From the NCBI GenBank assembly GCA_007050995.1, contig VJOU01000010.1, positions 1 through 64,000 of the forward strand: a stretch of 64,000 nt of DNA, given 5' to 3'. Position numbers and translations under genes: made by a program. Positions 1-64,000 of the stretch are shown here, piece by piece. Positions within the stretch are counted from its first letter, which is position 1, and the number at the start of each line of letters is the position of its first letter. The DNA is from Glycocaulis profundi. Lineage in GTDB: Bacteria; Pseudomonadota; Alphaproteobacteria; Caulobacterales; Maricaulaceae. The notes below the pieces were generated by a model. It had not been told where the DNA came from. It ran no database searches and saw only the letters and a list, made by a program, of their open reading frames with translations.

Positions 1-331
1 CCTCGGCCGGCGTGTCCGCGGCGGCGGGCGTCTGCGCGGCGGCGGGCGCACGGCCGCCGTCCAGCGCGTCGAGACGCGCCCCGGCCTGCTCCAGCTCCTC
101 GATCAGGGAGTGCTGGCCCGATTTCAGCTCATGGATTTCGGTCTCGAACCGTCGGCGCTCCTCGGCGCGGGCGACCCCGGCATGGACCTGCCCCGCGATC
201 AGGAAGATCACCGCGCCCGTCATCCACGCCAGACCCGAGCCCATCAGGCCCAGCCGGTCGAAGGCCAGCGCGGCGACGATGGCGAGGGTGGCGTAGGTCA
301 GCACCACCAGCAGATCCGTGGCGCGCGGCAT
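1..331 (-). CDS. N-terminal fragment of a membrane-anchored coiled-coil protein (possibly TipF-like)
   Basis: The reading frame starts at the ATG complementary to 329-331 and runs off the left edge, so only about 110 residues are visible. It begins MPRATDLLVV. Two hydrophobic segments lie at about residues 5-23 and 29-47. A Glu/Arg/Leu-rich stretch likely to form a coiled coil follows (about 55-90), then an Ala/Pro-rich linker. Two N-terminal membrane helices, a coiled coil and a linker is the arrangement of TipF-like EAL proteins of Caulobacter relatives. The catalytic part is outside the window, so this is only a suggestion. It could be any membrane protein with this topology. Confidence 0.5.
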   Translation of the reverse strand, partial: MPRATDLLVVLTYATLAIVAALAFDRLGLMGSGLAWMTGAVIFLIAGQVHAGVARAEERRRFETEIHELKSGQHSLIEELEQAGARLDALDGGRAPAAAQTPAAADTPAE

Positions 332-421
332 GCGGCCCCCTTGTCCAGCCCGGCGCGAATCACACGCCTTCGGCGCGAGGATAGGCCGCTTCGCGCGCGG
401 GCTTAAGCCTTGAAACGACAA

Positions 422-448
422 AGCCCCGCGGGGATGTCCCGCGGGGCT
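422..448 (-). terminator. Hairpin terminator downstream of the OmpA-family gene
   Basis: An 11-bp GC-rich stem (AGCCCCGCGGG and its complement) around a 5-nt loop lies about 25 bp past the stop codon of the OmpA-family gene. Read on the minus strand it is followed by a short T-rich stretch (TTTGT). Confidence 0.6.
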
Positions 449-471
449 CGTCTCAGGCTTGCGCGTATCGC

Positions 472-1128
472 CTAGCTGGCGGTGTGCGGCGCGATGCGCA
501 CTTCCACGCGGCGGTTCTGGGCGCGGCCGCCATCGGTGTCGTTCGACGCGACGGGGGCGTCGGGGCCCATGCCGGTGATGAAGAAGCGGCGACCGTCCAC
601 GCCCTGCTGCTGCAGGTACTGCGCGACCGCGGTCGCCCGTTCCGCAGACAGGCGCATGTTCAGATCGCGCGGGCCGGTGGAGTCGGTGTGGCCGATCACG
701 TCCACATAGGTGGCCGGATAGGTGCCCAGCACGTCGGCCACGTCGTTCAGGATCGGGAAGAAGTTCGGCTCGATCCGCGACTGGCCGGTGGCGAAGGTCA
801 CGTTGCCGGGCATGACCAGATACAGGTCTTCGCCCTGGCGGCGCACGGTGACGCCCGAACCGCGCAGGCGCTCGCGCATTTCGCGCTCCTGACGGTCCAT
901 GTAATTGCCGGCGGCGCCGCCCGCGAGGGCGCCGATGCCCGCGCCGATCAGCGCGTTGCGGCGGTCGTCGCCGCCCGCCAAGGTGCCCAGCGCGGCGCCC
1001 GCGAGCGCGCCGCCGAGCGCGCCGGTGCCGGTGCGGTTCTGGGTGACGTTGCCGTACTGGTCGGTGGTGGTGCAGGCCGCGGCCAGGCCGATGGCCATGG
1101 CGGCGACAATGAGGGTGCGGAAGATCAT
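472..1128 (-). CDS. OmpA-family outer-membrane lipoprotein with glycine-zipper domain
   Basis: Protein of 218 residues. The start at 1128 is preferred over an upstream in-frame ATG at 1251 because AGGAGT sits just upstream and the protein then begins with a lipoprotein signal peptide ending LAAAC (lipobox Cys about residue 19). A glycine-zipper segment of alternating Gly/Ala repeats follows (about residues 36-76). The C-terminal OmpA domain contains IGHTDSTG, LSAERA and NRRVEV, the peptidoglycan-binding signature. Expected role: tethering the outer membrane to peptidoglycan, as in YiaD/Pal-like proteins. The gene stands alone on this strand between two hairpins. Confidence 0.85.
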   Translation of the reverse strand: MIFRTLIVAAMAIGLAAACTTTDQYGNVTQNRTGTGALGGALAGAALGTLAGGDDRRNALIGAGIGALAGGAAGNYMDRQEREMRERLRGSGVTVRRQGEDLYLVMPGNVTFATGQSRIEPNFFPILNDVADVLGTYPATYVDVIGHTDSTGPRDLNMRLSAERATAVAQYLQQQGVDGRRFFITGMGPDAPVASNDTDGGRAQNRRVEVRIAPHTAS

Positions 1129-1286
1129 GTCCGTGACTCCTGGTCCGAATTCGTTAGCGGGGACCGGCGTCTGCCTTCCGGATTCGTCCCCCGTCACACA
1201 CGTTAACGCAGTCCGGGCATGAACGCTCCCTGAACGCGTTCGTTCCGCCACATTTCCCCAGACGCGGAATCTTCATGCGCGCGCTC

Positions 1287-1315
1287 TTGACGCTGGATCG
1301 CCCCGAGCCTAACTC
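1287..1315 (+). promoter_or_regulatory. Candidate groESL promoter
   Basis: TTGACG at 1287-1292 and TAACTC at 1310-1315 are separated by 17 bp and lie just upstream of the CIRCE element and about 95 bp upstream of groES. The -35 is good and the -10 is weak. I could not fit a sigma-32 type promoter with normal spacing here. Confidence 0.35.
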
Positions 1316-1322
1316 GAAGCTG

Positions 1323-1349
1323 TTGGCAGCCGGGGCCAGCGAGTGCTAA
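1323..1349. promoter_or_regulatory. CIRCE operator (HrcA binding site)
   Basis: TTGGCAGCC, 9 nt, GAGTGCTAA. The right arm matches the CIRCE consensus (TTAGCACTC-N9-GAGTGCTAA) exactly and the left arm matches 6 of 9, with the canonical 9-nt spacer. It lies 61 bp upstream of groES. By family knowledge the repressor HrcA binds here and is recycled by GroEL. hrcA itself is not in the window. Confidence 0.85.
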
Positions 1350-1410
1350 CGGCTCGGCCGCCAGACATTCTTTTCAAGGGCAATCCGCTCAATCGATGGA
1401 GTCAGACGCG

Positions 1411-1698
1411 ATGAAATTTCGTCCTCTGCATGACCGCGTTCTCGTGAAGCGCGTCGAGGAAGAAGCCAAGACCAAGGGCGGGATTATCATTCCCGACACC
1501 GCCAAGGAAAAGCCCCAGGAGGGCGAGGTGGTCGCGGTCGGCGGCGGCGCGATCAAAGATGACGGCGGCGTGCGCGCGCTGGACGTGAAAGCTGGCGACC
1601 GCATCCTGTTCGGCAAATGGTCGGGCACCGAGGTGACCGTGGACGGTCAGGATCTCCTCATCATGAAGGAATCCGACATCCTGGGCATCGTCGGCTGA
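1411..1698 (+). CDS. groES: Co-chaperonin GroES
   Basis: 95 residues, the normal GroES length. It begins [14 protein letters not shown] and contains the mobile-loop region ([20 protein letters not shown]) and the C-terminal [10 protein letters not shown]. The start at 1411 is chosen because family members begin at this methionine and GGAG lies about 8 nt upstream; an upstream in-frame ATG at 1396 would add five non-conserved residues. The protein forms the heptameric lid of the GroEL chamber in the cytoplasm. It is followed after 50 bp by groEL and preceded by CIRCE, so the pair is a heat-shock operon. Confidence 0.97.
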
Positions 1699-1733
1699 AC
1701 GCCGGTTCCCTTCCGCACACCCTGCACAATTGA

Positions 1734-3395
<1,662 letters not shown>

Positions 3396-3421
3396 GTCCA
3401 GCCACTCAGGCTCAAGACCGG

Positions 3422-3455
3422 AAAGGGCGGCCCTCGGGCCGCCCTTTTCTTTTGG
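3422..3455 (+). terminator. Rho-independent terminator of groESL
   Basis: An 11-bp stem (AAAGGGCGGCC and complement) with a short loop is followed by TTTTCTTTT, 27 bp past the groEL stop codon. Confidence 0.85.
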
Positions 3456-3470
3456 CTGTCATACCGCAAC

Positions 3471-3547
3471 CGGGCCGAAGCCCCGCAAGCGCGACTGCGC
3501 GCCCGCGCCCATGCGCGGAACCGACCGAGCGGAGCGAGGAAGGACAA
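3471..3547 (+). repeat. Dispersed modular repeat, copy A
   Basis: One of eight copies of an intergenic repeat here called R1. The core shared with other copies is GCAAGCGCGACTGCGCGCCC, then GCCCATGCGCGGAACCGACC, then GAGCGGAGCGAGG and GGACA. It lies between the groEL terminator and the next gene. It matches copy B at 7310-7387 almost base for base. Confidence 0.8.
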
Positions 3548-3645
3548 GAAATACTTCCCCCACCTCTCCCACATTTAATTCTCCCGGCACCTCCCGGTAA
3601 GGCTGAACCCGCTCAACTGAGCGCGGATCACAAGGGAGGCAGACC

Positions 3646-4554
3646 ATGACCCGATTTCTCGCAGCCGCCGCCGCGGCCCCGCTCCTGCTCGCCGCAGGGG
3701 CGTCCGCTCAGGACGATCTGGACGGCGCAGAAGAACGCGAGCGCGTGCTCATCATCAATGGCGAGCGCATGGAGGTGGGCGACGGCGAGGCTGCGTCCGA
3801 CATCATCGAGCGCGCGCTGAACGCGGACCGTCCGGGCCGCTTCATCATCTCCATGGGCCCCGGCGACGGCGAGGCGTGGAGCGATGCCGACCGCGAGGCC
3901 TTCGCCGAAGCCATGCGCCATCTTGGCGACACGCTGGCGCATCTCGAGATGCCCGGCCCTGACGGCCTGCGCTTCGCCTGGAGCGACATGGGCGGCGACT
4001 GGAGCGGGCTCAGCGAAGAGCGCGTCGCGGAAATCCGCGCCCGGGCCGATCAGGCGCGCGAGCGCGGCATGGCCGCCGCGATGGACGGCGAGCGCATGCG
4101 CCTGATCGGCCTGCGCGCCGGACTGTCGGGCATGGAGGGCGGGCTGCGCGGCATTGAGCGCGCGCTGGAGCGCGGCTGGACCGAGGACGCGGACGGACGG
4201 CGGGAGCTGACCGACGAAGAGCGCGCCGACCTCGAAGCCGCGCGCGACGATCTTTCCCAGAAGCTCGAGGAATTCCGCGCCGAGCATGGCGCCGCGCTGG
4301 ATCTGGCCTCGGGCGACCGCCGCCGGGAGGTGCGCGTGAGACGGTCCGCAGCGGCGGACGCGGACACGGACGCCAGACGGCGCGGCCGGTCCGGATCGCG
4401 CGACATCCACGTCATCCAGCGCGACGGGACCACCCGGGTCTGGATCGACGGGCGCGAACTGGAGGGCGAGGAGCTTGACGAGTGGCTGGCGTCCGACGAA
4501 GCGAACCTGCCTGAGCCGCCCGCTGTCCCCGAGCCGCCCCGTCCGCCGCGGTGA
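3646..4554 (+). CDS. Secreted acidic protein of unknown function
   Basis: 302 residues, preceded by AGGGAGG at good spacing. An N-terminal signal peptide (MTRFLAAAAAAPLLLAAGASA) predicts export. The mature part is strongly charged, with a helical stretch of Glu/Asp/Arg-rich repeats about residues 120-215, an Arg-rich linker, a short C-terminal segment (TRVWIDGRELEG, about 265-275) and a Pro-rich tail. I do not recognise a family. The arrangement resembles secreted products seen next to periplasmic sensor systems, but nothing here supports a specific role. It is monocistronic, ending at a hairpin shared with the convergent hisS. Confidence 0.75.
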   Translation: MTRFLAAAAAAPLLLAAGASAQDDLDGAEERERVLIINGERMEVGDGEAASDIIERALNADRPGRFIISMGPGDGEAWSDADREAFAEAMRHLGDTLAHLEMPGPDGLRFAWSDMGGDWSGLSEERVAEIRARADQARERGMAAAMDGERMRLIGLRAGLSGMEGGLRGIERALERGWTEDADGRRELTDEERADLEAARDDLSQKLEEFRAEHGAALDLASGDRRREVRVRRSAAADADTDARRRGRSGSRDIHVIQRDGTTRVWIDGRELEGEELDEWLASDEANLPEPPAVPEPPRPPR

Positions 4555-4565
4555 GCACAAAAAAT

Positions 4566-4589
4566 GCCCGGCGTCCGAGGACGCCGGGC
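4566..4589. terminator. Hairpin between convergent genes
   Basis: A nearly 11-bp inverted repeat (GCCCGGCGTCC / GGACGCCGGGC) with a tight loop lies 11 bp after the stop of the secreted protein and 150 bp past the end of hisS on the other strand. There is only a weak T run, so it may work in either direction. Confidence 0.5.
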
Positions 4590-4739
4590 GAATCTTGGTT
4601 GGTCGATTAAGAGACGCCTCCTCCCCAGAGGCACCGCTTAGAGACAAGACGGTCAGGCCCTGTCTGGATTGAAGCTTGGACTCAAGAGCGAAGGGGCGTC
4701 AACCCCCTCGGCGCGCTCAATTTTCGCCAATGACAGCGT

Positions 4740-6260
4740 TCAGTGCCCGGACAGACGCCGTTTCAGCTCATCCGCCAGCACGCCGCGCTCGACGGTGAAC
4801 TGCTGCTTCTGGGCCTTCCATTCCTCGCGGTCGGTCATGGCCTCGGCGAGCTCGGCGCCCAGCTTGAGGTCTTTCACCGTCGCCACGCCCTGCTCGCGCT
4901 CTTCAGAGCCCACTATGACCGCGAAGGCGGCCTCCCGGCGGTCGGCGTATTTGAGCTGCTTGCCCATATTCCCCCCGCCCACGAAGGCCTCCGCCCGCAG
5001 GCCCGCGGCGCGCAGCTCGGCGGCGATGGCGAAATACTCCGCCATCTGGTCCTTCTCCGGCGCGATCACGATGACGAGAGGATCGGCGTCCGCCGCGTCC
5101 AGACGGCCCAGCGCGCTCAGGGCCGCGGCGAAGCGGCTGACCCCGAAGCTGAACCCGGTCGCGGGCACGGCCTGCCCGGTGAAGCGGGCGACCAGATCGT
5201 CATACCGCCCGCCGGAGGCCACCGAGCCGAACTGCATCGGGCTGCCGTCGGGATAGGTGGGGGTGGCCAGCAGCTCGGTCTCGAACACCGGCCCGGTGTA
5301 ATAGCCCAGCCCTCGGACAACACTGGTGTCAAAATTCCAAGCTTTGGGGTTAATCTTGATCGCATTCAAAATCGAGGCTATTTCCTGAAGAGCCTCTAAA
5401 CCCTTTCGAGAGGTTTCGTTGAATCCTTGATAGTTAAACATATAGTCAATGTCGTTAGTATAATTTACATTAGAAATATATCCATCCCTGTAATTATTTT
5501 CATTATAAAAACTTAAATCTTTAGATAGCTCAAGAAAATTCAAGACCATATAACTTTGATTTTTACTCAGCCCCGCCCCTTCAGTGAAGTCACCGCTCTC
5601 GTCCCTGCGCCCCGCGCCCAGCAGCATCTCCACACCTTCAAGGCCCAGCCGATCAAGCTTATCGATCGCGCGCAGTACACGCATTCGGCTCTCCATCGAA
5701 GCCGCGCCCAGGCTTTCCAGCACCCCGTCCAGCAGGCGACGGTCATTGACCTTGACCACGAACTCGTCCGGCTGCAGCCCCGCGGCCGACATCACTTCGA
5801 CAGCCAGCGCGATCATCTCCGCGTCCGCCGCCGGTCCCGGCGCCCCCACGGAGTCCGCGTCGCACTGGACGAACTGGCGGAAGCGGCCCGGCCCGGGCTT
5901 CTCGTTGCGCCACACCTCGCCGAACTGATAGCGGCGGAAGGGCTTGGTCAGATCCTGAAAATTCTCTGCCGCGAAGCGGGCCAGCGGCGCGGTCAGGTCG
6001 TAGCGCAGCGCCATCCACTGGCCGTCATCGTCGGTCAGCGCGAACACGCCCTCGTTGGGCCGCTCCTCGTCGGGCAGGAACTTGCCCAGCGCGTCGGCGT
6101 ATTCGAAGGCGGGCGTCTCCAGCGGCTCGAAGCCCCAGCGCTCATAGACCGCGGACGCCGCGCTCACCAGCGCGCGCTCGGCGCGGATCACGCCCGCGTC
6201 GCGGTCTTCGAAACCGCGCGGGCGGCGGGCCTTGGGCTTGAAGGTCTTGGTCTTGGCCAT
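4740..6260 (-). CDS. hisS: Histidine--tRNA ligase with a mosaic central region
   Basis: 506 residues. Class II synthetase motif 2 (FGEVWRNEKPGPGRFRQF, about 113-130), the histidine-A motif (VRGLGYYTGPVFE, about 315-327), motif 3 (ATGFSFGVSRF, about 367-377) and a C-terminal anticodon-binding domain (from about 395) are all present, so the enzyme should be active. It charges tRNA-His with histidine in the cytoplasm. Oddly, residues about 231-311, between motif 2 and the histidine-A motif, are encoded by AT-rich DNA with low-GC codon use. This part is rich in Asn, Tyr, Ile and Lys and looks longer than I recall from other alphaproteobacterial HisRS. The frame is open throughout. Confidence 0.95.
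   Translation of the reverse strand: MAKTKTFKPKARRPRGFEDRDAGVIRAERALVSAASAVYERWGFEPLETPAFEYADALGKFLPDEERPNEGVFALTDDDGQWMALRYDLTAPLARFAAENFQDLTKPFRRYQFGEVWRNEKPGPGRFRQFVQCDADSVGAPGPAADAEMIALAVEVMSAAGLQPDEFVVKVNDRRLLDGVLESLGAASMESRMRVLRAIDKLDRLGLEGVEMLLGAGRRDESGDFTEGAGLSKNQSYMVLNFLELSKDLSFYNENNYRDGYISNVNYTNDIDYMFNYQGFNETSRKGLEALQEIASILNAIKINPKAWNFDTSVVRGLGYYTGPVFETELLATPTYPDGSPMQFGSVASGGRYDDLVARFTGQAVPATGFSFGVSRFAAALSALGRLDAADADPLVIVIAPEKDQMAEYFAIAAELRAAGLRAEAFVGGGNMGKQLKYADRREAAFAVIVGSEEREQGVATVKDLKLGAELAEAMTDREEWKAQKQQFTVERGVLADELKRRLSGH
5328..5570 (-). other. AT-rich in-frame segment inside hisS
   Basis: The composition changes abruptly. By my count 5461-5520 contains only 11 G/C in 60 bases, while the flanking hisS sequence is strongly GC-rich. 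The segment spans 81 codons in frame. Its last third (GLEALQEIASILN) still resembles the normal HisRS sequence leading to the histidine-A motif, so it looks like a divergent homologous block rather than an unrelated insertion. I saw no intein splice motifs, start codon structure or terminal repeats at its edges. Confidence 0.85.
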
Positions 6261-6386
6261 GGGAGCGCCTTGTCGGATTTTGTCGAAAGTTTCGAGGTCC
6301 GCCCGGACTTAGCCCCCCGCCCCCGCCCGATCAAGCGGCCCGGCCCTTGCAGATCAGCCCCCGACCCTGAACCGAAGGAGGCTTTC

Positions 6387-6809
6387 ATGAGCCGTTTCGC
6401 GACACTTCTCGTCCTGGCCTGCGCCATCATGGCCGCCGAGCCCGCCAGCGCCAGCGACGTCCACGCCTTCGCCCAGCGCGCCGACGCGCTGAAAGACGAG
6501 GCCATGACCCGTTCGGGCGCGACCCTCAGCGTCGCCGAGCCGGGCGATTTCGAGGCGGACGTGGCCGCCTTCATCACCGAGGCCCGCACGCTGGCCAACA
6601 CCCTGTCCGAGCACGGCGCGCCGTCCGATCTGCCCTGCATCTTCCGCGGCATGGCCGAGGACGCCGAATACCGTCTGGGCCGTCTGGGCGACGGCGACGA
6701 CGCGGAGGACTATTACGAGCTCGGCGCCCTGTTCGACGAGGCCGCCCAGATCGCCCGCTCCCCCGACACCGGCATGTACATCCCCCTGCCCTGCCCGGCG
6801 GCGGGGTGA
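6387..6809 (+). CDS. Small secreted protein of unknown function
   Basis: 140 residues starting at an ATG preceded by GAAGGAGG. The signal peptide is MSRFATLLVLACAIMAAEPASA with cleavage about residue 22. The mature part is mainly helical, with two cysteines (in LPCIFRG and LPCPAAG) that could form a disulfide. Acidic residues are frequent. I do not recognise a family. It lies 126 bp from the divergent hisS start and is followed after 72 bp by a lipoprotein gene on the same strand. Confidence 0.7.
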   Translation: MSRFATLLVLACAIMAAEPASASDVHAFAQRADALKDEAMTRSGATLSVAEPGDFEADVAAFITEARTLANTLSEHGAPSDLPCIFRGMAEDAEYRLGRLGDGDDAEDYYELGALFDEAAQIARSPDTGMYIPLPCPAAG

Positions 6810-6881
6810 TCCCGGTCCGGTTCCGGTTGACCCCCTTATGGTGAACGCCTTCAATGAAGGCCACGGACAGGAGGGGGCAGC

Positions 6882-7262
6882 ATGAAACACGCATTCACCG
6901 CCGCGGCCGCGGGGCTGGCCGCCGTGTCGCTCGGCGCCTGCATGAGCATGGACAACCCTGAACTCGTGCAGCCCGGCCAGCCGGTCAGCGCCATCGTGGT
7001 CGCCAACGCCACCGACGAACCCGTCATCGAAATCCTGATCGGCCGGTGCGAGGACCGCTTCATGGGCGGCCCCGATTACGGGTTCGACCGCCTCGAGGGC
7101 CGCCTGCGCCCCGGCGAGAGCCGCAGCTTCCCCGCCTCCCCCGGCTGCTACAATCTGCGCGCCCTGGTGGGCGGCGGGCTGATCCTGGGGCCGGGCGAAC
7201 GCTTCACGACGCTCAATGTCGGCGCAGACCAGCCGGCAGTCTGGGCGATCCCGCAGCGTTGA
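6882..7262 (+). CDS. Small lipoprotein of unknown function
   Basis: 126 residues with a lipoprotein signal: MKHAFTAAAAGLAAVSLGAC, lipobox SLGAC with Cys20. AGGAGGGGGC sits upstream. The mature domain looks like a small beta-sandwich, with strands such as VSAIVVANATDEPVIEILIG and a CYNLRALVG motif. Three cysteines follow the lipidated one. I do not recognise a family. Terminator and repeat sequences follow. Location by signal: outer or inner membrane, facing the periplasm. Confidence 0.7.
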   Translation: MKHAFTAAAAGLAAVSLGACMSMDNPELVQPGQPVSAIVVANATDEPVIEILIGRCEDRFMGGPDYGFDRLEGRLRPGESRSFPASPGCYNLRALVGGGLILGPGERFTTLNVGADQPAVWAIPQR

Positions 7263-7309
7263 GCGCCTGCGGCCGGTTTGCCGTGAACGGGGAAGAAAAA
7301 ACAGAAGAC

Positions 7310-7387
7310 CGGGCCGCGAGGCCCGCAAGCGCGACCGCGCGCCCGCGCCCATGCGCGGAACCGACCGAGCGGAGCGAGGGAGGACAA
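7310..7387 (+). repeat. Dispersed modular repeat, copy B
   Basis: R1 copy with modules GGGCCGCGAGGCCC, GCAAGCGCGACCGCGCGCCC, GCCCATGCGCGGAACCGACC, GAGCGGAGCGAGGG and AGGACA. It lies between a plus-strand lipoprotein gene and the terminator of a minus-strand redoxin gene, a convergent position. It is the cleanest copy and a useful reference. Confidence 0.85.
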
Positions 7388-7390
7388 AGA

Positions 7391-7418
7391 AAAGGGCGGC
7401 CCGCCGGGGCCGCCCTTT
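7391..7418 (-). terminator. Terminator of the redoxin-dsbD operon
   Basis: An 11-bp stem (AAAGGGCGGCC / GGCCGCCCTTT) is followed on the minus strand by TTTTCTTTG. It lies 22 bp beyond the redoxin stop codon and could also stop plus-strand transcription. Confidence 0.8.
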
Positions 7419-7440
7419 CCTGTTCCAGCTTTGGAAAATC

Positions 7441-8115
7441 CTAGCTGTGTTCGGTGTATTTCACCGAACAGCCGTAAGGCTGGGTCTCGGGGACGGACAC
7501 GTCCTCGCCCGCCTGGACCTGAGCCAGGGCGTCGGCGAAGTGCTCGACCGGGGCCGGATCGCCCTCGCGCGGGCGGGGCTGGTCGTCGATGCCGCCGGCA
7601 TAGCGCAGCACGCCTTCGCCATCGATGACGTACATGTGCGGGGTGGTCGCGGCGTGATAGGCGCGGCCGACATCGCTGGTCTCGTCGATCAGCACGTGGG
7701 CGGGGGCGGAACCGCGCTCGTCATTGAGCTCGATGGCGCGCTCGCCCGAGACATGGCCCTGGGTGCCGGGGATCGAGGAGATCACCTGCAGCCACACCAC
7801 GTCGTTCTCGGCGGCGTCGGCCTGCAGGCCGGGGATGTAGCCGCTGTCATAGTGGCGGACCACGAAGGGGCAGTCATGGTTGGTCCATTCCAGCACCACC
7901 GTCTGACCTTCGAAATCAGACAGCGAGACGGTGTCGCCGGTGGCGGTGGTTGCGGTGAAGCCCGGCGCGGCGTCGCCCGGGATCGGCGGCTCGCCGGTGG
8001 GCTCCTGTGCGCGGGCGTTGCCCGCGAGGGCGGCGGCGCCGATGGCGGCGGCCGCGACGAGCGCGCTGGCGGTCATCAGGGCGCGGCGGGAAATCGAAAG
8101 GGTCTGGGTTTTCAT
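7441..8115 (-). CDS. Exported redoxin (peroxiredoxin/thioredoxin-like)
   Basis: 224 residues. The N terminus has a twin-arginine style signal (SRRALM followed by a hydrophobic stretch ending NARA), so folded export by Tat is likely. The body is an AhpC/TSA-type thioredoxin fold: PGFTATTATGDTVSLSDF, then a single active-site cysteine in TNHDCPFV (T-x-x-x-C, as in peroxiredoxins). A second cysteine near the C terminus (PYGCSV) could resolve. Its ATG overlaps the stop of the upstream dsbD gene by 4 bp (8112-8115). This suggests that the membrane transporter delivers electrons to this protein, as known for ScsB-type transporters and envelope peroxiredoxins in Caulobacter relatives. Confidence 0.85.
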   Translation of the reverse strand: MKTQTLSISRRALMTASALVAAAAIGAAALAGNARAQEPTGEPPIPGDAAPGFTATTATGDTVSLSDFEGQTVVLEWTNHDCPFVVRHYDSGYIPGLQADAAENDVVWLQVISSIPGTQGHVSGERAIELNDERGSAPAHVLIDETSDVGRAYHAATTPHMYVIDGEGVLRYAGGIDDQPRPREGDPAPVEHFADALAQVQAGEDVSVPETQPYGCSVKYTEHS

Positions 8116-10259
8116 ACGGCAGGTCCTTGTGTCGAAATCGCGGAATTCACCGCGCGGGTCATGATGCTCTCTGTCAAAAGCGGCGGAAGTATCTCCGGTT
8201 CCCCGCCATCGGCCGGGTACATGAGATAGAAGGGCACGCCCGGCGCGCCGTAGCTCGCCAGCGTTTCCGCGATCACCGGATCGCGGTTGGTGAAGTCGGC
8301 CCGCAGGAGCGCGACGTCATTCTCGGCGAACGTGCGCCTGACCCGGGAGTCGGCGAGCGCGCCAAGCTTGTTGACCTGGCAGGTGACGCACCAGGCGGCA
8401 GTGAAATCCACGAAGACCGGGCGGCCTTCAGCGCGCAGCTCGGCCACGCGCTCGGGGCTCCAGGCCTCGTATTCGCCGTTCTCGGCGGCGACCGCGACGG
8501 TGTCGAGCCGCACGGTGGAGATGAACGCGCCCAGCGCCAGCACCGCGCCGACCGCGCCCACGACCTTCCAGGCCCGGCCCGGAATCCGCACCGCCCAGAT
8601 CGCGAAGCTGATCGCCAGCAGGGTGATGAGCAGCCAGGCCACGCCCATCGCCCCGGTCTGCATGCCCAGAACGAAGACCAGCCAGATGCCGGTGGCGAAC
8701 ATGGGGAAGGCGAGGACCTGCTTGAACCGCTCCATCCACGGCCCCGGCTTGGGCAGAACGTTGAGCGCCTGCGGGAAGAAGCTGACCAGCACGAAGGGCA
8801 GGGCCAGCCCGATGCCGAGGAAGGCGAAGATGACCAGAGACACGTAGGCGGGCTGGGTCAGGGCGAAGGTCAGCGCCCCGGTCATGAACGGCGCCAGGCA
8901 TGGCGCAGCCACGAACACCGCCAGCACCCCGGTCAGGAAGCTGCCCCAGCGCCCGTCGCTCTTCACGTTCCCGCCCACGCCCTGCAGCGAGGTTCCGATT
9001 TCGAACACGCCCAGGAAATTCAGGCCGATCAGGAACATCAGCGCGGCCAGCCCGGCCACCACGGCGGGCTCCTGAAGCTGGAAGCCCCAGCTTTCCATCC
9101 CGCCGAACGCCCGCAGGACCAGCACCAGCCCGCCCAGCGCCAGGAAGGTCGCGATCACGCCCGCGCCGAAGATCAGGCCCAGCTCGCGGGCATGGGCGCG
9201 GTCCGCGCCGCGCTTGTTGACCAGATTGACCGCCTTCATGGACAGCACCGGGAAGACGCACGGCATCAGGTTCAGGATCAGACCGCCGACCAGCGCCAAA
9301 AAGGCGGCCTGCAAGAAGCCCATGCCGCCCGCGGCCTGGCCCGCGCCGCCCTCGCCCGCCGACGCGCCGGGACCAGAACCGCCCGCGCCCGCCGCCGGGG
9401 CGGCCAGCTCGTTGACGGCCTCGTCCGCGTCGGGTCGCAGCTCGACCACCCGGCGGGTCCAGTCTCCGCCTTCGCTGGTCTCGAAGGCCAGCGCGCCCGC
9501 GCGCACCTCGTTCACGCCGCTGCGGGTCAGGAAGCCCGGGCGCGTGTCCAGCCGCGCTTCTCCGGCCTCGATGGTGTAGGGCTGCTCGGCGTTGTGATCG
9601 AGCACCCCGCCTTCGAAGGGGAAGAAATAGAGCCCGCGCACCGCGTCGGGAACGAGGAAGTCGCCGTTGACCGTCAGGATCAGGCGGCCCTCCTCGACCC
9701 TCAGGCCGCTGCGCGCGTCCTCGACGACCTCAGGCGCGCTGGCTCGCGCGGCCTGGATCAGGGCCTCGCCCTGGGCATCGGGCGCGCTCTCGCCCACCTC
9801 GATGGTGATCTCGAACGTGTCTTCCTCGGGGATGCAGATGTCTTCGCAGACCAGCCAGGTCGCCTCGCCGGTGATCGTGACCGTGCCGGGCTGGGCGTCG
9901 GCAGGGACGGTCACGGGCACGGGCAGGGTCACCTCGCCCGAATAGCCGTAATTGGTCAGCGGGCCGAGATTATAGGGCCGCGGGGCGGGCCAGATGATCT
10001 CGGCCTCGCTCCAGCCCTCGGGCAGGTCGAGGAAGATCCGCGTCGCCTCGCCCGAATCCCCGGGATTGCGCCAGTAGGTGTGCCAGCCCGGCTCGATGTC
10101 CTGATGCAGGCCCAGATGGAAGGTCTCGCCCGGCGCGACCGAAGCGCGGTCCGACACCAGGCTGGCGTCCACCATCATCTCGCCCTGAAGCGTCTGGGCG
10201 GAGGCGGGCAGGCTCAGGAAAAGGGCCGCGGCGGCCGCGGCTATAAAGCGAGAGATCAA
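8112..10259 (-). CDS. DsbD/ScsB-type thiol-disulfide electron transporter
   Basis: 715 residues if it starts at the TTG at 10259, which is preceded by AGGGAG and gives a clean signal peptide (ISRFIAAAAAALFLSLPASAQ). The next in-frame ATG at 10373 would put about 38 unlikely residues before that signal. Order: periplasmic N-terminal domain with cysteine pair CEDIC (about residue 140), a hydrophobic domain with Cys-Pro pairs in NLMPCVFPVL and VAAPCLAPFM, and a C-terminal thioredoxin domain with AAWCVTC. The protein carries reducing power from cytoplasmic thioredoxin to periplasmic partners. The overlapping redoxin gene is the obvious partner. Whether it is DsbD or ScsB proper is not settled. 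Confidence 0.9.
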   Translation of the reverse strand: MISRFIAAAAAALFLSLPASAQTLQGEMMVDASLVSDRASVAPGETFHLGLHQDIEPGWHTYWRNPGDSGEATRIFLDLPEGWSEAEIIWPAPRPYNLGPLTNYGYSGEVTLPVPVTVPADAQPGTVTITGEATWLVCEDICIPEEDTFEITIEVGESAPDAQGEALIQAARASAPEVVEDARSGLRVEEGRLILTVNGDFLVPDAVRGLYFFPFEGGVLDHNAEQPYTIEAGEARLDTRPGFLTRSGVNEVRAGALAFETSEGGDWTRRVVELRPDADEAVNELAAPAAGAGGSGPGASAGEGGAGQAAGGMGFLQAAFLALVGGLILNLMPCVFPVLSMKAVNLVNKRGADRAHARELGLIFGAGVIATFLALGGLVLVLRAFGGMESWGFQLQEPAVVAGLAALMFLIGLNFLGVFEIGTSLQGVGGNVKSDGRWGSFLTGVLAVFVAAPCLAPFMTGALTFALTQPAYVSLVIFAFLGIGLALPFVLVSFFPQALNVLPKPGPWMERFKQVLAFPMFATGIWLVFVLGMQTGAMGVAWLLITLLAISFAIWAVRIPGRAWKVVGAVGAVLALGAFISTVRLDTVAVAAENGEYEAWSPERVAELRAEGRPVFVDFTAAWCVTCQVNKLGALADSRVRRTFAENDVALLRADFTNRDPVIAETLASYGAPGVPFYLMYPADGGEPEILPPLLTESIMTRAVNSAISTQGPAV

Positions 10260-10380
10260 GTCCGGCTCCCTGGCGGCGGGACGGGTCCCGTCATCGAAGC
10301 GATCATATAAAGACCGGGCTGGCCCGCGCGAGTCCCCTGACGGGGTTGTGATAGGGCGATTCCCCGACCCCAAAACGAAA

Positions 10381-10407
10381 ACGGCCGGCCCTGAAGGACC
10401 GGCCGTC
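10381..10407 (-). terminator. Terminator of the sapC-family gene
   Basis: Stem ACGGCCGG.CC / GG.CCGGCCGT with a short loop, followed on the minus strand by TTTTCGTTTT. It lies 21 bp past the SapC-family stop codon. Confidence 0.8.
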
Positions 10408-10427
10408 TTTGCTTGTCCGCCCTTGCG

Positions 10428-11264
10428 TCAGGCCTGAGGCGGGGGCGGCGGGGCCGAAGCCGCCGGCTGCGCGTTGGCGGCCGGGTCGAACCCGCGGCGC
10501 CGGGCGCGCGAGACGATCAGATCCCACTGGGACTGCGACAGCATGTGCGCGTAGATGCCGCCCAGATAGGCGTTGTCACGCAGCTCGGCGAGCACTTTGG
10601 GGTCGAGAGCGCGGAGCTTCTCGCCCGACACCGCCCAGTAGCTGGCGATGACCACGGGGTCGCCGTTCTGGTTGCCCTGCTGATCGCGCGGGGTCCAGGT
10701 GGTCTGCTGCTGCTCGAACAGGTCGAGCTCTTTCAGGCGCGCGGAGAACGCATTGGTCGCGGCGGCTTCGCCTTCAAAGCGGCGGACGAAATCGATGGCG
10801 CCATTGAGAAACTCGCTGGGCTGACCGTCATCGGTGAAGAAGGGCTGGTCCGGCTTGTCGCTCATGAGATGGGAGCCGACGTCCACGCAGACGGTGAAGC
10901 GATCTTTTTCCTCGGTGTGAGTCGCGGCCACGAAGGGGTAGCGGCGCACATAGCCGGGCAGATAGCAGTCGCGTTCGAACTCGCCGGTCTCAGGATCGAC
11001 GAACAGGTTCTGACCCTCCTGAAGCCCCATCACGGCGACCGGAACGCGGCTGTCGCCGACGAAGATGATCGGATAGCGCGCGCCCGCGCTGCCGGTTTCG
11101 CCCAGCGTCACCGGGACGAAGTGCGTCCCTTTGAGGAAATCGAACGGCCGGTCCCCGTATTTCAGGCCCTTGCCCTTGTGAGCCTGGACGTTGATCGGCT
11201 CGGGTTTCTTGTAAAGCGGCAGATTTCCCTGAACCTGCGGCGCGTTCGCTGGTGCATCGACCAT
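10428..11264 (-). CDS. SapC-family protein
   Basis: 278 residues. The layout matches the SapC family: N-terminal LPLYKKPEPINVQAHKGKGL, a central YPIIFVGDSRVPVAVMGL, the segment CYLPGYVRRYPFV, and a C-terminal DAYLGGIYAHMLS-like motif (here NAYLGGIYAHMLSQ). There is no signal peptide. A Pro/Ala-rich tail follows. The biochemical function is unknown; in Caulobacterales and Sphingomonadales such genes often follow TonB-dependent receptor genes, as here. The upstream receptor gene ends 95 bp away and a long hairpin separates them, so co-transcription is uncertain. Confidence 0.85.
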   Translation of the reverse strand: MVDAPANAPQVQGNLPLYKKPEPINVQAHKGKGLKYGDRPFDFLKGTHFVPVTLGETGSAGARYPIIFVGDSRVPVAVMGLQEGQNLFVDPETGEFERDCYLPGYVRRYPFVAATHTEEKDRFTVCVDVGSHLMSDKPDQPFFTDDGQPSEFLNGAIDFVRRFEGEAAATNAFSARLKELDLFEQQQTTWTPRDQQGNQNGDPVVIASYWAVSGEKLRALDPKVLAELRDNAYLGGIYAHMLSQSQWDLIVSRARRRGFDPAANAQPAASAPPPPPQA

Positions 11265-11301
11265 GACGGCTCCCCTGTGAAAAGTTTGGGGTCGGTGTTA
11301 A

Positions 11302-11352
11302 CGGACGCCCCCGCGCGAGGCAACCAAGCCTCGCAGGGCGGGAGCGTCCGTG
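11302..11352 (-). terminator. Long hairpin between the zinc-type receptor and sapC genes
   Basis: Outer arms ACGGACGC / GCGTCCGT, an imperfect GC-rich middle, and inner stem GAGGC / GCCTC around the loop AACCAA. On the minus strand it follows the receptor stop codon by 7 bp and precedes TTAACACC. It could be a terminator or attenuator limiting read-through into the SapC-family gene. Confidence 0.55.
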
Positions 11353-11359
11353 ACGCCGT

Positions 11360-13588
11360 CTAGAAGCGGGTCGACAGACCCAGCCGGAAATTGCGGCCCG
11401 GCAGCGGGATGAATTCCTTCAGATACGAGGTGTGCACCCGCGCTTCTTCGTCGGTGATGTTCCGCACCCCGGCGAACAGGGTCAGGTCGTTGCCCTCGAT
11501 CGGCTGCCAGGTGACGTCCGCGTTCCACAGCGCGTAGCCGCCGGTGGGGTATTCGAAGTCGAACGTCCGGTTCTGCTCGGCGACCAGCCGCACGTCGGTC
11601 CGCAGCGAGAGCGGCCCGCGGTCGCCTCTGAGCTCCACCGTGCCCGACAGGGGCGGGATGCGCGGCAGGTCGTGGCCGTCGGACAGCTCCCCGCGCACGA
11701 TGTCCACGCTGGCCGCGCCCGTCAGGCCGAAGCCCGCCAGCTCGCCCAGCGGGGCGGAGACGCGCGCCTCGCCGCCGTAGAGTTTCGCGTCCTGCTGGCG
11801 GAACTCGTAGACCCGCAGGCCGTGATCGAAATCATCGGTGGGGAAGAGCTCGATGAAGCCGTCATAGTCCGCATAGAAGGCGCTCAGCTCCAGGCGCACG
11901 CCGTTCCCGGCGGTGTAACGGCTGGTGCCCTCGATGGACCAGGCGGTCTCGGTGCCCAGATCGAGATCGCCCACCTCGTAGGCGCGGGTCGCCAGGTGCG
12001 GCCCGTCGGCGAACACTTCCACGTCGGACGGCGCGCGTTCGGTGCGCGACAGGGTCGCGGCGGCGAACCAGCCCTCGGTGGGGCGCACGAAGACCGAGCC
12101 CGACCCTGAGAATGTGGTGAAGCTGCGCGAGGCGCGCTGGCCGTCCAGCTCGCGGTGATCCAGCCGCGCGCCCGCCTCGACGCCCCAGTCCTGGAAGTCC
12201 CAGCGCTCGGTGGCGAACAGGCCGACATCGGTGGTGGTCACAGGCTCGATGAAGGCTTCCGCGCCGAAGGATTCAAAGACCTGGTTCAGGAACTGCACGC
12301 CCCAGGCCCCGCGATTGCCCTGGCCGTGATCGTGGCGCAGCTCGACGCGCCCCTCGAAGCCTTCCTTGAGAAAGGTCGTGGCCTCGTCGTCCTCGATCTC
12401 GCTGTGCTCGTAATCGGCATAGGCCAGCGAGAAGCGCACCCGGTCGAAATACCCGTCCAGCCGCACCTCGCCCCGCAGATCCACCCGCGTCTGCTTCATG
12501 TCCAGATACGGCGCGTGGTCATGGGCGTGATCATGGTCATGGTCGTCGTCATGCCCGTGATCATGGTCGTGGTCATGATCGTGATCGTGGCCGTGGTCGT
12601 GATCGTGATCGTGGTCGTCCTCATGATCATGCCCCCCGTGATCATGGAAATGCCCCGGCAGGCCATAGCGCCCTTCGCTGCGCTTGATGCCCATGCCGAC
12701 GAAGCCCCAGTCCCGGATCAGCGAAGCCGCGACCGAAGCCGTCTCGAACTTGAAATCGGTGTCCGGCGCGAACCCGCGCGCATCCTCGTCATGCCCGTGA
12801 TCGTCGTCATGCCCGTGATCATGGTCATGGTCATGATCGTGGTCATGGTCGTGATCGTGATCGTGGTCGTCATGATCGTCGTGATGCTCTTCCCGCGCCC
12901 GCCGCGATTCCGCGAAGCCGGGGATGGCGTAGTCCGAGCCGACCCGGCGCTGATATTCGCCCTGAAGGACGAGGCCGTCGGCGACCACGCCGGTCACGCG
13001 ACCGAAGAACTGGCTGCCGTCATCGACCGAGCTCATGCCCGCATAGGCCTCGCCGGAGAGAGGCCGGTCGGGCATCTGTTCGGGGATGCGGCCATCGAGG
13101 ATGTTGACCACCCCGCCGATGGCGCCGCCGCCATAGCCGACGGCCGCCGGCCCGCGCAGGACCTCCACCGCCGTCGCGCCCAGCACGTCTGAGGCGATGG
13201 CGTGGTCGGGACTGGAATTGGAGGCGTCCAGGCCGTCCAGCCCGTTGATCAGCACCCGCACCCGGTCGTTGGAGAGGCCCCGCACCACCGGACGGCCCGC
13301 CGCGGGCCCGAAGAAGGTCGTGCTGACGCCGGGCAGCCGCTCGAGGGTGTCGGCGATGTTGTAGCCCAGATCGCGCTGCAGCGTTTCGCGGTCCAGAACG
13401 TCCACCGACGACACGCTCTCCTCGCGCAGCACGCCCAGAACCGAGGTCGTCACCTCGATCCGCTCGATGGCCTGCAGATTGAACTCGCCAGTCTCCGCGC
13501 CGGTGTCGGCGTGCGCGGCGGAGGCCAGAGCCATCACGCTCGCGGCGGCGGAAAGACGAAGAGAGACGCGGAGAGAAAGACGACGCAT
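11360..13588 (-). CDS. TonB-dependent receptor with His-Asp repeats (ZnuD-like zinc receptor)
   Basis: 742 residues. Signal peptide to about residue 27, plug domain about 60-165 (VLDRETLQRDL, VRGLSNDRVRVLINGLDG, VEVLRGPAAVGYGGGAIGGVVNI), then a 22-strand-type barrel ending with an aromatic C-terminal residue (GLSTRF). Two extracellular-loop candidates are almost pure His/Asp: residues about 235-267 (15 His) and 312-358 (21 His). Such loops are known in ZnuD-type zinc importers. The divergent neighbour is a Zur-type regulator and an AT-rich imperfect palindrome lies between them. I infer outer-membrane zinc capture; nickel or cobalt remain possible. Confidence 0.88.
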   Translation of the reverse strand: MRRLSLRVSLRLSAAASVMALASAAHADTGAETGEFNLQAIERIEVTTSVLGVLREESVSSVDVLDRETLQRDLGYNIADTLERLPGVSTTFFGPAAGRPVVRGLSNDRVRVLINGLDGLDASNSSPDHAIASDVLGATAVEVLRGPAAVGYGGGAIGGVVNILDGRIPEQMPDRPLSGEAYAGMSSVDDGSQFFGRVTGVVADGLVLQGEYQRRVGSDYAIPGFAESRRAREEHHDDHDDHDHDHDHDHDHDHDHDHGHDDDHGHDEDARGFAPDTDFKFETASVAASLIRDWGFVGMGIKRSEGRYGLPGHFHDHGGHDHEDDHDHDHDHGHDHDHDHDHDHGHDDDHDHDHAHDHAPYLDMKQTRVDLRGEVRLDGYFDRVRFSLAYADYEHSEIEDDEATTFLKEGFEGRVELRHDHGQGNRGAWGVQFLNQVFESFGAEAFIEPVTTTDVGLFATERWDFQDWGVEAGARLDHRELDGQRASRSFTTFSGSGSVFVRPTEGWFAAATLSRTERAPSDVEVFADGPHLATRAYEVGDLDLGTETAWSIEGTSRYTAGNGVRLELSAFYADYDGFIELFPTDDFDHGLRVYEFRQQDAKLYGGEARVSAPLGELAGFGLTGAASVDIVRGELSDGHDLPRIPPLSGTVELRGDRGPLSLRTDVRLVAEQNRTFDFEYPTGGYALWNADVTWQPIEGNDLTLFAGVRNITDEEARVHTSYLKEFIPLPGRNFRLGLSTRF
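12515..12655 (-). repeat. In-frame GAYCAY hexamer repeat, cluster 2
   Basis: Codes for residues about 312-358 of the zinc-type receptor. The tract is built from GAC/GAT-CAC/CAT codon pairs with a few Gly and Ala codons. All units keep the reading frame, so length change by slippage would alter the loop without breaking the gene. Confidence 0.85.
12788..12886 (-). repeat. In-frame GAYCAY hexamer repeat, cluster 1
   Basis: Codes for residues about 235-267 of the zinc-type receptor, mostly alternating Asp and His. Synonymous codon mixing (GAT/GAC, CAT/CAC) breaks up perfect identity between units. Confidence 0.85.
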
Positions 13589-13603
13589 GGGATGCCCTGA
13601 CCC

Positions 13604-13626
13604 GTTATGTTATACTATTGCGATAC
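13604..13626. promoter_or_regulatory. Candidate Zur box
   Basis: GTTATGTTATA-C-TATTGCGATAC, two 11-bp half sites with 6 of 11 symmetric matches around a central C. The left half closely resembles alphaproteobacterial Zur sites (GTTATGTTATA). It lies 16 bp upstream of the receptor ATG and 95 bp upstream of the Zur-type gene, so it could repress both. Confidence 0.6.
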
Positions 13627-13720
13627 TCTGTAACGACCCCCATATCCGGCTTCAACCCCGCTTGTGACGAAAAGCTGCAAAGGCTCGCCCCCGGGCGCGG
13701 ATCAGGATAGAAATCCGCTG

Positions 13721-14155
13721 ATGACCGCTCAGAACTCATCCGCCGAAGAACTCGCCCGCGCCGAAGCCGTGTGCGCCGACCGCGGCCTGGCCCTCACCCC
13801 CGTGCGCCGGAGGGTGCTGGAGCTGCTGCTGGAGGCGAACGCCCCGGTGAAGGCCTATGACCTGCTCGCCGCGCTCAAGCCGGGTGGCGGCGCCCAGCCG
13901 CCCACCGTCTATCGCGCGCTGGATTTCCTGACCGCGGCGGGCCTGGCCCACCGGGTCGAGGCGCTGAACGCCTACACCGCCTGCGTCCACGCCCACGAGA
14001 CCGGCGGCGCCGAGCTCTATATCTGCGAGAGCTGCGGCGGGGTCGCCGAGACCCATGTCCATGGCGCCTGCCACGAGGCCCCCGAGGGCTTCAAGGTCGC
14101 CCGTTCGGTGATCGAGCATTACGGCAAATGCGGCGACTGCCGGAAGGCGGGCTGA
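13721..14155 (+). CDS. zur: Fur-family zinc uptake regulator (Zur type)
   Basis: 144 residues from the ATG at 13721; an in-frame ATG at 13664 would add 19 non-conserved residues. The winged-helix region includes LTPVRRRVLELLLEA and the recognition segment PPTVYRALDFL. The metal-binding part has HAHETGGAELYICESC and a C-terminal CGDC, giving the two CxxC pairs of the structural zinc site. It is divergent from a His-rich TonB receptor, which points to Zur rather than Fur. Expected role: repress zinc uptake genes when zinc is sufficient. Confidence 0.88.
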   Translation: MTAQNSSAEELARAEAVCADRGLALTPVRRRVLELLLEANAPVKAYDLLAALKPGGGAQPPTVYRALDFLTAAGLAHRVEALNAYTACVHAHETGGAELYICESCGGVAETHVHGACHEAPEGFKVARSVIEHYGKCGDCRKAG

Positions 14156-14216
14156 GGCTTACCTCCCTCTCCGAACCGCCCTACCTTTCCGCCGTCTGAT
14201 CGGCGGGAGGACGGCC

Positions 14217-15137
14217 ATGATCGAACTGTGGCGGGGCAACGCCAACGCGTGGGAATGCGACGAGCTGGGCCATCTCAACGTGCGCGGCTACATCGCCAAG
14301 GCCATGCAGGCCGCCGGACGGCTGGCCGAGCTCATCGGCATGCGCGGCGCCTTCGCCTCCCACGCCACCGCGACCCTGATCGCCCGCGACATCCATGTGC
14401 GTTATCTCGCCGAGGTCCGCCCCGGCGCGCCACTCGCCATCGAAGGCGGGGTGGAGAGGGTGTCCGGCGCCGGGCTGGAAGCGCTGTTTCTCATGCGTCA
14501 CGCCGCGCGCGGCGATCTGGCCGCCACCATCCGCATCGCCTTCGACCACGCCGACCCCGCCTCTGCCCGGCCCTTTCCCTGGCCGGAGCGGCTGGGCGGC
14601 GCGGCCCGAGGCCTCATCATCCCCGTCCCGCCCGAGGCCGCTCCGCGCGGGGTGTCTTCCGGAATCCCGACAGCCGACATCAGCGCCGAACAGGCCGAAG
14701 CCCTCGGCCTGCCCCGGATCGGGCTGGGCCGGTTCGGGCCCGAGGACGCGGACGCCTTCGGCCGCATCCGCCCCGAGGTCCTGATCGGCAAGGTCTCCGA
14801 CAGCGCGGTCCACGCCCGCGAGGCCTTCCCCGAGCAGTGGGCCGCCCATGAAACCGGCGCGCTGACCCATGCCAGCGCGCTGCTGGAAGCCCGCATCGCC
14901 GTGCGCCGTCTGCCACGCCCCGGCGAGGGTTATGAGATCCGCACCGGACTGATCGAGGCCGGGCCGAAAGTGCGCAGGCTCGTCCACTGGGTGCTCGATC
15001 CCGCCACCGGCGCGGCCCTGTGGAGCGCGGAGGGCGTGGCCTGCATCATGGACATGAAAACCCGCCGTCTCGCCCCCGCCGAAGGCGACGCCCTCGCCGC
15101 GCTCCGCAGCGCCATTCGCCCCGGCCTGTCCCTGTAG
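14217..15137 (+). CDS. Acyl-CoA/ACP thioesterase with two hotdog domains
   Basis: 306 residues, preceded by GGGAGGA. The N-terminal hotdog domain contains WECDELGHLNVRGYIAKA (Asp, His and Asn in the pattern of 4-hydroxybenzoyl-CoA thioesterase-like enzymes). A second hotdog begins about residue 180 (GKVSDSAVHAREAFPEQWAA). Double-hotdog thioesterases hydrolyse acyl-CoA or acyl-ACP; the substrate cannot be told from sequence. It lies alone between the Zur-type gene and a Fur-like site. Confidence 0.75.
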   Translation: MIELWRGNANAWECDELGHLNVRGYIAKAMQAAGRLAELIGMRGAFASHATATLIARDIHVRYLAEVRPGAPLAIEGGVERVSGAGLEALFLMRHAARGDLAATIRIAFDHADPASARPFPWPERLGGAARGLIIPVPPEAAPRGVSSGIPTADISAEQAEALGLPRIGLGRFGPEDADAFGRIRPEVLIGKVSDSAVHAREAFPEQWAAHETGALTHASALLEARIAVRRLPRPGEGYEIRTGLIEAGPKVRRLVHWVLDPATGAALWSAEGVACIMDMKTRRLAPAEGDALAALRSAIRPGLSL

Positions 15138-15177
15138 ATCGTCCGCAACGCCCTCTCTGAGACGCCTATCGACTGCA

Positions 15178-15208
15178 ATTGAGAAAAAGTCGCAGTTGCA
15201 TTCTCAAT
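15178..15208. promoter_or_regulatory. Candidate Fur/iron-responsive operator
   Basis: Exact inverted 8-mers ATTGAGAA and TTCTCAAT separated by 15 bp, embedded in TGCAATTGAGAA and GTTGCATTCTCAAT, which resemble alphaproteobacterial iron-box half sites. It lies 53 bp upstream of the siderophore-type receptor start. Confidence 0.55.
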
Positions 15209-15260
15209 CCCGGCCCGTTAGCAAGCTGCGAACAATTCGCAAGTGCAAGAGGGACAGGAC

Positions 15261-17423
15261 ATGCGGGCGAGAACACTGGCCGGAACGGCCATCATGATGG
15301 GTCTGGCGGGCGCTCCGGCGCTGGCCATGGACGCCGAGGCCGAGGCCCAGTCGCGCCGCGCGGCACAGGACGTCGAGCGTATCGTCGTCACCGCGTCGGG
15401 TTTCCAGCAGAACCCCGAGCACGCCCCGGCCAGCGTCACCCTCATCCCCCGCATCGAGCTGGAGCAGCAGCGCACCTCGTCGCTCGCCGAAGCGCTGTCC
15501 ACCGTGCAGGGCATCGACGTGGGCAACTCCCAGGGCAAGACGGGCGGGGTGAACATCTCCATCCGCGGCATGCCCAGCGACTATTCTCTGATCCTTGTGG
15601 ACGGCCGCCGCCAGAACCCGGCGGGCAACGTCACCCCCAACGGATTCGGCGAGACCGGGTCGAGCTTCATCCCGCCGGTCTCCGCCATTGAGCGGATCGA
15701 GGTGGTGCGCGGGCCGATGTCCACCCTTTACGGCTCTGACGCCATGGGCGGGGTGGTCAACATCATCACCCGCGAGCCCTCGGGCGGCCTGCGCGGCGAA
15801 ATCGGCGCCGACACCACGATCCAGGGCGACGACGCCTACGGGAACACTTATTCGGCCAACGGCTACGTGGACGGCCCGATCATCGAGGACGTCCTGAGCT
15901 TCGCTCTGCGCGGCCGCTATTTCCATCGCGAGGCCGCCGAGCTGTCATATCTGGACGAGGACGGCAATCCGATGGAGGTCTCCCGGCGCGGCCCCAGCCC
16001 GGTGGAGGCCGACATCTGGTCGCTGGGCGGGCGGCTGAACCTCACCCCCCATCCCGATCACCGGGTGTGGCTGGACTATGACGCAAGCCGCCAGACCTAC
16101 GACAATTCCGAAGGCCAGCTCGGCACGCTGGGCGTTCAGGGCTACGGCCCCGAGCAGAAATTCAACCGCGATCAGGCCGTCCTCGCCCACAGCTGGGACC
16201 TGCTCGGCGGCGTGCTGGACAGCGACGTCACCCGCAACGTGACCGAAACCATCGGGCGCATCCTGCCCGACGACGTGCCCGGCACCGACCGCCGCCAGGG
16301 CGAGCCCCGCCAGATCGAGGCGACCAACACGCTGCTCAACTCGCGCTACACCCGCGCCTTCGGCCCGCACACTCTGACCGTGGGCGGCCAGTGGTGGGAC
16401 GCCGAGCTGATCGACGGCGTCGCCCCCGCCCCGTTCGAGCACCAGCAGTGGGCGGTGTTCGCCGAAAATGAATGGCGCATCCTGGACACGCTGCGCCTGA
16501 CCGTCGGCGCGCGCCATGACGATCACAACGTGTTCGGCGGCCAGTTCAGCCCGCGCGCCTATCTGGTGTGGAACGCCACGGACATGGTGACCCTGCGCGG
16601 CGGCGTCAGCCGGGGTTTCAAGACCCCGCGCCTGGACCAGATCGCCGAGGGCATCACCGGCTTCGTCGCCCAGGGCACCCGCCCCGTGATCGGCACGCCC
16701 AGCCTCCAGCCCGAGACCTCCACGACCTACGAGGCCGGGGTGTATTTCGACAACCGGGTGAACTTCCAGGCGAACATCACCGCCTTCCACAACGCCTTCG
16801 AGGACAAGATCGCGTCCGGCACGCCCATTCCCAACTGCAGCTTCGGCCTGACCGAGGAGGAATACGCCGCCCTGCCCGCCGACCCCTCAGGCTGCTCCGA
16901 TTACGGGTACTGGCCCACGACAGTGGATTTCGCCCAGTCGATCAACATCGACGAAGCCGAAACCCGCGGCATCGAGGCCGCCGCGCGCTGGGACGTGACG
17001 GACGCCGTGCGGGTGTCGGGCAACTACACCTTCACCGACAGCGAGCAGAAAAGCGGGGCGAACGCGGGCGAGCCGCTGGTCAACACGCCCGACCACATGG
17101 TCAACGCGCGCATCGACTGGGACGTGTCCGAGCGCTGGGGCGCGTGGCTGCGCGGCGAATACCGCTCCGCGCGCTATCGGGGCGCGGGCGTCGTGCAGGA
17201 CCAGCTGGGCGATTACGAGGCCTATTCGGTCTTCCATCTGGGCGGCACGTTCCGGGCCACCGACCGGGTCACCCTCAACGCCACGGTCTACAACGTGCTG
17301 GACGAGGATTTCGTGACCTTCCTGCCCTACACCGCCTCGAACGGCGCGGTCGCCTACGCCAGCGAGCACGCCAACCTGCAGGAGCCGCGCCGGCTCTGGC
17401 TGTCGGTGAACATGGCCTTCTAG
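15261..17423 (+). CDS. TonB-dependent receptor, siderophore (FepA/CirA) type
   Basis: 720 residues. The start at 15261 is chosen over an in-frame ATG at 15243 because GAGGGACAGGAC precedes it and the signal peptide then begins directly (ends ALA, about residue 21). A TonB-box-like stretch ERIVVTAS occurs early in the mature chain. The plug has SIRGMPSDYSLILVDGRRQ and IERIEVVRGPMSTLYGSDAM, typical of catecholate siderophore or colicin receptors. The barrel ends LWLSVNMAF. Two cysteines about residues 526-541 may close an extracellular loop. The upstream Fur-like repeat supports ferric siderophore uptake. The convergent TPR gene ends 4 bp away. Confidence 0.88.
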   Translation: MRARTLAGTAIMMGLAGAPALAMDAEAEAQSRRAAQDVERIVVTASGFQQNPEHAPASVTLIPRIELEQQRTSSLAEALSTVQGIDVGNSQGKTGGVNISIRGMPSDYSLILVDGRRQNPAGNVTPNGFGETGSSFIPPVSAIERIEVVRGPMSTLYGSDAMGGVVNIITREPSGGLRGEIGADTTIQGDDAYGNTYSANGYVDGPIIEDVLSFALRGRYFHREAAELSYLDEDGNPMEVSRRGPSPVEADIWSLGGRLNLTPHPDHRVWLDYDASRQTYDNSEGQLGTLGVQGYGPEQKFNRDQAVLAHSWDLLGGVLDSDVTRNVTETIGRILPDDVPGTDRRQGEPRQIEATNTLLNSRYTRAFGPHTLTVGGQWWDAELIDGVAPAPFEHQQWAVFAENEWRILDTLRLTVGARHDDHNVFGGQFSPRAYLVWNATDMVTLRGGVSRGFKTPRLDQIAEGITGFVAQGTRPVIGTPSLQPETSTTYEAGVYFDNRVNFQANITAFHNAFEDKIASGTPIPNCSFGLTEEEYAALPADPSGCSDYGYWPTTVDFAQSINIDEAETRGIEAAARWDVTDAVRVSGNYTFTDSEQKSGANAGEPLVNTPDHMVNARIDWDVSERWGAWLRGEYRSARYRGAGVVQDQLGDYEAYSVFHLGGTFRATDRVTLNATVYNVLDEDFVTFLPYTASNGAVAYASEHANLQEPRRLWLSVNMAF

Positions 17424-17427
17424 GGGG

Positions 17428-18321
17428 TCAGTTTCCCAGCAGTTCCCGCGCCGCGGCGCGCACCGACAGGGCCTGCCCGTCGGTGTGGGCCGCGGCCTCG
17501 GCCAGTTCGAACAGGGCCGCCGCGCCCGCGCGGTCGCCCTGCATGGCCCTGACCCGCGCCAGCCCCAGCGCCGCCTCGAAATGCTCGGGCTCGAAGGCCA
17601 GCACCCGCTCGTAGAGATTCTGCGCTTCCCGGGTCCGGCCCTCGCCGGTCAGGCAGGCGCCGTGCCCGGACAGGGCTTCGAGATCCCACGGGCTCGCCTC
17701 CATCGCCGCGCCGCTGTCCGCGCACGGATCGCCGGGACGGGACGGGGCAGTCGCCGCCTCGGCCTGCCGCACAGGCTCGGGCGCGGGCTCAGGCTCCGCG
17801 GCGGGTTCGGCACTGGACGCCCCGGAAGGCTCGGGCGCAGGCGCGGCTTCAGCCGCCTCGCGCGATTCCCGCATCGACGCCCGCAGTGCGGCGGCGGAGG
17901 TCAGCCCGCTCGCGGGCCCGTCAGGCTCCGCGCGCGCCACCGCGGGGGGCGCAGGCGCCATGTCGACGGAGGGCGCGCCTTGCAACGTGACCAGAACCCC
18001 GCCTTCGCGCACCTCGGCGCTGGCGGCGGTCCAGGCGCCCTCCAGCCGGGCCTGCATTGCCTCCCCGCCGGGGATCAGCGCCAGCCGCCCCACCGGGCCG
18101 CCCGACGGGGTCACGACGCGCGCCGACGCGCTCACCCCTGAGATCGTCAGCACCGCGATGGGGCCGTCCAGGCTCGCCTCGGCGGATGACGGCTGGCTGT
18201 CGAAGGCGAGCCATATCCGCGTGCCTTCGCCCCCCGGCAGCAGCCGGGCGTCGATGAGCTCCCCGTTCGCGGCGGGAGCCGCCGCGAGAACCGCGGCAGT
18301 CAGGAAAAGATGACGCACCAT
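17428..18321 (-). CDS. Secreted tetratricopeptide-repeat protein
   Basis: 297 residues. Signal peptide at the N terminus (MVRHLFLTAAVLAAAPAANG). A beta-rich domain about residues 20-120 has the feel of an AMIN-type wall-associated domain (ADARLLPGGEGTRIWLAF-like start). A Pro/Glu/Ala-rich linker follows, then TPR-like helices from about 200 (NLYERVLAFEPEHFEAALG, VRAMQGDRAGAAALFELA). The role is unknown; a periplasmic scaffolding role is the usual guess for such proteins. It is divergent from the methyltransferase gene across two tandem repeat copies. Confidence 0.7.
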   Translation of the reverse strand: MVRHLFLTAAVLAAAPAANGELIDARLLPGGEGTRIWLAFDSQPSSAEASLDGPIAVLTISGVSASARVVTPSGGPVGRLALIPGGEAMQARLEGAWTAASAEVREGGVLVTLQGAPSVDMAPAPPAVARAEPDGPASGLTSAAALRASMRESREAAEAAPAPEPSGASSAEPAAEPEPAPEPVRQAEAATAPSRPGDPCADSGAAMEASPWDLEALSGHGACLTGEGRTREAQNLYERVLAFEPEHFEAALGLARVRAMQGDRAGAAALFELAEAAAHTDGQALSVRAAARELLGN

Positions 18322-18375
18322 TACTCGATCATGCCTGAGTCGCGCTGAACCCCGAAGCGAAAGGCCCTGCCCTTC

Positions 18376-18440
18376 GGGCCGCAGGCCCGCAAGCGCGACC
18401 GCACGCCCGCACCCCGGCCTCGAGCCGGGGGAGGACTGAA
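18376..18440 (+). repeat. Dispersed modular repeat, copy C1 (variant)
   Basis: R1 copy with GGGCCGCAGGCCC and GCAAGCGCGACCGCACGCCC, but the third and fourth modules are replaced by CCCCGGCCTCGAGCCGGGG before GGAGGACTG. It shows that the modules can be exchanged as units. Confidence 0.75.
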
Positions 18441-18446
18441 AGAAAC

Positions 18447-18522
18447 GGGCCGCAGGCCCGCAAGGCCGAACAGCCGCCCGCGCCCATGCGCGGACCCGAC
18501 CAAGCGGAGCGCGGGAGGACAG
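18447..18522 (+). repeat. Dispersed modular repeat, copy C2
   Basis: R1 copy in tandem with C1: GGGCCGCAGGCCC, GCAAGGCCGAACAGCCGCCC, GCCCATGCGCGGACCCGACC, AAGCGGAGCGCGGGAGGACA. It lies 60 bp upstream of the cytosine methyltransferase start, one of the few copies in a 5' position. Confidence 0.8.
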
Positions 18523-18583
18523 AGAACATACTCAACCTCATCCTCCCATTCTCCGAATCGCCCCGGCCCGCTAGGCTGCCGCC

Positions 18584-19753
18584 ATGTCCCGCGACCCCCG
18601 GCATGGTTTTTATGAGTTCTTCGCCGGCGGCGGCATGGCCCGGCTGGGGCTGGGGCCGTCCTGGGACTGCCTGTACGCGAATGATTTCGACGCGCGCAAG
18701 GCGGCCACCTATCGCGACAACTTCCCCGGCCACGCCATCGACGCCCGCGACGTGTGGGCGGTCGAACCCGCCGACCTGCCCGGCCGCGCCGATCTCGCCT
18801 GGGCGAGCTTTCCGTGTCAGGATCTGTCTCTGGCCGGCCCGCGCGGAGGCATCAAGGCGGCCCGGTCCTCGGCCTTCTACGGCTTCTGGCGGCTGATCGA
18901 GGCGCTGGGCGAGCAGGGCCGCGCGCCCCGCCTTCTGGCCATCGAGAACGTGAGCGGCCTTCTGACGTCGAACAATGGCCGCGACTTCGCCGCCCTGTGC
19001 CGGGCGATGACGAAGCAGGGCTACCGCTTCGGCGCGCTGGAGATCGACGCCAGTCATTTCCTGCCCCAGTCGCGGCCCCGCCTGTTCGTGATCGCCGCGC
19101 GCGGGGACGTGGACATGGCCGGGTTCACCGCCAGCGCCCCCGATCCGGCCAGCCCCTTCCACACCGAGGCGGTGCGCAGCGCCGTCGCGCGCCTGCCCGC
19201 CCCGCTGAGAAAGCAGGCGATGTGGCTGCGGCTGCCCGCCCCGCCGAAACGCAACGCGCATCTGGACGCCATCCTGGAACCCGACCGCCCGGGCCTGCGC
19301 TGGCATGAGGTGATGGAGACCGGCCGGCTGCTCACCCAGATGGCGCCGGTCCATCAGGCCAAGCTGGAAGCGGCGATGGCCAAGGCGCTCGAGACCGGAG
19401 AGCGTCAGGTGGGCGCGGTCTTCCGCCGGACCCGGTGGGAGGACGGCGAGCGCCGCCAGCGCGCGGAGGTCCGCTTCGACGGGCTGGCGGGCTGCCTGAG
19501 GACGCCCGGCGGCGGCTCCTCGCGCCAGTTCCTGGTCGTGATCGAGGCGGACATTGTCCGCTCCCGCCCCCTCACCGCGCGCGAGACCGCCCGGCTGATG
19601 GGCCTGCCCGACGACTACCGCCTGCCCGCCACCGAAACCGCCGCCCTGCACGTCACCGGCGACGGCGTCGCCGTCCCCGCTGTGGCCTGGCTGAGCGCGC
19701 ATCTCCTGACGCCGCTTCTAGAAGGCGCAGCGGAGGCCGTGGCGGCGGAATAG
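18584..19753 (+). CDS. Orphan DNA (cytosine-5) methyltransferase
   Basis: 389 residues. C5-methyltransferase motifs in order: SAM-binding FYEFFAGGGMARLGLG (9-24), catalytic SFPCQDLSLAG with Cys78, IENVSGLL (120-127), QSRPRLFVIA (162-171), a variable target-recognition region about 190-320, and the final TARETARLMGLPDDY. All key residues are intact, so it should methylate cytosine in a specific DNA site. No restriction endonuclease or vsr gene lies nearby, so it is either a regulatory methylase or the remnant of an R-M system. It is bracketed by oppositely oriented R1 repeats. Confidence 0.9.
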   Translation: MSRDPRHGFYEFFAGGGMARLGLGPSWDCLYANDFDARKAATYRDNFPGHAIDARDVWAVEPADLPGRADLAWASFPCQDLSLAGPRGGIKAARSSAFYGFWRLIEALGEQGRAPRLLAIENVSGLLTSNNGRDFAALCRAMTKQGYRFGALEIDASHFLPQSRPRLFVIAARGDVDMAGFTASAPDPASPFHTEAVRSAVARLPAPLRKQAMWLRLPAPPKRNAHLDAILEPDRPGLRWHEVMETGRLLTQMAPVHQAKLEAAMAKALETGERQVGAVFRRTRWEDGERRQRAEVRFDGLAGCLRTPGGGSSRQFLVVIEADIVRSRPLTARETARLMGLPDDYRLPATETAALHVTGDGVAVPAVAWLSAHLLTPLLEGAAEAVAAE

Positions 19754-19756
19754 TTT

Positions 19757-19836
19757 TCTCGGTTCTCCCGCGCTCCGCTTGATCGGTTCCGCGCACGGGC
19801 GCGGGCGGCCGGTCGGCCTTGCGGCGGCTGCGCCGC
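19757..19836 (-). repeat. Dispersed modular repeat, copy D (inverted)
   Basis: Reverse-strand R1 copy: GGCGGCGCAGCCGCC, GCAAGGCCGACCGGCCGCCC, GCCCGTGCGCGGAACCGATC, AAGCGGAGCGCGGGAGAACC. It starts 4 bp after the methyltransferase stop codon. It is the only copy in this orientation in the window. Confidence 0.8.
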
Positions 19837-19856
19837 CGGTCACTGCCTGCTTTCCA

Positions 19857-19960
19857 CCGTCATGGCCCGGCTCGACCGGGCCACCCATCCGGCAACCCGT
19901 TCAACTGGTCCGAAGCGGCTTTCGGCGGGGTCCCCGTTTTCACGGAGACCCCGGATTGAA
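19857..19960 (+). repeat. Second intergenic repeat type (GTCATGGCCCGGC family)
   Basis: Begins CCGTCATGGCCCGGCTCGAC with an internal palindrome (GGCCCGG..CCGGGCC) and ends with GGGGTCCCCG and GGAGACCCCGG. Such GTCAT-starting palindromic units are common in alphaproteobacterial intergenic DNA. It fills the rest of the gap between the convergent methyltransferase and GH97 genes. Confidence 0.5.
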
Positions 19961-19965
19961 AGCCC

Positions 19966-22020
19966 CTACTCCGCCGCGAACCGCACCGCCGCGCCGCCGC
20001 CGGGCGCGAGGGGGAGGTCGAGGGTGTCGGCGGACGTGACCTGCCGCTCCTCGATCTCGTAGGCGTAGGGGTTGGTGTCCCAGTGGGCGTCCCCGGCATC
20101 CCGCCAGATGGTGGCGGTGTAGGTCCGGCCCTCTTCGAGGAAGTCCAGCGCGACAGAGAGGTCGCGGGGGTCCTCGTCGGTCAGCGCGCCCAGATACCAG
20201 TCGTCCGAGCCCCGCTCCTGCCGGGCGAAGACGACGTGCTCGCCGATCTCGCCGTCCAGCGCGATGCTCTCCTCCCAGTCTGCGGGCACCGCGCGGATGA
20301 AGTCGAAGGCGTCGTCGAAGCGCTCGTAGTTCTCCGGCAGGTCGGCGACCATCTGCACGGGCGAGTAGATCACCACGTACAGCGCCAGTTCCTTGGCGAG
20401 CGTGTGGCTGACCCGCGCGCCCTCCATCCGGTCGGCGTAGGAGGTCATGTCGAAGATGCCCGGCGTGTAGTCGAACGGGCCGGACAGCATGCGGGTGTAG
20501 GGCAGGATGGCCACGTGCTCGGGCGGGTTCGGCGGCACGCCCCACGCGTTGTATTCCTGCCCGCGCGCGCCCTCGCGGGTGATGGCGTTCGGATAGGTCC
20601 GGCGCAGGCCGGTGTCCTTGACCGGCTCGTGGGCGTTGATCGAGATCCGGCGCTCGGCGGCGGCCTGCAGCACGCGCTGGTGATGGTTCACCGCGAACTG
20701 GCCGTCATGCCACTCGTATCGGATGTGCCCGTCCTCGTCGCGGCGTGTCATCCCGCCTGCGTCGTCGACATAGCCGGTCTTCACCTGGCGCACCCCGAGG
20801 CGCTCATACAGATCGAAGGCATCCTCCATCTGGTCTTCGTAATTGGACACGCCGCCGCTGGTCTCGTGGTGGCCCACCAGCCGCACCCCGCGCTCGCGCG
20901 CATAGGCGGCCACGCCCTCCAGATCGAAATCGGGATAGGCGGTGGTGAAGTCGAACACCTCGTTGTTGACGAACCAGTTGCCGTCCCAGCCCAGGTTCCA
21001 GCCCTCGATCAGCACGCCGTCGAACCCGTTCTCGGCGGCGAAGTCGATGTATTCGCGGGCGTTCTCGGTGGTCGCGCCGTGGATCTCGCCCGACTCCCAC
21101 GTCATCGTGTTGACGTGCATCCCCCACCAGATGCCGATGTATTTGCCCGGCTCGACCCAGGACACGTCGCCCAGCACGTTCGGCTCGTTCAGGTTCAGGA
21201 TGATGTCCGAATTGATCAGGCCCACCGCGCTGTCGGCGATCTGAATGGTGCGCCAGGGCGTGGCGAATTCGCCCCCGACCCGCACCGGCACGCCGTCATG
21301 GCTGGGCGCCAGCCGGGCGCGGAACACGCCGCCCCGGCGCTGGTCGAGCCACATCGACGAATAGTCCACCAGCGCGGCCTCGTGGATGGAGACGTGCGGC
21401 CCGCCCTCGGGCAGGCGCGCGGTGAAGGGGGTGTGGGCCACCAGCGCATCGCTCAGCGGCGTGGAGCGATAGAGATATTCATACCGGTTGTATTCCCCCG
21501 CCTCGATCCACCAGGCGTCGGATTCGGGCGGCAGCACGAACTCGGTGATCTCCGCGGTGATGGCGTGCTCGCCCCGCTCGGGATTGGAGACCTCGTAGCG
21601 GAAGCCGATTCCGGTGTCGAAGGCGCGCATGCGCACGGTGAAGCCCAGTTCGGGGCTCTCGGCGTCCTCGAAACGGGCGCTGACCTCGTTGTGGTGGTCG
21701 CGGGCCACCCGGCGCTCGCCCCAGGGCAGCTCCCATTCGTCGTCATGGGAGGCCGCGCCGGTCTCCACCAGCTCCAGTCCGGTCTCGAGATTCGGCCCCT
21801 CCAGCAGGCGGAAGCCCAGCCGTGACGGAGCCACGACCTCTTCGCCGTCGAAGCTGACCGAATAGTGCGGGCGGCCGTCCTCGCTCCAGATCTCGGCGGT
21901 GATCCGCCCGTCGGGCGAGGCCAGCTCGGCGCGCTCCTGCGCGATGGCGGCGGGCAGCAGGAAGGCGGCGGAAAATCCTGCAAACAGGGTGGCGCTGCGC
22001 AGCGCAGTGATGGCGGTCAT
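19966..22020 (-). CDS. GH97 alpha-glucosidase (SusB-like), exported
   Basis: 684 residues from the ATG at 22020, which has GGAGGA upstream and begins a signal peptide (MTAITALRSATLFAGFSAAF, cleavage near AIAQ). A longer frame to 22323 crosses the promoter region and is not used. GH97 features: N-terminal beta-sandwich (ELASPDGRITAEIWSEDG), the central TIM barrel with KYIGIWWGMHVNTMTW, LIEGWNLGWDGNW, GHHETSGG, SINAHEPVKDTG and TREGARGQEYNAWG, where the conserved acids lie. These Ca-dependent enzymes release glucose from maltodextrins in the periplasm. It is divergent from a GH13 gene with a shared operator between them. Confidence 0.92.
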   Translation of the reverse strand: MTAITALRSATLFAGFSAAFLLPAAIAQERAELASPDGRITAEIWSEDGRPHYSVSFDGEEVVAPSRLGFRLLEGPNLETGLELVETGAASHDDEWELPWGERRVARDHHNEVSARFEDAESPELGFTVRMRAFDTGIGFRYEVSNPERGEHAITAEITEFVLPPESDAWWIEAGEYNRYEYLYRSTPLSDALVAHTPFTARLPEGGPHVSIHEAALVDYSSMWLDQRRGGVFRARLAPSHDGVPVRVGGEFATPWRTIQIADSAVGLINSDIILNLNEPNVLGDVSWVEPGKYIGIWWGMHVNTMTWESGEIHGATTENAREYIDFAAENGFDGVLIEGWNLGWDGNWFVNNEVFDFTTAYPDFDLEGVAAYARERGVRLVGHHETSGGVSNYEDQMEDAFDLYERLGVRQVKTGYVDDAGGMTRRDEDGHIRYEWHDGQFAVNHHQRVLQAAAERRISINAHEPVKDTGLRRTYPNAITREGARGQEYNAWGVPPNPPEHVAILPYTRMLSGPFDYTPGIFDMTSYADRMEGARVSHTLAKELALYVVIYSPVQMVADLPENYERFDDAFDFIRAVPADWEESIALDGEIGEHVVFARQERGSDDWYLGALTDEDPRDLSVALDFLEEGRTYTATIWRDAGDAHWDTNPYAYEIEERQVTSADTLDLPLAPGGGAAVRFAAE

Positions 22021-22090
22021 GGAAGTCCTCCCCGGCCGCTTGGCGGCTCTCATGGCTGGGTATCGTGTGAGGGCGCAGGATGCGCACATC

Positions 22091-22106
22091 TTGCAAAAAA
22101 CTGCAA
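22091..22106. promoter_or_regulatory. Inverted repeat TTGCA-N6-TGCAA, copy 1
   Basis: TTGCAAAAAACTGCAA lies 71 bp upstream of the GH97 start and 87 bp upstream of the divergent GH13 start. The same 5-6-5 format recurs upstream of the second GH13 gene. It is a likely operator for a maltodextrin-responsive regulator that is not in the window. Confidence 0.6.
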
Positions 22107-22192
22107 TCCATTCCGGTTTCGCGTGACTTGACCCTTGCTGGAGGCTAGGCTCCGCCACAACAAAAGACGACAAACGGGGAGGATCGCCCATC

Positions 22193-24070
22193 ATGAAACC
22201 CAGCCACGTCCTGACCGGAGCGCTCGCCGCCATGCTGTGCGCGGGAACCGCGCTGGCCGGCGCGCAGGAAGCCCTGCCCGCGCCCCAGCCCGCGACCGAC
22301 CGCGTGCCCGAAGACGAGATCATCTACTTCCTGCTGCCCGACCGGTTCGAGAACGGAAATCCGGACAATGACCGCGGCGGCATCGAGGGCGGACGGCTCG
22401 ATCACGGCTTCGACCCCGAGGACACCGGATTCTATCATGGTGGCGACCTGCAGGGCCTGATCGACCGGCTCGACTACATCCAGGGGCTGGGCGCGACGGC
22501 GGTCTGGCTGTCGCCGATCTTCCACAACAAGCCCGTCCAAGGCGGTGAAGGTCAGGAATCGGCGGGCTATCACGGCTACTGGATCACCGATTTCCTCGAC
22601 GTGGACCCGCATCTGGGCAGCCGCGAGGACTTCGCCCGACTGGTCGAGGAAGCCCACGGGCGCGGCATGCGCGTCTACATGGACATCATCACCAACCACA
22701 CCGCGGACGTGATCGCCTATCGCGAGTGCCACGACCCCGAATACGAGGGCGAGCGGGTCGAGCCGCGCGAGGACGGCGGCTGCCCCTACCGCTCCGTGGC
22801 CGACTATCCGTGGACCACCCGCGGCGGCGTGGACGGCGAGGCCATCAATGAAAACTTCCTGGGCGACGACCCGCGCCACCAGACCGCGGAGAATTTCGCG
22901 AACCTCACCGATCCCGACTGGGCCTACACCCCCTTCACGCCCGAGGGCGAGGAGGACATCAAAAACCCGGCCTGGCTGAACGATCCGCTGCTCTATCACA
23001 ATCGTGGCGACACCACCTTCGAGGGGGAGAACTCGCTGTATGGCGACTTCGTGGGGCTGGACGACCTGTTCACCGCCCACCCCACCGTGATCGAGGGCAT
23101 GATCGACATCTACAAGTCCTGGATCACGGATTTCCGGGTCGACGGCTTCCGCATCGACACCGCGCGCCACATCGCGCCGGAGTTCTGGCAGGCCTTCATG
23201 CCCGAGATCATGGATCACGCCGAGGCCGAGGGCATCGGGCATTTCTACGTGTTCGGCGAGGTCTACGAGTTCGGCGCCGGCCGGCTGGCCAGCCACACCC
23301 ATCGCAGCGAATTCCCCACAGTGCTCGACTTCGCCTTCCAGGGCGCGGTGCGTGACTTCGTCATCAACGGCGAGCCGGGCGAGATCTTCCTGGGCCTGTT
23401 CGAGCAGGACGCGGTCTATGCGGGCGGCGAAGAGGCCGCGCGGCGGCTGCCCACCTTCCTGGGCAATCACGACATGGGCCGGTTCGCGGGCTTCCTGCGC
23501 GACGCCCACCCGGACAAGGCCGACGACGAGGCCATCGCGCGCATCGAGCTGGCCCACGCCATGATGATGTTCCTGCGCGGGGTGCCGACGCTGTATTACG
23601 GCGACGAGCAGGGCTTCGCGACCGTGGGCGATGACCAGCGCGCCCGCGAAAGCCTCTTCCCCAGCCAGGTCGAGCTCTACAACGCCACGAACCTGATCGG
23701 CACGGACGCGACCACCGCGGACGAGAATTTCGACACCGATCACCCCATCTACCGCGCCGTCGCCGAACTGTCGGCCATCCGCTCGGCCCACCCGGTCCTG
23801 CGCCGGGGCGAGCAGCGCGTGCGCCATGCCGATCTGGACGCCGGTGTGCTGGCGGTCTCGCGGATCAATCCCGAGACCGGCGAGGAATATCTCGTCGCCT
23901 TCAACGCCGAGGACAGCGCGCAGGATCTCAACGTGATCGTGGACGGCGCGGCCCGGCGCTTCGAGGCGGTGGCGGGCGAGTGCGCGCCCGAGCCGAACGC
24001 GGCGGCGAGCTACCCGGTCTCCATCCCCGCGCGGGGCTTCGTGATCTGCCGGACGGTCTGGGAAGACTGA
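22193..24070 (+). CDS. GH13 alpha-amylase family enzyme, exported
   Basis: 625 residues with signal peptide (MKPSHVLTGALAAMLCAGTA, ending ALA). GH13 motifs: DIITNHTAD (region I, about 164), DGFRIDTARH with nucleophile Asp322, FGEVYE with acid Glu356, and LGNHDMGRF with Asp427. The chain ends in a short C-terminal beta domain. YFLLPDRFENG near the N terminus is typical of secreted amylase/cyclomaltodextrinase-type members. It should cleave alpha-1,4-glucans outside the cytoplasm. It forms a catabolic cluster with GH97 (divergent) and a second GH13 downstream, from which it is separated by a strong terminator. Confidence 0.92.
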   Translation: MKPSHVLTGALAAMLCAGTALAGAQEALPAPQPATDRVPEDEIIYFLLPDRFENGNPDNDRGGIEGGRLDHGFDPEDTGFYHGGDLQGLIDRLDYIQGLGATAVWLSPIFHNKPVQGGEGQESAGYHGYWITDFLDVDPHLGSREDFARLVEEAHGRGMRVYMDIITNHTADVIAYRECHDPEYEGERVEPREDGGCPYRSVADYPWTTRGGVDGEAINENFLGDDPRHQTAENFANLTDPDWAYTPFTPEGEEDIKNPAWLNDPLLYHNRGDTTFEGENSLYGDFVGLDDLFTAHPTVIEGMIDIYKSWITDFRVDGFRIDTARHIAPEFWQAFMPEIMDHAEAEGIGHFYVFGEVYEFGAGRLASHTHRSEFPTVLDFAFQGAVRDFVINGEPGEIFLGLFEQDAVYAGGEEAARRLPTFLGNHDMGRFAGFLRDAHPDKADDEAIARIELAHAMMMFLRGVPTLYYGDEQGFATVGDDQRARESLFPSQVELYNATNLIGTDATTADENFDTDHPIYRAVAELSAIRSAHPVLRRGEQRVRHADLDAGVLAVSRINPETGEEYLVAFNAEDSAQDLNVIVDGAARRFEAVAGECAPEPNAAASYPVSIPARGFVICRTVWED

Positions 24071-24110
24071 CCGGCGACCCCTCTCTCCCCTGTGAGAGGC
24101 TCCTCCTTGA

Positions 24111-24143
24111 CCCCCGCCCTTACCAGGCGGGGGTTATTTTTTG
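24111..24143 (+). terminator. Rho-independent terminator after the first GH13 gene
   Basis: Perfect 8-bp stem CCCCCGCC / GGCGGGGG with a 7-nt loop, then TTATTTTTTG, 41 bp past the stop codon. Confidence 0.9.
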
Positions 24144-24206
24144 AGATTTTCCGCAATGACATGCCATTGAACTAACCGACTTTCCCTTTCAGGCGAAGTT
24201 CAAGCT

Positions 24207-24222
24207 TTGCAAATTTATGCAA
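24207..24222. promoter_or_regulatory. Inverted repeat TTGCA-N6-TGCAA, copy 2
   Basis: TTGCAAATTTATGCAA lies 58 bp upstream of the second GH13 gene. It has the same 5-bp arms and 6-bp spacer as the site at 22091-22106, while the spacers differ. That points to the arms as the recognised part. Confidence 0.6.
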
Positions 24223-24279
24223 TCTGCTGCATGATCCTTCCCGAGAGCCCGACCAGAAGGCCGACCGGAGGAGACCATC

Positions 24280-25668
24280 ATGAAAACCGCCCTGTGCGCC
24301 GCCGCGGCGCTGTCCGCGATCCTGTCCGCCCCCGCGCTGGCTCAGGACGCGCGCTACGAGCCGCGCCCGATGGTCGAGATCGCGAGCCCCGACTGGGCGG
24401 ACACCGCGATCCTGTACCAGCTCAACACCCGCCAGTTCACCGAGGAGGGCACCTTCCGCGCGGCCATGGAGCGGCTGGAGCACATCCGCGATCTGGGCGC
24501 GGACGTGATCTGGCTGATGCTGATCCATCCCATCGGGGAGGAGGAGCGCAAGGGCACGCTGGGCAGCCCCTACTCGGTGGCCGACTACCGCGACGTGAAC
24601 CCCGAGTTCGGCACGATGGAGGATTTCCAGGCCTTCGTGGACCGCGCCCATGAGCTGGGCCTGAAGGTCATCCTCGACTGGGTGGCCAATCACTCGGCCT
24701 GGGACAACCCGCTGCGCGACGAGCATCCCGACTGGTATCTGCGCGACTGGGACGGCAGCTTCCGCCCCACCCCGTGGTGGGACTGGAGCGACATCATCGA
24801 CTTCGACTACACCCAGGCCGGGATCCGCGAATACATGACCGACTCGATGGCCTTCTGGGTCCGCGAGGTCGGGGTGGACGGCTTCCGCGCGGATGTGGCC
24901 GCCTATGTCCCGCTCGACTTCTGGGAGACGGCCCGCGAGGAGCTGGACGCCATCAAGCCGGTCTTCATGCTGGCCGAGGCGCAGATGCGCGACCTGCACT
25001 ACCGCGCCTTCGAGGCCAGCTACGCTTGGGACTGGAACAACACCATGCACGCCATCGCCCACGGGCGGGCGGACGCCACCGCGCTGTATGGCTACTACGC
25101 CGAGAACGAGAGCGCCTGGCCGCGCGAGGCCATGCGCATGACCTACATCTCCAATCACGACCAGAATTCGTGGGACGGCACCCAGTTCGAGCGCTTCGGC
25201 GAGATGCTTGAGCCCGCCATCGTCCTGTCCGTCACCGGCGACGGTCTGGCGATGATCTATAACGGCCAGGAAGCGGGCAACGAGAAGCGGCTGGAGTTCT
25301 TCGAGCGCGACCCCATCGAATGGCGCGAGCACGGGATCGGCGATCTGTACCGCTCCCTGTTCGCGCTGAAACGCGAAAACACCGCCCTGCACAACGGCGC
25401 GGCCGGGGCGCGGATGATACAGGTGGAGAACTCGGTTCCCCAACAGATCTTCTCCTTCGTGCGCCAGCACGAGGGCGAGGATGCGGACGCGGTGTTCGTG
25501 GCGCTGAACCTGTCGGGCGAGACGGCGGTGGCCGAATTCCCCCGCTCGCTGCATCATGGCCGGTATGTGGACCATGCTTCCGGCGAGGAGACGGAGTTCG
25601 GCGAGGGCGACGCGCTCGAGCTGGAGCCCTGGGGCTGGCGGGTTTTCGTCCGGCAGGGGGCGACATGA
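24280..25668 (+). CDS. Second GH13 alpha-amylase family enzyme, exported
   Basis: 462 residues, GGAGGAGACC upstream, signal peptide ending ALAQ (about residue 21). Catalytic motifs: ILDWVANHSAWDN (region I), GFRADVAAYV with Asp205, LAEAQM with Glu233, and SNHDQNSW with Asp294. It is shorter than its neighbour and lacks a large B domain. WWDWSDIIDFDY is typical of small periplasmic maltodextrin-acting amylases. Probably works with GH97 and the first GH13 to reduce starch oligomers to glucose. The zwf operon follows after 221 bp that carry a separate operator. Confidence 0.9.
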   Translation: MKTALCAAAALSAILSAPALAQDARYEPRPMVEIASPDWADTAILYQLNTRQFTEEGTFRAAMERLEHIRDLGADVIWLMLIHPIGEEERKGTLGSPYSVADYRDVNPEFGTMEDFQAFVDRAHELGLKVILDWVANHSAWDNPLRDEHPDWYLRDWDGSFRPTPWWDWSDIIDFDYTQAGIREYMTDSMAFWVREVGVDGFRADVAAYVPLDFWETAREELDAIKPVFMLAEAQMRDLHYRAFEASYAWDWNNTMHAIAHGRADATALYGYYAENESAWPREAMRMTYISNHDQNSWDGTQFERFGEMLEPAIVLSVTGDGLAMIYNGQEAGNEKRLEFFERDPIEWREHGIGDLYRSLFALKRENTALHNGAAGARMIQVENSVPQQIFSFVRQHEGEDADAVFVALNLSGETAVAEFPRSLHHGRYVDHASGEETEFGEGDALELEPWGWRVFVRQGAT

Positions 25669-25741
25669 CCGCCCCGGTCTGTTAGACGAACATTCGCCGG
25701 ACGCCGCCGGAATGTTAGCCGCGCGTGGAAACCGAATGAAA

Positions 25742-25757
25742 ATGTTAGCGCTAACAT
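25742..25757. promoter_or_regulatory. Perfect LacI-type palindrome upstream of the zwf operon
   Basis: ATGTTAGCGCTAACAT is a perfect 16-bp palindrome with the central CG typical of LacI-family operators, 132 bp upstream of zwf. A half site ATGTTAGC occurs 30 bp upstream at 25712-25719 and a weaker TGTTAGACGAACA at 25680-25692, so two or three sites may be spaced about three helical turns apart. A further inverted repeat GGTTATGGTAACC is at 25816-25828. Confidence 0.7.
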
Positions 25758-25889
25758 CGCTGATCGAACGCCCCGCTCCGCTGGTGCGGACGGGCCTGCG
25801 TGAAAAATCGCGCCGGGTTATGGTAACCGGTGTCATACATGCCTATGCTGGCGCTCGCGCGCCGCTCGGGCGCTGAGGGGAGATACGCG

Positions 25890-27368
25890 ATGGCGCAGCT
25901 TGTGCCCGTCGAGGAATTCGACATCGTCATTTTCGGCGCCACGGGCGATCTCGCCCAGCGCAAGCTCTTCCCCGCGCTCTATCACCGCTGGCTGGACGAC
26001 CAGATCCCCGAGGGCGCGCGCATCATCGCCACCTCCCGCACCGAGATGAGCCGGGAGGACTTCCTCGAGCAGACGAGAAAGAGCCATGCCGAGTTCCACC
26101 CGTCTGAAAAGGTGGACGAGGCGCGGTGGGCGAAATTCGCCGAACAGATGGACTACGTGGCGCTGGACGCGGTGAACGAAGGCGGGAACTGGCCCGAGGT
26201 CGCCGAAAGGCTGGAGGGCCGCGAGGAGAAGATCCGGCTGTTCTACCTCGCCCTGCCGCCGGGCATTTACGGCTCGGTGTGCGAGAACATCGGCGCCGCC
26301 GGGCTGGTCACGCCCAAGGCGCGGGTGGTGCTTGAAAAGCCCATCGGCACCGATCTGGAGAGCGCGCGGGAGATCAACGAGCGCGTGGGCCGGGTCTTCC
26401 GCGAGGACGCGATCTTCCGCATCGACCATTATCTGGGCAAGGAGACGGTCCAGAACCTGCTCATCCTGCGCTTCGCCAACGTCCTGTTCGAGCCGATCTG
26501 GAACTCGACCTGGATCGATCACGTCCAGATCAGCGCCTGCGAGACCGTCGGCGCCGGGATGCGCGGGGACTATTACGACGGCGCGGGCGCCATGCGCGAC
26601 ATGGTGCAGAACCACCTGCTCCAGCTTCTGTGCCTGGTCGCTATGGAGCCGCCCAACGATCTGGACGCGGACGCGGTGCGCGGCGAGAAGCTCAAAGTGC
26701 TCAACGCCCTGCGCCCCATCGGGATCAAGCACATCGACGCGGAGACCGTGCGCGGCCAGTACACCTCCGGCGCCATCGGGTCGGAGACCGTCAAGGGCTA
26801 TGCCGAAGAGCTGGGCCGCGAGAGCGGGACGGAGACCTTCGCCGCGCTCAAGACCCATATCGACAACTGGCGCTGGTCGGGCGTGCCCTTCTACCTGCGC
26901 ACCGGCAAGCGCATGGCCTCGCGCCGGTCGGAGATCATCATCCAGTTCAAGCCGGTCCCCCACGAGGTCACCAACGGACAGGGCGGCCCGCTCCACCCCA
27001 ACCGGCTGGTGATCCGCCTCCAGCCCGACGAGGGCGTGCGCCTGCTGCTGATGACCAAGGATCCCGGCCCCGGCGGCCTGCGCCTGCGCTACGTGCCGCT
27101 GAACCTGTCCTACGCGGACACCTTCGAGGAGAACTACCCCGACGCCTATGAGCGCCTTCTGATGGCGGTGGTGCGCGACAATCTCGCCCTGTTCATGCGC
27201 CGCGACGAGATCGAGGCGGCCTGGCGCTGGGTCGACGGCATCCTGAACGGCTGGAAGGAGGCCGACACCAGGCTCTACACCTACCCCGCGGGCGTGGACG
27301 GGCCGGTCCAGTCCGCCCTCCTGCTCGACCGGGCGGGCCGTGAATGGCTGGACGGAATGAATCTGTGA
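25890..27368 (+). CDS. zwf: Glucose-6-phosphate 1-dehydrogenase
   Basis: 492 residues. The start at 25890 has GGGGAG upstream; an in-frame ATG at 25830 would add 20 non-conserved residues. NADP-binding IFGATGDLAQRKLFPAL is at the N terminus and the active-site signature IDHYLGKETVQNLL about residues 185-198. It oxidises glucose 6-phosphate to 6-phosphogluconolactone, the first step of the Entner-Doudoroff route encoded by the next four genes. Its stop overlaps the pgl start by 1 bp (TGATG), so translation is coupled. Confidence 0.96.
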   Translation: MAQLVPVEEFDIVIFGATGDLAQRKLFPALYHRWLDDQIPEGARIIATSRTEMSREDFLEQTRKSHAEFHPSEKVDEARWAKFAEQMDYVALDAVNEGGNWPEVAERLEGREEKIRLFYLALPPGIYGSVCENIGAAGLVTPKARVVLEKPIGTDLESAREINERVGRVFREDAIFRIDHYLGKETVQNLLILRFANVLFEPIWNSTWIDHVQISACETVGAGMRGDYYDGAGAMRDMVQNHLLQLLCLVAMEPPNDLDADAVRGEKLKVLNALRPIGIKHIDAETVRGQYTSGAIGSETVKGYAEELGRESGTETFAALKTHIDNWRWSGVPFYLRTGKRMASRRSEIIIQFKPVPHEVTNGQGGPLHPNRLVIRLQPDEGVRLLLMTKDPGPGGLRLRYVPLNLSYADTFEENYPDAYERLLMAVVRDNLALFMRRDEIEAAWRWVDGILNGWKEADTRLYTYPAGVDGPVQSALLLDRAGREWLDGMNL

Positions 27369-28066
27369 TGCCCGACGTGATCGAACATTCCACCCGCCAG
27401 GCGCAGGCTGAAGCCGTCGCCGCTGAGATGGCCGCCGCGCTGGACGCCGCGATCCGGGAGAAGGGCGCCGCCCTTCTGGCCTGCTCGGGCGGATCGACGC
27501 CCGCCGCCGCCTACGAGGCGTTGTCGCACGCGGACATCGACTGGTCGAAGATCAGCGTCGTTCTGGTGGACGAGCGCTGGGTGGACGAGGACCACGAGAA
27601 ATCCAACGCCGCCTTCCTGCGCCGCACCCTGCTGAAGAACCGCGCCGCCGCGGCGCATTTCGTGCCGCTCAAGACCGCGGGCGACAGCCCGGCGCTGGGG
27701 CTGGACGCGGTGCTGTCCGCCCTCGCCGCCCTGCCCTTCCCGCCCGACGCGGCGCTGATGGGCATGGGCACGGACGGACACACCGCAAGCTGGTTCCCCG
27801 GCGCGGACGGGCTGGACGCGGCCCTGAACGGGCCTGAGCGCGCCGCCGCCATCGCGGGCGCGTCCGGCGCGGCCGCCTCGGGCCAGGACCAGCGCATCAC
27901 CCTGACGGCCTCGGCGCTGGATGGCGCGGGCTGGATGGGCCTGATGATCGCGGGCGACGACAAGAGACAGGCGCTCGAAGAGGCGCTGACGGACGGCCCC
28001 GTGGCCGAAATGCCGGTGCGCGCGATCCTGCCGCGCCCCGGCCTTCGCATCCACTGGGCGGCCTGA
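27368..28066 (+). CDS. pgl: 6-phosphogluconolactonase
   Basis: 232 residues from the ATG that shares a base with the zwf stop. Family motifs: ACSGGSTPAAAYEAL near residue 40, VLVDERWVDEDHEKSN about 72, and LMGMGTDGHTASWFPG about 137. It hydrolyses 6-phosphogluconolactone to 6-phosphogluconate. An upstream in-frame ATG at 27344 lies inside zwf and is not needed. Second gene of the operon; edd begins 15 bp later. Confidence 0.95.
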   Translation: MPDVIEHSTRQAQAEAVAAEMAAALDAAIREKGAALLACSGGSTPAAAYEALSHADIDWSKISVVLVDERWVDEDHEKSNAAFLRRTLLKNRAAAAHFVPLKTAGDSPALGLDAVLSALAALPFPPDAALMGMGTDGHTASWFPGADGLDAALNGPERAAAIAGASGAAASGQDQRITLTASALDGAGWMGLMIAGDDKRQALEEALTDGPVAEMPVRAILPRPGLRIHWAA

Positions 28067-28081
28067 GGACGGGAGGACGAC

Positions 28082-29934
<1,853 letters not shown>

Positions 29935-29935
<1 letters not shown>

Positions 29936-30915
29936 TGGGCGGCGCCAACCCCAACTGCCATCTCGTCGCGGACATCGGCGGGACCAATGCCCGCTTCGCC
30001 ATCCTGCGCGGCGACGCGAAATCGGGCTTCGAGGCGGTCCACAGCCAGCGCCTGCGCGCTGAAGATTTCGAGGCTCTGCGCGACGCGGCGCTGGCCTTCC
30101 TGCAGACCTATGACGGCGAGCAGCCCAGCCGCGCCTGCTTCGCTGTCGCCGGGCCCGTGGGCGAAGGCGAGGTGCGCCTGACCAACTCGCCCTGGCGGTT
30201 CAATCCGCCCGAGCTGGCCAGAACCCTCGGCGTGGAGCGCCTGATCGCGGTCAATGACTGGGAGGCGCTGGGCCGGGGCGCGCCCCTGACCCCTGACAGC
30301 GAGCTGGTCACCGTGCGCGGGGGCAAAGGCCGAAAGGGCGCGCCCATCGCGGTTCTGGGGCCGGGCACGGGTCTGGGGATGAGCTATCTGCACGAGGCCG
30401 ACAGCCCCCGCCCGCGCGTCATCTCCACCGAGGCCGGCCACGCCGCGTTCGCGCCGTGCGGCGAGGACGAGATCGACGTGCTGCTCTTCGTGGCGCGCGA
30501 GTTCGGCTATGTGAGCTGGGAGCGGCTGCTGTCGGGCCGCGGGCTGGTCACGCTGCACCGGGCGATCTGCCGCCGCGACGGCGTCCCCTGGCCCAATCTG
30601 CGCCCCGATCAGGTCACCAAGGCCGCCATCGGCGGCACAGATCCTCAGGCGGTCCGCGCGCTGGACATGTTCTGCGCCGCGCTGGGCACGTTCGCGGGCG
30701 ACGCGGTGCTGATGGGCGGCGCGCGCGGCGGGGTCTATCTGGGCGGGGGCATCCTGCCGCGGATCAGGGACTTCTTCCTCAAAAGCCGCTTCAACGCCTG
30801 CTTCAACGGGCGCGACCTGATGGAAGGGTATTTCGACGACCTGCCCGTCCGCCTCATTATGACAGACATGGCCGCCCTGTACGGCGCGGCCGCCTTCGCC
30901 GGAGACGCCTCATGA
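29935..30915 (+). CDS. glk: Glucokinase
   Basis: 326 residues. N-terminal phosphate-binding [12 protein letters not shown], the catalytic region [10 protein letters not shown], and [12 protein letters not shown] match bacterial Glk of the ROK-independent (E. coli Glk) family. It phosphorylates free glucose with ATP. Its placement inside the Entner-Doudoroff operon and next to glucose-releasing glycosidases fits entry of free glucose rather than a PTS. Start overlaps edd; stop overlaps eda (ATGA). Confidence 0.95.
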
Positions 30916-31541
30916 GCCGAGACCCCAAGCCGATTCTCGACGCCGCCAGCGTCATTCCCGTGCTGGTTATCGACCGCGCCGCCGACGCCGCCCCGCTGGC
31001 CAAAGCCCTCAAGGCGGGCGGGCTGAAAGTGGTGGAGCTGACCCTGCGCACCGCCGCCGCGCTGGACGCGATGAAGGCCATGAAGGACGCCGAGCCCGAG
31101 CTGATCGTGGGCATGGGCACGCTGCGCCGCCCCGAGCAGGTTGAACAGTCGCTCAAAGCCGGCGCGGAGTTTCTCGTCAGCCCCGGCCTGTCCCCCGCCC
31201 TGGCCCACGCGCTGATACACAGCCCCGTGCCGGTCCTGCCCGGCGTGGCGACCATCTCCGAGGCGATGGCCGCGCAGGATCTGGGCTTCACGGCCCTGAA
31301 ATTCTTCCCCGCCGAGCCCGCGGGCGGCATCGACTACCTCAAGGCCCTGCGCGGCCCCCTGCCCGACCTGATGTTCTGCCCCACCGGCGGGATCAGCCGC
31401 GAGCGCGCGCCGGACTATCTCGCCCTGCCCAACGTGGCCTGCGTGGGCGGATCGTGGATCGCCAGCGCGGCCCAGATCGCCGACGGCGACTGGGACGCGA
31501 TCACGAACAACGCCCGCGCCGCCGCGTCGATGAAGGGGTGA
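30912..31541 (+). CDS. eda: KDPG aldolase
   Basis: 209 residues from the ATG overlapping the glk stop (ATGA), preceded by GGAGACGC. Class I aldolase features: VVELTLRT with the catalytic Glu, GMGTLRRPEQV, and FTALKFFPAEPAGG with the Schiff-base lysine. It splits 2-keto-3-deoxy-6-phosphogluconate into pyruvate and glyceraldehyde 3-phosphate. A CPTGGIS phosphate-binding segment is also present. Last gene of the operon; a MITE-like element follows 9 bp downstream and may end the transcript. Confidence 0.96.
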   Translation: MSRDPKPILDAASVIPVLVIDRAADAAPLAKALKAGGLKVVELTLRTAAALDAMKAMKDAEPELIVGMGTLRRPEQVEQSLKAGAEFLVSPGLSPALAHALIHSPVPVLPGVATISEAMAAQDLGFTALKFFPAEPAGGIDYLKALRGPLPDLMFCPTGGISRERAPDYLALPNVACVGGSWIASAAQIADGDWDAITNNARAAASMKG

Positions 31542-31550
31542 GACGCCCAC

Positions 31551-31668
31551 TTCTCCTCCCCCTGCAAGGGGGAGGCTGGGAGGGGGTCTGGCTCAGCACG
31601 GGAGACGTCTGAAGGATTGGCGAGATCCTTTGACCCCCTCCTAACCTCCCCCTTGCAGGGGGAAGAAA
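31551..31668 (-). repeat. MITE-like inverted repeat R2, copy 1
   Basis: About 118 bp with inverted ends of about 35 bp. Each end holds a palindrome CCCCCTGCAAGGGGG next to GGAGGGGGTC. The 42-bp centre, read on the minus strand, resembles that of copy 2 at 54845-54961 (both start AAAGGA, share CGCCAA and GTCTC). The two copies are thus homologous and opposite in orientation. It lies between the convergent eda and peroxiredoxin genes. Confidence 0.8.
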
Positions 31669-31678
31669 ACGGTTGCCC

Positions 31679-32158
31679 CTACATTTCAGACAGCAGATGT
31701 TCCGCGCTTGAGACCTTGAAGTCGCCGGGCTCTTCGACGAACAGCTTCTCCACCGTCCCGTCCCTGACCAGCATGACATAGCGCTGGGAGCGGGGGCCGA
31801 GGCCGAAGCGCGAGCCGTCCATGTCCAGGCCGATGGCCTTGGCGAAGGCGGCGTTGCCGTCCGCCAGCATCTCGATGCCGTCCGCGCCCTCGGCCTTCGC
31901 CCAGGCGTCCATCACGAACACGTCATTGACCGCCGTGCAGGCGACGGCGTCCACGCCTTTCGCTTTCAGGTCGTCCGCCTTGTCGATGAAGCCGGGCAGG
32001 TGCTTGGCCGAGCAGGTCGGCGTGAAGGCGCCGGGCACCGCGAACAGGGCCACGGTGCGCCCTGAGAACACGTCACCGGTGGTTTTCGGCGCCGGGCCGT
32101 CCGCGGTCATGGTCATGAAGGTGGTCTCGGGCAGGGTTTCGCCGGGCTTGATCGTCAT
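31679..32158 (-). CDS. Peroxiredoxin, Prx5 type
   Basis: 159 residues from the ATG at 32158 with GGAG upstream; the longer frame to 32287 crosses the promoter. The peroxidatic cysteine is in VPGAFTPTCSAKHLPGF (about residue 50), typical of Prx5/AhpE-like enzymes. A second cysteine (ACTAVNDVFV, about 74) occurs where atypical 2-Cys members sometimes have one. It reduces peroxides in the cytoplasm, using glutathione or thioredoxin. No signal peptide. Ends 11 bp from the R2 element. Confidence 0.9.
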   Translation of the reverse strand: MTIKPGETLPETTFMTMTADGPAPKTTGDVFSGRTVALFAVPGAFTPTCSAKHLPGFIDKADDLKAKGVDAVACTAVNDVFVMDAWAKAEGADGIEMLADGNAAFAKAIGLDMDGSRFGLGPRSQRYVMLVRDGTVEKLFVEEPGDFKVSSAEHLLSEM

Positions 32159-32301
32159 GAGGGGAAGGCTCCATGTCGCGGGATTGCGTGCCCCATACCT
32201 AGTGCGCCATTCCCCCGGCATGCAAGGCGGATGCATCCGTAAGGGGGTGGACAAGTGCCTTGCCTTGCCTTGATGCTGAAAGGCCAAGCGAGGCGAGGAT
32301 C

Positions 32302-32874
32302 ATGGACACGCGCGCGGCGCACTATCTGGACGGCAAGCTTCTGATCGCGAGCCCGCTGATCGGGGATCCGCGCTTCGACCGCTCTGTGGTGTTCATGTGC
32401 GCCCATTCCGACGACCACGCCATGGGCATCATCCTGAACAAGCCCATGAGCAAGCTGCGCCTGCCCGACCTGTTCGAGCAGCTGGGCGTGAAAAGCGAGA
32501 TCACCGTGGCCGACCGCGCCGTCCTCGATGGCGGGCCGGTGGACCGCGACCGCGGCTTCGTCCTTCATTCGGCCGATGTCTGGTGCGAGCCCGCCACGCT
32601 CGAGGTGGGCGAGGGCGTGGGCCTGACCGCCACCAAGGACATTCTCGAGGCGATGGCCTCGCCCGGCGCGCCGCGCCGCGCGCTGCTGGCGCTGGGCTAT
32701 GCGGGCTGGGAGGCCGGCCAGCTCGAGGACGAGATTTCCCACAACGCCTGGCTGGTGGTGGACGCCGACGAGGATCTGGTGTTCGGCGAGGACTACGAGT
32801 CCAAGTGGGACAAGGCGCTGCGGAAGATGGGCGTGGCCCCCGAATTCCTCACCGGCGCGTCCGGGCACGCCTAG
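32302..32874 (+). CDS. YqgE/AlgH family protein
   Basis: 190 residues. Family motifs: GKLLIASPLIGDPRFDRSVV at the start, the segment HAMGIILNKPM, and GGPVDRDRGFVLHS. The next segment LALGYAGWEAGQLEDEI is also highly conserved in this family. YqgE proteins are widespread and of unknown biochemical role (the AlgH name comes from alginate regulation in Pseudomonas). The start at 32302 fits the family length; the upstream ATG at 32260 is outside the conserved part. Divergent from the peroxiredoxin gene. Confidence 0.9.
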   Translation: MDTRAAHYLDGKLLIASPLIGDPRFDRSVVFMCAHSDDHAMGIILNKPMSKLRLPDLFEQLGVKSEITVADRAVLDGGPVDRDRGFVLHSADVWCEPATLEVGEGVGLTATKDILEAMASPGAPRRALLALGYAGWEAGQLEDEISHNAWLVVDADEDLVFGEDYESKWDKALRKMGVAPEFLTGASGHA

Positions 32875-32881
32875 CAGGCAT

Positions 32882-34015
32882 CTACGCGGGCGGCCCGAAC
32901 AGCCCCTCCTTGCCCTCGGTCACGACCCGGCCCGCCCGTTCAGGCGGCATCGCCCCGGCATAGTGGAAGCCCTGCGCATAGTCGCAGCCCATCTCCGCGA
33001 GCAGGTCGGCCATCTCGGCGGTCTCCACCCCTTCGGCCACGATCACCATGCCCAGCGAGCGCGCCAGCTTGACCACCGAAGCGGTGATCGACTGGGCCGA
33101 GCCGTCCGCGATCAGGGCGCGCACGAAATATTGATCGATCTTGATGACGTCGAAGGGCAGCCGGTCGAGCCGCGCCAGCGAGGAATACCCCGTGCCGAAA
33201 TCATCGAGCGCCAGCCCGATGCCCGCCGCCTTCAGCCGCAGCAGCACCGCTTCGGAGCCCTCCGGGTCGCGCATCACCTCCGTCTCGTTGATCTCCAGCT
33301 TGAACCGGCCGGGCGGCAGGCCCGCCTCGCTCACGAGCTCGATGAGATCGTCCGCGAAGCCCGGACGCAGCAGTTCAGAGGCGGTCGCGTTGGCTGACAC
33401 CCACAGCCGGTCCAGCCCTGGATCCGCCGCCCGCCAGGCCGACAGGTCGCCCAGCGCGGAGGCGCGCACCCGGTCGCCGATGGCGTTCATCAGCTTCATG
33501 CGGTTCGCCATGGCGAAGAAATCGTCCGGCGCCATCACCCCGCCGCCGGGCGGACGCCAGCGGGCCAGCGCCTCGAACCCGGCCAGCCGTTCGGTCTGAA
33601 GATCGATCACCGGCTGGTGGAAGGCGATCACCTCGCCCGACTCCAGCGCCGCGGCGAAGGCCGCCTCGCGGTCCACCTCCTCGCGGTCCTCCCCGCCCTC
33701 GCCCGCTGGCAGGATCAGGCCGCTGAAGCCTGCCCCGCCGCCCTGCCCCAGCAGCCGCACGGGCCGCACATGGCCGTCCGCGCCCACGATGCGGATGCGG
33801 ATGTCCACCCGGCCGCCGCGCGTCAGCGCGGACAGCGCAGTCCGGTCGGCGGGCGCGACCTGGTCGAGGAAATCGGAAAACGTGTCGCTGGGCCTGAAGC
33901 CCAGACCGTCCGCGTCGCCGCGCAGCGCCGCCGTTCCGGATTCGGGATCGAGGTTCGCGGCCAGCGCTCCGGCCGCCCGCGCCGCTTCGGCGAACCCCTC
34001 CCCCGGCGCGTTCAC
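32882..34015 (-). CDS. EAL-domain cyclic-di-GMP phosphodiesterase
   Basis: 377 residues from a GTG at 34015 that overlaps the stop of the upstream acetyltransferase gene (GTGA). The N-terminal third (about residues 1-125) is a possible degenerate sensory domain. The EAL domain begins about 130: FEALARWRPP, LEINETEV, ALDDFGTGYSSLARL, VIKIDQYFV and IVAEGVET. The metal-binding and catalytic residues (EAL Glu, Asn, DD, Lys, Glu) appear intact. It should hydrolyse c-di-GMP and so affect motility or surface attachment. Confidence 0.88.
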   Translation of the reverse strand: MNAPGEGFAEAARAAGALAANLDPESGTAALRGDADGLGFRPSDTFSDFLDQVAPADRTALSALTRGGRVDIRIRIVGADGHVRPVRLLGQGGGAGFSGLILPAGEGGEDREEVDREAAFAAALESGEVIAFHQPVIDLQTERLAGFEALARWRPPGGGVMAPDDFFAMANRMKLMNAIGDRVRASALGDLSAWRAADPGLDRLWVSANATASELLRPGFADDLIELVSEAGLPPGRFKLEINETEVMRDPEGSEAVLLRLKAAGIGLALDDFGTGYSSLARLDRLPFDVIKIDQYFVRALIADGSAQSITASVVKLARSLGMVIVAEGVETAEMADLLAEMGCDYAQGFHYAGAMPPERAGRVVTEGKEGLFGPPA

Positions 34016-34590
34016 AGGAGCGGGTCGCCGCGGACGATGGCGAATTTCAGGTGGTCGCGCCACTGGCCGTCGATCTTCAGATAATTGCGGGCATAGCCCT
34101 CGGGGCTGAAGCCCACGGCCAGCAGCAGCGCGCGCGAGGGCGCGTTCTCGGGATGGGTCGCCGCCTCCACCCGGTTCAGGTGCAGCGGCCCGAATGCGAA
34201 GGCCACCACCCGGCGAACCGCGGCGCGGGCGTATCCCTTGCGCACATGGGGCAGGCCCACCCAGTAACCGATGTCGGCGGCCTGCAGCACGCCGCGCCGG
34301 ACATTGTTCAGATTGCACGCGCCCACCAGCACGTCGTCCTCGGCGCGGAACACGAAAAAGGGATAACCCTGCCCGGTTTCGATGTCCTGATGATAGCGGC
34401 GCAGCCGGCGCTTGAAGGCGGTGCGGGTCAGCTCGTCTTCCGACCAGGCGGGCTCCCACGGAATCGTGTGTCCGCGGCTGGCATGGCGCAGCTTGGCCCA
34501 GGCCTCGTAATCATCGATGCACGGATGGCGCAGCCGGATGTTCTCCGCCGTCAGCGTCGTCTCATGGCTGTCGTCGCGCCAGAGGGCCAA
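34012..34590 (-). CDS. GNAT acetyltransferase, RimJ/RimL type
   Basis: 192 residues. The GNAT core is visible: ENIRLRHPCIDDYEAWAKL, GACNLNNVRRG, DIGYWVGLPHVRKGYARAA (acetyl-CoA pyrophosphate loop) and VEAATHPENAPSRALLLAVGF. RimJ-type enzymes acetylate N-terminal residues of ribosomal proteins or other amines. The target is unknown. It overlaps the downstream EAL gene by 4 bp, which implies coupled translation. SURF1 lies 86 bp upstream on the same strand. Confidence 0.88.
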   Translation of the reverse strand: MALWRDDSHETTLTAENIRLRHPCIDDYEAWAKLRHASRGHTIPWEPAWSEDELTRTAFKRRLRRYHQDIETGQGYPFFVFRAEDDVLVGACNLNNVRRGVLQAADIGYWVGLPHVRKGYARAAVRRVVAFAFGPLHLNRVEAATHPENAPSRALLLAVGFSPEGYARNYLKIDGQWRDHLKFAIVRGDPLL

Positions 34591-34676
34591 GTCCCGTCTC
34601 TCCCGTGTCCCGTTGAAGCCTAGCCGCTCTCAGGGGTTGAACGCCAGAGGCTTGCACGAGGCGTGTTTCCCCCCGG

Positions 34677-35363
34677 TTACCGCCGCAGAGAAATCCGGCC
34701 CCGCGAGATGTTGAACGCCAGCCACACCCCGATCAGGGCGAGAGCCATGAAAAACCACGTCACCGCATAGGCCAGATGCCGCTCGGGCGGGGTCTGAGCC
34801 AGATGGGCGGGGGGCTCGCCGTCATCGCGCGCCACCCACCAGTCCGCCGCCAGCGCCTCAGGCTCGATTTCCAGCGCCGCGGCGATGCCCGCCCGGTCAT
34901 AGGCGTAGAAATCGCGCGTGCCCTCATCGCCGGGCGGGGTGAAGGCGCCGGGCATCATGGGCTCGTCCGCCCGCCAGGCGGACACGAAGTCCGGCGCCCC
35001 GCCATTGTCCCTGAGCGGATCGAACGCGCGCTCGACCAGCACGAACTCCGCCTCGAGGCAGGCGGGCGCGGCGGCCAGGGTGAAGACCCGCCAGCCCGGC
35101 CGGTTCGACGTGTCCACGCCCGCGATGCGCACCCGCGCGCCCTCGTCCTCGGGCGCAAAGCGCAGCGGAGTCCCGCGAAGGGGTTCCGGTCTGCACACCG
35201 CCGCATCCAGATCGGCGGCGGGCGCCTGGCGCGCGAGTTCGTAGGCGGCCAGTTCGGACTGTTTCCACGTCATGCGCTGGACCTGCCACGCGCCCAGCGC
35301 CAGCAGCAGCGCCAGCGCGGGAACCATGATAAGGGTCAGGACGGGATAGGGGCGGAAGGTCAT
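34677..35363 (-). CDS. SURF1-family cytochrome oxidase assembly protein
   Basis: 228 residues with transmembrane helices at both ends (about 8-27 and 202-220), as in SURF1. Conserved segments include LGAWQVQRMTWK, NRPGWRVFTL, VLVERAFDP and AYAVTWFFMALALIGVW. It assists heme a insertion into subunit I of the oxidase encoded upstream. It is the last cox-related gene of this minus-strand cluster, in the alphaproteobacterial order coxC - DUF983 - SURF1. Confidence 0.9.
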   Translation of the reverse strand: MTFRPYPVLTLIMVPALALLLALGAWQVQRMTWKQSELAAYELARQAPAADLDAAVCRPEPLRGTPLRFAPEDEGARVRIAGVDTSNRPGWRVFTLAAAPACLEAEFVLVERAFDPLRDNGGAPDFVSAWRADEPMMPGAFTPPGDEGTRDFYAYDRAGIAAALEIEPEALAADWWVARDDGEPPAHLAQTPPERHLAYAVTWFFMALALIGVWLAFNISRGRISLRR

Positions 35364-35403
35364 GACGGGAGACTAGCAGCGTGCGGGCGGGATCGCCTGC
35401 GGC

Positions 35404-35775
35404 TTATGGCTCCCCGTCCTCGTCCAGCCGGGCCTCGGAGGCCTTGTGCCGGTGCTGCAGGGCGAACAGGGTCGCCTTGAACGGGCGCAGAAAGACCAGG
35501 CAGAGGGCCAGCGACAGGGGCAGCCACAGGATCAGGTGGAGCCAGATCGGCGGGGCGGCGGCCAGTTCGAGCACGAGCGCCAGCGGCACCACGATCAGCC
35601 CGACCAGGAATATGATGAAGACGGCGGGGCCGTCGCCCGCGTCCTCGGCGGAATAATCCAGCCCGCAGGCGTCGCAACGGTCGGCGACTTTCAGGAAGCC
35701 GGAAAACAAAACCCCCTCCCCGCAGCGCGGGCACCGGGCCCGCAGACCTGCGAGAAGGGGGCTGGGTTCGGTCAT
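35404..35775 (-). CDS. DUF983-family membrane protein
   Basis: 123 residues. Two CxxC pairs (RCPRCGEG and RCDACGLD) form a probable zinc site near the N terminus, followed by two membrane helices (about 52-72 and 76-97). Members of this family regularly lie between coxC and SURF1 in alphaproteobacteria, so a role in oxidase assembly is inferred from position only. Starts 13 bp after coxC ends. Confidence 0.88.
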   Translation of the reverse strand: MTEPSPLLAGLRARCPRCGEGVLFSGFLKVADRCDACGLDYSAEDAGDGPAVFIIFLVGLIVVPLALVLELAAAPPIWLHLILWLPLSLALCLVFLRPFKATLFALQHRHKASEARLDEDGEP

Positions 35776-35788
35776 CCGTCCGGAGCCG

Positions 35789-36664
35789 CTACGCGAAGAC
35801 CACGTAGACGAACACGAACAGGAACAGCCAGACCACGTCGACGAAGTGCCAGTACCAGGCCGCCGCCTCGAGGCCGAAATGCTTCTGCGGGGTGAAATGC
35901 CCGGCCAGCAGTCTGAGCAGACAGACCGCGAGGAAGATCGTCCCGATGATGACGTGCGCCCCGTGGAAGCCCGTCGCCATGAAGAAGGCCGCGCCGTACA
36001 GATTGCCCGAGAAGTCGAAATAGGCGTGGGTGTACTCGTACGCCTGGACCACGGTGAACAGCGCGCCCAAGGCCACGGTGCAGACCAGGCCCCATTTCGC
36101 GCCCTTGCGGTCGCCGTGCTGCAGCGCGTGGTGCGCCCAGGTCACCGTCGTGCCCGACAGCAGCAGGATCAGGGTGTTGATCAGCGGCAGGTGGAAGGGA
36201 TCGAAGGTCTCAACGCCGGGCGGAGGCCAGGTCTCCCAGCCCGAGAAGTCCGCGCCGATGGGCAGGCCGTCCCACTCGACGCCCGCGCGGACGTCGTGGA
36301 ACAGGGCGGCTTCGAAGAAGATCCAGAACCAGGCGGCGAAGAACATCACTTCGGACACGATGAACAGGATCATGCCGTAGCGCAGGCCCAGATCGACGAC
36401 CGGGGTGTGATCGCCCTTGTGGGACTCTTTGATCACGTCGCCCCACCAGCCGATCATGGTGTAGCCCACGATCACCGCGCCAAGGCCCAGCACCCAGGGC
36501 GAGCCCTCGGCCAGCAGGAAGCCCGCCGCGCCGTCGCCGCCGCCCAGGCCGCGCATGAAGATCACCAGACCCAGGCACAGCACGAAGGCGCCCAGCGAGC
36601 CCACGAAGGGCCACGGGCTGGGATCGACGAGGTGGTAATCGTGTTTGACGGCTCCGCCAGCCAT
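35789..36664 (-). CDS. coxC: Cytochrome c oxidase subunit III
   Basis: 291 residues from the ATG at 36664 with AGGAGAGA upstream. Seven transmembrane segments expected. Motifs include [60 protein letters not shown] and [13 protein letters not shown], typical of subunit III. It forms part of the aa3-type oxidase in the cytoplasmic membrane. 130 bp separate it from the upstream ctaG. Confidence 0.96.
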
Positions 36665-36794
36665 GCTTCTCTCCTGACAGTCCTGTTCGCGCGGGGGGCG
36701 AGCCCCCCTGTCCCTCATTCAGGCTGGGCGCAGCTATAGCGCCGCCCCCGCCCCGTATCAATTCCGCCCGTGCGCGTTCAGCGCCTCAAGGCGG

Positions 36795-37388
36795 CTATTC
36801 CGCCCCGTCGGCCATCCCCTGGCGCGCCATGGCCACCTGCGCGGCCTCGTCGCTCGCCTCGAAGAAGGTGTAGGACAGGGTCACCGAGCGCACGTCGTCC
36901 ATGCGCCGCTCGTCGTCCATCGACGGATCGACGAAGAACAGCACGGGCATCTCCATCGATTCGCCCGGCGCCAGCGTCTGCTCCTCGAAGCAGAAGCAGT
37001 CGAGCTTGGCGAAATACGGCCCCATCTTGAACGGCGCGACATTGTAGGTCGCGATGCCCGTGATGGCCCGGTCGGTGTTGTTGGTGGCGCGGTAGAAGGC
37101 CAGCGCGGTCTCGCCCACATTGACGGTCATCTGCCGTTCGACGGGCTCGAACTCCCAGGCGAAGCCGCGGGCGCGCGAGGCGTCGAAGCGCACGATGATC
37201 TCGCGGTCGAGCACCTGTCCGGCGTCGTACTGGGCGACCTGGGTGGTCCCGCCATAGCCGGTGACCCGGCAGAACAGGTCATACAGCGGCACCGCGGCAT
37301 AGGCCGCGCCCACCATGGTCGCGACCGTGGCGATGCAGACGGTGAAGACCCGCAGGTTCTTGTCCTTGGGCAGAAGGCGCATGGTCAC
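36795..37388 (-). CDS. ctaG: Cytochrome c oxidase assembly protein CtaG (Cox11)
   Basis: 197 residues with one N-terminal membrane helix (about 15-35) and a periplasmic domain. The copper-binding CFCFEEQ motif (KLDCFCFEEQTL) is present, as are YDLFCRVTGYGGTTQ and VLFFVDPS. It delivers copper to the CuB site of subunit I. Its start overlaps the preceding small gene by 4 bp. Confidence 0.95.
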   Translation of the reverse strand: MTMRLLPKDKNLRVFTVCIATVATMVGAAYAAVPLYDLFCRVTGYGGTTQVAQYDAGQVLDREIIVRFDASRARGFAWEFEPVERQMTVNVGETALAFYRATNNTDRAITGIATYNVAPFKMGPYFAKLDCFCFEEQTLAPGESMEMPVLFFVDPSMDDERRMDDVRSVTLSYTFFEASDEAAQVAMARQGMADGAE

Positions 37389-37567
37389 GCTCCTCCGGTG
37401 GCGATGTTTCCGGTCAGTCTGACGACCGTGGTGACGAAGATCAGCACGATGAAGCCTATCAGCGCCCAGAAGATCCAGACATTGCGGCGCTTGCGCGCAC
37501 TCTCCTGCTCGGGCGTCAGGGGCGCGGGCGCGTCGGGGCGGCGGTCTTCAGGATCGGTCATGGTCAC
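37385..37567 (-). CDS. Small CoxF-like membrane protein of the cox operon
   Basis: 60 residues. A charged N terminus with several prolines is followed by one membrane helix (NVWIFWALIGFIVLIFVTTV, about 29-48). It overlaps both neighbours: the ctaB stop and the ctaG start. Small proteins of this kind sit between ctaB and ctaG in many alphaproteobacteria (sometimes named CoxF). Role unknown. Confidence 0.85.
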   Translation of the reverse strand: MTMTDPEDRRPDAPAPLTPEQESARKRRNVWIFWALIGFIVLIFVTTVVRLTGNIATGGA

Positions 37568-38538
37568 AGCCCCGGCACGGCCATGTGCGCGCCCAGGCCG
37601 TGCTCGGCGATCAGGGCGGCGAACAGAAGGCTCAGATGCGCGATGGAATAGGCGAACAGGTCGCGCGCGGCCTTGTCGCCCGCCCGCACCGCGTAAAGCT
37701 CGTCTTCAGCCGCGTTGGCGTCCCCCGCGCGCGACATCAGCACCCGCACGGCCAGGCCGAAGAAGATCGCCCCGCCCAGCGCGACCGCGCCCGCATAGGC
37801 CAGCCCGCCCAGCCCGGTGAACAGCGGGCCCGCCGTCGCGGCCAGATACAGCACGGTGTAGCCCATGATCTGGCGGCGGGTGGACTTCGCGCCCTTCGCC
37901 ACCGGCATCATCGGCACCCCGGCGGCCGAATAGTCGCCCGACTTATAGAGCGCCAGCGCCCAGGAATGGGGCGGGGTCCAGAGGAAGATGATGAGGAAGA
38001 GCAGGACCGAATCGAGCGTGATCTCGCCGGTCGCCGCCGCCCAGCCGATCATCGGCGGGAAGGCGCCCGCCGCGCCGCCGATCACGATGTTCTGGGGCGT
38101 CGAGCGCTTGAGCCACATCGTGTAGATCACGGCGTAGAAGAAGATGGAGAAGGCCAGCAGGCCCGCGGCGACATAGTTGGACGCCAGCGCCATCAGCAGC
38201 ACCGCCCCCAGCGCGAACACGCCCCCGAAGGTCCACGCCTCGCTGCGCGGGATCAGGCCCAGCGGCACCGGGCGGCGGCGCGTGCGCTTCATCACCGCGT
38301 CGATGTCGCTGTCGTAGGCCATGTTCAGCGCGCCCGCCGCGCCCGCGCCGACCGCCAGCGCGAAGACGGCCAGGACGGCCATCAGCGGATGCATCACCGC
38401 CGGAGCGGCCACGAGCCCGGCCACGCCCGTGAACACCACGAGCGTCATCACCCTGGGCTTCATCAGGGCGATATAGTCGCCGGGCGACGCCGCTTTCGCG
38501 GCGCCGCCCGGTTTGGTGTCGACGGTGGTTTCGGTCAC
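37564..38538 (-). CDS. ctaB: Protoheme IX farnesyltransferase (heme o synthase)
   Basis: 324 residues, polytopic, UbiA superfamily. The prenyl-diphosphate-binding motif is NMAYDSDIDAVMKRT, and a second conserved region is PPHSWALALY. It adds a farnesyl group to heme b, giving heme o, the precursor of heme a for the oxidase. It overlaps the small downstream gene by 4 bp and lies 19 bp after coxA. Confidence 0.95.
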   Translation of the reverse strand: MTETTVDTKPGGAAKAASPGDYIALMKPRVMTLVVFTGVAGLVAAPAVMHPLMAVLAVFALAVGAGAAGALNMAYDSDIDAVMKRTRRRPVPLGLIPRSEAWTFGGVFALGAVLLMALASNYVAAGLLAFSIFFYAVIYTMWLKRSTPQNIVIGGAAGAFPPMIGWAAATGEITLDSVLLFLIIFLWTPPHSWALALYKSGDYSAAGVPMMPVAKGAKSTRRQIMGYTVLYLAATAGPLFTGLGGLAYAGAVALGGAIFFGLAVRVLMSRAGDANAAEDELYAVRAGDKAARDLFAYSIAHLSLLFAALIAEHGLGAHMAVPGL

Positions 38539-38557
38539 GTCGGTTCCTGTCGCGGCC

Positions 38558-40189
<1,632 letters not shown>

Positions 40190-41053
40190 TTACCGGGCGG
40201 CGGCGACGGCGGTCGCCCCGGTCGATTCATACCAGGCGGCGAGCACGGAGGACGCGGCGTAGGGATCGGCGTTCGCCGCCTCGACCCACGCGTCGAAGAC
40301 CTCCTGAGGCACGACATGCACTTCGATGGGCATGAAGGCGTGGCGGATGCCGCAGATTTCAGAGCACTGGCCGTAGAACACGCCCGTCTCGCCCTCGTTG
40401 ACCCGGAACCAGGTCTCGTTCAGGCGGCCGGGGATCCCGTCCATCTTCACGCCGAAGGACGGCATGGCCCAGGAGTGGATCACGTCCGAGGCGGTCACCT
40501 GCACCCGCACCGTGGTCCCCTCGGGCACCACCACCGGAACGTCGGTGGCCAGAAGGCGCGGCTGGCTCCACGGCTGGGTGCCCAGCTCCTCTTCCTCGAG
40601 CATGTTGGACACGAACTCGAACCCGCCATGGTCGGGATACTCGTAGGTCCAGTTCCACTGGTTGCCCACGGCCTTGATGGTCATGTCCGGCTCGGGGATC
40701 ACGTCCTGCATGTACAGCAGGCGGAAGGACGGCACCGCGATCACCACCAGGATCAGCACCGGAACGGCGGTCCAGATGATTTCGATCAGCGTGTTGTGGC
40801 TGAACTTCTTCGGGGTGGGATTGGACTTGGCGTTGTAGCGGACCACGATCCACACCAGCAGCGCCAGAACGAACAGGCAGATCGCCCCGATGATCCACAG
40901 GAGCAGATTGTGGAACGAGATGATGTTCTCCATCACCGGGGTCACGGCCCGCTGCAGGCCGAGCCGCCCGTCCTCGGGCTGTCCGGCATGGACCGCGCCC
41001 GTGGCGAGGAGGAAGAAGGTGGCGAGTGCTCCTAGAGCGGCCTTGAGACGCAT
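40190..41053 (-). CDS. coxB: Cytochrome c oxidase subunit II
   Basis: 287 residues from the ATG at 41053, which begins a signal peptide (MRLKAALGALATFFLLATGA). Two membrane helices follow (about 44-66 and 86-106), then the periplasmic cupredoxin domain with VIHSWAMPSFGVKMD and the CuA motif GQCSEICGIRHAFMPI. It accepts electrons from cytochrome c. First gene of the cox operon; the promoter should lie in 41054-41295, which it shares with a divergent TPR gene. Confidence 0.97.
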   Translation of the reverse strand: MRLKAALGALATFFLLATGAVHAGQPEDGRLGLQRAVTPVMENIISFHNLLLWIIGAICLFVLALLVWIVVRYNAKSNPTPKKFSHNTLIEIIWTAVPVLILVVIAVPSFRLLYMQDVIPEPDMTIKAVGNQWNWTYEYPDHGGFEFVSNMLEEEELGTQPWSQPRLLATDVPVVVPEGTTVRVQVTASDVIHSWAMPSFGVKMDGIPGRLNETWFRVNEGETGVFYGQCSEICGIRHAFMPIEVHVVPQEVFDAWVEAANADPYAASSVLAAWYESTGATAVAAAR

Positions 41054-41295
41054 GGCTCCCCCGAGAGGTTGAAAGCTTCGCGCGGACGGGCTCCGGTCCG
41101 CAGATTGCGGCGGAATATAGAGCCCGGTTCGTCGCATGTCAGGGCGGTTTAAGCGCCATTTTGCCGCAAGTCTCAAGGTTTTTTCAGCACAAACCGGCGC
41201 CCGGCTTCGCTCCTGAGGCGTTGGGGAATATAAGGAGCGCGCGCGTCCGCGCTTCCATGACGGGCGCGGGCGGGCCAAGGCGAGGGGGCTGTAAG

Positions 41296-41865
41296 ATGAC
41301 TGCAGGACGAGTGCTGATCACCGCGCTGGCGGGCGCCGCGGCGCTGGGCGCGGCGGCCCACGGGCAGATTCCGCGCGAGCGGTCCCCCGCTCTGCTGGGC
41401 GCCATCGAGGAATGCGAATCAGGCGCGCTGACCCTGACCAACGGCGCGCGGGCGCTGGGCGCGTGCGATTTCGCGCTGCGCTCGGAGCTCCTGGGCGAGA
41501 ACGAGCGGGCGCGTCTGCTGGTCAACCGCGCCGCCCTGTCCATCGACCGCGGCGCGCTGTCTTCGGCCCGCACCGATCTCGAACAGGCCGAACGGGTGAT
41601 GCCCGACCTGCCCGAGCTTCATCTGAACCTGTCCGCGCTGCGCATCCGCGACGGCAATTTCACCGGCGCCCAGCGCGCCGCCGAGCGCGCGCTGGAGCTG
41701 GGCCTGCGTCCCGAGGCGGTCGCTCATTTCAATCGCGGCATCGCGCTGGAGCGCCAGAGCCGCAACGCCGAGGCCCTGAGCGCCTATCGCGAGGCGGCCC
41801 GGCTCGCGCCCGGCCACGCCGAGTTCGCCGCCCAGCCCGAACGGTTCAACCTGGCGGGAAGCTGA
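41296..41865 (+). CDS. Exported tetratricopeptide-repeat protein
   Basis: 189 residues from the ATG at 41296 (GAGGGGG upstream); the longer frame from 41161 lies in the promoter region. A signal peptide (AGAAALGAAAHG) is followed by about three TPR units: ARLLVNRAALSIDRGALSSA, LHLNLSALRIRDGNFTGAQ and AHFNRGIALERQSRNAEALS. Function unknown; TPRs mediate protein contacts. It is divergent from coxB. Confidence 0.75.
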   Translation: MTAGRVLITALAGAAALGAAAHGQIPRERSPALLGAIEECESGALTLTNGARALGACDFALRSELLGENERARLLVNRAALSIDRGALSSARTDLEQAERVMPDLPELHLNLSALRIRDGNFTGAQRAAERALELGLRPEAVAHFNRGIALERQSRNAEALSAYREAARLAPGHAEFAAQPERFNLAGS

Positions 41866-41950
41866 CGCGGACGTCTTATGCCGCCGCGCGCTCGCATGAG
41901 CGCGCGCAAGGCTCTATGTGTGGGGGCGCAAGCCTTCACGGAGCCCGCCC

Positions 41951-43363
41951 ATGACCGCCGATCCCTTCGCCAGCTTCGAGTTCGACGCCGAGGACGCCCG
42001 CGGCGTGCTGGCCGATGCCCTGGCCGGCGCGGATGACGGCGAGATTTTCCTGGAGACGGCGGCTTCTGAATCCCTCGCTTTCGACGGCGGACGGCTGAAG
42101 ACCGCCAGCTTCGATTCCGAGCGCGGCTTCGGCCTGCGCGGCGTGTTCGGCGAGACCACCGGCTACGCCCACACCAACGATCCGTCCCTGGCCGCCCTCA
42201 AACGCGCCGGGCAGACCGCCGCGGCGGCGCGCAAGGGCCGGGACGCGGTGATGGCCCCGCCGCCGCCGGGCACCAACGTCAAGCTCTATGACGACATCGA
42301 CGTGGTCGAGCAGCCCGGCTTCGAGGCCAAGGCGAAGCTGCTCGCCGAGATCGACGCCTATCTGCGCGCGAAAGACCCTGAAGTGGTGCAGGTCGCCTGC
42401 TCGCTGGCCGCCTCGCGCCGGGTGATCGGGATCGTGCGCGCCGACGGCGAGACGCGCACCGACGTGCGCCCGCTGGTCCGGCTGAACGTGTCGGTCACCT
42501 GCGAGCGCGCCGGACGCCGCGAGAGCGGCTCGGCGGGCGCGGGCGGCCGGGCCGCCTTCGAACGCTGGCTGGCGCCGGACGCCTGGAAGGGCCTCGCCGA
42601 CGAGGCGCTGCGAATCGCCAGGGTCAATCTCGAGGCCGTCGACGCGCCCGCGGGCGAGTGGGAGGTGGTGCTGGGCGCGGGCTGGCCGGCCATCCTGCTG
42701 CACGAGGCGGTCGGGCACGGGCTGGAAGGCGACTTCAACCGCAAGGGCACCAGCGCCTTCGCCGGGCGGATCGGCCAGCAGGTCGCCGCGAAGGGCGTGA
42801 CCGTGCTCGACGACGGCACCCTGCCCGAACGCCGCGGCTCGCTGAGCATCGACGATGAAGGCACCCCCGCCTCGCTCACCCCGCTGATCGAGGACGGGGT
42901 TCTGGTCGGCTACATGCAGGACCGGCTGAACGCCCGCCTGATGGGCGTCGCGCCCACCGGCAACGGCCGGCGCGAAAGCTACGCCCACCCGCCCATGCCG
43001 CGCATGACCAACACGGTGATGAGCGCGGGCTCCGACGACCCCGCCGGGATCGTCGCCAGTCTGAAGGACGGCATCTACGCGGTCGGCTTCGGCGGCGGTC
43101 AGGTGGACATCACCTCGGGCAAGTTCGTCTTCCGCTGCACCGAGGCCTACCGGGTGCGCAACGGAAAGATCGAGGCCCCCGTGAAGGGCGCGACCCTGAT
43201 CGGGGACGGTCCGACGGCGCTGACGAAAATCTCCATGATCGGAAACGATTTCGCCATGGACCCCGGCGTGGGCACCTGCGGCAAGGCGGGCCAGGGCGTG
43301 CCCGTGGGCGTGGGCCAGCCGACCATCAAGCTGGCGGGCCTGACCGTGGGCGGCGCGGGCTGA
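41951..43363 (+). CDS. tldD: Metalloprotease TldD
   Basis: 470 residues from the ATG at 41951 with GGAG upstream. The zinc-binding HEAVGHGLEGDFNRKG (HExxxH) lies about residue 254. Other conserved segments: SIDDEGTPASLTPLIEDGVL, GNGRRESYAHPPMPRMTNT and MIGNDFAMDPGVGTCGKAGQ. TldD acts with TldE (PmbA) to degrade unfolded peptides and mature some peptide products. The partner gene is not in the window. Confidence 0.96.
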   Translation: MTADPFASFEFDAEDARGVLADALAGADDGEIFLETAASESLAFDGGRLKTASFDSERGFGLRGVFGETTGYAHTNDPSLAALKRAGQTAAAARKGRDAVMAPPPPGTNVKLYDDIDVVEQPGFEAKAKLLAEIDAYLRAKDPEVVQVACSLAASRRVIGIVRADGETRTDVRPLVRLNVSVTCERAGRRESGSAGAGGRAAFERWLAPDAWKGLADEALRIARVNLEAVDAPAGEWEVVLGAGWPAILLHEAVGHGLEGDFNRKGTSAFAGRIGQQVAAKGVTVLDDGTLPERRGSLSIDDEGTPASLTPLIEDGVLVGYMQDRLNARLMGVAPTGNGRRESYAHPPMPRMTNTVMSAGSDDPAGIVASLKDGIYAVGFGGGQVDITSGKFVFRCTEAYRVRNGKIEAPVKGATLIGDGPTALTKISMIGNDFAMDPGVGTCGKAGQGVPVGVGQPTIKLAGLTVGGAG

Positions 43364-43486
43364 CGCTCCGCCCACTGAACGTCGTTACTGAAAATTCAGC
43401 CTGCATTACGCGCATTTAAGCGCACGGACAGCATCCGGAACGGCTCCGCCCCGCATCTTCCCTTCAGCCACAGGAGGGAAGGCTCA

Positions 43487-45505
43487 ATGAAAAAAATCAT
43501 CTGGTTGGTCACCGCCGCTACCGTGCTGGCCGCGGCGCCCGTTTCCGCGCAGGAGGAGGCCGCCGCGCCCAACGGCGTCACCGCCGTGAGGGACGGGGTG
43601 CTGTCCTACGACGCGTCCTGGTTCGAGGGATCGAACCCCAACACGGCACAGGACATGGCCAACCGCCTGCCCGGCTTCCGGGTCGATGACGGCCAGCCGG
43701 TCCGCGGCTTCGCGGGGGCGGGCGGCAACGTGCTGATCAACGGCTCGCGTCCGGCGTCCAAGATCGAGACCGTGTCCAGCGCGCTGGGCCGCATCCCCGC
43801 CTCGCGGGTGGAGCGGATCGAGCTGATCCGCGGCGGCGCGGGCGGCGTGGACATGCAGGGCCGCAGCGTGGTCGCGAACGTGATTCTGCGCCGCGAGCCC
43901 TCGCGCCAGCACACCCTGACCGGTCAGGCCTATCTGTTCGAGGGCGGGCCGTCTCTGCCCGGCGGACGCTACGAGTTCAGCTCCACCGGCAATGACAGCG
44001 AGTGGGGCTTCCAGATCGGCCGCACCATTTCGATGAGCGACTCCACGGGCACGGGCGAGCAGGTCCGGCGCGGGCCGGACGGAGAGTTCCTGCTGCGCGA
44101 GGACGTGTCCAACAAGTTCGACGGCGGCGGCTGGAGCGGCGGCGCGAACTGGGCGGGCCGCGTCGGCGAAGGCCGGCTTGAGGTCCGCGCCTCGCTGTCA
44201 GACTGGGATTACGAGGACTATCTGATCTTCCGCGACGACGCCGACGAGCGCCGGTTCGATTTCCGCCAGGACTCCACAAGCGGTGACATCTCGCTGCGCT
44301 ATGAGCGCCCGCTCACCGAGCGGATGGACCTCGAAACCCGCCTGATCCAGAATCTGGGCCGGCAGGAGCTGGTCAATTCGGGACTGGCGAACGGCAGCGA
44401 GCAGCGTTTCAACTCCGAGCGCGACACCGCCGAGACCATCGGCCGGGCCGTGATCAACTGGCGACGCAGCGACGACCTGCGCTTCGAGAGCGGGGGCGAG
44501 CTGGTCTACAACGTTCTGGACACCGCCCAGTCCTTCGCGGTGGACGGCGTTCCCGTCGAGCTGCCGCTGGCGACCACCAAGGTCGAGGAGCTGCGCGGGG
44601 AGATATTCTCCCAGGCCGTGTGGCGGCGGTCGGACACCCTGTCGCTGGAGGCGGGCGCCCGGCTGGAGCATTCCACCATCCGCCAGAGCGGCGACGCCTC
44701 GGCGGAACGCAGCTTCTTCTATCCCAAGCCCCGGCTGGCCGCGACGTGGGACCCGGCGGAGAACCATCAGGTCCGCCTGCGCTTCGAGCGCGAGCTGGGC
44801 CAGCTCAATTTCGAGGACTTCGCCGCCTCGTCCTCCCTGTCCAACGATCAGGTGCTGGGCGGCAATATCGACCTCAGGCCCCAGCAGCGCTGGATCTCCG
44901 AGGCCGTCTATGAGCGCCGCTTCATGGACGACGGGGTTCTGACCCTGACCTATCGCCATGACGAGATCGTGGACGTGGTCGACGTCATCCCGCTCGACGA
45001 GGGGCTGACCGCCATCGGAAACATCGGCGACGGCTCGCTGGACCGGCTGCGCGCGGAAGTGCGCCTGCCCCTGCGGGCGCTGGGTCTGGAGCGGGGGCGG
45101 ATCACCGGCCACGTCCAGTACGACCACACCCGCGTGACCGACCCCACCACGGGCGAGGACCGGTCCATCTCCCGCGTCCGCCCCCTGACCGGTCAGGTGC
45201 GGTTCGAGAACGACGTGCCCGACTGGAACCTGACCTGGGGCGCGCTGTGGATCCCCTATTTCAAGGACACGACCTACAACCCCGACCAGACGCGGTATTT
45301 CGAGCTTCGGAACTACACCGTCCTGTTCGGCGAATACACGTTCGGCGGCGGGCTCAGCGTGCTGGCCGAGCTGACGGTGTGGGACGATTTCCGCATCGGG
45401 CGGGACGTGTTCGCCACGCGCGATCCGCGCACGCTCGCCTTCACCGAGCGTCAGGAGCTCGACCCGCGCGACTTCCTGCGGCTCAGGGTGCGCAAGACGT
45501 TCTAG
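43487..45505 (+). CDS. TonB-dependent receptor of unknown substrate
   Basis: 672 residues. AGGAGGGAAGG upstream, signal peptide ending VSAQ (about 22). The plug includes NTAQDMANRLPGFRV and VLINGSRPASKIETV; the typical ERIELIRGGAGGVDMQG follows. The barrel ends LRLRVRKTF, with the terminal Phe needed for outer-membrane assembly. No clear TonB box is visible near the N terminus, and no regulator or transporter points to a ligand. Its stop overlaps that of the convergent POT transporter within CTAG. Confidence 0.82.
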   Translation: MKKIIWLVTAATVLAAAPVSAQEEAAAPNGVTAVRDGVLSYDASWFEGSNPNTAQDMANRLPGFRVDDGQPVRGFAGAGGNVLINGSRPASKIETVSSALGRIPASRVERIELIRGGAGGVDMQGRSVVANVILRREPSRQHTLTGQAYLFEGGPSLPGGRYEFSSTGNDSEWGFQIGRTISMSDSTGTGEQVRRGPDGEFLLREDVSNKFDGGGWSGGANWAGRVGEGRLEVRASLSDWDYEDYLIFRDDADERRFDFRQDSTSGDISLRYERPLTERMDLETRLIQNLGRQELVNSGLANGSEQRFNSERDTAETIGRAVINWRRSDDLRFESGGELVYNVLDTAQSFAVDGVPVELPLATTKVEELRGEIFSQAVWRRSDTLSLEAGARLEHSTIRQSGDASAERSFFYPKPRLAATWDPAENHQVRLRFERELGQLNFEDFAASSSLSNDQVLGGNIDLRPQQRWISEAVYERRFMDDGVLTLTYRHDEIVDVVDVIPLDEGLTAIGNIGDGSLDRLRAEVRLPLRALGLERGRITGHVQYDHTRVTDPTTGEDRSISRVRPLTGQVRFENDVPDWNLTWGALWIPYFKDTTYNPDQTRYFELRNYTVLFGEYTFGGGLSVLAELTVWDDFRIGRDVFATRDPRTLAFTERQELDPRDFLRLRVRKTF

Positions 45506-47403
45506 AGCAGGTCTTTGGCGTCCTGTTCGGGGCCGGTGCCGGTGCGGGGGGCCTGATCCTCCGCCCGGCCGTGGCCCAGCCGCTTGAGCCAGAAGCTCCC
45601 CGCCCCCAGCGCGATCCCCAGCCCGATGGCGATCAGGCCGATGGTGGAGAAGACCTGCGCGTAGCCTGACAATGCGCGCTCGGGATCGAGCACCTGCCCG
45701 GCCACCGTGTCGGTGGCGGTCAGCGCCGCGATCAGACCCGCCGCGTACTGGGAGAAGGCGGTGGCCATGAACCAGCCCGCCATCATGAACGACACCACCG
45801 CCGCCGGAGACAGCTTGGTGATGGCCGACAGCCCCACCGGCGACAGGCACAGCTCGCCGGTGGTGTGCAGCAGATACGCCCCCGCCAGGAAGATCAGTGG
45901 CACGCGGTAGCTGTCATCGGCGAAGCTCACGCCCCACACCAGCAGCATGAAGCCCAGCCCCACCTGGATCAGCGCCAGGGCGAATTTGAGCGGCGTGTTG
46001 GGATTGCGCCGCAGCCTGGCCATCACCGCCCACAGCGCGGCGAAGACCGGCGCGAAGATCAGGATGAAGCCCGCGTTGAACGACTGGGTCTGGGACGCGG
46101 TGATCGTCATCTCCAGCCCGATGGGCCCGAGCTGCCAGACCGGAGCCTCGCCGAGCGCGAGCTGGGTGTTGCGCGCCGCGAACAGGTTCATGGACGAGCC
46201 CGCCTGCTCGAACAGCGCCCAGAACACGACCGAGACCGTGATCAGCACCAGCGCCAGGATCAGGCGCTCGGCCTGCTCGCGGGTGCATTTGGTCGCCATG
46301 TACCAGCCGATATAGCCCATGAAGCCCAGCCCGCCCGCGACCAGCAGGAGCAGCATGAAGTCCGCGCCCAGCACGGTCAGGGTGTGCGCCTGCACCATCG
46401 CCCAGACCACGGCCACGCCCGCGATGCCCAGGATGTAGATGATCCACTCGCGGCTCAGCGGGCCCAGCACGGGCTTCGTCAGCTTCTCAGGCTCGGGCGG
46501 ATTCCCCACCTCGGAGAGCTGGTTCGCGCCGGGCAGGAAGAAGAGCAGCCGCCCGCGGATGAAGACAAGCCAGCCCAGCGCCATGCCCAGCCCCGCCAGC
46601 CCGAACCCGGCCCACCAGCCGACGGTCTCGCCTAAGAGCCCGCACAGGATGGCCGCCCAGAACGCCCCCAGATTGATGCCGTAATAGTAGAGCGTGAACC
46701 CCCCGTCCCGCCGCGGATCGTCCTCGGTGTAGAGCTGGCCCACGATCGAGGAGATGTTGGCCTTCAGGAAGCCCACCCCCATGATGATCAGCGCCAGCGC
46801 CAGATAGAAGATGTTCAGGAACAGCCGGCTGCGGCCCTCCACCTCGGTGTCGAAACTGCCCGCGGGCAGGACCTGCGGCAGGCTCGCTCCCGCGGGCAGG
46901 CCGGTGATCTCGAGCGCGCCCTGTCCGGTGGCGCGGAAGGGATAGAGCTCGCCGTCCACGCTCAACCGCGCCTCGAGCTCGCCGCCCCGGCCCTCGGCCA
47001 CCAGCTCGTAGCGGGCGTCCTCGAACACCAGAACCTCGCGGGCCGGCTCGCCCTCGATGCCCATGGTCAGGTGCCCCGCCACCAGCAGCAGCGCGCCGAA
47101 GGCGATGGCCTTGCGGTTGCCCAGATATCTGTCCGCCAGCCAGCCCCCCAGCAGCGGCAGCAGATACACCAGCGCGGTGTAGGCCCCGTACTGGGTGGAG
47201 GCGAAGCCGTCGTCGAACAGGAAATGCTGGGTCAGGTAGAAGATCAGCAGCGCGCGCATGCCGTAATAGGAGAAGCGCTCCCACATCTCCGCGAAGAACA
47301 GGATGTGCAGCCCCCTGGGGTGGCTGCGCATCTGGCGGAAGACGGGGATGGCGGTCAGCACCGTGACCAGGATCCCGACCGCGACGACGATGTTGATGAC
47401 CAT
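45502..47403 (-). CDS. POT-family proton-dependent peptide transporter
   Basis: 633 residues from the ATG at 47403 (GGGGAGCGGG upstream). POT signatures: FFAEMWERFSYYGMRALLIFYL with the ExxER motif (39-43), and KANISSIVGQLY. It has about 14 membrane helices. A hydrophilic segment of about 75 residues (117-192) interrupts the usual loop after the third helix and appears to form a beta-rich extracytoplasmic domain. POT proteins import di- and tripeptides with protons. The gene ends at the shared CTAG with the convergent receptor. Confidence 0.9.
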   Translation of the reverse strand: MVINIVVAVGILVTVLTAIPVFRQMRSHPRGLHILFFAEMWERFSYYGMRALLIFYLTQHFLFDDGFASTQYGAYTALVYLLPLLGGWLADRYLGNRKAIAFGALLLVAGHLTMGIEGEPAREVLVFEDARYELVAEGRGGELEARLSVDGELYPFRATGQGALEITGLPAGASLPQVLPAGSFDTEVEGRSRLFLNIFYLALALIIMGVGFLKANISSIVGQLYTEDDPRRDGGFTLYYYGINLGAFWAAILCGLLGETVGWWAGFGLAGLGMALGWLVFIRGRLLFFLPGANQLSEVGNPPEPEKLTKPVLGPLSREWIIYILGIAGVAVVWAMVQAHTLTVLGADFMLLLLVAGGLGFMGYIGWYMATKCTREQAERLILALVLITVSVVFWALFEQAGSSMNLFAARNTQLALGEAPVWQLGPIGLEMTITASQTQSFNAGFILIFAPVFAALWAVMARLRRNPNTPLKFALALIQVGLGFMLLVWGVSFADDSYRVPLIFLAGAYLLHTTGELCLSPVGLSAITKLSPAAVVSFMMAGWFMATAFSQYAAGLIAALTATDTVAGQVLDPERALSGYAQVFSTIGLIAIGLGIALGAGSFWLKRLGHGRAEDQAPRTGTGPEQDAKDLL

Positions 47404-47518
47404 GGCCCGCTCCCCTGCCCGGCCTGTCCGCCGGGTCCATGCGCGGCAGAGGATCACACAAGCCGCGCGCCCGGCAAGAGGCCTGCGCCGCCCTTGACTC
47501 TGGCAGATATATTAGCAA

Positions 47519-47534
47519 TCACTTATATAAGTGA
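47519..47534. promoter_or_regulatory. ArsR-type operator palindrome
   Basis: TCACTTATATAAGTGA is a perfect 16-bp palindrome located 22 bp upstream of the AHSA1 start. AT-rich palindromes at this position are typical operators of ArsR-family repressors, and the ArsR gene is the second gene of the operon. Confidence 0.7.
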
Positions 47535-47556
47535 CGACTGATATGAGGATGACGCC

Positions 47557-48189
47557 ATGAGCCTTGATTTCGCCAGCGCCCTGGGCGCCGTGACGCGCTC
47601 CGTGACCGACACCGAGCGCGACGGCGCGCCCGCCAAGGTCGTCACCCTCGCCCGCGCCTACGACACATCCGCCGAGGATCTGTGGGACGCGGCCACGAAC
47701 CCTGAGCGCCTGCCGCGCTGGTTCGCCCCGGTCACCGGTGACTTCAGGCCGGGCGGGAAATATCAGATCAAGGGCAACGCCAGCGGCACGATCACCGCCT
47801 GCGAGCCGCCGCGCCGTCTCGACCTGACATGGGAGTTCGGCGGCGGGGTGAGCTGGGTGGAACTGCGCCTGTCGCCGGAGGCCGCCGGACGCACCCGCCT
47901 CAGCCTGTCCCACATCTGCCCGGTGGATGAGTTCTGGAGCCAGTACGGTCCCGGCGCGGGCGGCGTGGGCTGGGATCTGGCCATGCTGGGCCTGAGCCTT
48001 CATGCCTCCGACCCCGACTGGGAGCGCTTCGACGAGGAGGCTTTCGCCACCTCGCCCGAGGGCATAGCCTTCATCACCGGCGCGGGCCGGGACTGGGGCC
48101 GCGCGGCCGCGGCCAGCGGCGAAGACCCCGGGCAGGCGAAAGCCGCCGCGGACCGCACCATCGCCTTCTACACCGGCCAGCAGGCCTGA
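47557..48189 (+). CDS. AHSA1/SRPBCC-domain protein
   Basis: 210 residues, AGGATGACGCC upstream. The START/SRPBCC-like fold is indicated by VVTLARAYDTSAEDLWDAAT, PERLPRWFAPVTGDFRPGG and ETTRLSLSH-like strands (here GRTRLSLSHICPVD). The C-terminal part is longer than in minimal members. Such proteins bind hydrophobic ligands and are very often paired with an ArsR regulator, as here (7 bp gap). The ligand is unknown. Confidence 0.88.
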   Translation: MSLDFASALGAVTRSVTDTERDGAPAKVVTLARAYDTSAEDLWDAATNPERLPRWFAPVTGDFRPGGKYQIKGNASGTITACEPPRRLDLTWEFGGGVSWVELRLSPEAAGRTRLSLSHICPVDEFWSQYGPGAGGVGWDLAMLGLSLHASDPDWERFDEEAFATSPEGIAFITGAGRDWGRAAAASGEDPGQAKAAADRTIAFYTGQQA

Positions 48190-48196
48190 GGCGGGC

Positions 48197-48535
48197 ATGC
48201 ACGCCTTCGACGTTCTGGGCGATCCCGTCCGCCGCCGCATCCTCGAGCTCCTGTCCGAACGCGAACTGCGCTCGGGCGAGATCGTGGACGTGGTCTCGGC
48301 CGAGTTCGCCATCACCCAGGCCGCCGTCTCCCAGCATCTGAGGGTGCTGCGCGAGTCCGGCTTCGCCACCGTCCGGCCCGAGGGCCAGCGCCGCATCTAC
48401 GCGGTCGACACCGCCCCCTTGCGCGAGGTGGACGCGTGGCTCGACCGCTTCCGCGCCTTCTGGGAACCGAAGCTCGGCGCGCTGGAGACCGAGGTGGCGC
48501 GCGGCAAAAAGGCCCGCCGCGACGCACAGGACTGA
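48197..48535 (+). CDS. ArsR-family transcriptional regulator
   Basis: 112 residues. Winged-helix motifs: FDVLGDPVRRRILELLSE at the start and the recognition helix region ITQAAVSQHLRVLRESGF. No metal-binding cysteine pattern is visible, so it belongs to the non-metal ArsR group usually linked to AHSA1 genes. It probably represses its own operon at the palindrome 47519-47534. Confidence 0.9.
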   Translation: MHAFDVLGDPVRRRILELLSERELRSGEIVDVVSAEFAITQAAVSQHLRVLRESGFATVRPEGQRRIYAVDTAPLREVDAWLDRFRAFWEPKLGALETEVARGKKARRDAQD

Positions 48536-48581
48536 GCCGCGCCTTGACCCGCGAGGCCCGCGCGGCCAGATAAGCGCCCAA

Positions 48582-48641
48582 GAGAGGACGACCTCCCCCG
48601 CCATGGGACCAGCGACCGGGACGGCCCGCGACACGAGGAGG
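48582..48641 (+). promoter_or_regulatory. Guanidine-II (mini-ykkC) riboswitch
   Basis: Two small hairpins, each with the diagnostic ACGR loop. Hairpin 1: AGG-ACGA-CCT at 48585-48594, with partial extension to 48582-48597. Hairpin 2: CGGG-ACGG-CCCG at 48617-48628. The ribosome site AGGAGG (48636-48641) follows directly, 8 bp before the SugE ATG. This is the architecture known for guanidine-II riboswitches, which turn on guanidinium exporters of exactly this family. Confidence 0.88.
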
Positions 48642-48649
48642 GCCGCCTG

Positions 48650-48982
48650 ATGGCCTGGATTTTCCTTCTGATCGCCGGCCTGTTCGAGATCGTCTGGGCC
48701 TATTCGATGAAGCTGTCGGACGGCTTCACCCGCCCCGTGGCCAGCGCGGTCACCATCGCGGCCATGATCGTCAGCTTCGCCCTGCTCTCGCTGGCTATGC
48801 GCACCCTGCCGCTGGGCACCGCCTACGCCATCTGGACGGGCATCGGCGCGCTGGGCGCGTTCGTGGTGGGCATCCTCGTGCTGGGCGAGCACGCCACCCC
48901 CATGCGCATCGCCTCCGCCGCCCTCATCCTGACCGGCATCATCGGCCTGAAACTCTCAGGCGGCGCGCCGCCTGAGGCGTGA
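48650..48982 (+). CDS. sugE: SMR-family guanidinium exporter (SugE/Gdx type)
   Basis: 110 residues with four membrane helices. It begins [20 protein letters not shown] with the essential Glu in helix 1. The helix 2-3 region [20 protein letters not shown] matches the SugE/Gdx subtype rather than the multidrug EmrE subtype. It exports guanidinium in exchange for protons as a dual-topology dimer. The riboswitch upstream supports this assignment strongly. Confidence 0.93.
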
Positions 48983-49015
48983 GGGATGAGGGCGTGCTGG
49001 GGCGGCTGTGCTCCC

Positions 49016-49090
49016 GACGCGAAGCGTCACCAGCGCGAACGCGCGCCCGCAGCGCAGCGAGGACCGACCAAGCGGAGCGCGGGAGGACAG
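49016..49090 (+). repeat. Dispersed modular repeat, copy E
   Basis: R1 copy with GACGCGAAGCGTC, GCGCGAACGCGCGCCC, GCAGCGCAGCGAGGACCGAC and AAGCGGAGCGCGGGAGGACA. The third module here differs from copies A and B but equals that of copy G. It lies between the convergent sugE and gshA genes. Confidence 0.8.
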
Positions 49091-49097
49091 GAGAAAA

Positions 49098-50471
49098 TCA
49101 ATACGCCGCCGCCTCGAACAGCGGCTCCACCGAACCGCCCCATTCCTTTTCGAAGCGCTCCAGCAGGCGCTCGGCGGGGGTGATGCCGCTCGCGGCGATC
49201 TCGTCGAGATCGTCCAGGAAGACCGCCTCGTTCTCGCCGTGCAGGTTCAGACGCTTGCGGGCGCGCAGGCCGTCGCGGGCGATGGCGAGCACCTCTTTGG
49301 CCACGTCCTGCAGGGTGCCGTTGCGGAACGGCGTCTTCAGCCCGCAATGGGCCGCGCCCAGGCGCAGCGCAACCCGCTCCTCCTGGGTCCAGTCCTCGAC
49401 CAGTTTCGACGCCGCCTCCAACGCCGCGTCGTCATACAGCAGCCCCACCCACAGGGCGGGCAGCGCGCACAGCCGGTTCCACGGCCCGCCATCGGCCCCG
49501 CGCTGTTCGAGGAAGGTCTTCAGCCGCACTTCGGGGAACAGGGTGGAGATGTGGTCCTCCCAGTCGGAGATCACCGGGATCTCGCCGGGCAGGGCGGGCA
49601 GCTTTCCTTTCAGGAAGTCGCGGAAGGACTGGCCCGAGGCGTCGATGAAGCGGCCCTCGCGCTTGACGAAATACATCGGCGCGGCCAGCGCCCAGTCCAC
49701 GTAATGCTCGTAGGTGAACCCGTCCTCGAACACGAAGGGCAGCATGCCCGTGCGGTCGGGGTCCACATCCGTCCAGACATGGGCGCGATAGCTCAGATAC
49801 CCGTTCGGGCGGCCGTCCGAGAACGGCGAGTTGGCGAACAGGGCGGTCGCCACCGGCTGCAGCGCCAGCGACACGCGGAATTTCTTCGCCATGTCGGCTT
49901 CGGAGGAGAAATCGAGATTGGTCTGCACCGTGCAGGAGCGGAACATCATCTGATGGCCCAGCCCGCCCACCTTGGGCATGTAGTCGCGCATGATCGTGTA
50001 GCGCGCCTTGGGCATCATCGGGGTCTCTTCGAGCGACCATTTGGGCGAGAAACCCAGCCCCAGGAAGCCCGCCCCGATCTCGGAAGCGACCTCGCGGACC
50101 TCCCTCAGATGCTGGTTCACCTCGATGCAGGTCTGGTGCAGCGTCTCCAGCGGAGCGCCCGACAGCTCGAACTGCCCGCCGGGCTCCAGCGTCACCGAGC
50201 CGCCCTCGCGCTTGAGCGCCACGGGCCTGCCGTCTTCGATGATCGGCTCCCAGCCGAACCGCACCAGGCCTTCGAGCATCGCGCGCACCGAAGGCCCCTC
50301 GCCCTCATAGGCCAGCGGACGGTGGCCATCGAGGGTGAAGCCGAACTTCTCGTGCTCGGTGCCGATGCGCCAGGCCTCGCGCGGCTTCTCGCCTTTCGAC
50401 AGCGCCTCGATGAGCTGGGTTTTCGTTTCGACCGGCGCGCCTTCGCCGCCCAGATTGTATGTGCCGCTCAT
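49098..50471 (-). CDS. gshA: Glutamate--cysteine ligase
   Basis: 457 residues from the ATG at 50471. It belongs to the plant/alphaproteobacterial type: [56 protein letters not shown] and [17 protein letters not shown]. It makes gamma-glutamylcysteine, the first step of glutathione synthesis, in the cytoplasm. The rsmE gene lies 85 bp upstream on the same strand. A frame extending to 50513 is not supported by a ribosome site. Confidence 0.95.
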
Positions 50472-50556
50472 CGTCGTCCCCGCTGGCCTGCCGTCGTCAT
50501 GTTGCGCGCACACTTATGGTTCTCCGCCCCTCGCGGCAAGCGCGGGCGCGGCGATT

Positions 50557-51324
50557 TCAGCCCCAGTCGCCCCGAACCGCCTGCCACACCGACAGGGCCG
50601 CCGCCGCCGCGGTGTCGGCCCTGAGAATGCGCGGCCCCAGACTGACCGGAACCACGAATCCCTGTGCCCGCAGCAGTTCGCGCTCGCTAGCGTCGAACCC
50701 GCCCTCAGGCCCGATCAGGATCGCCCAGGGGCCTTCGTCCCGGCGATCTTCCAGCGCCTCCCGGATCGGCCGTGCGCGACCGGCCTCACCGCCCCAGGGC
50801 TTCTCCCCCTCCTCGCCCGCCTCGTCGCAGAAGATCAGCCGCCGCGCCGGATCCCAGCCCGCGATCAGGCGGTCCAGCGCGACCGGCTCGGCGATGACGG
50901 GCAGGTCCAGCCGCTCGGTCTGCTCGGCGGCCTCGCGGGCCGTCGCCGCCAGACGATCCGTGCGCACCCGCTCGGCGTTCGTCCGGCGCGTCATCACCGG
51001 CCCGATCAGCCCGGCGCCCAGCTCGGTGGCCTTCTCCACGATGAAATCGGTGCGCGCGCGTTTCACGGGGGCGAAATACAGATGCACGTCCGGGCTCGCG
51101 GCCTGCGCCCGCAGCCGCTCGGACACCGACAGCGCCGCCGCCCGCTTGCCCGCCTCGGCCACCTGGGCCCGCCACTCCCCGTCCCGCCCGTTGAACAGGC
51201 GCACGGGCGCGCCGGGCTTCAGCCGCATCACGTTGACGAGGTAATGGGCCGCGTCCCGGTCCAGCTCCAGACGGGCGCCCCCGGACAGGGGCTGATCGAT
51301 GAAAAGACGGGGCTCGGCGCTCAT
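50557..51324 (-). CDS. rsmE: 16S rRNA (uracil-1498-N3)-methyltransferase RsmE
   Basis: 255 residues from the ATG at 51324. SPOUT-fold methyltransferase: N-terminal PUA-like domain (HYLVNVMRLKPGAPVRLFNG), then KATELGAGLIGPVMTRRT and the knot region AILIGPEGGFDASERELL, LGPRILRADTAAAAAL. It methylates U1498 of 16S rRNA. In alphaproteobacteria it is often next to gshA and divergent from ubiA, as here (76 bp gap). Confidence 0.94.
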   Translation of the reverse strand: MSAEPRLFIDQPLSGGARLELDRDAAHYLVNVMRLKPGAPVRLFNGRDGEWRAQVAEAGKRAAALSVSERLRAQAASPDVHLYFAPVKRARTDFIVEKATELGAGLIGPVMTRRTNAERVRTDRLAATAREAAEQTERLDLPVIAEPVALDRLIAGWDPARRLIFCDEAGEEGEKPWGGEAGRARPIREALEDRRDEGPWAILIGPEGGFDASERELLRAQGFVVPVSLGPRILRADTAAAAALSVWQAVRGDWG

Positions 51325-51400
51325 GGCTGCGGTTCTAACGGGGCGGGGGCGGGCGCGAAACCGCCTTTTCGCCGGAGGCCTCAGGGAGTAACACCGGCCC

Positions 51401-52333
51401 ATGACCCACGCCCCCGACCGCCGCGTGCCCGACTCCATCCCGAAAACCTGGGTGGACCGCGCGCCCGAGCCGATCCGGCCCTATCTGCGGCTGGCCCGCT
51501 ATGACCGGCCCATCGGCTTCTGGCTGCTGGCGATCCCGTGCTGGATGGGACTGGCGCTGGCGCGCGTTCCCGAAGGCTTGGCGTGGAGCGATCTGTGGCT
51601 GGCGGTCCTGTTCGGGATCGGGGCGGTGGCCATGCGCGGGGCGGGCTGCACCTACAACGACATCGTCGACCGCGATCTGGACGCGCAGGTCGCGCGCACC
51701 GCCGACCGGCCGCTGGCGGCCGGCACGGTCAGCCTCAGGCGGGCGTGGATTTTCCTCGTGGCCCAGTGCCTCGTCGGGCTCGCGGTCCTGATCCAGCTTC
51801 CCCCGCTGGCGATCCTCACCGGGCTGGCCGCGCTCGTCCTCGTGGCGGGCTATCCCTTCATGAAGCGGATCACGTGGTGGCCGCAGGCCTGGCTGGGCCT
51901 GACCTTCAACTGGGGCATCCCGGTCGCCTATGTGGCGGTCGCGGGCGGGTTCGACCTCGCCGTGGCGCTCCTGTACGCCGCGGCGGTGTTCTGGACGCTG
52001 GGCTATGACACCATCTACGCCTGTCAGGACAAGGAGGACGACGCGCTGGTGGGGGTGAAATCCTCCGCCCGGGCGCTCGGCCCCAACGCCAAGGGCGGAG
52101 TGGCCGGCTTCTACGTGCTCACCGCCGCCCTCGCCCTCGCTGCAGGGTTCGCGGGCGGCGCCTCGCCGGTCTTCCTGATCGGCGCCGCCCTGTTCGCCGC
52201 CCATCTCGGCTGGCAGGCCGTCAGGCTCGACCCCGAGGACGGCGCGCTGTGCCTGGCCATCTTCAAGTCCAACCGCGAAGCGGGCCTGCTGCTGGTGCTG
52301 GCCTATGGGCTGGGGGCGATCCCCGCATCGTGA
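51401..52333 (+). CDS. ubiA: 4-hydroxybenzoate octaprenyltransferase
   Basis: 310 residues, polytopic. The two Asp-rich motifs of UbiA are present: YNDIVDRDLDAQVART and the second, YACQDKEDDALVGVKS. RPLAAGTVS is also conserved. It attaches the polyprenyl tail to 4-hydroxybenzoate in ubiquinone synthesis. The ubiquinone pathway feeds the terminal oxidase also encoded in this window. Confidence 0.95.
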   Translation: MTHAPDRRVPDSIPKTWVDRAPEPIRPYLRLARYDRPIGFWLLAIPCWMGLALARVPEGLAWSDLWLAVLFGIGAVAMRGAGCTYNDIVDRDLDAQVARTADRPLAAGTVSLRRAWIFLVAQCLVGLAVLIQLPPLAILTGLAALVLVAGYPFMKRITWWPQAWLGLTFNWGIPVAYVAVAGGFDLAVALLYAAAVFWTLGYDTIYACQDKEDDALVGVKSSARALGPNAKGGVAGFYVLTAALALAAGFAGGASPVFLIGAALFAAHLGWQAVRLDPEDGALCLAIFKSNREAGLLLVLAYGLGAIPAS

Positions 52334-52378
52334 CTGGCGCCGGGCGCGGCGCGGTCTAGAGTCATCAGGCGAGCCGCC

Positions 52379-52888
52379 ATGGAGGCCCCCATGCTCGACC
52401 GACGCGTTTTCGTTCTCTCCGCCAGCGCCCTGATCGCCGCGCCCGCCTTCGCGCTGGACGACGGCCTGCCCCGCCTGCCCGACGGCGAGATCGACTGGGC
52501 GAACGTCACCCGCGCCCAGTGGCGCGAGCGCCTGACGCCCGAACAGTTCGACGTGCTGCGCCGGGAGGGCACCGAGCGGCCCGGCTCCAGCCCCCTGAAC
52601 GCCGAGCGCCGCGCCGGAACCTATGCCTGCGCGGGCTGCGGCCTGCCGCTGTTTTCCTCGCAGGCGAAATATGAATCCGGCACCGGCTGGCCCAGCTTCT
52701 GGGATCATCTGGAGGGCGCGGTGAACACCAAGACCGACTGGCGGCTGTGGACCCCGCGCACAGAATACCACTGCAGCCGCTGCGGCGGACATCAGGGCCA
52801 TGTCTTCGACGACGGCCCCGAGCCCACCGGCCAGCGCTGGTGCAATAACGGCGTCGCCCTGACCTTCATCCCGGACGCGCCTGCGTGA
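52379..52888 (+). CDS. msrB: Exported peptide-methionine (R)-S-oxide reductase
   Basis: 169 residues. A twin-arginine-like signal (LDRRVFVLSASALIAAPAFA) precedes the domain, so it probably acts in the periplasm. Zinc-binding CAGCG and CSRCG pairs, GTGWPSFW, GGHQGHVFDDGP and the catalytic cysteine in QRWCNNGVAL are all intact. An alternative start at 52391 gives the same mature protein. It repairs oxidised methionine. The next gene starts within its stop (GTGA). Confidence 0.92.
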   Translation: MEAPMLDRRVFVLSASALIAAPAFALDDGLPRLPDGEIDWANVTRAQWRERLTPEQFDVLRREGTERPGSSPLNAERRAGTYACAGCGLPLFSSQAKYESGTGWPSFWDHLEGAVNTKTDWRLWTPRTEYHCSRCGGHQGHVFDDGPEPTGQRWCNNGVALTFIPDAPA

Positions 52889-53535
52889 TCGCGGATCCCG
52901 CCGCCTTCATCGCGGCGAACACCCGCGTCCAGCCCGCGCCCCTGACGCCCGAGCTGCGCTTTCACCTCGCCGAGGAGGCCCTGCCGATCTGGCAGAAGAC
53001 CGAGGAGGCGCTGGAGCGGATCGGCCTGCCCCCGCCCTTCTGGGCCTTCGCCTGGGCGGGCGGTCAGGCGCTGGCGCGCTACGTCATGGACCATCCCGCT
53101 CAGGTGGCGGGAAAGCGCGTGCTCGACTTCGCCTGCGGCTGCGCCATCGCCGGGATCGGCGCGGCCAAGGCGGGCGCGGCCCGCGTCGAGGCCAGCGAGA
53201 TCGACCCCTTCGCCGTGGAAGCCGCACTCGCCAACGCCGCCCTGAACGGGGTGGAGATCATGGCCGAAGAGATCGACCTGATCGGCCAGGACCGCGGCTG
53301 GGACGTGGTTCTGGCCGGCGACGTCTTCTACGAGGGACCGGGCGCGGCGCGGATACGGGCCTGGCTGCGCGCGCTGCATGACCGCGGGGCGCTTGTGCTG
53401 ATCGGCGATCCGGGCCGGGCCTTCCTGCCCAAAGACGCGCTCGAGCCGCTGGCCCGCTACGACACCCCCGTCAGCCGCGATCTGGAGGACCGGGAAATCC
53501 GCTTCGCGCGCGTCTGGCGTTTCGCGTCCGAATGA
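52885..53535 (+). CDS. METTL20-like protein-lysine methyltransferase
   Basis: 216 residues from a GTG that overlaps the msrB stop. SAM-binding fold: PPPFWAFAWAGGQALARYV, VLDFACGCAIAGIGAAKAGA and the later DVVLAGDVFYE. This set of motifs matches the METTL20 (ETFB lysine methyltransferase) family, known in alphaproteobacteria to modify electron transfer flavoprotein. Substrate here is inferred from family only. Coupled to msrB. Confidence 0.8.
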   Translation: MIADPAAFIAANTRVQPAPLTPELRFHLAEEALPIWQKTEEALERIGLPPPFWAFAWAGGQALARYVMDHPAQVAGKRVLDFACGCAIAGIGAAKAGAARVEASEIDPFAVEAALANAALNGVEIMAEEIDLIGQDRGWDVVLAGDVFYEGPGAARIRAWLRALHDRGALVLIGDPGRAFLPKDALEPLARYDTPVSRDLEDREIRFARVWRFASE

Positions 53536-53554
53536 ATCGCGTCATGATTCGCCC

Positions 53555-53998
53555 ATGGCCCGCGTCCGCGCCGTCGACCGGCGGCTTTACCTTCTGATCG
53601 AGATCACCGCCCGGAAGCTCCACCGGGAGGCGGACGCGCGCATCCGCGCCCAGGCACGGGTGACCGCGTCCCAGGCCGCCGTGCTCTTCCTGCTGCTGCG
53701 CCGGGGCGAGCGGCGGATGAAGGCCATCGGCGAGGTGCTGGCGCTGGGCGCGCCCGCGGTCACCGGCCTGATCGACCGGATGGAGCGCGCCAGCCTGGTC
53801 GAGAAGAAGCCTGATCCGACCGACCGCCGCGGCGCGCTGGTCGCCCTGACCGAGAAGGGCCGCCAGACCGCGGAGAACGCCGACCAGTCCCTGCGCGCCT
53901 TCAACGCCGAGATCGCCGAACGGCTCAGCGAAGACGAGATGAACACCGTCTACGACGCCCTCACCCGGCTTGCTCTGGACGATCCGTTCAAAGGGTGA
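53555..53998 (+). CDS. MarR-family transcriptional regulator
   Basis: 147 residues. Winged-helix features: VTASQAAVLFLLLRRGER, IGEVLALGAPAVTGLIDRME and the wing VEKKPDPTDRRGALVALTEKG. It is probably a repressor of an antibiotic, phenolic or oxidative-stress response; the ligand is unknown. It lies 19 bp after the methyltransferase gene and may be co-transcribed. A 1.25 kb gene-free tract follows. Confidence 0.9.
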   Translation: MARVRAVDRRLYLLIEITARKLHREADARIRAQARVTASQAAVLFLLLRRGERRMKAIGEVLALGAPAVTGLIDRMERASLVEKKPDPTDRRGALVALTEKGRQTAENADQSLRAFNAEIAERLSEDEMNTVYDALTRLALDDPFKG

Positions 53999-54146
53999 GC
54001 GCCGGTCCGCCGCAGGCGGATCAGACAGTCCGGGGGACGGTCTGAAAGCGGCCAACGGGCCGGCAGGCCCCGGAGGAGCGCCGGTCCGCCTTCATCCCTC
54101 AGTGACGCCGGACCGCTCAAACGCGGCCTCTGTCCCCCACATCACC

Positions 54147-54183
54147 GTCATCCCGGACGCGGCGAAGCCGCGATCCGGGACCT
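54147..54183 (+). repeat. GTCATCCCGGA-type repeat, copy 1
   Basis: GTCATCCCGGACGCGGCGAAGC... with inverted ends TCCCGGA / TCCGGGA around a GCGGCGAAGCCGC hairpin. A similar unit lies at 54983-55020 with a different central hairpin. Confidence 0.6.
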
Positions 54184-54195
54184 CATCGAACGCCC

Positions 54196-54275
54196 CGGCG
54201 GCGCAGCCGCCGCAAGCGCGACCGCGCGTCCGCGCCCGTGCGCGGAACCGACGCCCCGCAGGGGCGGAGGACAGA
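54196..54275 (+). repeat. Dispersed modular repeat, copy F
   Basis: R1 copy: GGCGGCGCAGCCGCC, GCAAGCGCGACCGCGCGTCC, GCCCGTGCGCGGAACCGAC, then CGCCCCGCAGGGGCGG in place of the usual GAGCGGAGCGAGG module, and AGGACAGAA. Confidence 0.8.
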
Positions 54276-54844
54276 AAAATACAAACTTATCCCCACCCCC
54301 TCGGACCACTCCCATACTCCCCCAGCCGCTCTGCAGGGAGGGGGACGGGTCCGGACCGTCCGATCTGTCGCGGGCGGCGCGCGGCGCCTCGAGGCGGGGG
54401 CGGTAACGCAGCCTCCGCTGAAAGAGCGGGATCGAGCGCGGGGCGGCTGGCCGCCGTCCCGCCCGGTTCCGGCAGGTGCGCCGGGCGAGGTCGGCGCCGG
54501 CCGACGGACCAGCCGCCCCTGATCGGTTCGGGCGGTGCGGAGACCACCGGTGCCAGGCCGCCGCCCGGACGGCGGACGACGGGTGACCCGGCGGGCGCGA
54601 TCCCCGCAGGAGAACCCCCGCCACGCATCGGCCGGAGCGATCGGCGCGAACAGCGCCGGACCGCGATGCTGGAAAACGCCGCGGGCGCGGGGCGGACCCT
54701 TCGATGATGGGGCCGCGCCAAGAGCCATGCCACGCCATGCCGAGCCGGGCCCCGAACGGCCCGCCCCGCGCCACCCCTCCCATAACCCCGCGCCCCAAGG
54801 GCGGCGGGGATGAGGCGCGTGGGGAAAAGCCCGGACAGCACTGT

Positions 54845-54961
54845 TTCCTCCCCCTGCAAGGGGGAGGCGAGGAGGGGGTCAAAGGACCGCGCCAACCTCG
54901 AACCGTCTCACCAGCGGAACCCGACCCCCTCCCGTCCTCCCCCTTGCAGGGGGAGGAGAAG
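54845..54961 (+). repeat. MITE-like inverted repeat R2, copy 2
   Basis: About 117 bp with ends TTCCTCCCCCTGCAAGGGGG and the inverted counterpart at 54921-54961. GGAGGGGGTC / GACCCCCTCC form the inner ends. Central 41 bp resemble the reverse complement of copy 1 at 31551-31668. Confidence 0.8.
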
Positions 54962-54982
54962 AAGAGCCGGCACCTCCAGAAC

Positions 54983-55072
54983 CGTCATCCCGGACGGCCC
55001 GCAGGGCCGATCCGGGACCCCATGGCCATCCTGAGCGAGGTCCCGGCTCTGCGCTGCGCTTGGCCGGGATGA
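54983..55072 (+). repeat. GTCATCCCGGA-type repeat, copy 2 with opposing partner
   Basis: GTCATCCCGGACGGCCCGC with a GGCCCGCAGGGCC hairpin, followed by GGTCCCGGCTCTGCGCTGCG and ending GGCCGGGATGAC, so GTCATCC and GGATGAC face each other over about 90 bp. Confidence 0.6.
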
Positions 55073-55093
55073 CGGCGGCAAGGAGCCAGGAAC

Positions 55094-55172
55094 CGGCGGC
55101 GCAGCCGCCGCAAGCGCGACCGCGCGCCCGCAGCGAAGCGAGGAACCGACCAAGCGGAGCGCGGGAGGACAG
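55094..55172 (+). repeat. Dispersed modular repeat, copy G
   Basis: R1 copy: GGCGGCGCAGCCGCC, GCAAGCGCGACCGCGCGCCC, GCAGCGAAGCGAGGAACCGA, AAGCGGAGCGCGGGAGGACAG. A partial extra unit CGCCCCGCAGGGGCGGAGGA follows at 55180-55199. Confidence 0.8.
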
Positions 55173-55212
55173 AAGAAAACCGCCCCGCAGGGGCGGAGGA
55201 CAGAAGACAACC

Positions 55213-55247
55213 CAAAAAAAACCGCCCCGCAGGGGCGGGGCGGTTTT
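55213..55247 (-). terminator. Terminator of the ribF-ileS-lspA-DUF3035 cluster
   Basis: Stem AACCGCCCC / GGGGCGGTT with internal GC pairs and a run of eight T on the minus strand, directly after the DUF3035 stop codon. Confidence 0.85.
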
Positions 55248-55250
55248 CGA

Positions 55251-55790
55251 TCAGATGCCGGGGAGGCGCTGGCGCACGCTGCGGGGCGGCGGGATGACCA
55301 CCGTGCCGCTTCCGGCCACCGCTTCGATGCGCTCAGCTTCCTCTTCCGGCGTCAGGGGCGCGGCCTGCTCGCTGGCGGGGGCCTCGCCCCGGCCGCGCCA
55401 GAACAGCACGCGGTCGGCGAAGCCTTGGGGCTTGCGCACGATCTGGCCGCCTTCGCCGTCCACGATGCCGCGGGCGTTCTCGTTGGCCACGGTCGCGGCG
55501 GCCTGGGCCAGGAAGGCGCGCTCGCCCGCGCTGGCGCTGTCAGGGGTGGACGAGCCCAGGATCGCGCGGCGGGCCTGCTCGTCGGGGAACAGGTCCTCGG
55601 GGCGCGGCGCGCCGGGCTGGGGCGGGCGCAGATTGTATTCGGGCGGCACGACCAGCGGCGCGATGGTGACCACGCGGAACTCGTCGGGCGTGGATTTCTG
55701 CGTGCCGAGCGCCTGGCGGACGCCCTGGGTGCAGGCGGTCGCCCCGGAGAGCGCCATGACGGCGACGGTGATCAGCGTAAGGCTTCGCAT
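55251..55790 (-). CDS. DUF3035 lipoprotein (BamF-like)
   Basis: 179 residues. Lipoprotein signal MRSLTLITVAVMALSGATAC with lipobox GATAC (Cys20). The segment DEFRVVTIAPLVVPPEYNLR, PPQPGAPRP and the C-terminal VVIPPP are typical of DUF3035. Family members in alphaproteobacteria have been described as BamF, an outer-membrane lipoprotein of the beta-barrel assembly machine; I rely on family knowledge for that. It follows lspA, the peptidase that would process it, by 96 bp. Confidence 0.82.
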   Translation of the reverse strand: MRSLTLITVAVMALSGATACTQGVRQALGTQKSTPDEFRVVTIAPLVVPPEYNLRPPQPGAPRPEDLFPDEQARRAILGSSTPDSASAGERAFLAQAAATVANENARGIVDGEGGQIVRKPQGFADRVLFWRGRGEAPASEQAAPLTPEEEAERIEAVAGSGTVVIPPPRSVRQRLPGI

Positions 55791-55886
55791 GCGGTCAACG
55801 CTCCTCGTGCGGCCGGTGTCCGGCCCCGGTCGATGCTTCTTTTAACAGACGCCCGCCGCGCATTGAAAGCGCCGCGGGCGCCCTTT

Positions 55887-56396
55887 TCACGCCCGGCGGT
55901 CCTCGCCGTTCATGATCAGGTCCGCGATCAGCGCCACCACGCCCACCGAGATGGCCGCGTCCGCGACGTTGAACACGTAAGGGAACCACAGCCCGGAGAA
56001 GTCCAGGAAGTCGGCCACGGCCCCGTAGATCACCCGGTCGATCACGTTGCCGATGGCCCCGCCGATGATCAGGCCGAAGGCGATGGCCTGCATGGCGCGG
56101 GTCGCCTTGGTCAGCCACACCGCCAGCAGGCCCGCGATGGTCAGGGAGAAGGCGATCAGCAGCGCGCGCTGCCACAGGCTGTCCGCCGCGAACAGGCCGA
56201 AGCTCACCCCCCGGTTCCACACCATGGTCAGGTTGAACCACGGATCGAGCACCGGAATGCGCGAGCCCTCCGCCGCGCCCAGCCCCTGGACCTGCACGAT
56301 CCAGTATTTCGACAGCTGGTCGAGCGCGATCACGAGCGCGGCCAGCGCGAAGCCCGAGATGGCGGTGGCGCGGCCGCCGGTCCTGCGTCTGAACAT
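55887..56396 (-). CDS. lspA: Lipoprotein signal peptidase (signal peptidase II)
   Basis: 169 residues, four membrane helices. Active-site regions: VWNRGVSFGLF, GGAIGNVIDRVIYGAVADFL and FPYVFNVADAAISVG, with the two catalytic aspartates (NVIDR and NVADA). It removes lipoprotein signal peptides after lipidation. The start at 56396 is followed directly by a short basic N terminus (MFRRRTGGR). It is 20 bp downstream of ileS, the usual order. Confidence 0.95.
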   Translation of the reverse strand: MFRRRTGGRATAISGFALAALVIALDQLSKYWIVQVQGLGAAEGSRIPVLDPWFNLTMVWNRGVSFGLFAADSLWQRALLIAFSLTIAGLLAVWLTKATRAMQAIAFGLIIGGAIGNVIDRVIYGAVADFLDFSGLWFPYVFNVADAAISVGVVALIADLIMNGEDRRA

Positions 56397-56416
56397 GCCT
56401 GTCCCCCCTGCCCGGC

Positions 56417-59380
56417 TCAGGCCGCCCGGCCGTTGTGCGCGTCCCACCATTCCACCGCGTCCGCATCCCGCGGCGTCAGGTCGGGATGGCGCGGATCGGA
56501 CCCGACCTCGGGCGTGATCTTCCACGAGCGGGCGCATTTGCGTCCCTCGGCCCGCCTGAACACCACCGCCACGCCCGGCGCGTCCTCCAGCGTGAAGGCG
56601 CCCTCAGGGGCCTCGCCGTCGATCAGCCGCGCCTGGCTGGTGATCGCGATGTCGGCCAGGAAGGCCTCCACGTCGCCCGACGCTTCCGCCTCCAGCGCGT
56701 CCCGGTAGGCGGGATCGGAGACATACACCTCCGGCGCTGCTTCCAGGCTCGAGCCGATCTCCTTGTCGCGCCGCTTGCCTTCCAGCGCGCCGGTCACGAC
56801 CCGGCGCAGGCGGCGGATGGTCCGCCAGCGCTCGGCGCGGTCGGAGTCCAGCCAGGCTTCGGGCGTGTCGCGGAACAGGTGCAGGTGAACCGAGTTCTGA
56901 TCGCCCGGATACCGTTCCAGCCAGGCCTCTTCCATGGTGAAGGGCAGCAGCGGGGCGAGCCACAGGGCCAGCCGGTCGAACACCTCGGCCATCACCGTGC
57001 GCGCCGCCCGGCGGCGCACCTCGTCGGGCCGGTCGCAGTACAGGCTGTCCTTGCGGATATCGAGATAGAAGGCCGACAGGTCGTTGACGCAGAAATTGAA
57101 CAGCGCCGACCAGGCCCGCTTGAAGTCATAGGCGTCATAGGCCTCGCGCACCGTGACGTCGAGCTCGGCCAGACGGTGCAGGATGAAGCGCTCCAGCGAC
57201 GGCATCTGGTCCGCCTCGATCCGCTCGGCGTCCTCCAGCCCGTGCAGCGCGCCCAGCAGGTAGCGCAGCGTGTTGCGCAGCTTGCGATACGAATCCACCG
57301 CCGAGCCCAGAATCGCCTCGCCGATCCTCAGATCGCCCGAATAGTCCGCGCTGGCCGCCCACAGGCGCAGGATGTCCGCGCCGTATTTCTCCGCCACCTG
57401 TGCGGGGGCGAGGGTGTTGCCCAGCGACTTGGACATCTTCATGCCCTTCTCGTCGACGATGAAGCCGTGGGTGACCACCGCCTTGTAGGGCGCGCGCCCG
57501 CGGGTGCCGCAGCTCTGCAGAAGCGACGACTGGAACCAGCCGCGATGCTGGTCGGAGCCTTCCAGATACACATCCGCCGGCCACTCGCCCTCGCGCAGGG
57601 CGAAGGCGTGGGTGGAGCCTGAATCAAACCAAACGTCGAGAATGTCGGTGACGGCCTCGTACTCGTCCGCGGCATGGTCGGGGCCGAGGAAACCGGCCGG
57701 ATCGGTCTCGAACCAGGCGTCCGCGCCCTGGGCCCTGACCGCGTCGAGAATGCGCGCGTTCACCGCCGGATCGTTCAGGATCTCGCCGGACGTCTTGTGC
57801 ACGAAGATCGTCAGCGGCACGCCCCAGGCGCGCTGGCGCGAGATCAGCCAGTCGGGCCGTCCCTCCACCATCGACCGGATGCGGTTCTTCGCGGTCTTGG
57901 GCGTCCACTCGGTCGCCTCGATGGCGTCCAGCGCGGCCTGACGCAGGCTCACGCCCGTGCCCATGTCCCTGTCGATGTCGATGAACCACTGGGCGGTGTT
58001 GCGGAACAGGACCGGCGCCTTGGACCGCCACGAGTGGGGATAGGAGTGCTCCAGCCGCCCGCGCGCGAGCAGGTTGCCCGCCTCGATCAGGGTGTCGACC
58101 ACCGCCTTGTTCGCCGGGCCGTCCTGCCCGGCCTTCTTGCCCTCGGTGCGGATGATCTCCATCCCCGCGAAAAGCGGGATGTGGGGCAGATAGGCGCCGT
58201 CGGGACCGACCGTGTGCGGGATCGGCTCCTTGGGATCGTGCCACTCCTTGTGGGCCATCCACGCGGCGTAATCCTCCGCGCCGTGGCCCGGGGCGGTGTG
58301 CACGAAGCCGGTGCCCTGCTCGTCGGTGACGTGGTCGCCCGCCAGCAGCGGCACCCGGTAGTCCCAGTACAGATCGGTCTTGGCCAGCGGGTGCGAGCAG
58401 ATCAGCAGCTTCGGATCGGCGTCGCCCAGCCGTCTGGATTTCACGATGAAGCCCGCCTTGGCGGTCTCCTCCCACAGCGCGTCGGCCACCACCAGACGGT
58501 CGCCGGGCCGCGCCCAGGGCAGGAAGTCCGCGCCGGTGTCGGCGGCCACGACCTCGTAGACGCCATAGCGGATCTTGTCGGAATAGCTGATCGCCCGGCT
58601 GGCGGGGATGGTCCAGGGCGTGGTGGTCCAGATCACCACCGCAGCCCCGGTCATGTGCGCGGGAATGCCCGCGCCGTCCGCCTTCACCCCGCGCACGGGA
58701 TATTTCGCCCAGATCGTGGTGGAGACCTTGTCGTGATACTCCACCTCGGCCTCGGCCAGCGCGGTCTGCTCGACCGGCGACCACATCACCGGGCTGGAGC
58801 CGCGATAGACCAGCCCGCGGTCCACGAATTTGAGGAACTCCGCCACGATGGCGGCTTCGGCGTCGAACGCCATGGTGGTGTACGGATCGTCCCACTCGCC
58901 CTCGACCCCCAGACGCTTGAACTCGGCGCGCTGCACGTCGATCCACTCGGCGGCGTAGTCGCGGCACGCCTTGCGGAACTCGGCCTTGGGCACGTCGTCC
59001 TTCTTGCGGCCCTTGGCGCGGAAGGCCTGCTCGACCTTCCACTCGATGGGCAGGCCGTGGCAGTCCCAGCCGGGCCGGTAGGGCGCGTCATACCCGCCCA
59101 TGCGGCGGGTGCGGACCACGAAGTCCTTGAGGATCTTGTTCATCCCCGTGCCCAGATGGATGTGCCCGTTCGCATAGGGCGGGCCGTCATGGAGCACGAA
59201 GCTCTCCCGATCTTTGCCCGCCTCGCGCATGCGCTCATACAGGTTCAGCCCCGCCCAGCGGGCGAGCCATTCGGGCTCGCGCTGGGGAAGCCCTGCGCGC
59301 ATGGGAAATTCGGTCTGGGGCAGGAAGAGGGTCTGCTTGTAGTCGCGCGCCGGGGCGGCGGTGTCGCTTGAGGCGGTCAT
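56417..59380 (-). CDS. ileS: Isoleucine--tRNA ligase
   Basis: 987 residues. Class I motifs: the HIGH-type PPYANGHIHLG (about 66-76) and KMSKSLGN (about 653). DWLISRQRAWGVPLTIF and the large editing domain are present, with ATP-binding and anticodon regions following. The C-terminal half lacks a clear CxxC zinc finger. It charges tRNA-Ile and edits valine. It is in the ribF-ileS-lspA order found in many proteobacteria. Confidence 0.97.
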   Translation of the reverse strand: MTASSDTAAPARDYKQTLFLPQTEFPMRAGLPQREPEWLARWAGLNLYERMREAGKDRESFVLHDGPPYANGHIHLGTGMNKILKDFVVRTRRMGGYDAPYRPGWDCHGLPIEWKVEQAFRAKGRKKDDVPKAEFRKACRDYAAEWIDVQRAEFKRLGVEGEWDDPYTTMAFDAEAAIVAEFLKFVDRGLVYRGSSPVMWSPVEQTALAEAEVEYHDKVSTTIWAKYPVRGVKADGAGIPAHMTGAAVVIWTTTPWTIPASRAISYSDKIRYGVYEVVAADTGADFLPWARPGDRLVVADALWEETAKAGFIVKSRRLGDADPKLLICSHPLAKTDLYWDYRVPLLAGDHVTDEQGTGFVHTAPGHGAEDYAAWMAHKEWHDPKEPIPHTVGPDGAYLPHIPLFAGMEIIRTEGKKAGQDGPANKAVVDTLIEAGNLLARGRLEHSYPHSWRSKAPVLFRNTAQWFIDIDRDMGTGVSLRQAALDAIEATEWTPKTAKNRIRSMVEGRPDWLISRQRAWGVPLTIFVHKTSGEILNDPAVNARILDAVRAQGADAWFETDPAGFLGPDHAADEYEAVTDILDVWFDSGSTHAFALREGEWPADVYLEGSDQHRGWFQSSLLQSCGTRGRAPYKAVVTHGFIVDEKGMKMSKSLGNTLAPAQVAEKYGADILRLWAASADYSGDLRIGEAILGSAVDSYRKLRNTLRYLLGALHGLEDAERIEADQMPSLERFILHRLAELDVTVREAYDAYDFKRAWSALFNFCVNDLSAFYLDIRKDSLYCDRPDEVRRRAARTVMAEVFDRLALWLAPLLPFTMEEAWLERYPGDQNSVHLHLFRDTPEAWLDSDRAERWRTIRRLRRVVTGALEGKRRDKEIGSSLEAAPEVYVSDPAYRDALEAEASGDVEAFLADIAITSQARLIDGEAPEGAFTLEDAPGVAVVFRRAEGRKCARSWKITPEVGSDPRHPDLTPRDADAVEWWDAHNGRAA

Positions 59381-59553
59381 GGGCGGTCCGGTGATTGGGT
59401 GAACATGTGCGTCTGTCTGGCGTGTCCCGGCGACCGCGAGGCTGTCTCAGCTGCGGGCCGGGCCGCTAATTCGCACGATGGTCGGAAAGCTCTGGCGCAT
59501 GGCCTAGCGGTCTATCAGCCATCACCGCCCCGGTCCAGCGGCGGGAGCGCCGA

Positions 59554-60495
59554 TCACGCCAGCAGCGCCCGCGCGACCTCGCTGTCTTTCGCGATCTGCG
59601 CCGTGAGCGCGTCCAGCCCGTCAAAGCGCCGCTCCTCGCGGATGAAGCGCTCGACCCGGACTTCCAGCGTGCGGCCGTACAGGTCGCCTTCGAAATCGAA
59701 CAGGTGGGCCTCCACCCGCTCGTCGGTTCCGTCCACGGTGGGGCGTCGGCCGATATTGGCCACGCCCGCGATCAGGCGCTTCTCCCCCTCGATCTGCGCG
59801 CGCACGGCATAGACGCCGAATTTCGGGCGCTGGTATTCGCCCAGCGAGACGTTGGCCGTCGGGAAGCCCAGCGTGCGTCCGCGCTGATCGCCGCGCGCCA
59901 CCATGCCCTCGACCGCCCACGGGCGGCCCAGCATGGACGCGGCGCGCACCGGATCGCCCGCGATCAGCGCCTCGCGGATGGCCGTGGACGAGACCTTGCC
60001 TCCCGCCGCCTCGGCGGTGAATTCAGGCGCGGTCGCGGCGGTGAAGCCGTGGCGTCCGCCCAGCGCCTTGAGATCGTCCGCCGTCCCGGCCCGGCCCTTG
60101 CCGAAGCGGAAATCGGGACCGGTCACCACCCCGTCCAGCTTCAGTTCGCCCGCGACCACGTCCCGGGCGAAGTCCTCCGGGCTCATGGCGGCCAGGTCCG
60201 GCCCGAAGGCGATGGCGTAGACCCGCGCGCAGCCGGCTTCTTTCAGCGCCCGCGCCCGCTGGGCGTCGCTCATCAGACGGAAGGGGGCGGTGTCGGGGCG
60301 GAAATAGCGGCGCGGATGGGGCTTGAAGACCGCCGCGACCAGCGGCGCGGACAGGCGCGAGGCCAGCTCCGACGCGGTGGCGATCACCGCCCTGTGGCCC
60401 GCATGCACCCCGTCGAAATTGCCCATGGCGGCCACGCCGCCGGTGCCCTCGTGCAGGCTGTGATGCTGATCGCCCGTCTCGAAGGCCTCGCTCAT
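59554..60495 (-). CDS. ribF: Bifunctional riboflavin kinase / FAD synthetase
   Basis: 313 residues from the ATG at 60495. FAD synthetase part: MGNFDGVHAGHRAVI, VFKPHPRRYF, GPDFRFGKGRAG and KVSSTAIREAL. Riboflavin kinase part: VARGDQRGRTLGFPTANV and FGVYAVRAQI. It converts riboflavin to FMN and FAD. It is 5 bp downstream of the maoC-like gene and 173 bp upstream of ileS; that gap shows no gene or known riboswitch. Confidence 0.96.
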   Translation of the reverse strand: MSEAFETGDQHHSLHEGTGGVAAMGNFDGVHAGHRAVIATASELASRLSAPLVAAVFKPHPRRYFRPDTAPFRLMSDAQRARALKEAGCARVYAIAFGPDLAAMSPEDFARDVVAGELKLDGVVTGPDFRFGKGRAGTADDLKALGGRHGFTAATAPEFTAEAAGGKVSSTAIREALIAGDPVRAASMLGRPWAVEGMVARGDQRGRTLGFPTANVSLGEYQRPKFGVYAVRAQIEGEKRLIAGVANIGRRPTVDGTDERVEAHLFDFEGDLYGRTLEVRVERFIREERRFDGLDALTAQIAKDSEVARALLA

Positions 60496-60500
60496 GGCCT

Positions 60501-60941
60501 TCAGGCCGAGGCGGAGCGGCGCTTGCGCACCATCACCGTGGCGTCCGCCTCCATCACCGCCTGGCCCTCCACCTCGCATACGCAGGCCAGCTTGACCTGG
60601 CGGTGCTTGACGTCGATCTCGGTCACGGTGGCCCGCGCGATCACGGTGTCGCCGATGCGCACGGGGCGTTCAAAGCGCATGGTCATGCCCTGGAACACCG
60701 CGCCCGGCCCGGGCAGGTGGTTGCCCAGCACGCACGAGATGAAGGACGCGATCAGCGCGCCGTGGGCGATCCGTCCCCTGAAAGGCGAGCGCGCGGCGTA
60801 GTCCTCGTCCATGTGCAGCGGGTTGAAGTCGCCCGACACCTCGGCGAATTTGCGCACGGCCTCGTCATCGACCAGACGCTCGATCTCGGCGCTCTGGCCG
60901 ACCTCCAGCTCGTTGATTCCGTAGCCCTGAGACTGGTCCAT
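60501..60941 (-). CDS. MaoC-like (R)-specific enoyl-CoA hydratase
   Basis: 146 residues, a single hotdog domain. The hydratase motif FAEVSGDFNPLHMDEDYAARSPFRGRIAHG includes the Asp and His of the catalytic pair (residues shown in part: SGDFNPLHMDE and GRIAHG). It hydrates trans-2-enoyl-CoA to (R)-3-hydroxyacyl-CoA, as PhaJ does for polyhydroxyalkanoate synthesis, though other acyl substrates are possible. It lies upstream of ribF with a 5-bp gap. Confidence 0.88.
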   Translation of the reverse strand: MDQSQGYGINELEVGQSAEIERLVDDEAVRKFAEVSGDFNPLHMDEDYAARSPFRGRIAHGALIASFISCVLGNHLPGPGAVFQGMTMRFERPVRIGDTVIARATVTEIDVKHRQVKLACVCEVEGQAVMEADATVMVRKRRSASA

Positions 60942-61086
60942 GCGATTCCCTCGTTCCGGCCGGGCGGCGTTTAACCGAAATTTCAGCCCGCTTGTCTAGC
61001 CTTCGCTTGAACGGCGGACGGGCCGCGCTTCTGAACCGCGGCCTTTCCGTCACGGGTGGACAGACAAGAAGACTGGAGGTTGGGGC

Positions 61087-61473
61087 ATGGCTGTCGAGAT
61101 GTCGATGCCGATCCTGGTGGTGGACGATTACAAGACGATGGTCCGCATCATCAAGAATCTGCTCAAGCAGATCGGGTTCGAGAACGTGGACGAGGCCTCG
61201 GACGGGACCGAGGCGTTCGAGAAGATGAAGAAGCAGAAATACGGCCTGGTCATCTCCGACTGGAACATGGAGCCCATGACCGGCTACGAGCTGCTTCAGA
61301 AGGTGCGTGCGGACGAGTCCGTCAAATCCACGCCCTTCATCATGGTCACCGCCGAATCCAAGACCGAGAACGTGATCGCGGCCAAGAAGGCTGGCGTGAA
61401 CAACTACATCGTCAAGCCGTTCAATGCCGGCACGCTGAAGGCGAAGATGGCCGCGGTGCTGGGCGAGTTCTGA
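61087..61473 (+). CDS. cheY: CheY-type response regulator
   Basis: 128 residues, single receiver domain. Acidic pocket Asp13-Asp14 (ILVVDDYKTM), phosphorylation site Asp58 (VISDWNMEP), Thr88 (MVTAES) and Lys110 (YIVKPFN). No output domain, as in CheY. It signals to the flagellar motor. The next gene encodes its phosphatase CheZ. A start at 61099 is also possible. No other chemotaxis genes are in the window. Confidence 0.92.
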   Translation: MAVEMSMPILVVDDYKTMVRIIKNLLKQIGFENVDEASDGTEAFEKMKKQKYGLVISDWNMEPMTGYELLQKVRADESVKSTPFIMVTAESKTENVIAAKKAGVNNYIVKPFNAGTLKAKMAAVLGEF

Positions 61474-61521
61474 TCGCCCGCCGCGCGTCTCCGGCCCGAC
61501 GCCAATAAGAAGGAGGGTTTC

Positions 61522-62196
61522 ATGCCCGCCGCAGAAGTCGCCGCGCGCGTGCGCGAATCCCTGGCCTCGCTGAAGGCCAGCGACCTGCAGGACGCGCAGG
61601 TCATGGAGGTGCTGAAGCTCGCTCAGCAGCTCACCGACACCATGCAGATGTTCTTCGGATCGCTCGACCGGTCGATCCATCAGGAGTTCTGCTACATCGC
61701 GGACTACATCTCCAAGACCCGCGACGAGATCTCCAAGCTGCGTCCCAACGACATCCGCGAGCAGCGCATCCCCGTCGCCGGGGCCGAGCTCGAGGCGGTC
61801 GTCACCGACACCGAGAAGGCCACCGAAGCCATCATGGCCGAGGCCGAGGGCCTGATGGGGACCGAGCCGACCGATCTGGACGCCTACAAGGCCCAGGTGG
61901 ACGAGGCGATGATGCGCATCATCGAGTCGTGCTCCTTCCAGGACCTGTCCGGCCAGCGCGTCTCGAAGGTGGTGGACTCCCTGCGCCACGTGGAGAAGCG
62001 CGTCAGCCGCTTCGCCGCGACCATGGGCGTGGACGACGCCGAGGCGGACGAGGACGAGATCGCCGAGGCCGAGCGCAAGAAAAAGCTGCACCTGAACGGC
62101 CCCGCCCTGGGCGGGCCGGAGACCCAGCAGGACGCGGTCGACGAGATCATCAAGAACGATCTCGACCAGAACGCCATCGACGCCCTGTTCGACTGA
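61522..62196 (+). CDS. cheZ: Protein phosphatase CheZ
   Basis: 224 residues, mostly long helices. The catalytic region ESCSFQDLSGQRVSKVV includes Asp141 and Gln145 in the D-x3-Q spacing of CheZ. An acidic linker follows, and the conserved C-terminal CheY-binding tail QNAIDALFD ends the protein. It dephosphorylates CheY-P. GAAGGAGGG precedes the start. 48 bp after cheY, so probably one transcript. Confidence 0.93.
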   Translation: MPAAEVAARVRESLASLKASDLQDAQVMEVLKLAQQLTDTMQMFFGSLDRSIHQEFCYIADYISKTRDEISKLRPNDIREQRIPVAGAELEAVVTDTEKATEAIMAEAEGLMGTEPTDLDAYKAQVDEAMMRIIESCSFQDLSGQRVSKVVDSLRHVEKRVSRFAATMGVDDAEADEDEIAEAERKKKLHLNGPALGGPETQQDAVDEIIKNDLDQNAIDALFD

Positions 62197-62221
62197 AGCG
62201 CCGCAGTCGGCCTGAAACCAG

Positions 62222-62250
62222 AAACCCCGCCGGATCCCGGCGGGGTTTCT
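62222..62250. terminator. Bidirectional terminator between cheZ and panD
   Basis: Stem AAACCCCGCCG / CGGCGGGGTTT around GATCC, followed by TTTCTGTTT on the plus strand, 25 bp past cheZ and 26 bp past panD on the other strand. Confidence 0.8.
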
Positions 62251-62272
62251 GTTTGCGTCGATGCGGAAGTGC

Positions 62273-62638
62273 TCAGGCCGCCTTGGGGGCCGTGACCACG
62301 TCGTTGCGCTCGTCCAGCAGCACCACGGCGGGCTCGTAATTCTTCGCTTCCTCGGCTTCCATCCGGCAGTAGGCCACCACGATGATGCGGTCGCCGGGCT
62401 GGGCCAGGCGGGCCGCCGCGCCGTTGATGCCGAAGGTCTTCGAACCGCGCGGCGCGGTGATGGCGTAGGTGGTGAACCGCTCGCCATTGTTGATGTTGAG
62501 CACGTCCACCTGCTCGTGGGGCAGGATGCCCGCCGCCTCCAGCAGATCGGCGTCGATCGAGATCGAGCCTTCGTAGTGCAGGTCGGCCTGGGTCACCACG
62601 GCGCGGTGGAGTTTGGCCTTCATCATGGTCAGTTGCAT
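62273..62638 (-). CDS. panD: Aspartate 1-decarboxylase
   Basis: 121 residues. The self-cleavage site Gly-Ser is in [12 protein letters not shown] (about residues 23-24), generating the pyruvoyl cofactor. [12 protein letters not shown] and [11 protein letters not shown] are also conserved. It makes beta-alanine for pantothenate and coenzyme A. It may start at the second methionine pair ([11 protein letters not shown]), a usual start for the family. Confidence 0.95.
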
Positions 62639-62766
62639 GAAAGGGCGTCCCTTCCTCGAAACCGGCGGGCGCGAAGCGCGCCCTGGAAAATATTGCGGCG
62701 CATATAACCCATATCGCAGCGCGGCGACAGACCCTCGCGCCGATGGGCGGATCGCTTTGACGTTAT

Positions 62767-63240
62767 CTAGGATGTCCGGGCGCGTTTTTCACGGAAGAAG
62801 GCTTTCAGCAGCGCGGCCGCCTCCTCGCCCATCACCCCCGCCTGCACCTCGGGCCGCCAGTGGCAGGTGGGCTGCTCGAAGAAGCGCCCGCCATGGGCCA
62901 CGCCGCCCCCCTTGGGATCGGACGCGCCATAGACCAGCCGCCCGATCCGGGCATGGCTGATCGCGCCCGCGCACATGGCGCACGGCTCCAGGGTGACGAA
63001 CAGCTCCAGCCCCGTCAGCCGGTAATTGCCCCGCGCCCCGGCTCCCGCCCGCAGCGCCAGGATCTCCGCGTGGGCGGTCGGATCGGTCAGCGAGATCGGC
63101 CGGTTGTGGGCCGCGGCGAGCACTTGATCGGTCTGGGGATCGACCAGCACCGCGCCGATGGGCGCCTCGCCCGCGGCGGCGGCGGCTTGCGCCTGCGCCA
63201 TCGCCAGTTCCATAAACCCGGTATCGCGGTTAGAAGCCAT
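62767..63240 (-). CDS. tadA: tRNA-specific adenosine deaminase
   Basis: 157 residues. Zinc/catalytic motifs: HAEILALR (His and the proton-shuttling Glu) and [26 protein letters not shown] is typical of TadA. It converts A34 to inosine in tRNA-Arg(ACG). It is divergent from the pseudouridine synthase gene; the two starts are 37 bp apart, so the promoters must overlap. Confidence 0.95.
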
Positions 63241-63277
63241 GACGCGCGATTAGCCGCAAACCGGAGCCCCTTCAAGC

Positions 63278-64000
63278 GTGAGCGATAAACCTGACACCGC
63301 CCAGCCCGCCCCCGACGAGGGCGGCGAGCGCATCGCCAAGGTGCTGGCCCATGCCGGGGTCGCCTCGCGCCGCGAGGCCGAACGGCTGATCGAGGCGGGC
63401 CGGATCGCGGTCAACGGCAAGACGCTGAAGACCCCCGCCTTCAAGGTCGCCCCCGGCGACATCGTCACTTTCGACGGCGAGCCCATCGCCGACCGCCCGC
63501 CCACCCGGCTGTGGCGTCACCACAAGCCTGACGGACGCGTGACCACCCATTCCGACCCCGAGGGCCGGGAGACGGTCTTCGACGCCCTGCCCAAGGACAT
63601 GGGCCGGGTGATCTCGGTGGGTCGGCTCGACCTGACCTCCGAAGGCCTGATGCTGCTGACCAACGACGGCGAGCTGGCGCGGGTGCTGGAACTGCCCGCC
63701 ACCGGCTGGACCCGGCGCTACCGCGTGCGCGCCTATGGCGACATCACCGAAGCGGAAATTCAGCGCCTGAAATCGGGCGTGACGGTCGAGGGCGTGAAGT
63801 ACGGCCCCATCGACGTGGTGGTCGACCGTCGCACCGGCTCAAACATCTGGCTGACCGTGGGCATCAAGGAAGGCAAGAACCGGGAGATCCGCAAAGTCAT
63901 GGCCTCGGTGGGCCTGACGGTGAACCGGCTGATGCGCACCGCCTACGGCCCCTTCCAGCTCGGTTCGCTGGACAAGGGCGGGACCGAGGAGGTCAAGCGC
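63278..64000 (+). CDS. rluB: RluB-type 23S rRNA pseudouridine synthase, 3' end outside window
   Basis: Starts at a GTG (63278) and is still open at the right edge, 241 codons visible. An N-terminal S4 RNA-binding domain (IAKVLAHAGVASRREAERLI) is followed by the RsuA/RluB/RluE catalytic motif VGRLDLTSEGLMLLTNDGE with the catalytic Asp. KEGKNREIRKVMASVGLTV follows. It isomerises a uridine in the 23S rRNA peptidyl-transferase region (U2605 for RluB). An ATG is not available near this start, so GTG is chosen. Confidence 0.92.
   Translation, partial: MSDKPDTAQPAPDEGGERIAKVLAHAGVASRREAERLIEAGRIAVNGKTLKTPAFKVAPGDIVTFDGEPIADRPPTRLWRHHKPDGRVTTHSDPEGRETVFDALPKDMGRVISVGRLDLTSEGLMLLTNDGELARVLELPATGWTRRYRVRAYGDITEAEIQRLKSGVTVEGVKYGPIDVVVDRRTGSNIWLTVGIKEGKNREIRKVMASVGLTVNRLMRTAYGPFQLGSLDKGGTEEVKR

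Follow-up and report, generated by a model that had tools for sequence, protein, structure and literature searches.

The only hisS gene of the genome carries an in-frame AT-rich block that was probably acquired by recombination with a HisRS homologue of low GC. The block sits where the gene appears to tolerate such exchange and to act as a hotspot for it. The gene lies in the window, by which we mean the whole 64,000-nucleotide stretch of DNA that was analysed. Its product matches the class II HisRS family TIGR00442 over the full length, with 367 bits against a curated cut-off of 287, and hisS is present in single copy, this being the one match in the whole genome. The features referred to below are as follows.

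4740..6260, minus strand: hisS, histidine--tRNA ligase, 506 aa (ORF list; NCBIfam TIGR00442; one match in the whole genome)
5853..5936, minus strand: motif 2 region RRYQFGEVWRNEKPGPGRFRQFVQCDAD, residues 109-136 (from the sequence; the loop bears a Gly, the derived alphaproteobacterial or Gly123 type, PMC3937112)
5568..5603, minus strand: upstream anchor DESGDFTEGAGL, residues 220-231 (nearly invariant alignment columns in 58 HisRS)
5328..5567, minus strand: residues 232-311, AT-rich and putatively replaced, forming the C-terminal part of the insertion domain (GC and GC3 segmentation, alignment with relatives)
5475..5522, minus strand: extra residues, approximate (about 247-262), longer first helix and loop (alignment gaps; AlphaFold helices)
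5328..5417, minus strand: residues 282-311, ETSRKGLEALQEIASILNAIKINPKAWNFD, AT-rich yet recognisably HisRS (Z up to 13.5 against the blocks of relatives)
5292..5315, minus strand: downstream anchor RGLGYYTG (histidine A motif), residues 316-323 (nearly invariant columns of the same 58-HisRS alignment)

An AT-rich block in the insertion domain of HisRS

The maximum-likelihood AT-rich segment of hisS spans 5317-5569, with a GC content of 0.316 against 0.696 in the rest of the gene and a log-likelihood gain of 63, and the lowest GC of any 150-bp stretch in the block is 0.24. Segmentation on third codon positions places the break at residues 232-316, where GC3 is 0.34 as opposed to 0.89 in the rest of hisS, the low GC3 extending past the aligned block to residue 316 (5313). 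By both segmentations, the in-frame AT-rich block that the earlier note had drawn at 5328-5570 is real, with limits that are right to about 15 bases. The frame is open across the block, for which the chance is 0.0009 at the block's own dinucleotide composition, and the five other frames contain 3-12 stops. In a survey of 1.26 Mb (35%) of the genome, hisS was alone among ORFs of at least 200 aa in having an interior 150-bp stretch below 0.45 GC, the nearest other case being one ORF at 0.45 GC that reads as uvrB. The only other stretch of the window below 0.50 GC (24082-24290) is mostly intergenic and lies between two alpha-amylase-like genes.

Mapping of GC3 along the gene, as the earlier note had proposed, returned the break at residues 232-316 together with a milder dip (0.55-0.70) that sets in already at residues 185-210 (about 5631-5708 of the window). 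A similar dip is seen in G019, a one-contig genome from the genus of Marinicauda pacifica. Given this dip, the imported DNA may extend beyond the AT-rich core, or two imports may have taken place.

The block is framed by two short conserved sequences. The upstream anchor has the consensus DESGDFTxGAGL and, like RGLGYYTG downstream, is nearly invariant across the 58 sequences, and between the anchors, from residue 231 to residue 316, there is not one invariant column. The block had been thought to fill the stretch between motif 2 and the histidine A motif, in the region of the insertion domain; the assignment to the domain holds, but the block makes up only its C-terminal part, and about 95 conserved residues separate it from motif 2.

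Block and flanks have different relationships

The named relatives place the genome in the family Maricaulaceae. In five congeneric species, among them Oceanicaulis sp. HLUCCA04 (recognised by its identical protein), a GC-rich block of 64 residues stands at this place compared with 80 in the window, in agreement with the earlier claim that the block lengthens the domain. Between the window enzyme and its close relatives the flanks are 83-85% identical and the anticodon domain 72-83%, but the block is only about 21-34% identical. All pairs of sequences with flank identity above 0.83 and differing block types gave values of 0.21-0.44 for the block and 0.72-0.93 for the anticodon domain. In a tree of the flank DNA, built with residues 185-320 excluded, the window gene falls within a group of genes that have the short native block, joined to them by a branch with 99/98 support. 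Two marks of a mosaic gene made by intragenic recombination are seen in hisS, namely an abrupt compositional break and a segment whose relationships differ from those of its flanks. On these sequence comparisons, flanks of about 85% identity around a block of 21-34% point to a replacement on the window's own lineage as the most likely course of events. Possession of the same AT-rich block by close relatives, which the earlier note had held to argue against a recent replacement, was seen in none of the relatives searched, and that objection therefore falls away.

Possible sources of the block

Searches of genome, viral, phage and plasmid collections with the block alone as query gave no donor, and neither did about 1200 sampled genomes (385 class, 398 order, 18 low-GC order and 398 phylum genomes), in which there was either no match or one to the generic tail of HisRS. 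Among outside matches over the block, that to the block of G019 scores highest, at 54.7 bits, with the next at 46. Over the tail (residues 282-311) the best outside matches are 50-62% identical, and it is this last part, 30 residues with Z up to 13.5, that still aligns with HisRS, as had been noticed from the sequence. The first part had been said to look novel, which is true of the middle of the block, where no relative can be recognised, but not of its start; the first 15 residues resemble the helix start VLxFLExSK, and VLNFLELSK in the window is close to the VLGFLEASK native to its own genus. The block start is closer to the host genus than to others, which would fit either a related donor or an edge that lies inside the block. 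From its composition, the donor would have had a GC content near 30%.

The palindromic elements of Rickettsia are in-frame selfish inserts, and they too give an in-frame AT-rich stretch in a housekeeping gene. The hisS block differs from them in that it has no inverted repeat or other copy and replaces native sequence instead of merely being inserted into it. The block lacks repeats, whether inverted or direct, of the kind expected of a mobile insert, no second copy was found in the genome, and a selfish palindromic insert was rejected on the lack of a relevant inverted repeat and on the single copy. The aph(3')-IIa mosaics (PMC4437187), an example of mosaic genes, share with hisS a sharp in-frame segment of different origin in a conserved gene with conserved flanks. 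The hisS case differs in being that of an essential synthetase in which one subdomain is affected, recurrently in relatives, and with no drug selection known.

The predicted fold of the block

AlphaFold models of the window HisRS and of a same-genus enzyme have mean pLDDT values of 88 and 89, respectively, and both contain a three-helix subdomain between the anchors. The helices span residues 233-258, 267-278 and 282-300 in the window enzyme and 233-244, 252-262 and 267-284 in the same-genus relative. The added length is taken up by a longer first helix and its loop, where the confidence drops to about 60. For the window model as a whole the best solved-structure matches are HisRS, with Z up to 36.6, and the catalytic, insertion and anticodon domains all adopt the HisRS fold. 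The replaced block is predicted to preserve the three-helix fold of the subdomain.

tRNA-His is constant across block types

The insertion domain of HisRS as a whole contacts the acceptor arm of the tRNA, and the earlier note had read the replacement as one that might matter for the recognition of tRNA-His. The tRNA-His gene was located by an Rfam scan; the tRNAs detected include one tRNA-His gene (GCCGCCT...AGGCGGTACCA), with G1:U72, A73 and no encoded G-1, the base at -1 being T. It is 100% identical to the tRNA-His of a congeneric species that has the native block. All 16 genomes compared, covering all block types, have the same acceptor stem, A73, no encoded G-1 and the same anticodon. A functional reading through a change of tRNA-His identity finds no footing in these data, and the constancy of the known identity parts over the 16 genomes rules out their change together with the block. 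The identity elements are the same across block types, and the swap therefore took place without a change of tRNA identity. Judged from these sequences, such a change would be neither cause nor result of the replacement, and a co-change is not supported.

PMC3937112 describes a derived HisRS/tRNA-His type (A73, no encoded G-1, Gly123) from this branch of the alphaproteobacteria, the RRCH clade. The window enzyme belongs to this type, with the Gly in the motif 2 loop, A73 and the missing G-1; the loop NEKPGPGR, whose Gly would correspond to Gly123, is invariant in the 58 relatives. The RRCH enzyme is horizontally derived, its tRNA-His having diverged along with it, and goes back to an ancient exchange of the entire gene (PMC3937112), whereas that in the window appears to be a recent and partial one with no such change.

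Probable recurrent exchange at the same place

On the flank tree of the Maricaulaceae, long and short versions of the block alternate, and at least five changes of block type are required. A single origin of all long blocks was rejected on this tree (p-AU 0.0003), while a common origin of the six long blocks of the Oceanicaulis type was not (p 0.13). These six species, including HTCC2633 and MMSF_3324, have a block of 68-72 residues and their neighbours on the tree one of 62-64. G019 has a 74-residue block of its own in its hisS (L002), with a GC3 of 0.56 against 0.89 over residues 201-298. Residues 191-310 of L002 look like an independent lower-GC replacement, and its sister M. pacifica has the short version. 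In another alphaproteobacterial family, the corresponding block of L075 (G310:C4 near 541377), at residues 235-351, is 54 residues longer and lower in GC.

When 115 distinct hisS genes were ranked by local GC3 anomaly, the window came first (53.8), followed by G019 (25.7), L039 (20.9) and L075 (13.5). Three of these four strongest anomalies fall on the same block, the exception, L039, being a divergent HisRS with its anomaly elsewhere. Further variants in block length and sequence occur in L013 (G008) and L014 (G025), from another genus of the Maricaulaceae, in genes that are GC-rich throughout. The region of the block is the least conserved part of the enzyme, and its length varies widely among alphaproteobacteria. 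We infer that the block is a hotspot of exchange in the HisRS of the Maricaulaceae.

Probable origin of the block

The explanation that we consider likely is that, in the window lineage, about 80-85 codons of hisS were exchanged for DNA that came from a low-GC bacterium whose HisRS was related. This would probably have occurred by homologous recombination between the nearly invariant flanking sequences, the anchors offering obvious start and end points. Recombination with a low-GC homologue had already been the earlier note's best reading, and it gains from the composition break, the phylogenetic break, the conserved anchors, the HisRS-like end of the block and the predicted retention of the fold. 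The hybrid must presumably work because it is the only HisRS of the cell; in the models it would keep the three-helix subdomain with a lengthened first helix, and the exchange would leave the identity elements of tRNA-His unaltered. The subdomain seems to accept widely differing sequences provided that they preserve its fold, and it is bounded by conserved DNA; imports would therefore survive there and not elsewhere in hisS.

It is unlikely, although several observations would suit it, that import was accompanied by selection, with an antagonist (a toxin, an inhibitor, a phage protein or CRISPR-type DNA targeting) striking HisRS or hisS at this subdomain, so that imports altering the surface or the DNA were kept. 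Replacement recurs at one place, several sequence types occur in close species and tRNA-His stays constant, and a CRISPR spacer against hisS has been documented in Pelobacter carbinolicus, where it may have shaped the genome (PMC2923632). The likeness is that targeting of hisS may influence how a genome evolves, and it extends to a possible driver only; the window genome, in contrast to Pelobacter carbinolicus, has no spacer or array in the 1.26 Mb examined. Tolerance alone suffices to explain why imports persist at the block, no antagonist was identified, and a search for CRISPR-like arrays that might target the genome itself gave none in this 35% of it. The wider proposal, in which the C-terminal half of this domain serves the Maricaulaceae as a hypervariable module for exchange and owes its lasting diversity to an antagonist of HisRS or of hisS DNA, we regard as quite unlikely.

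Divergence in place, in which a fast-evolving region drifted and became AT-rich with no import, would draw on the block being the least conserved region of the enzyme, with no invariant column at residues 231-316 and widely differing lengths between alphaproteobacteria. It is nevertheless very improbable, as the blocks of the same genus are well conserved among themselves and the window block is 31-34% identical to them, relaxed constraint on the protein does not explain a GC3 of 0.34 within a gene of 0.89, and no similar stretch was found elsewhere in the 1.26 Mb of genome examined. A chimera of two hisS genes made in assembly or binning is highly unlikely, for although the genome is in 356 contigs and the conserved anchors could join the sequences of two organisms, the sequence would have to switch twice, in frame, at anchors that are GC-rich here, the contamination estimate is 0.38%, a similar block is absent from every genome searched, and the same kind of replacement is present in the one-contig genome G019.

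Meaning for the HisRS of the family

Aminoacyl-tRNA synthetase genes are well known to be transferred as a whole. In the literature searched we found no report of hisS mosaicism, nor of the recurrent replacement of one subdomain in an essential single-copy synthetase within one family with the tRNA unchanged. The case described here indicates that an enzyme at the core of translation can have a small part of it swapped with no change in the tRNA that it serves. If the preferred reading of a low-GC import at a tolerant site is true, it marks the swappable part of HisRS and provides natural chimeras in which to test what the insertion domain needs in order to charge a tRNA-His that lacks G-1, part by part. 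It would also make a testable question of whether this is merely a tolerant spot or one where something attacks HisRS; were an antagonist responsible, a core translation enzyme would be evolving in the manner of surface antigens or phage receptors.
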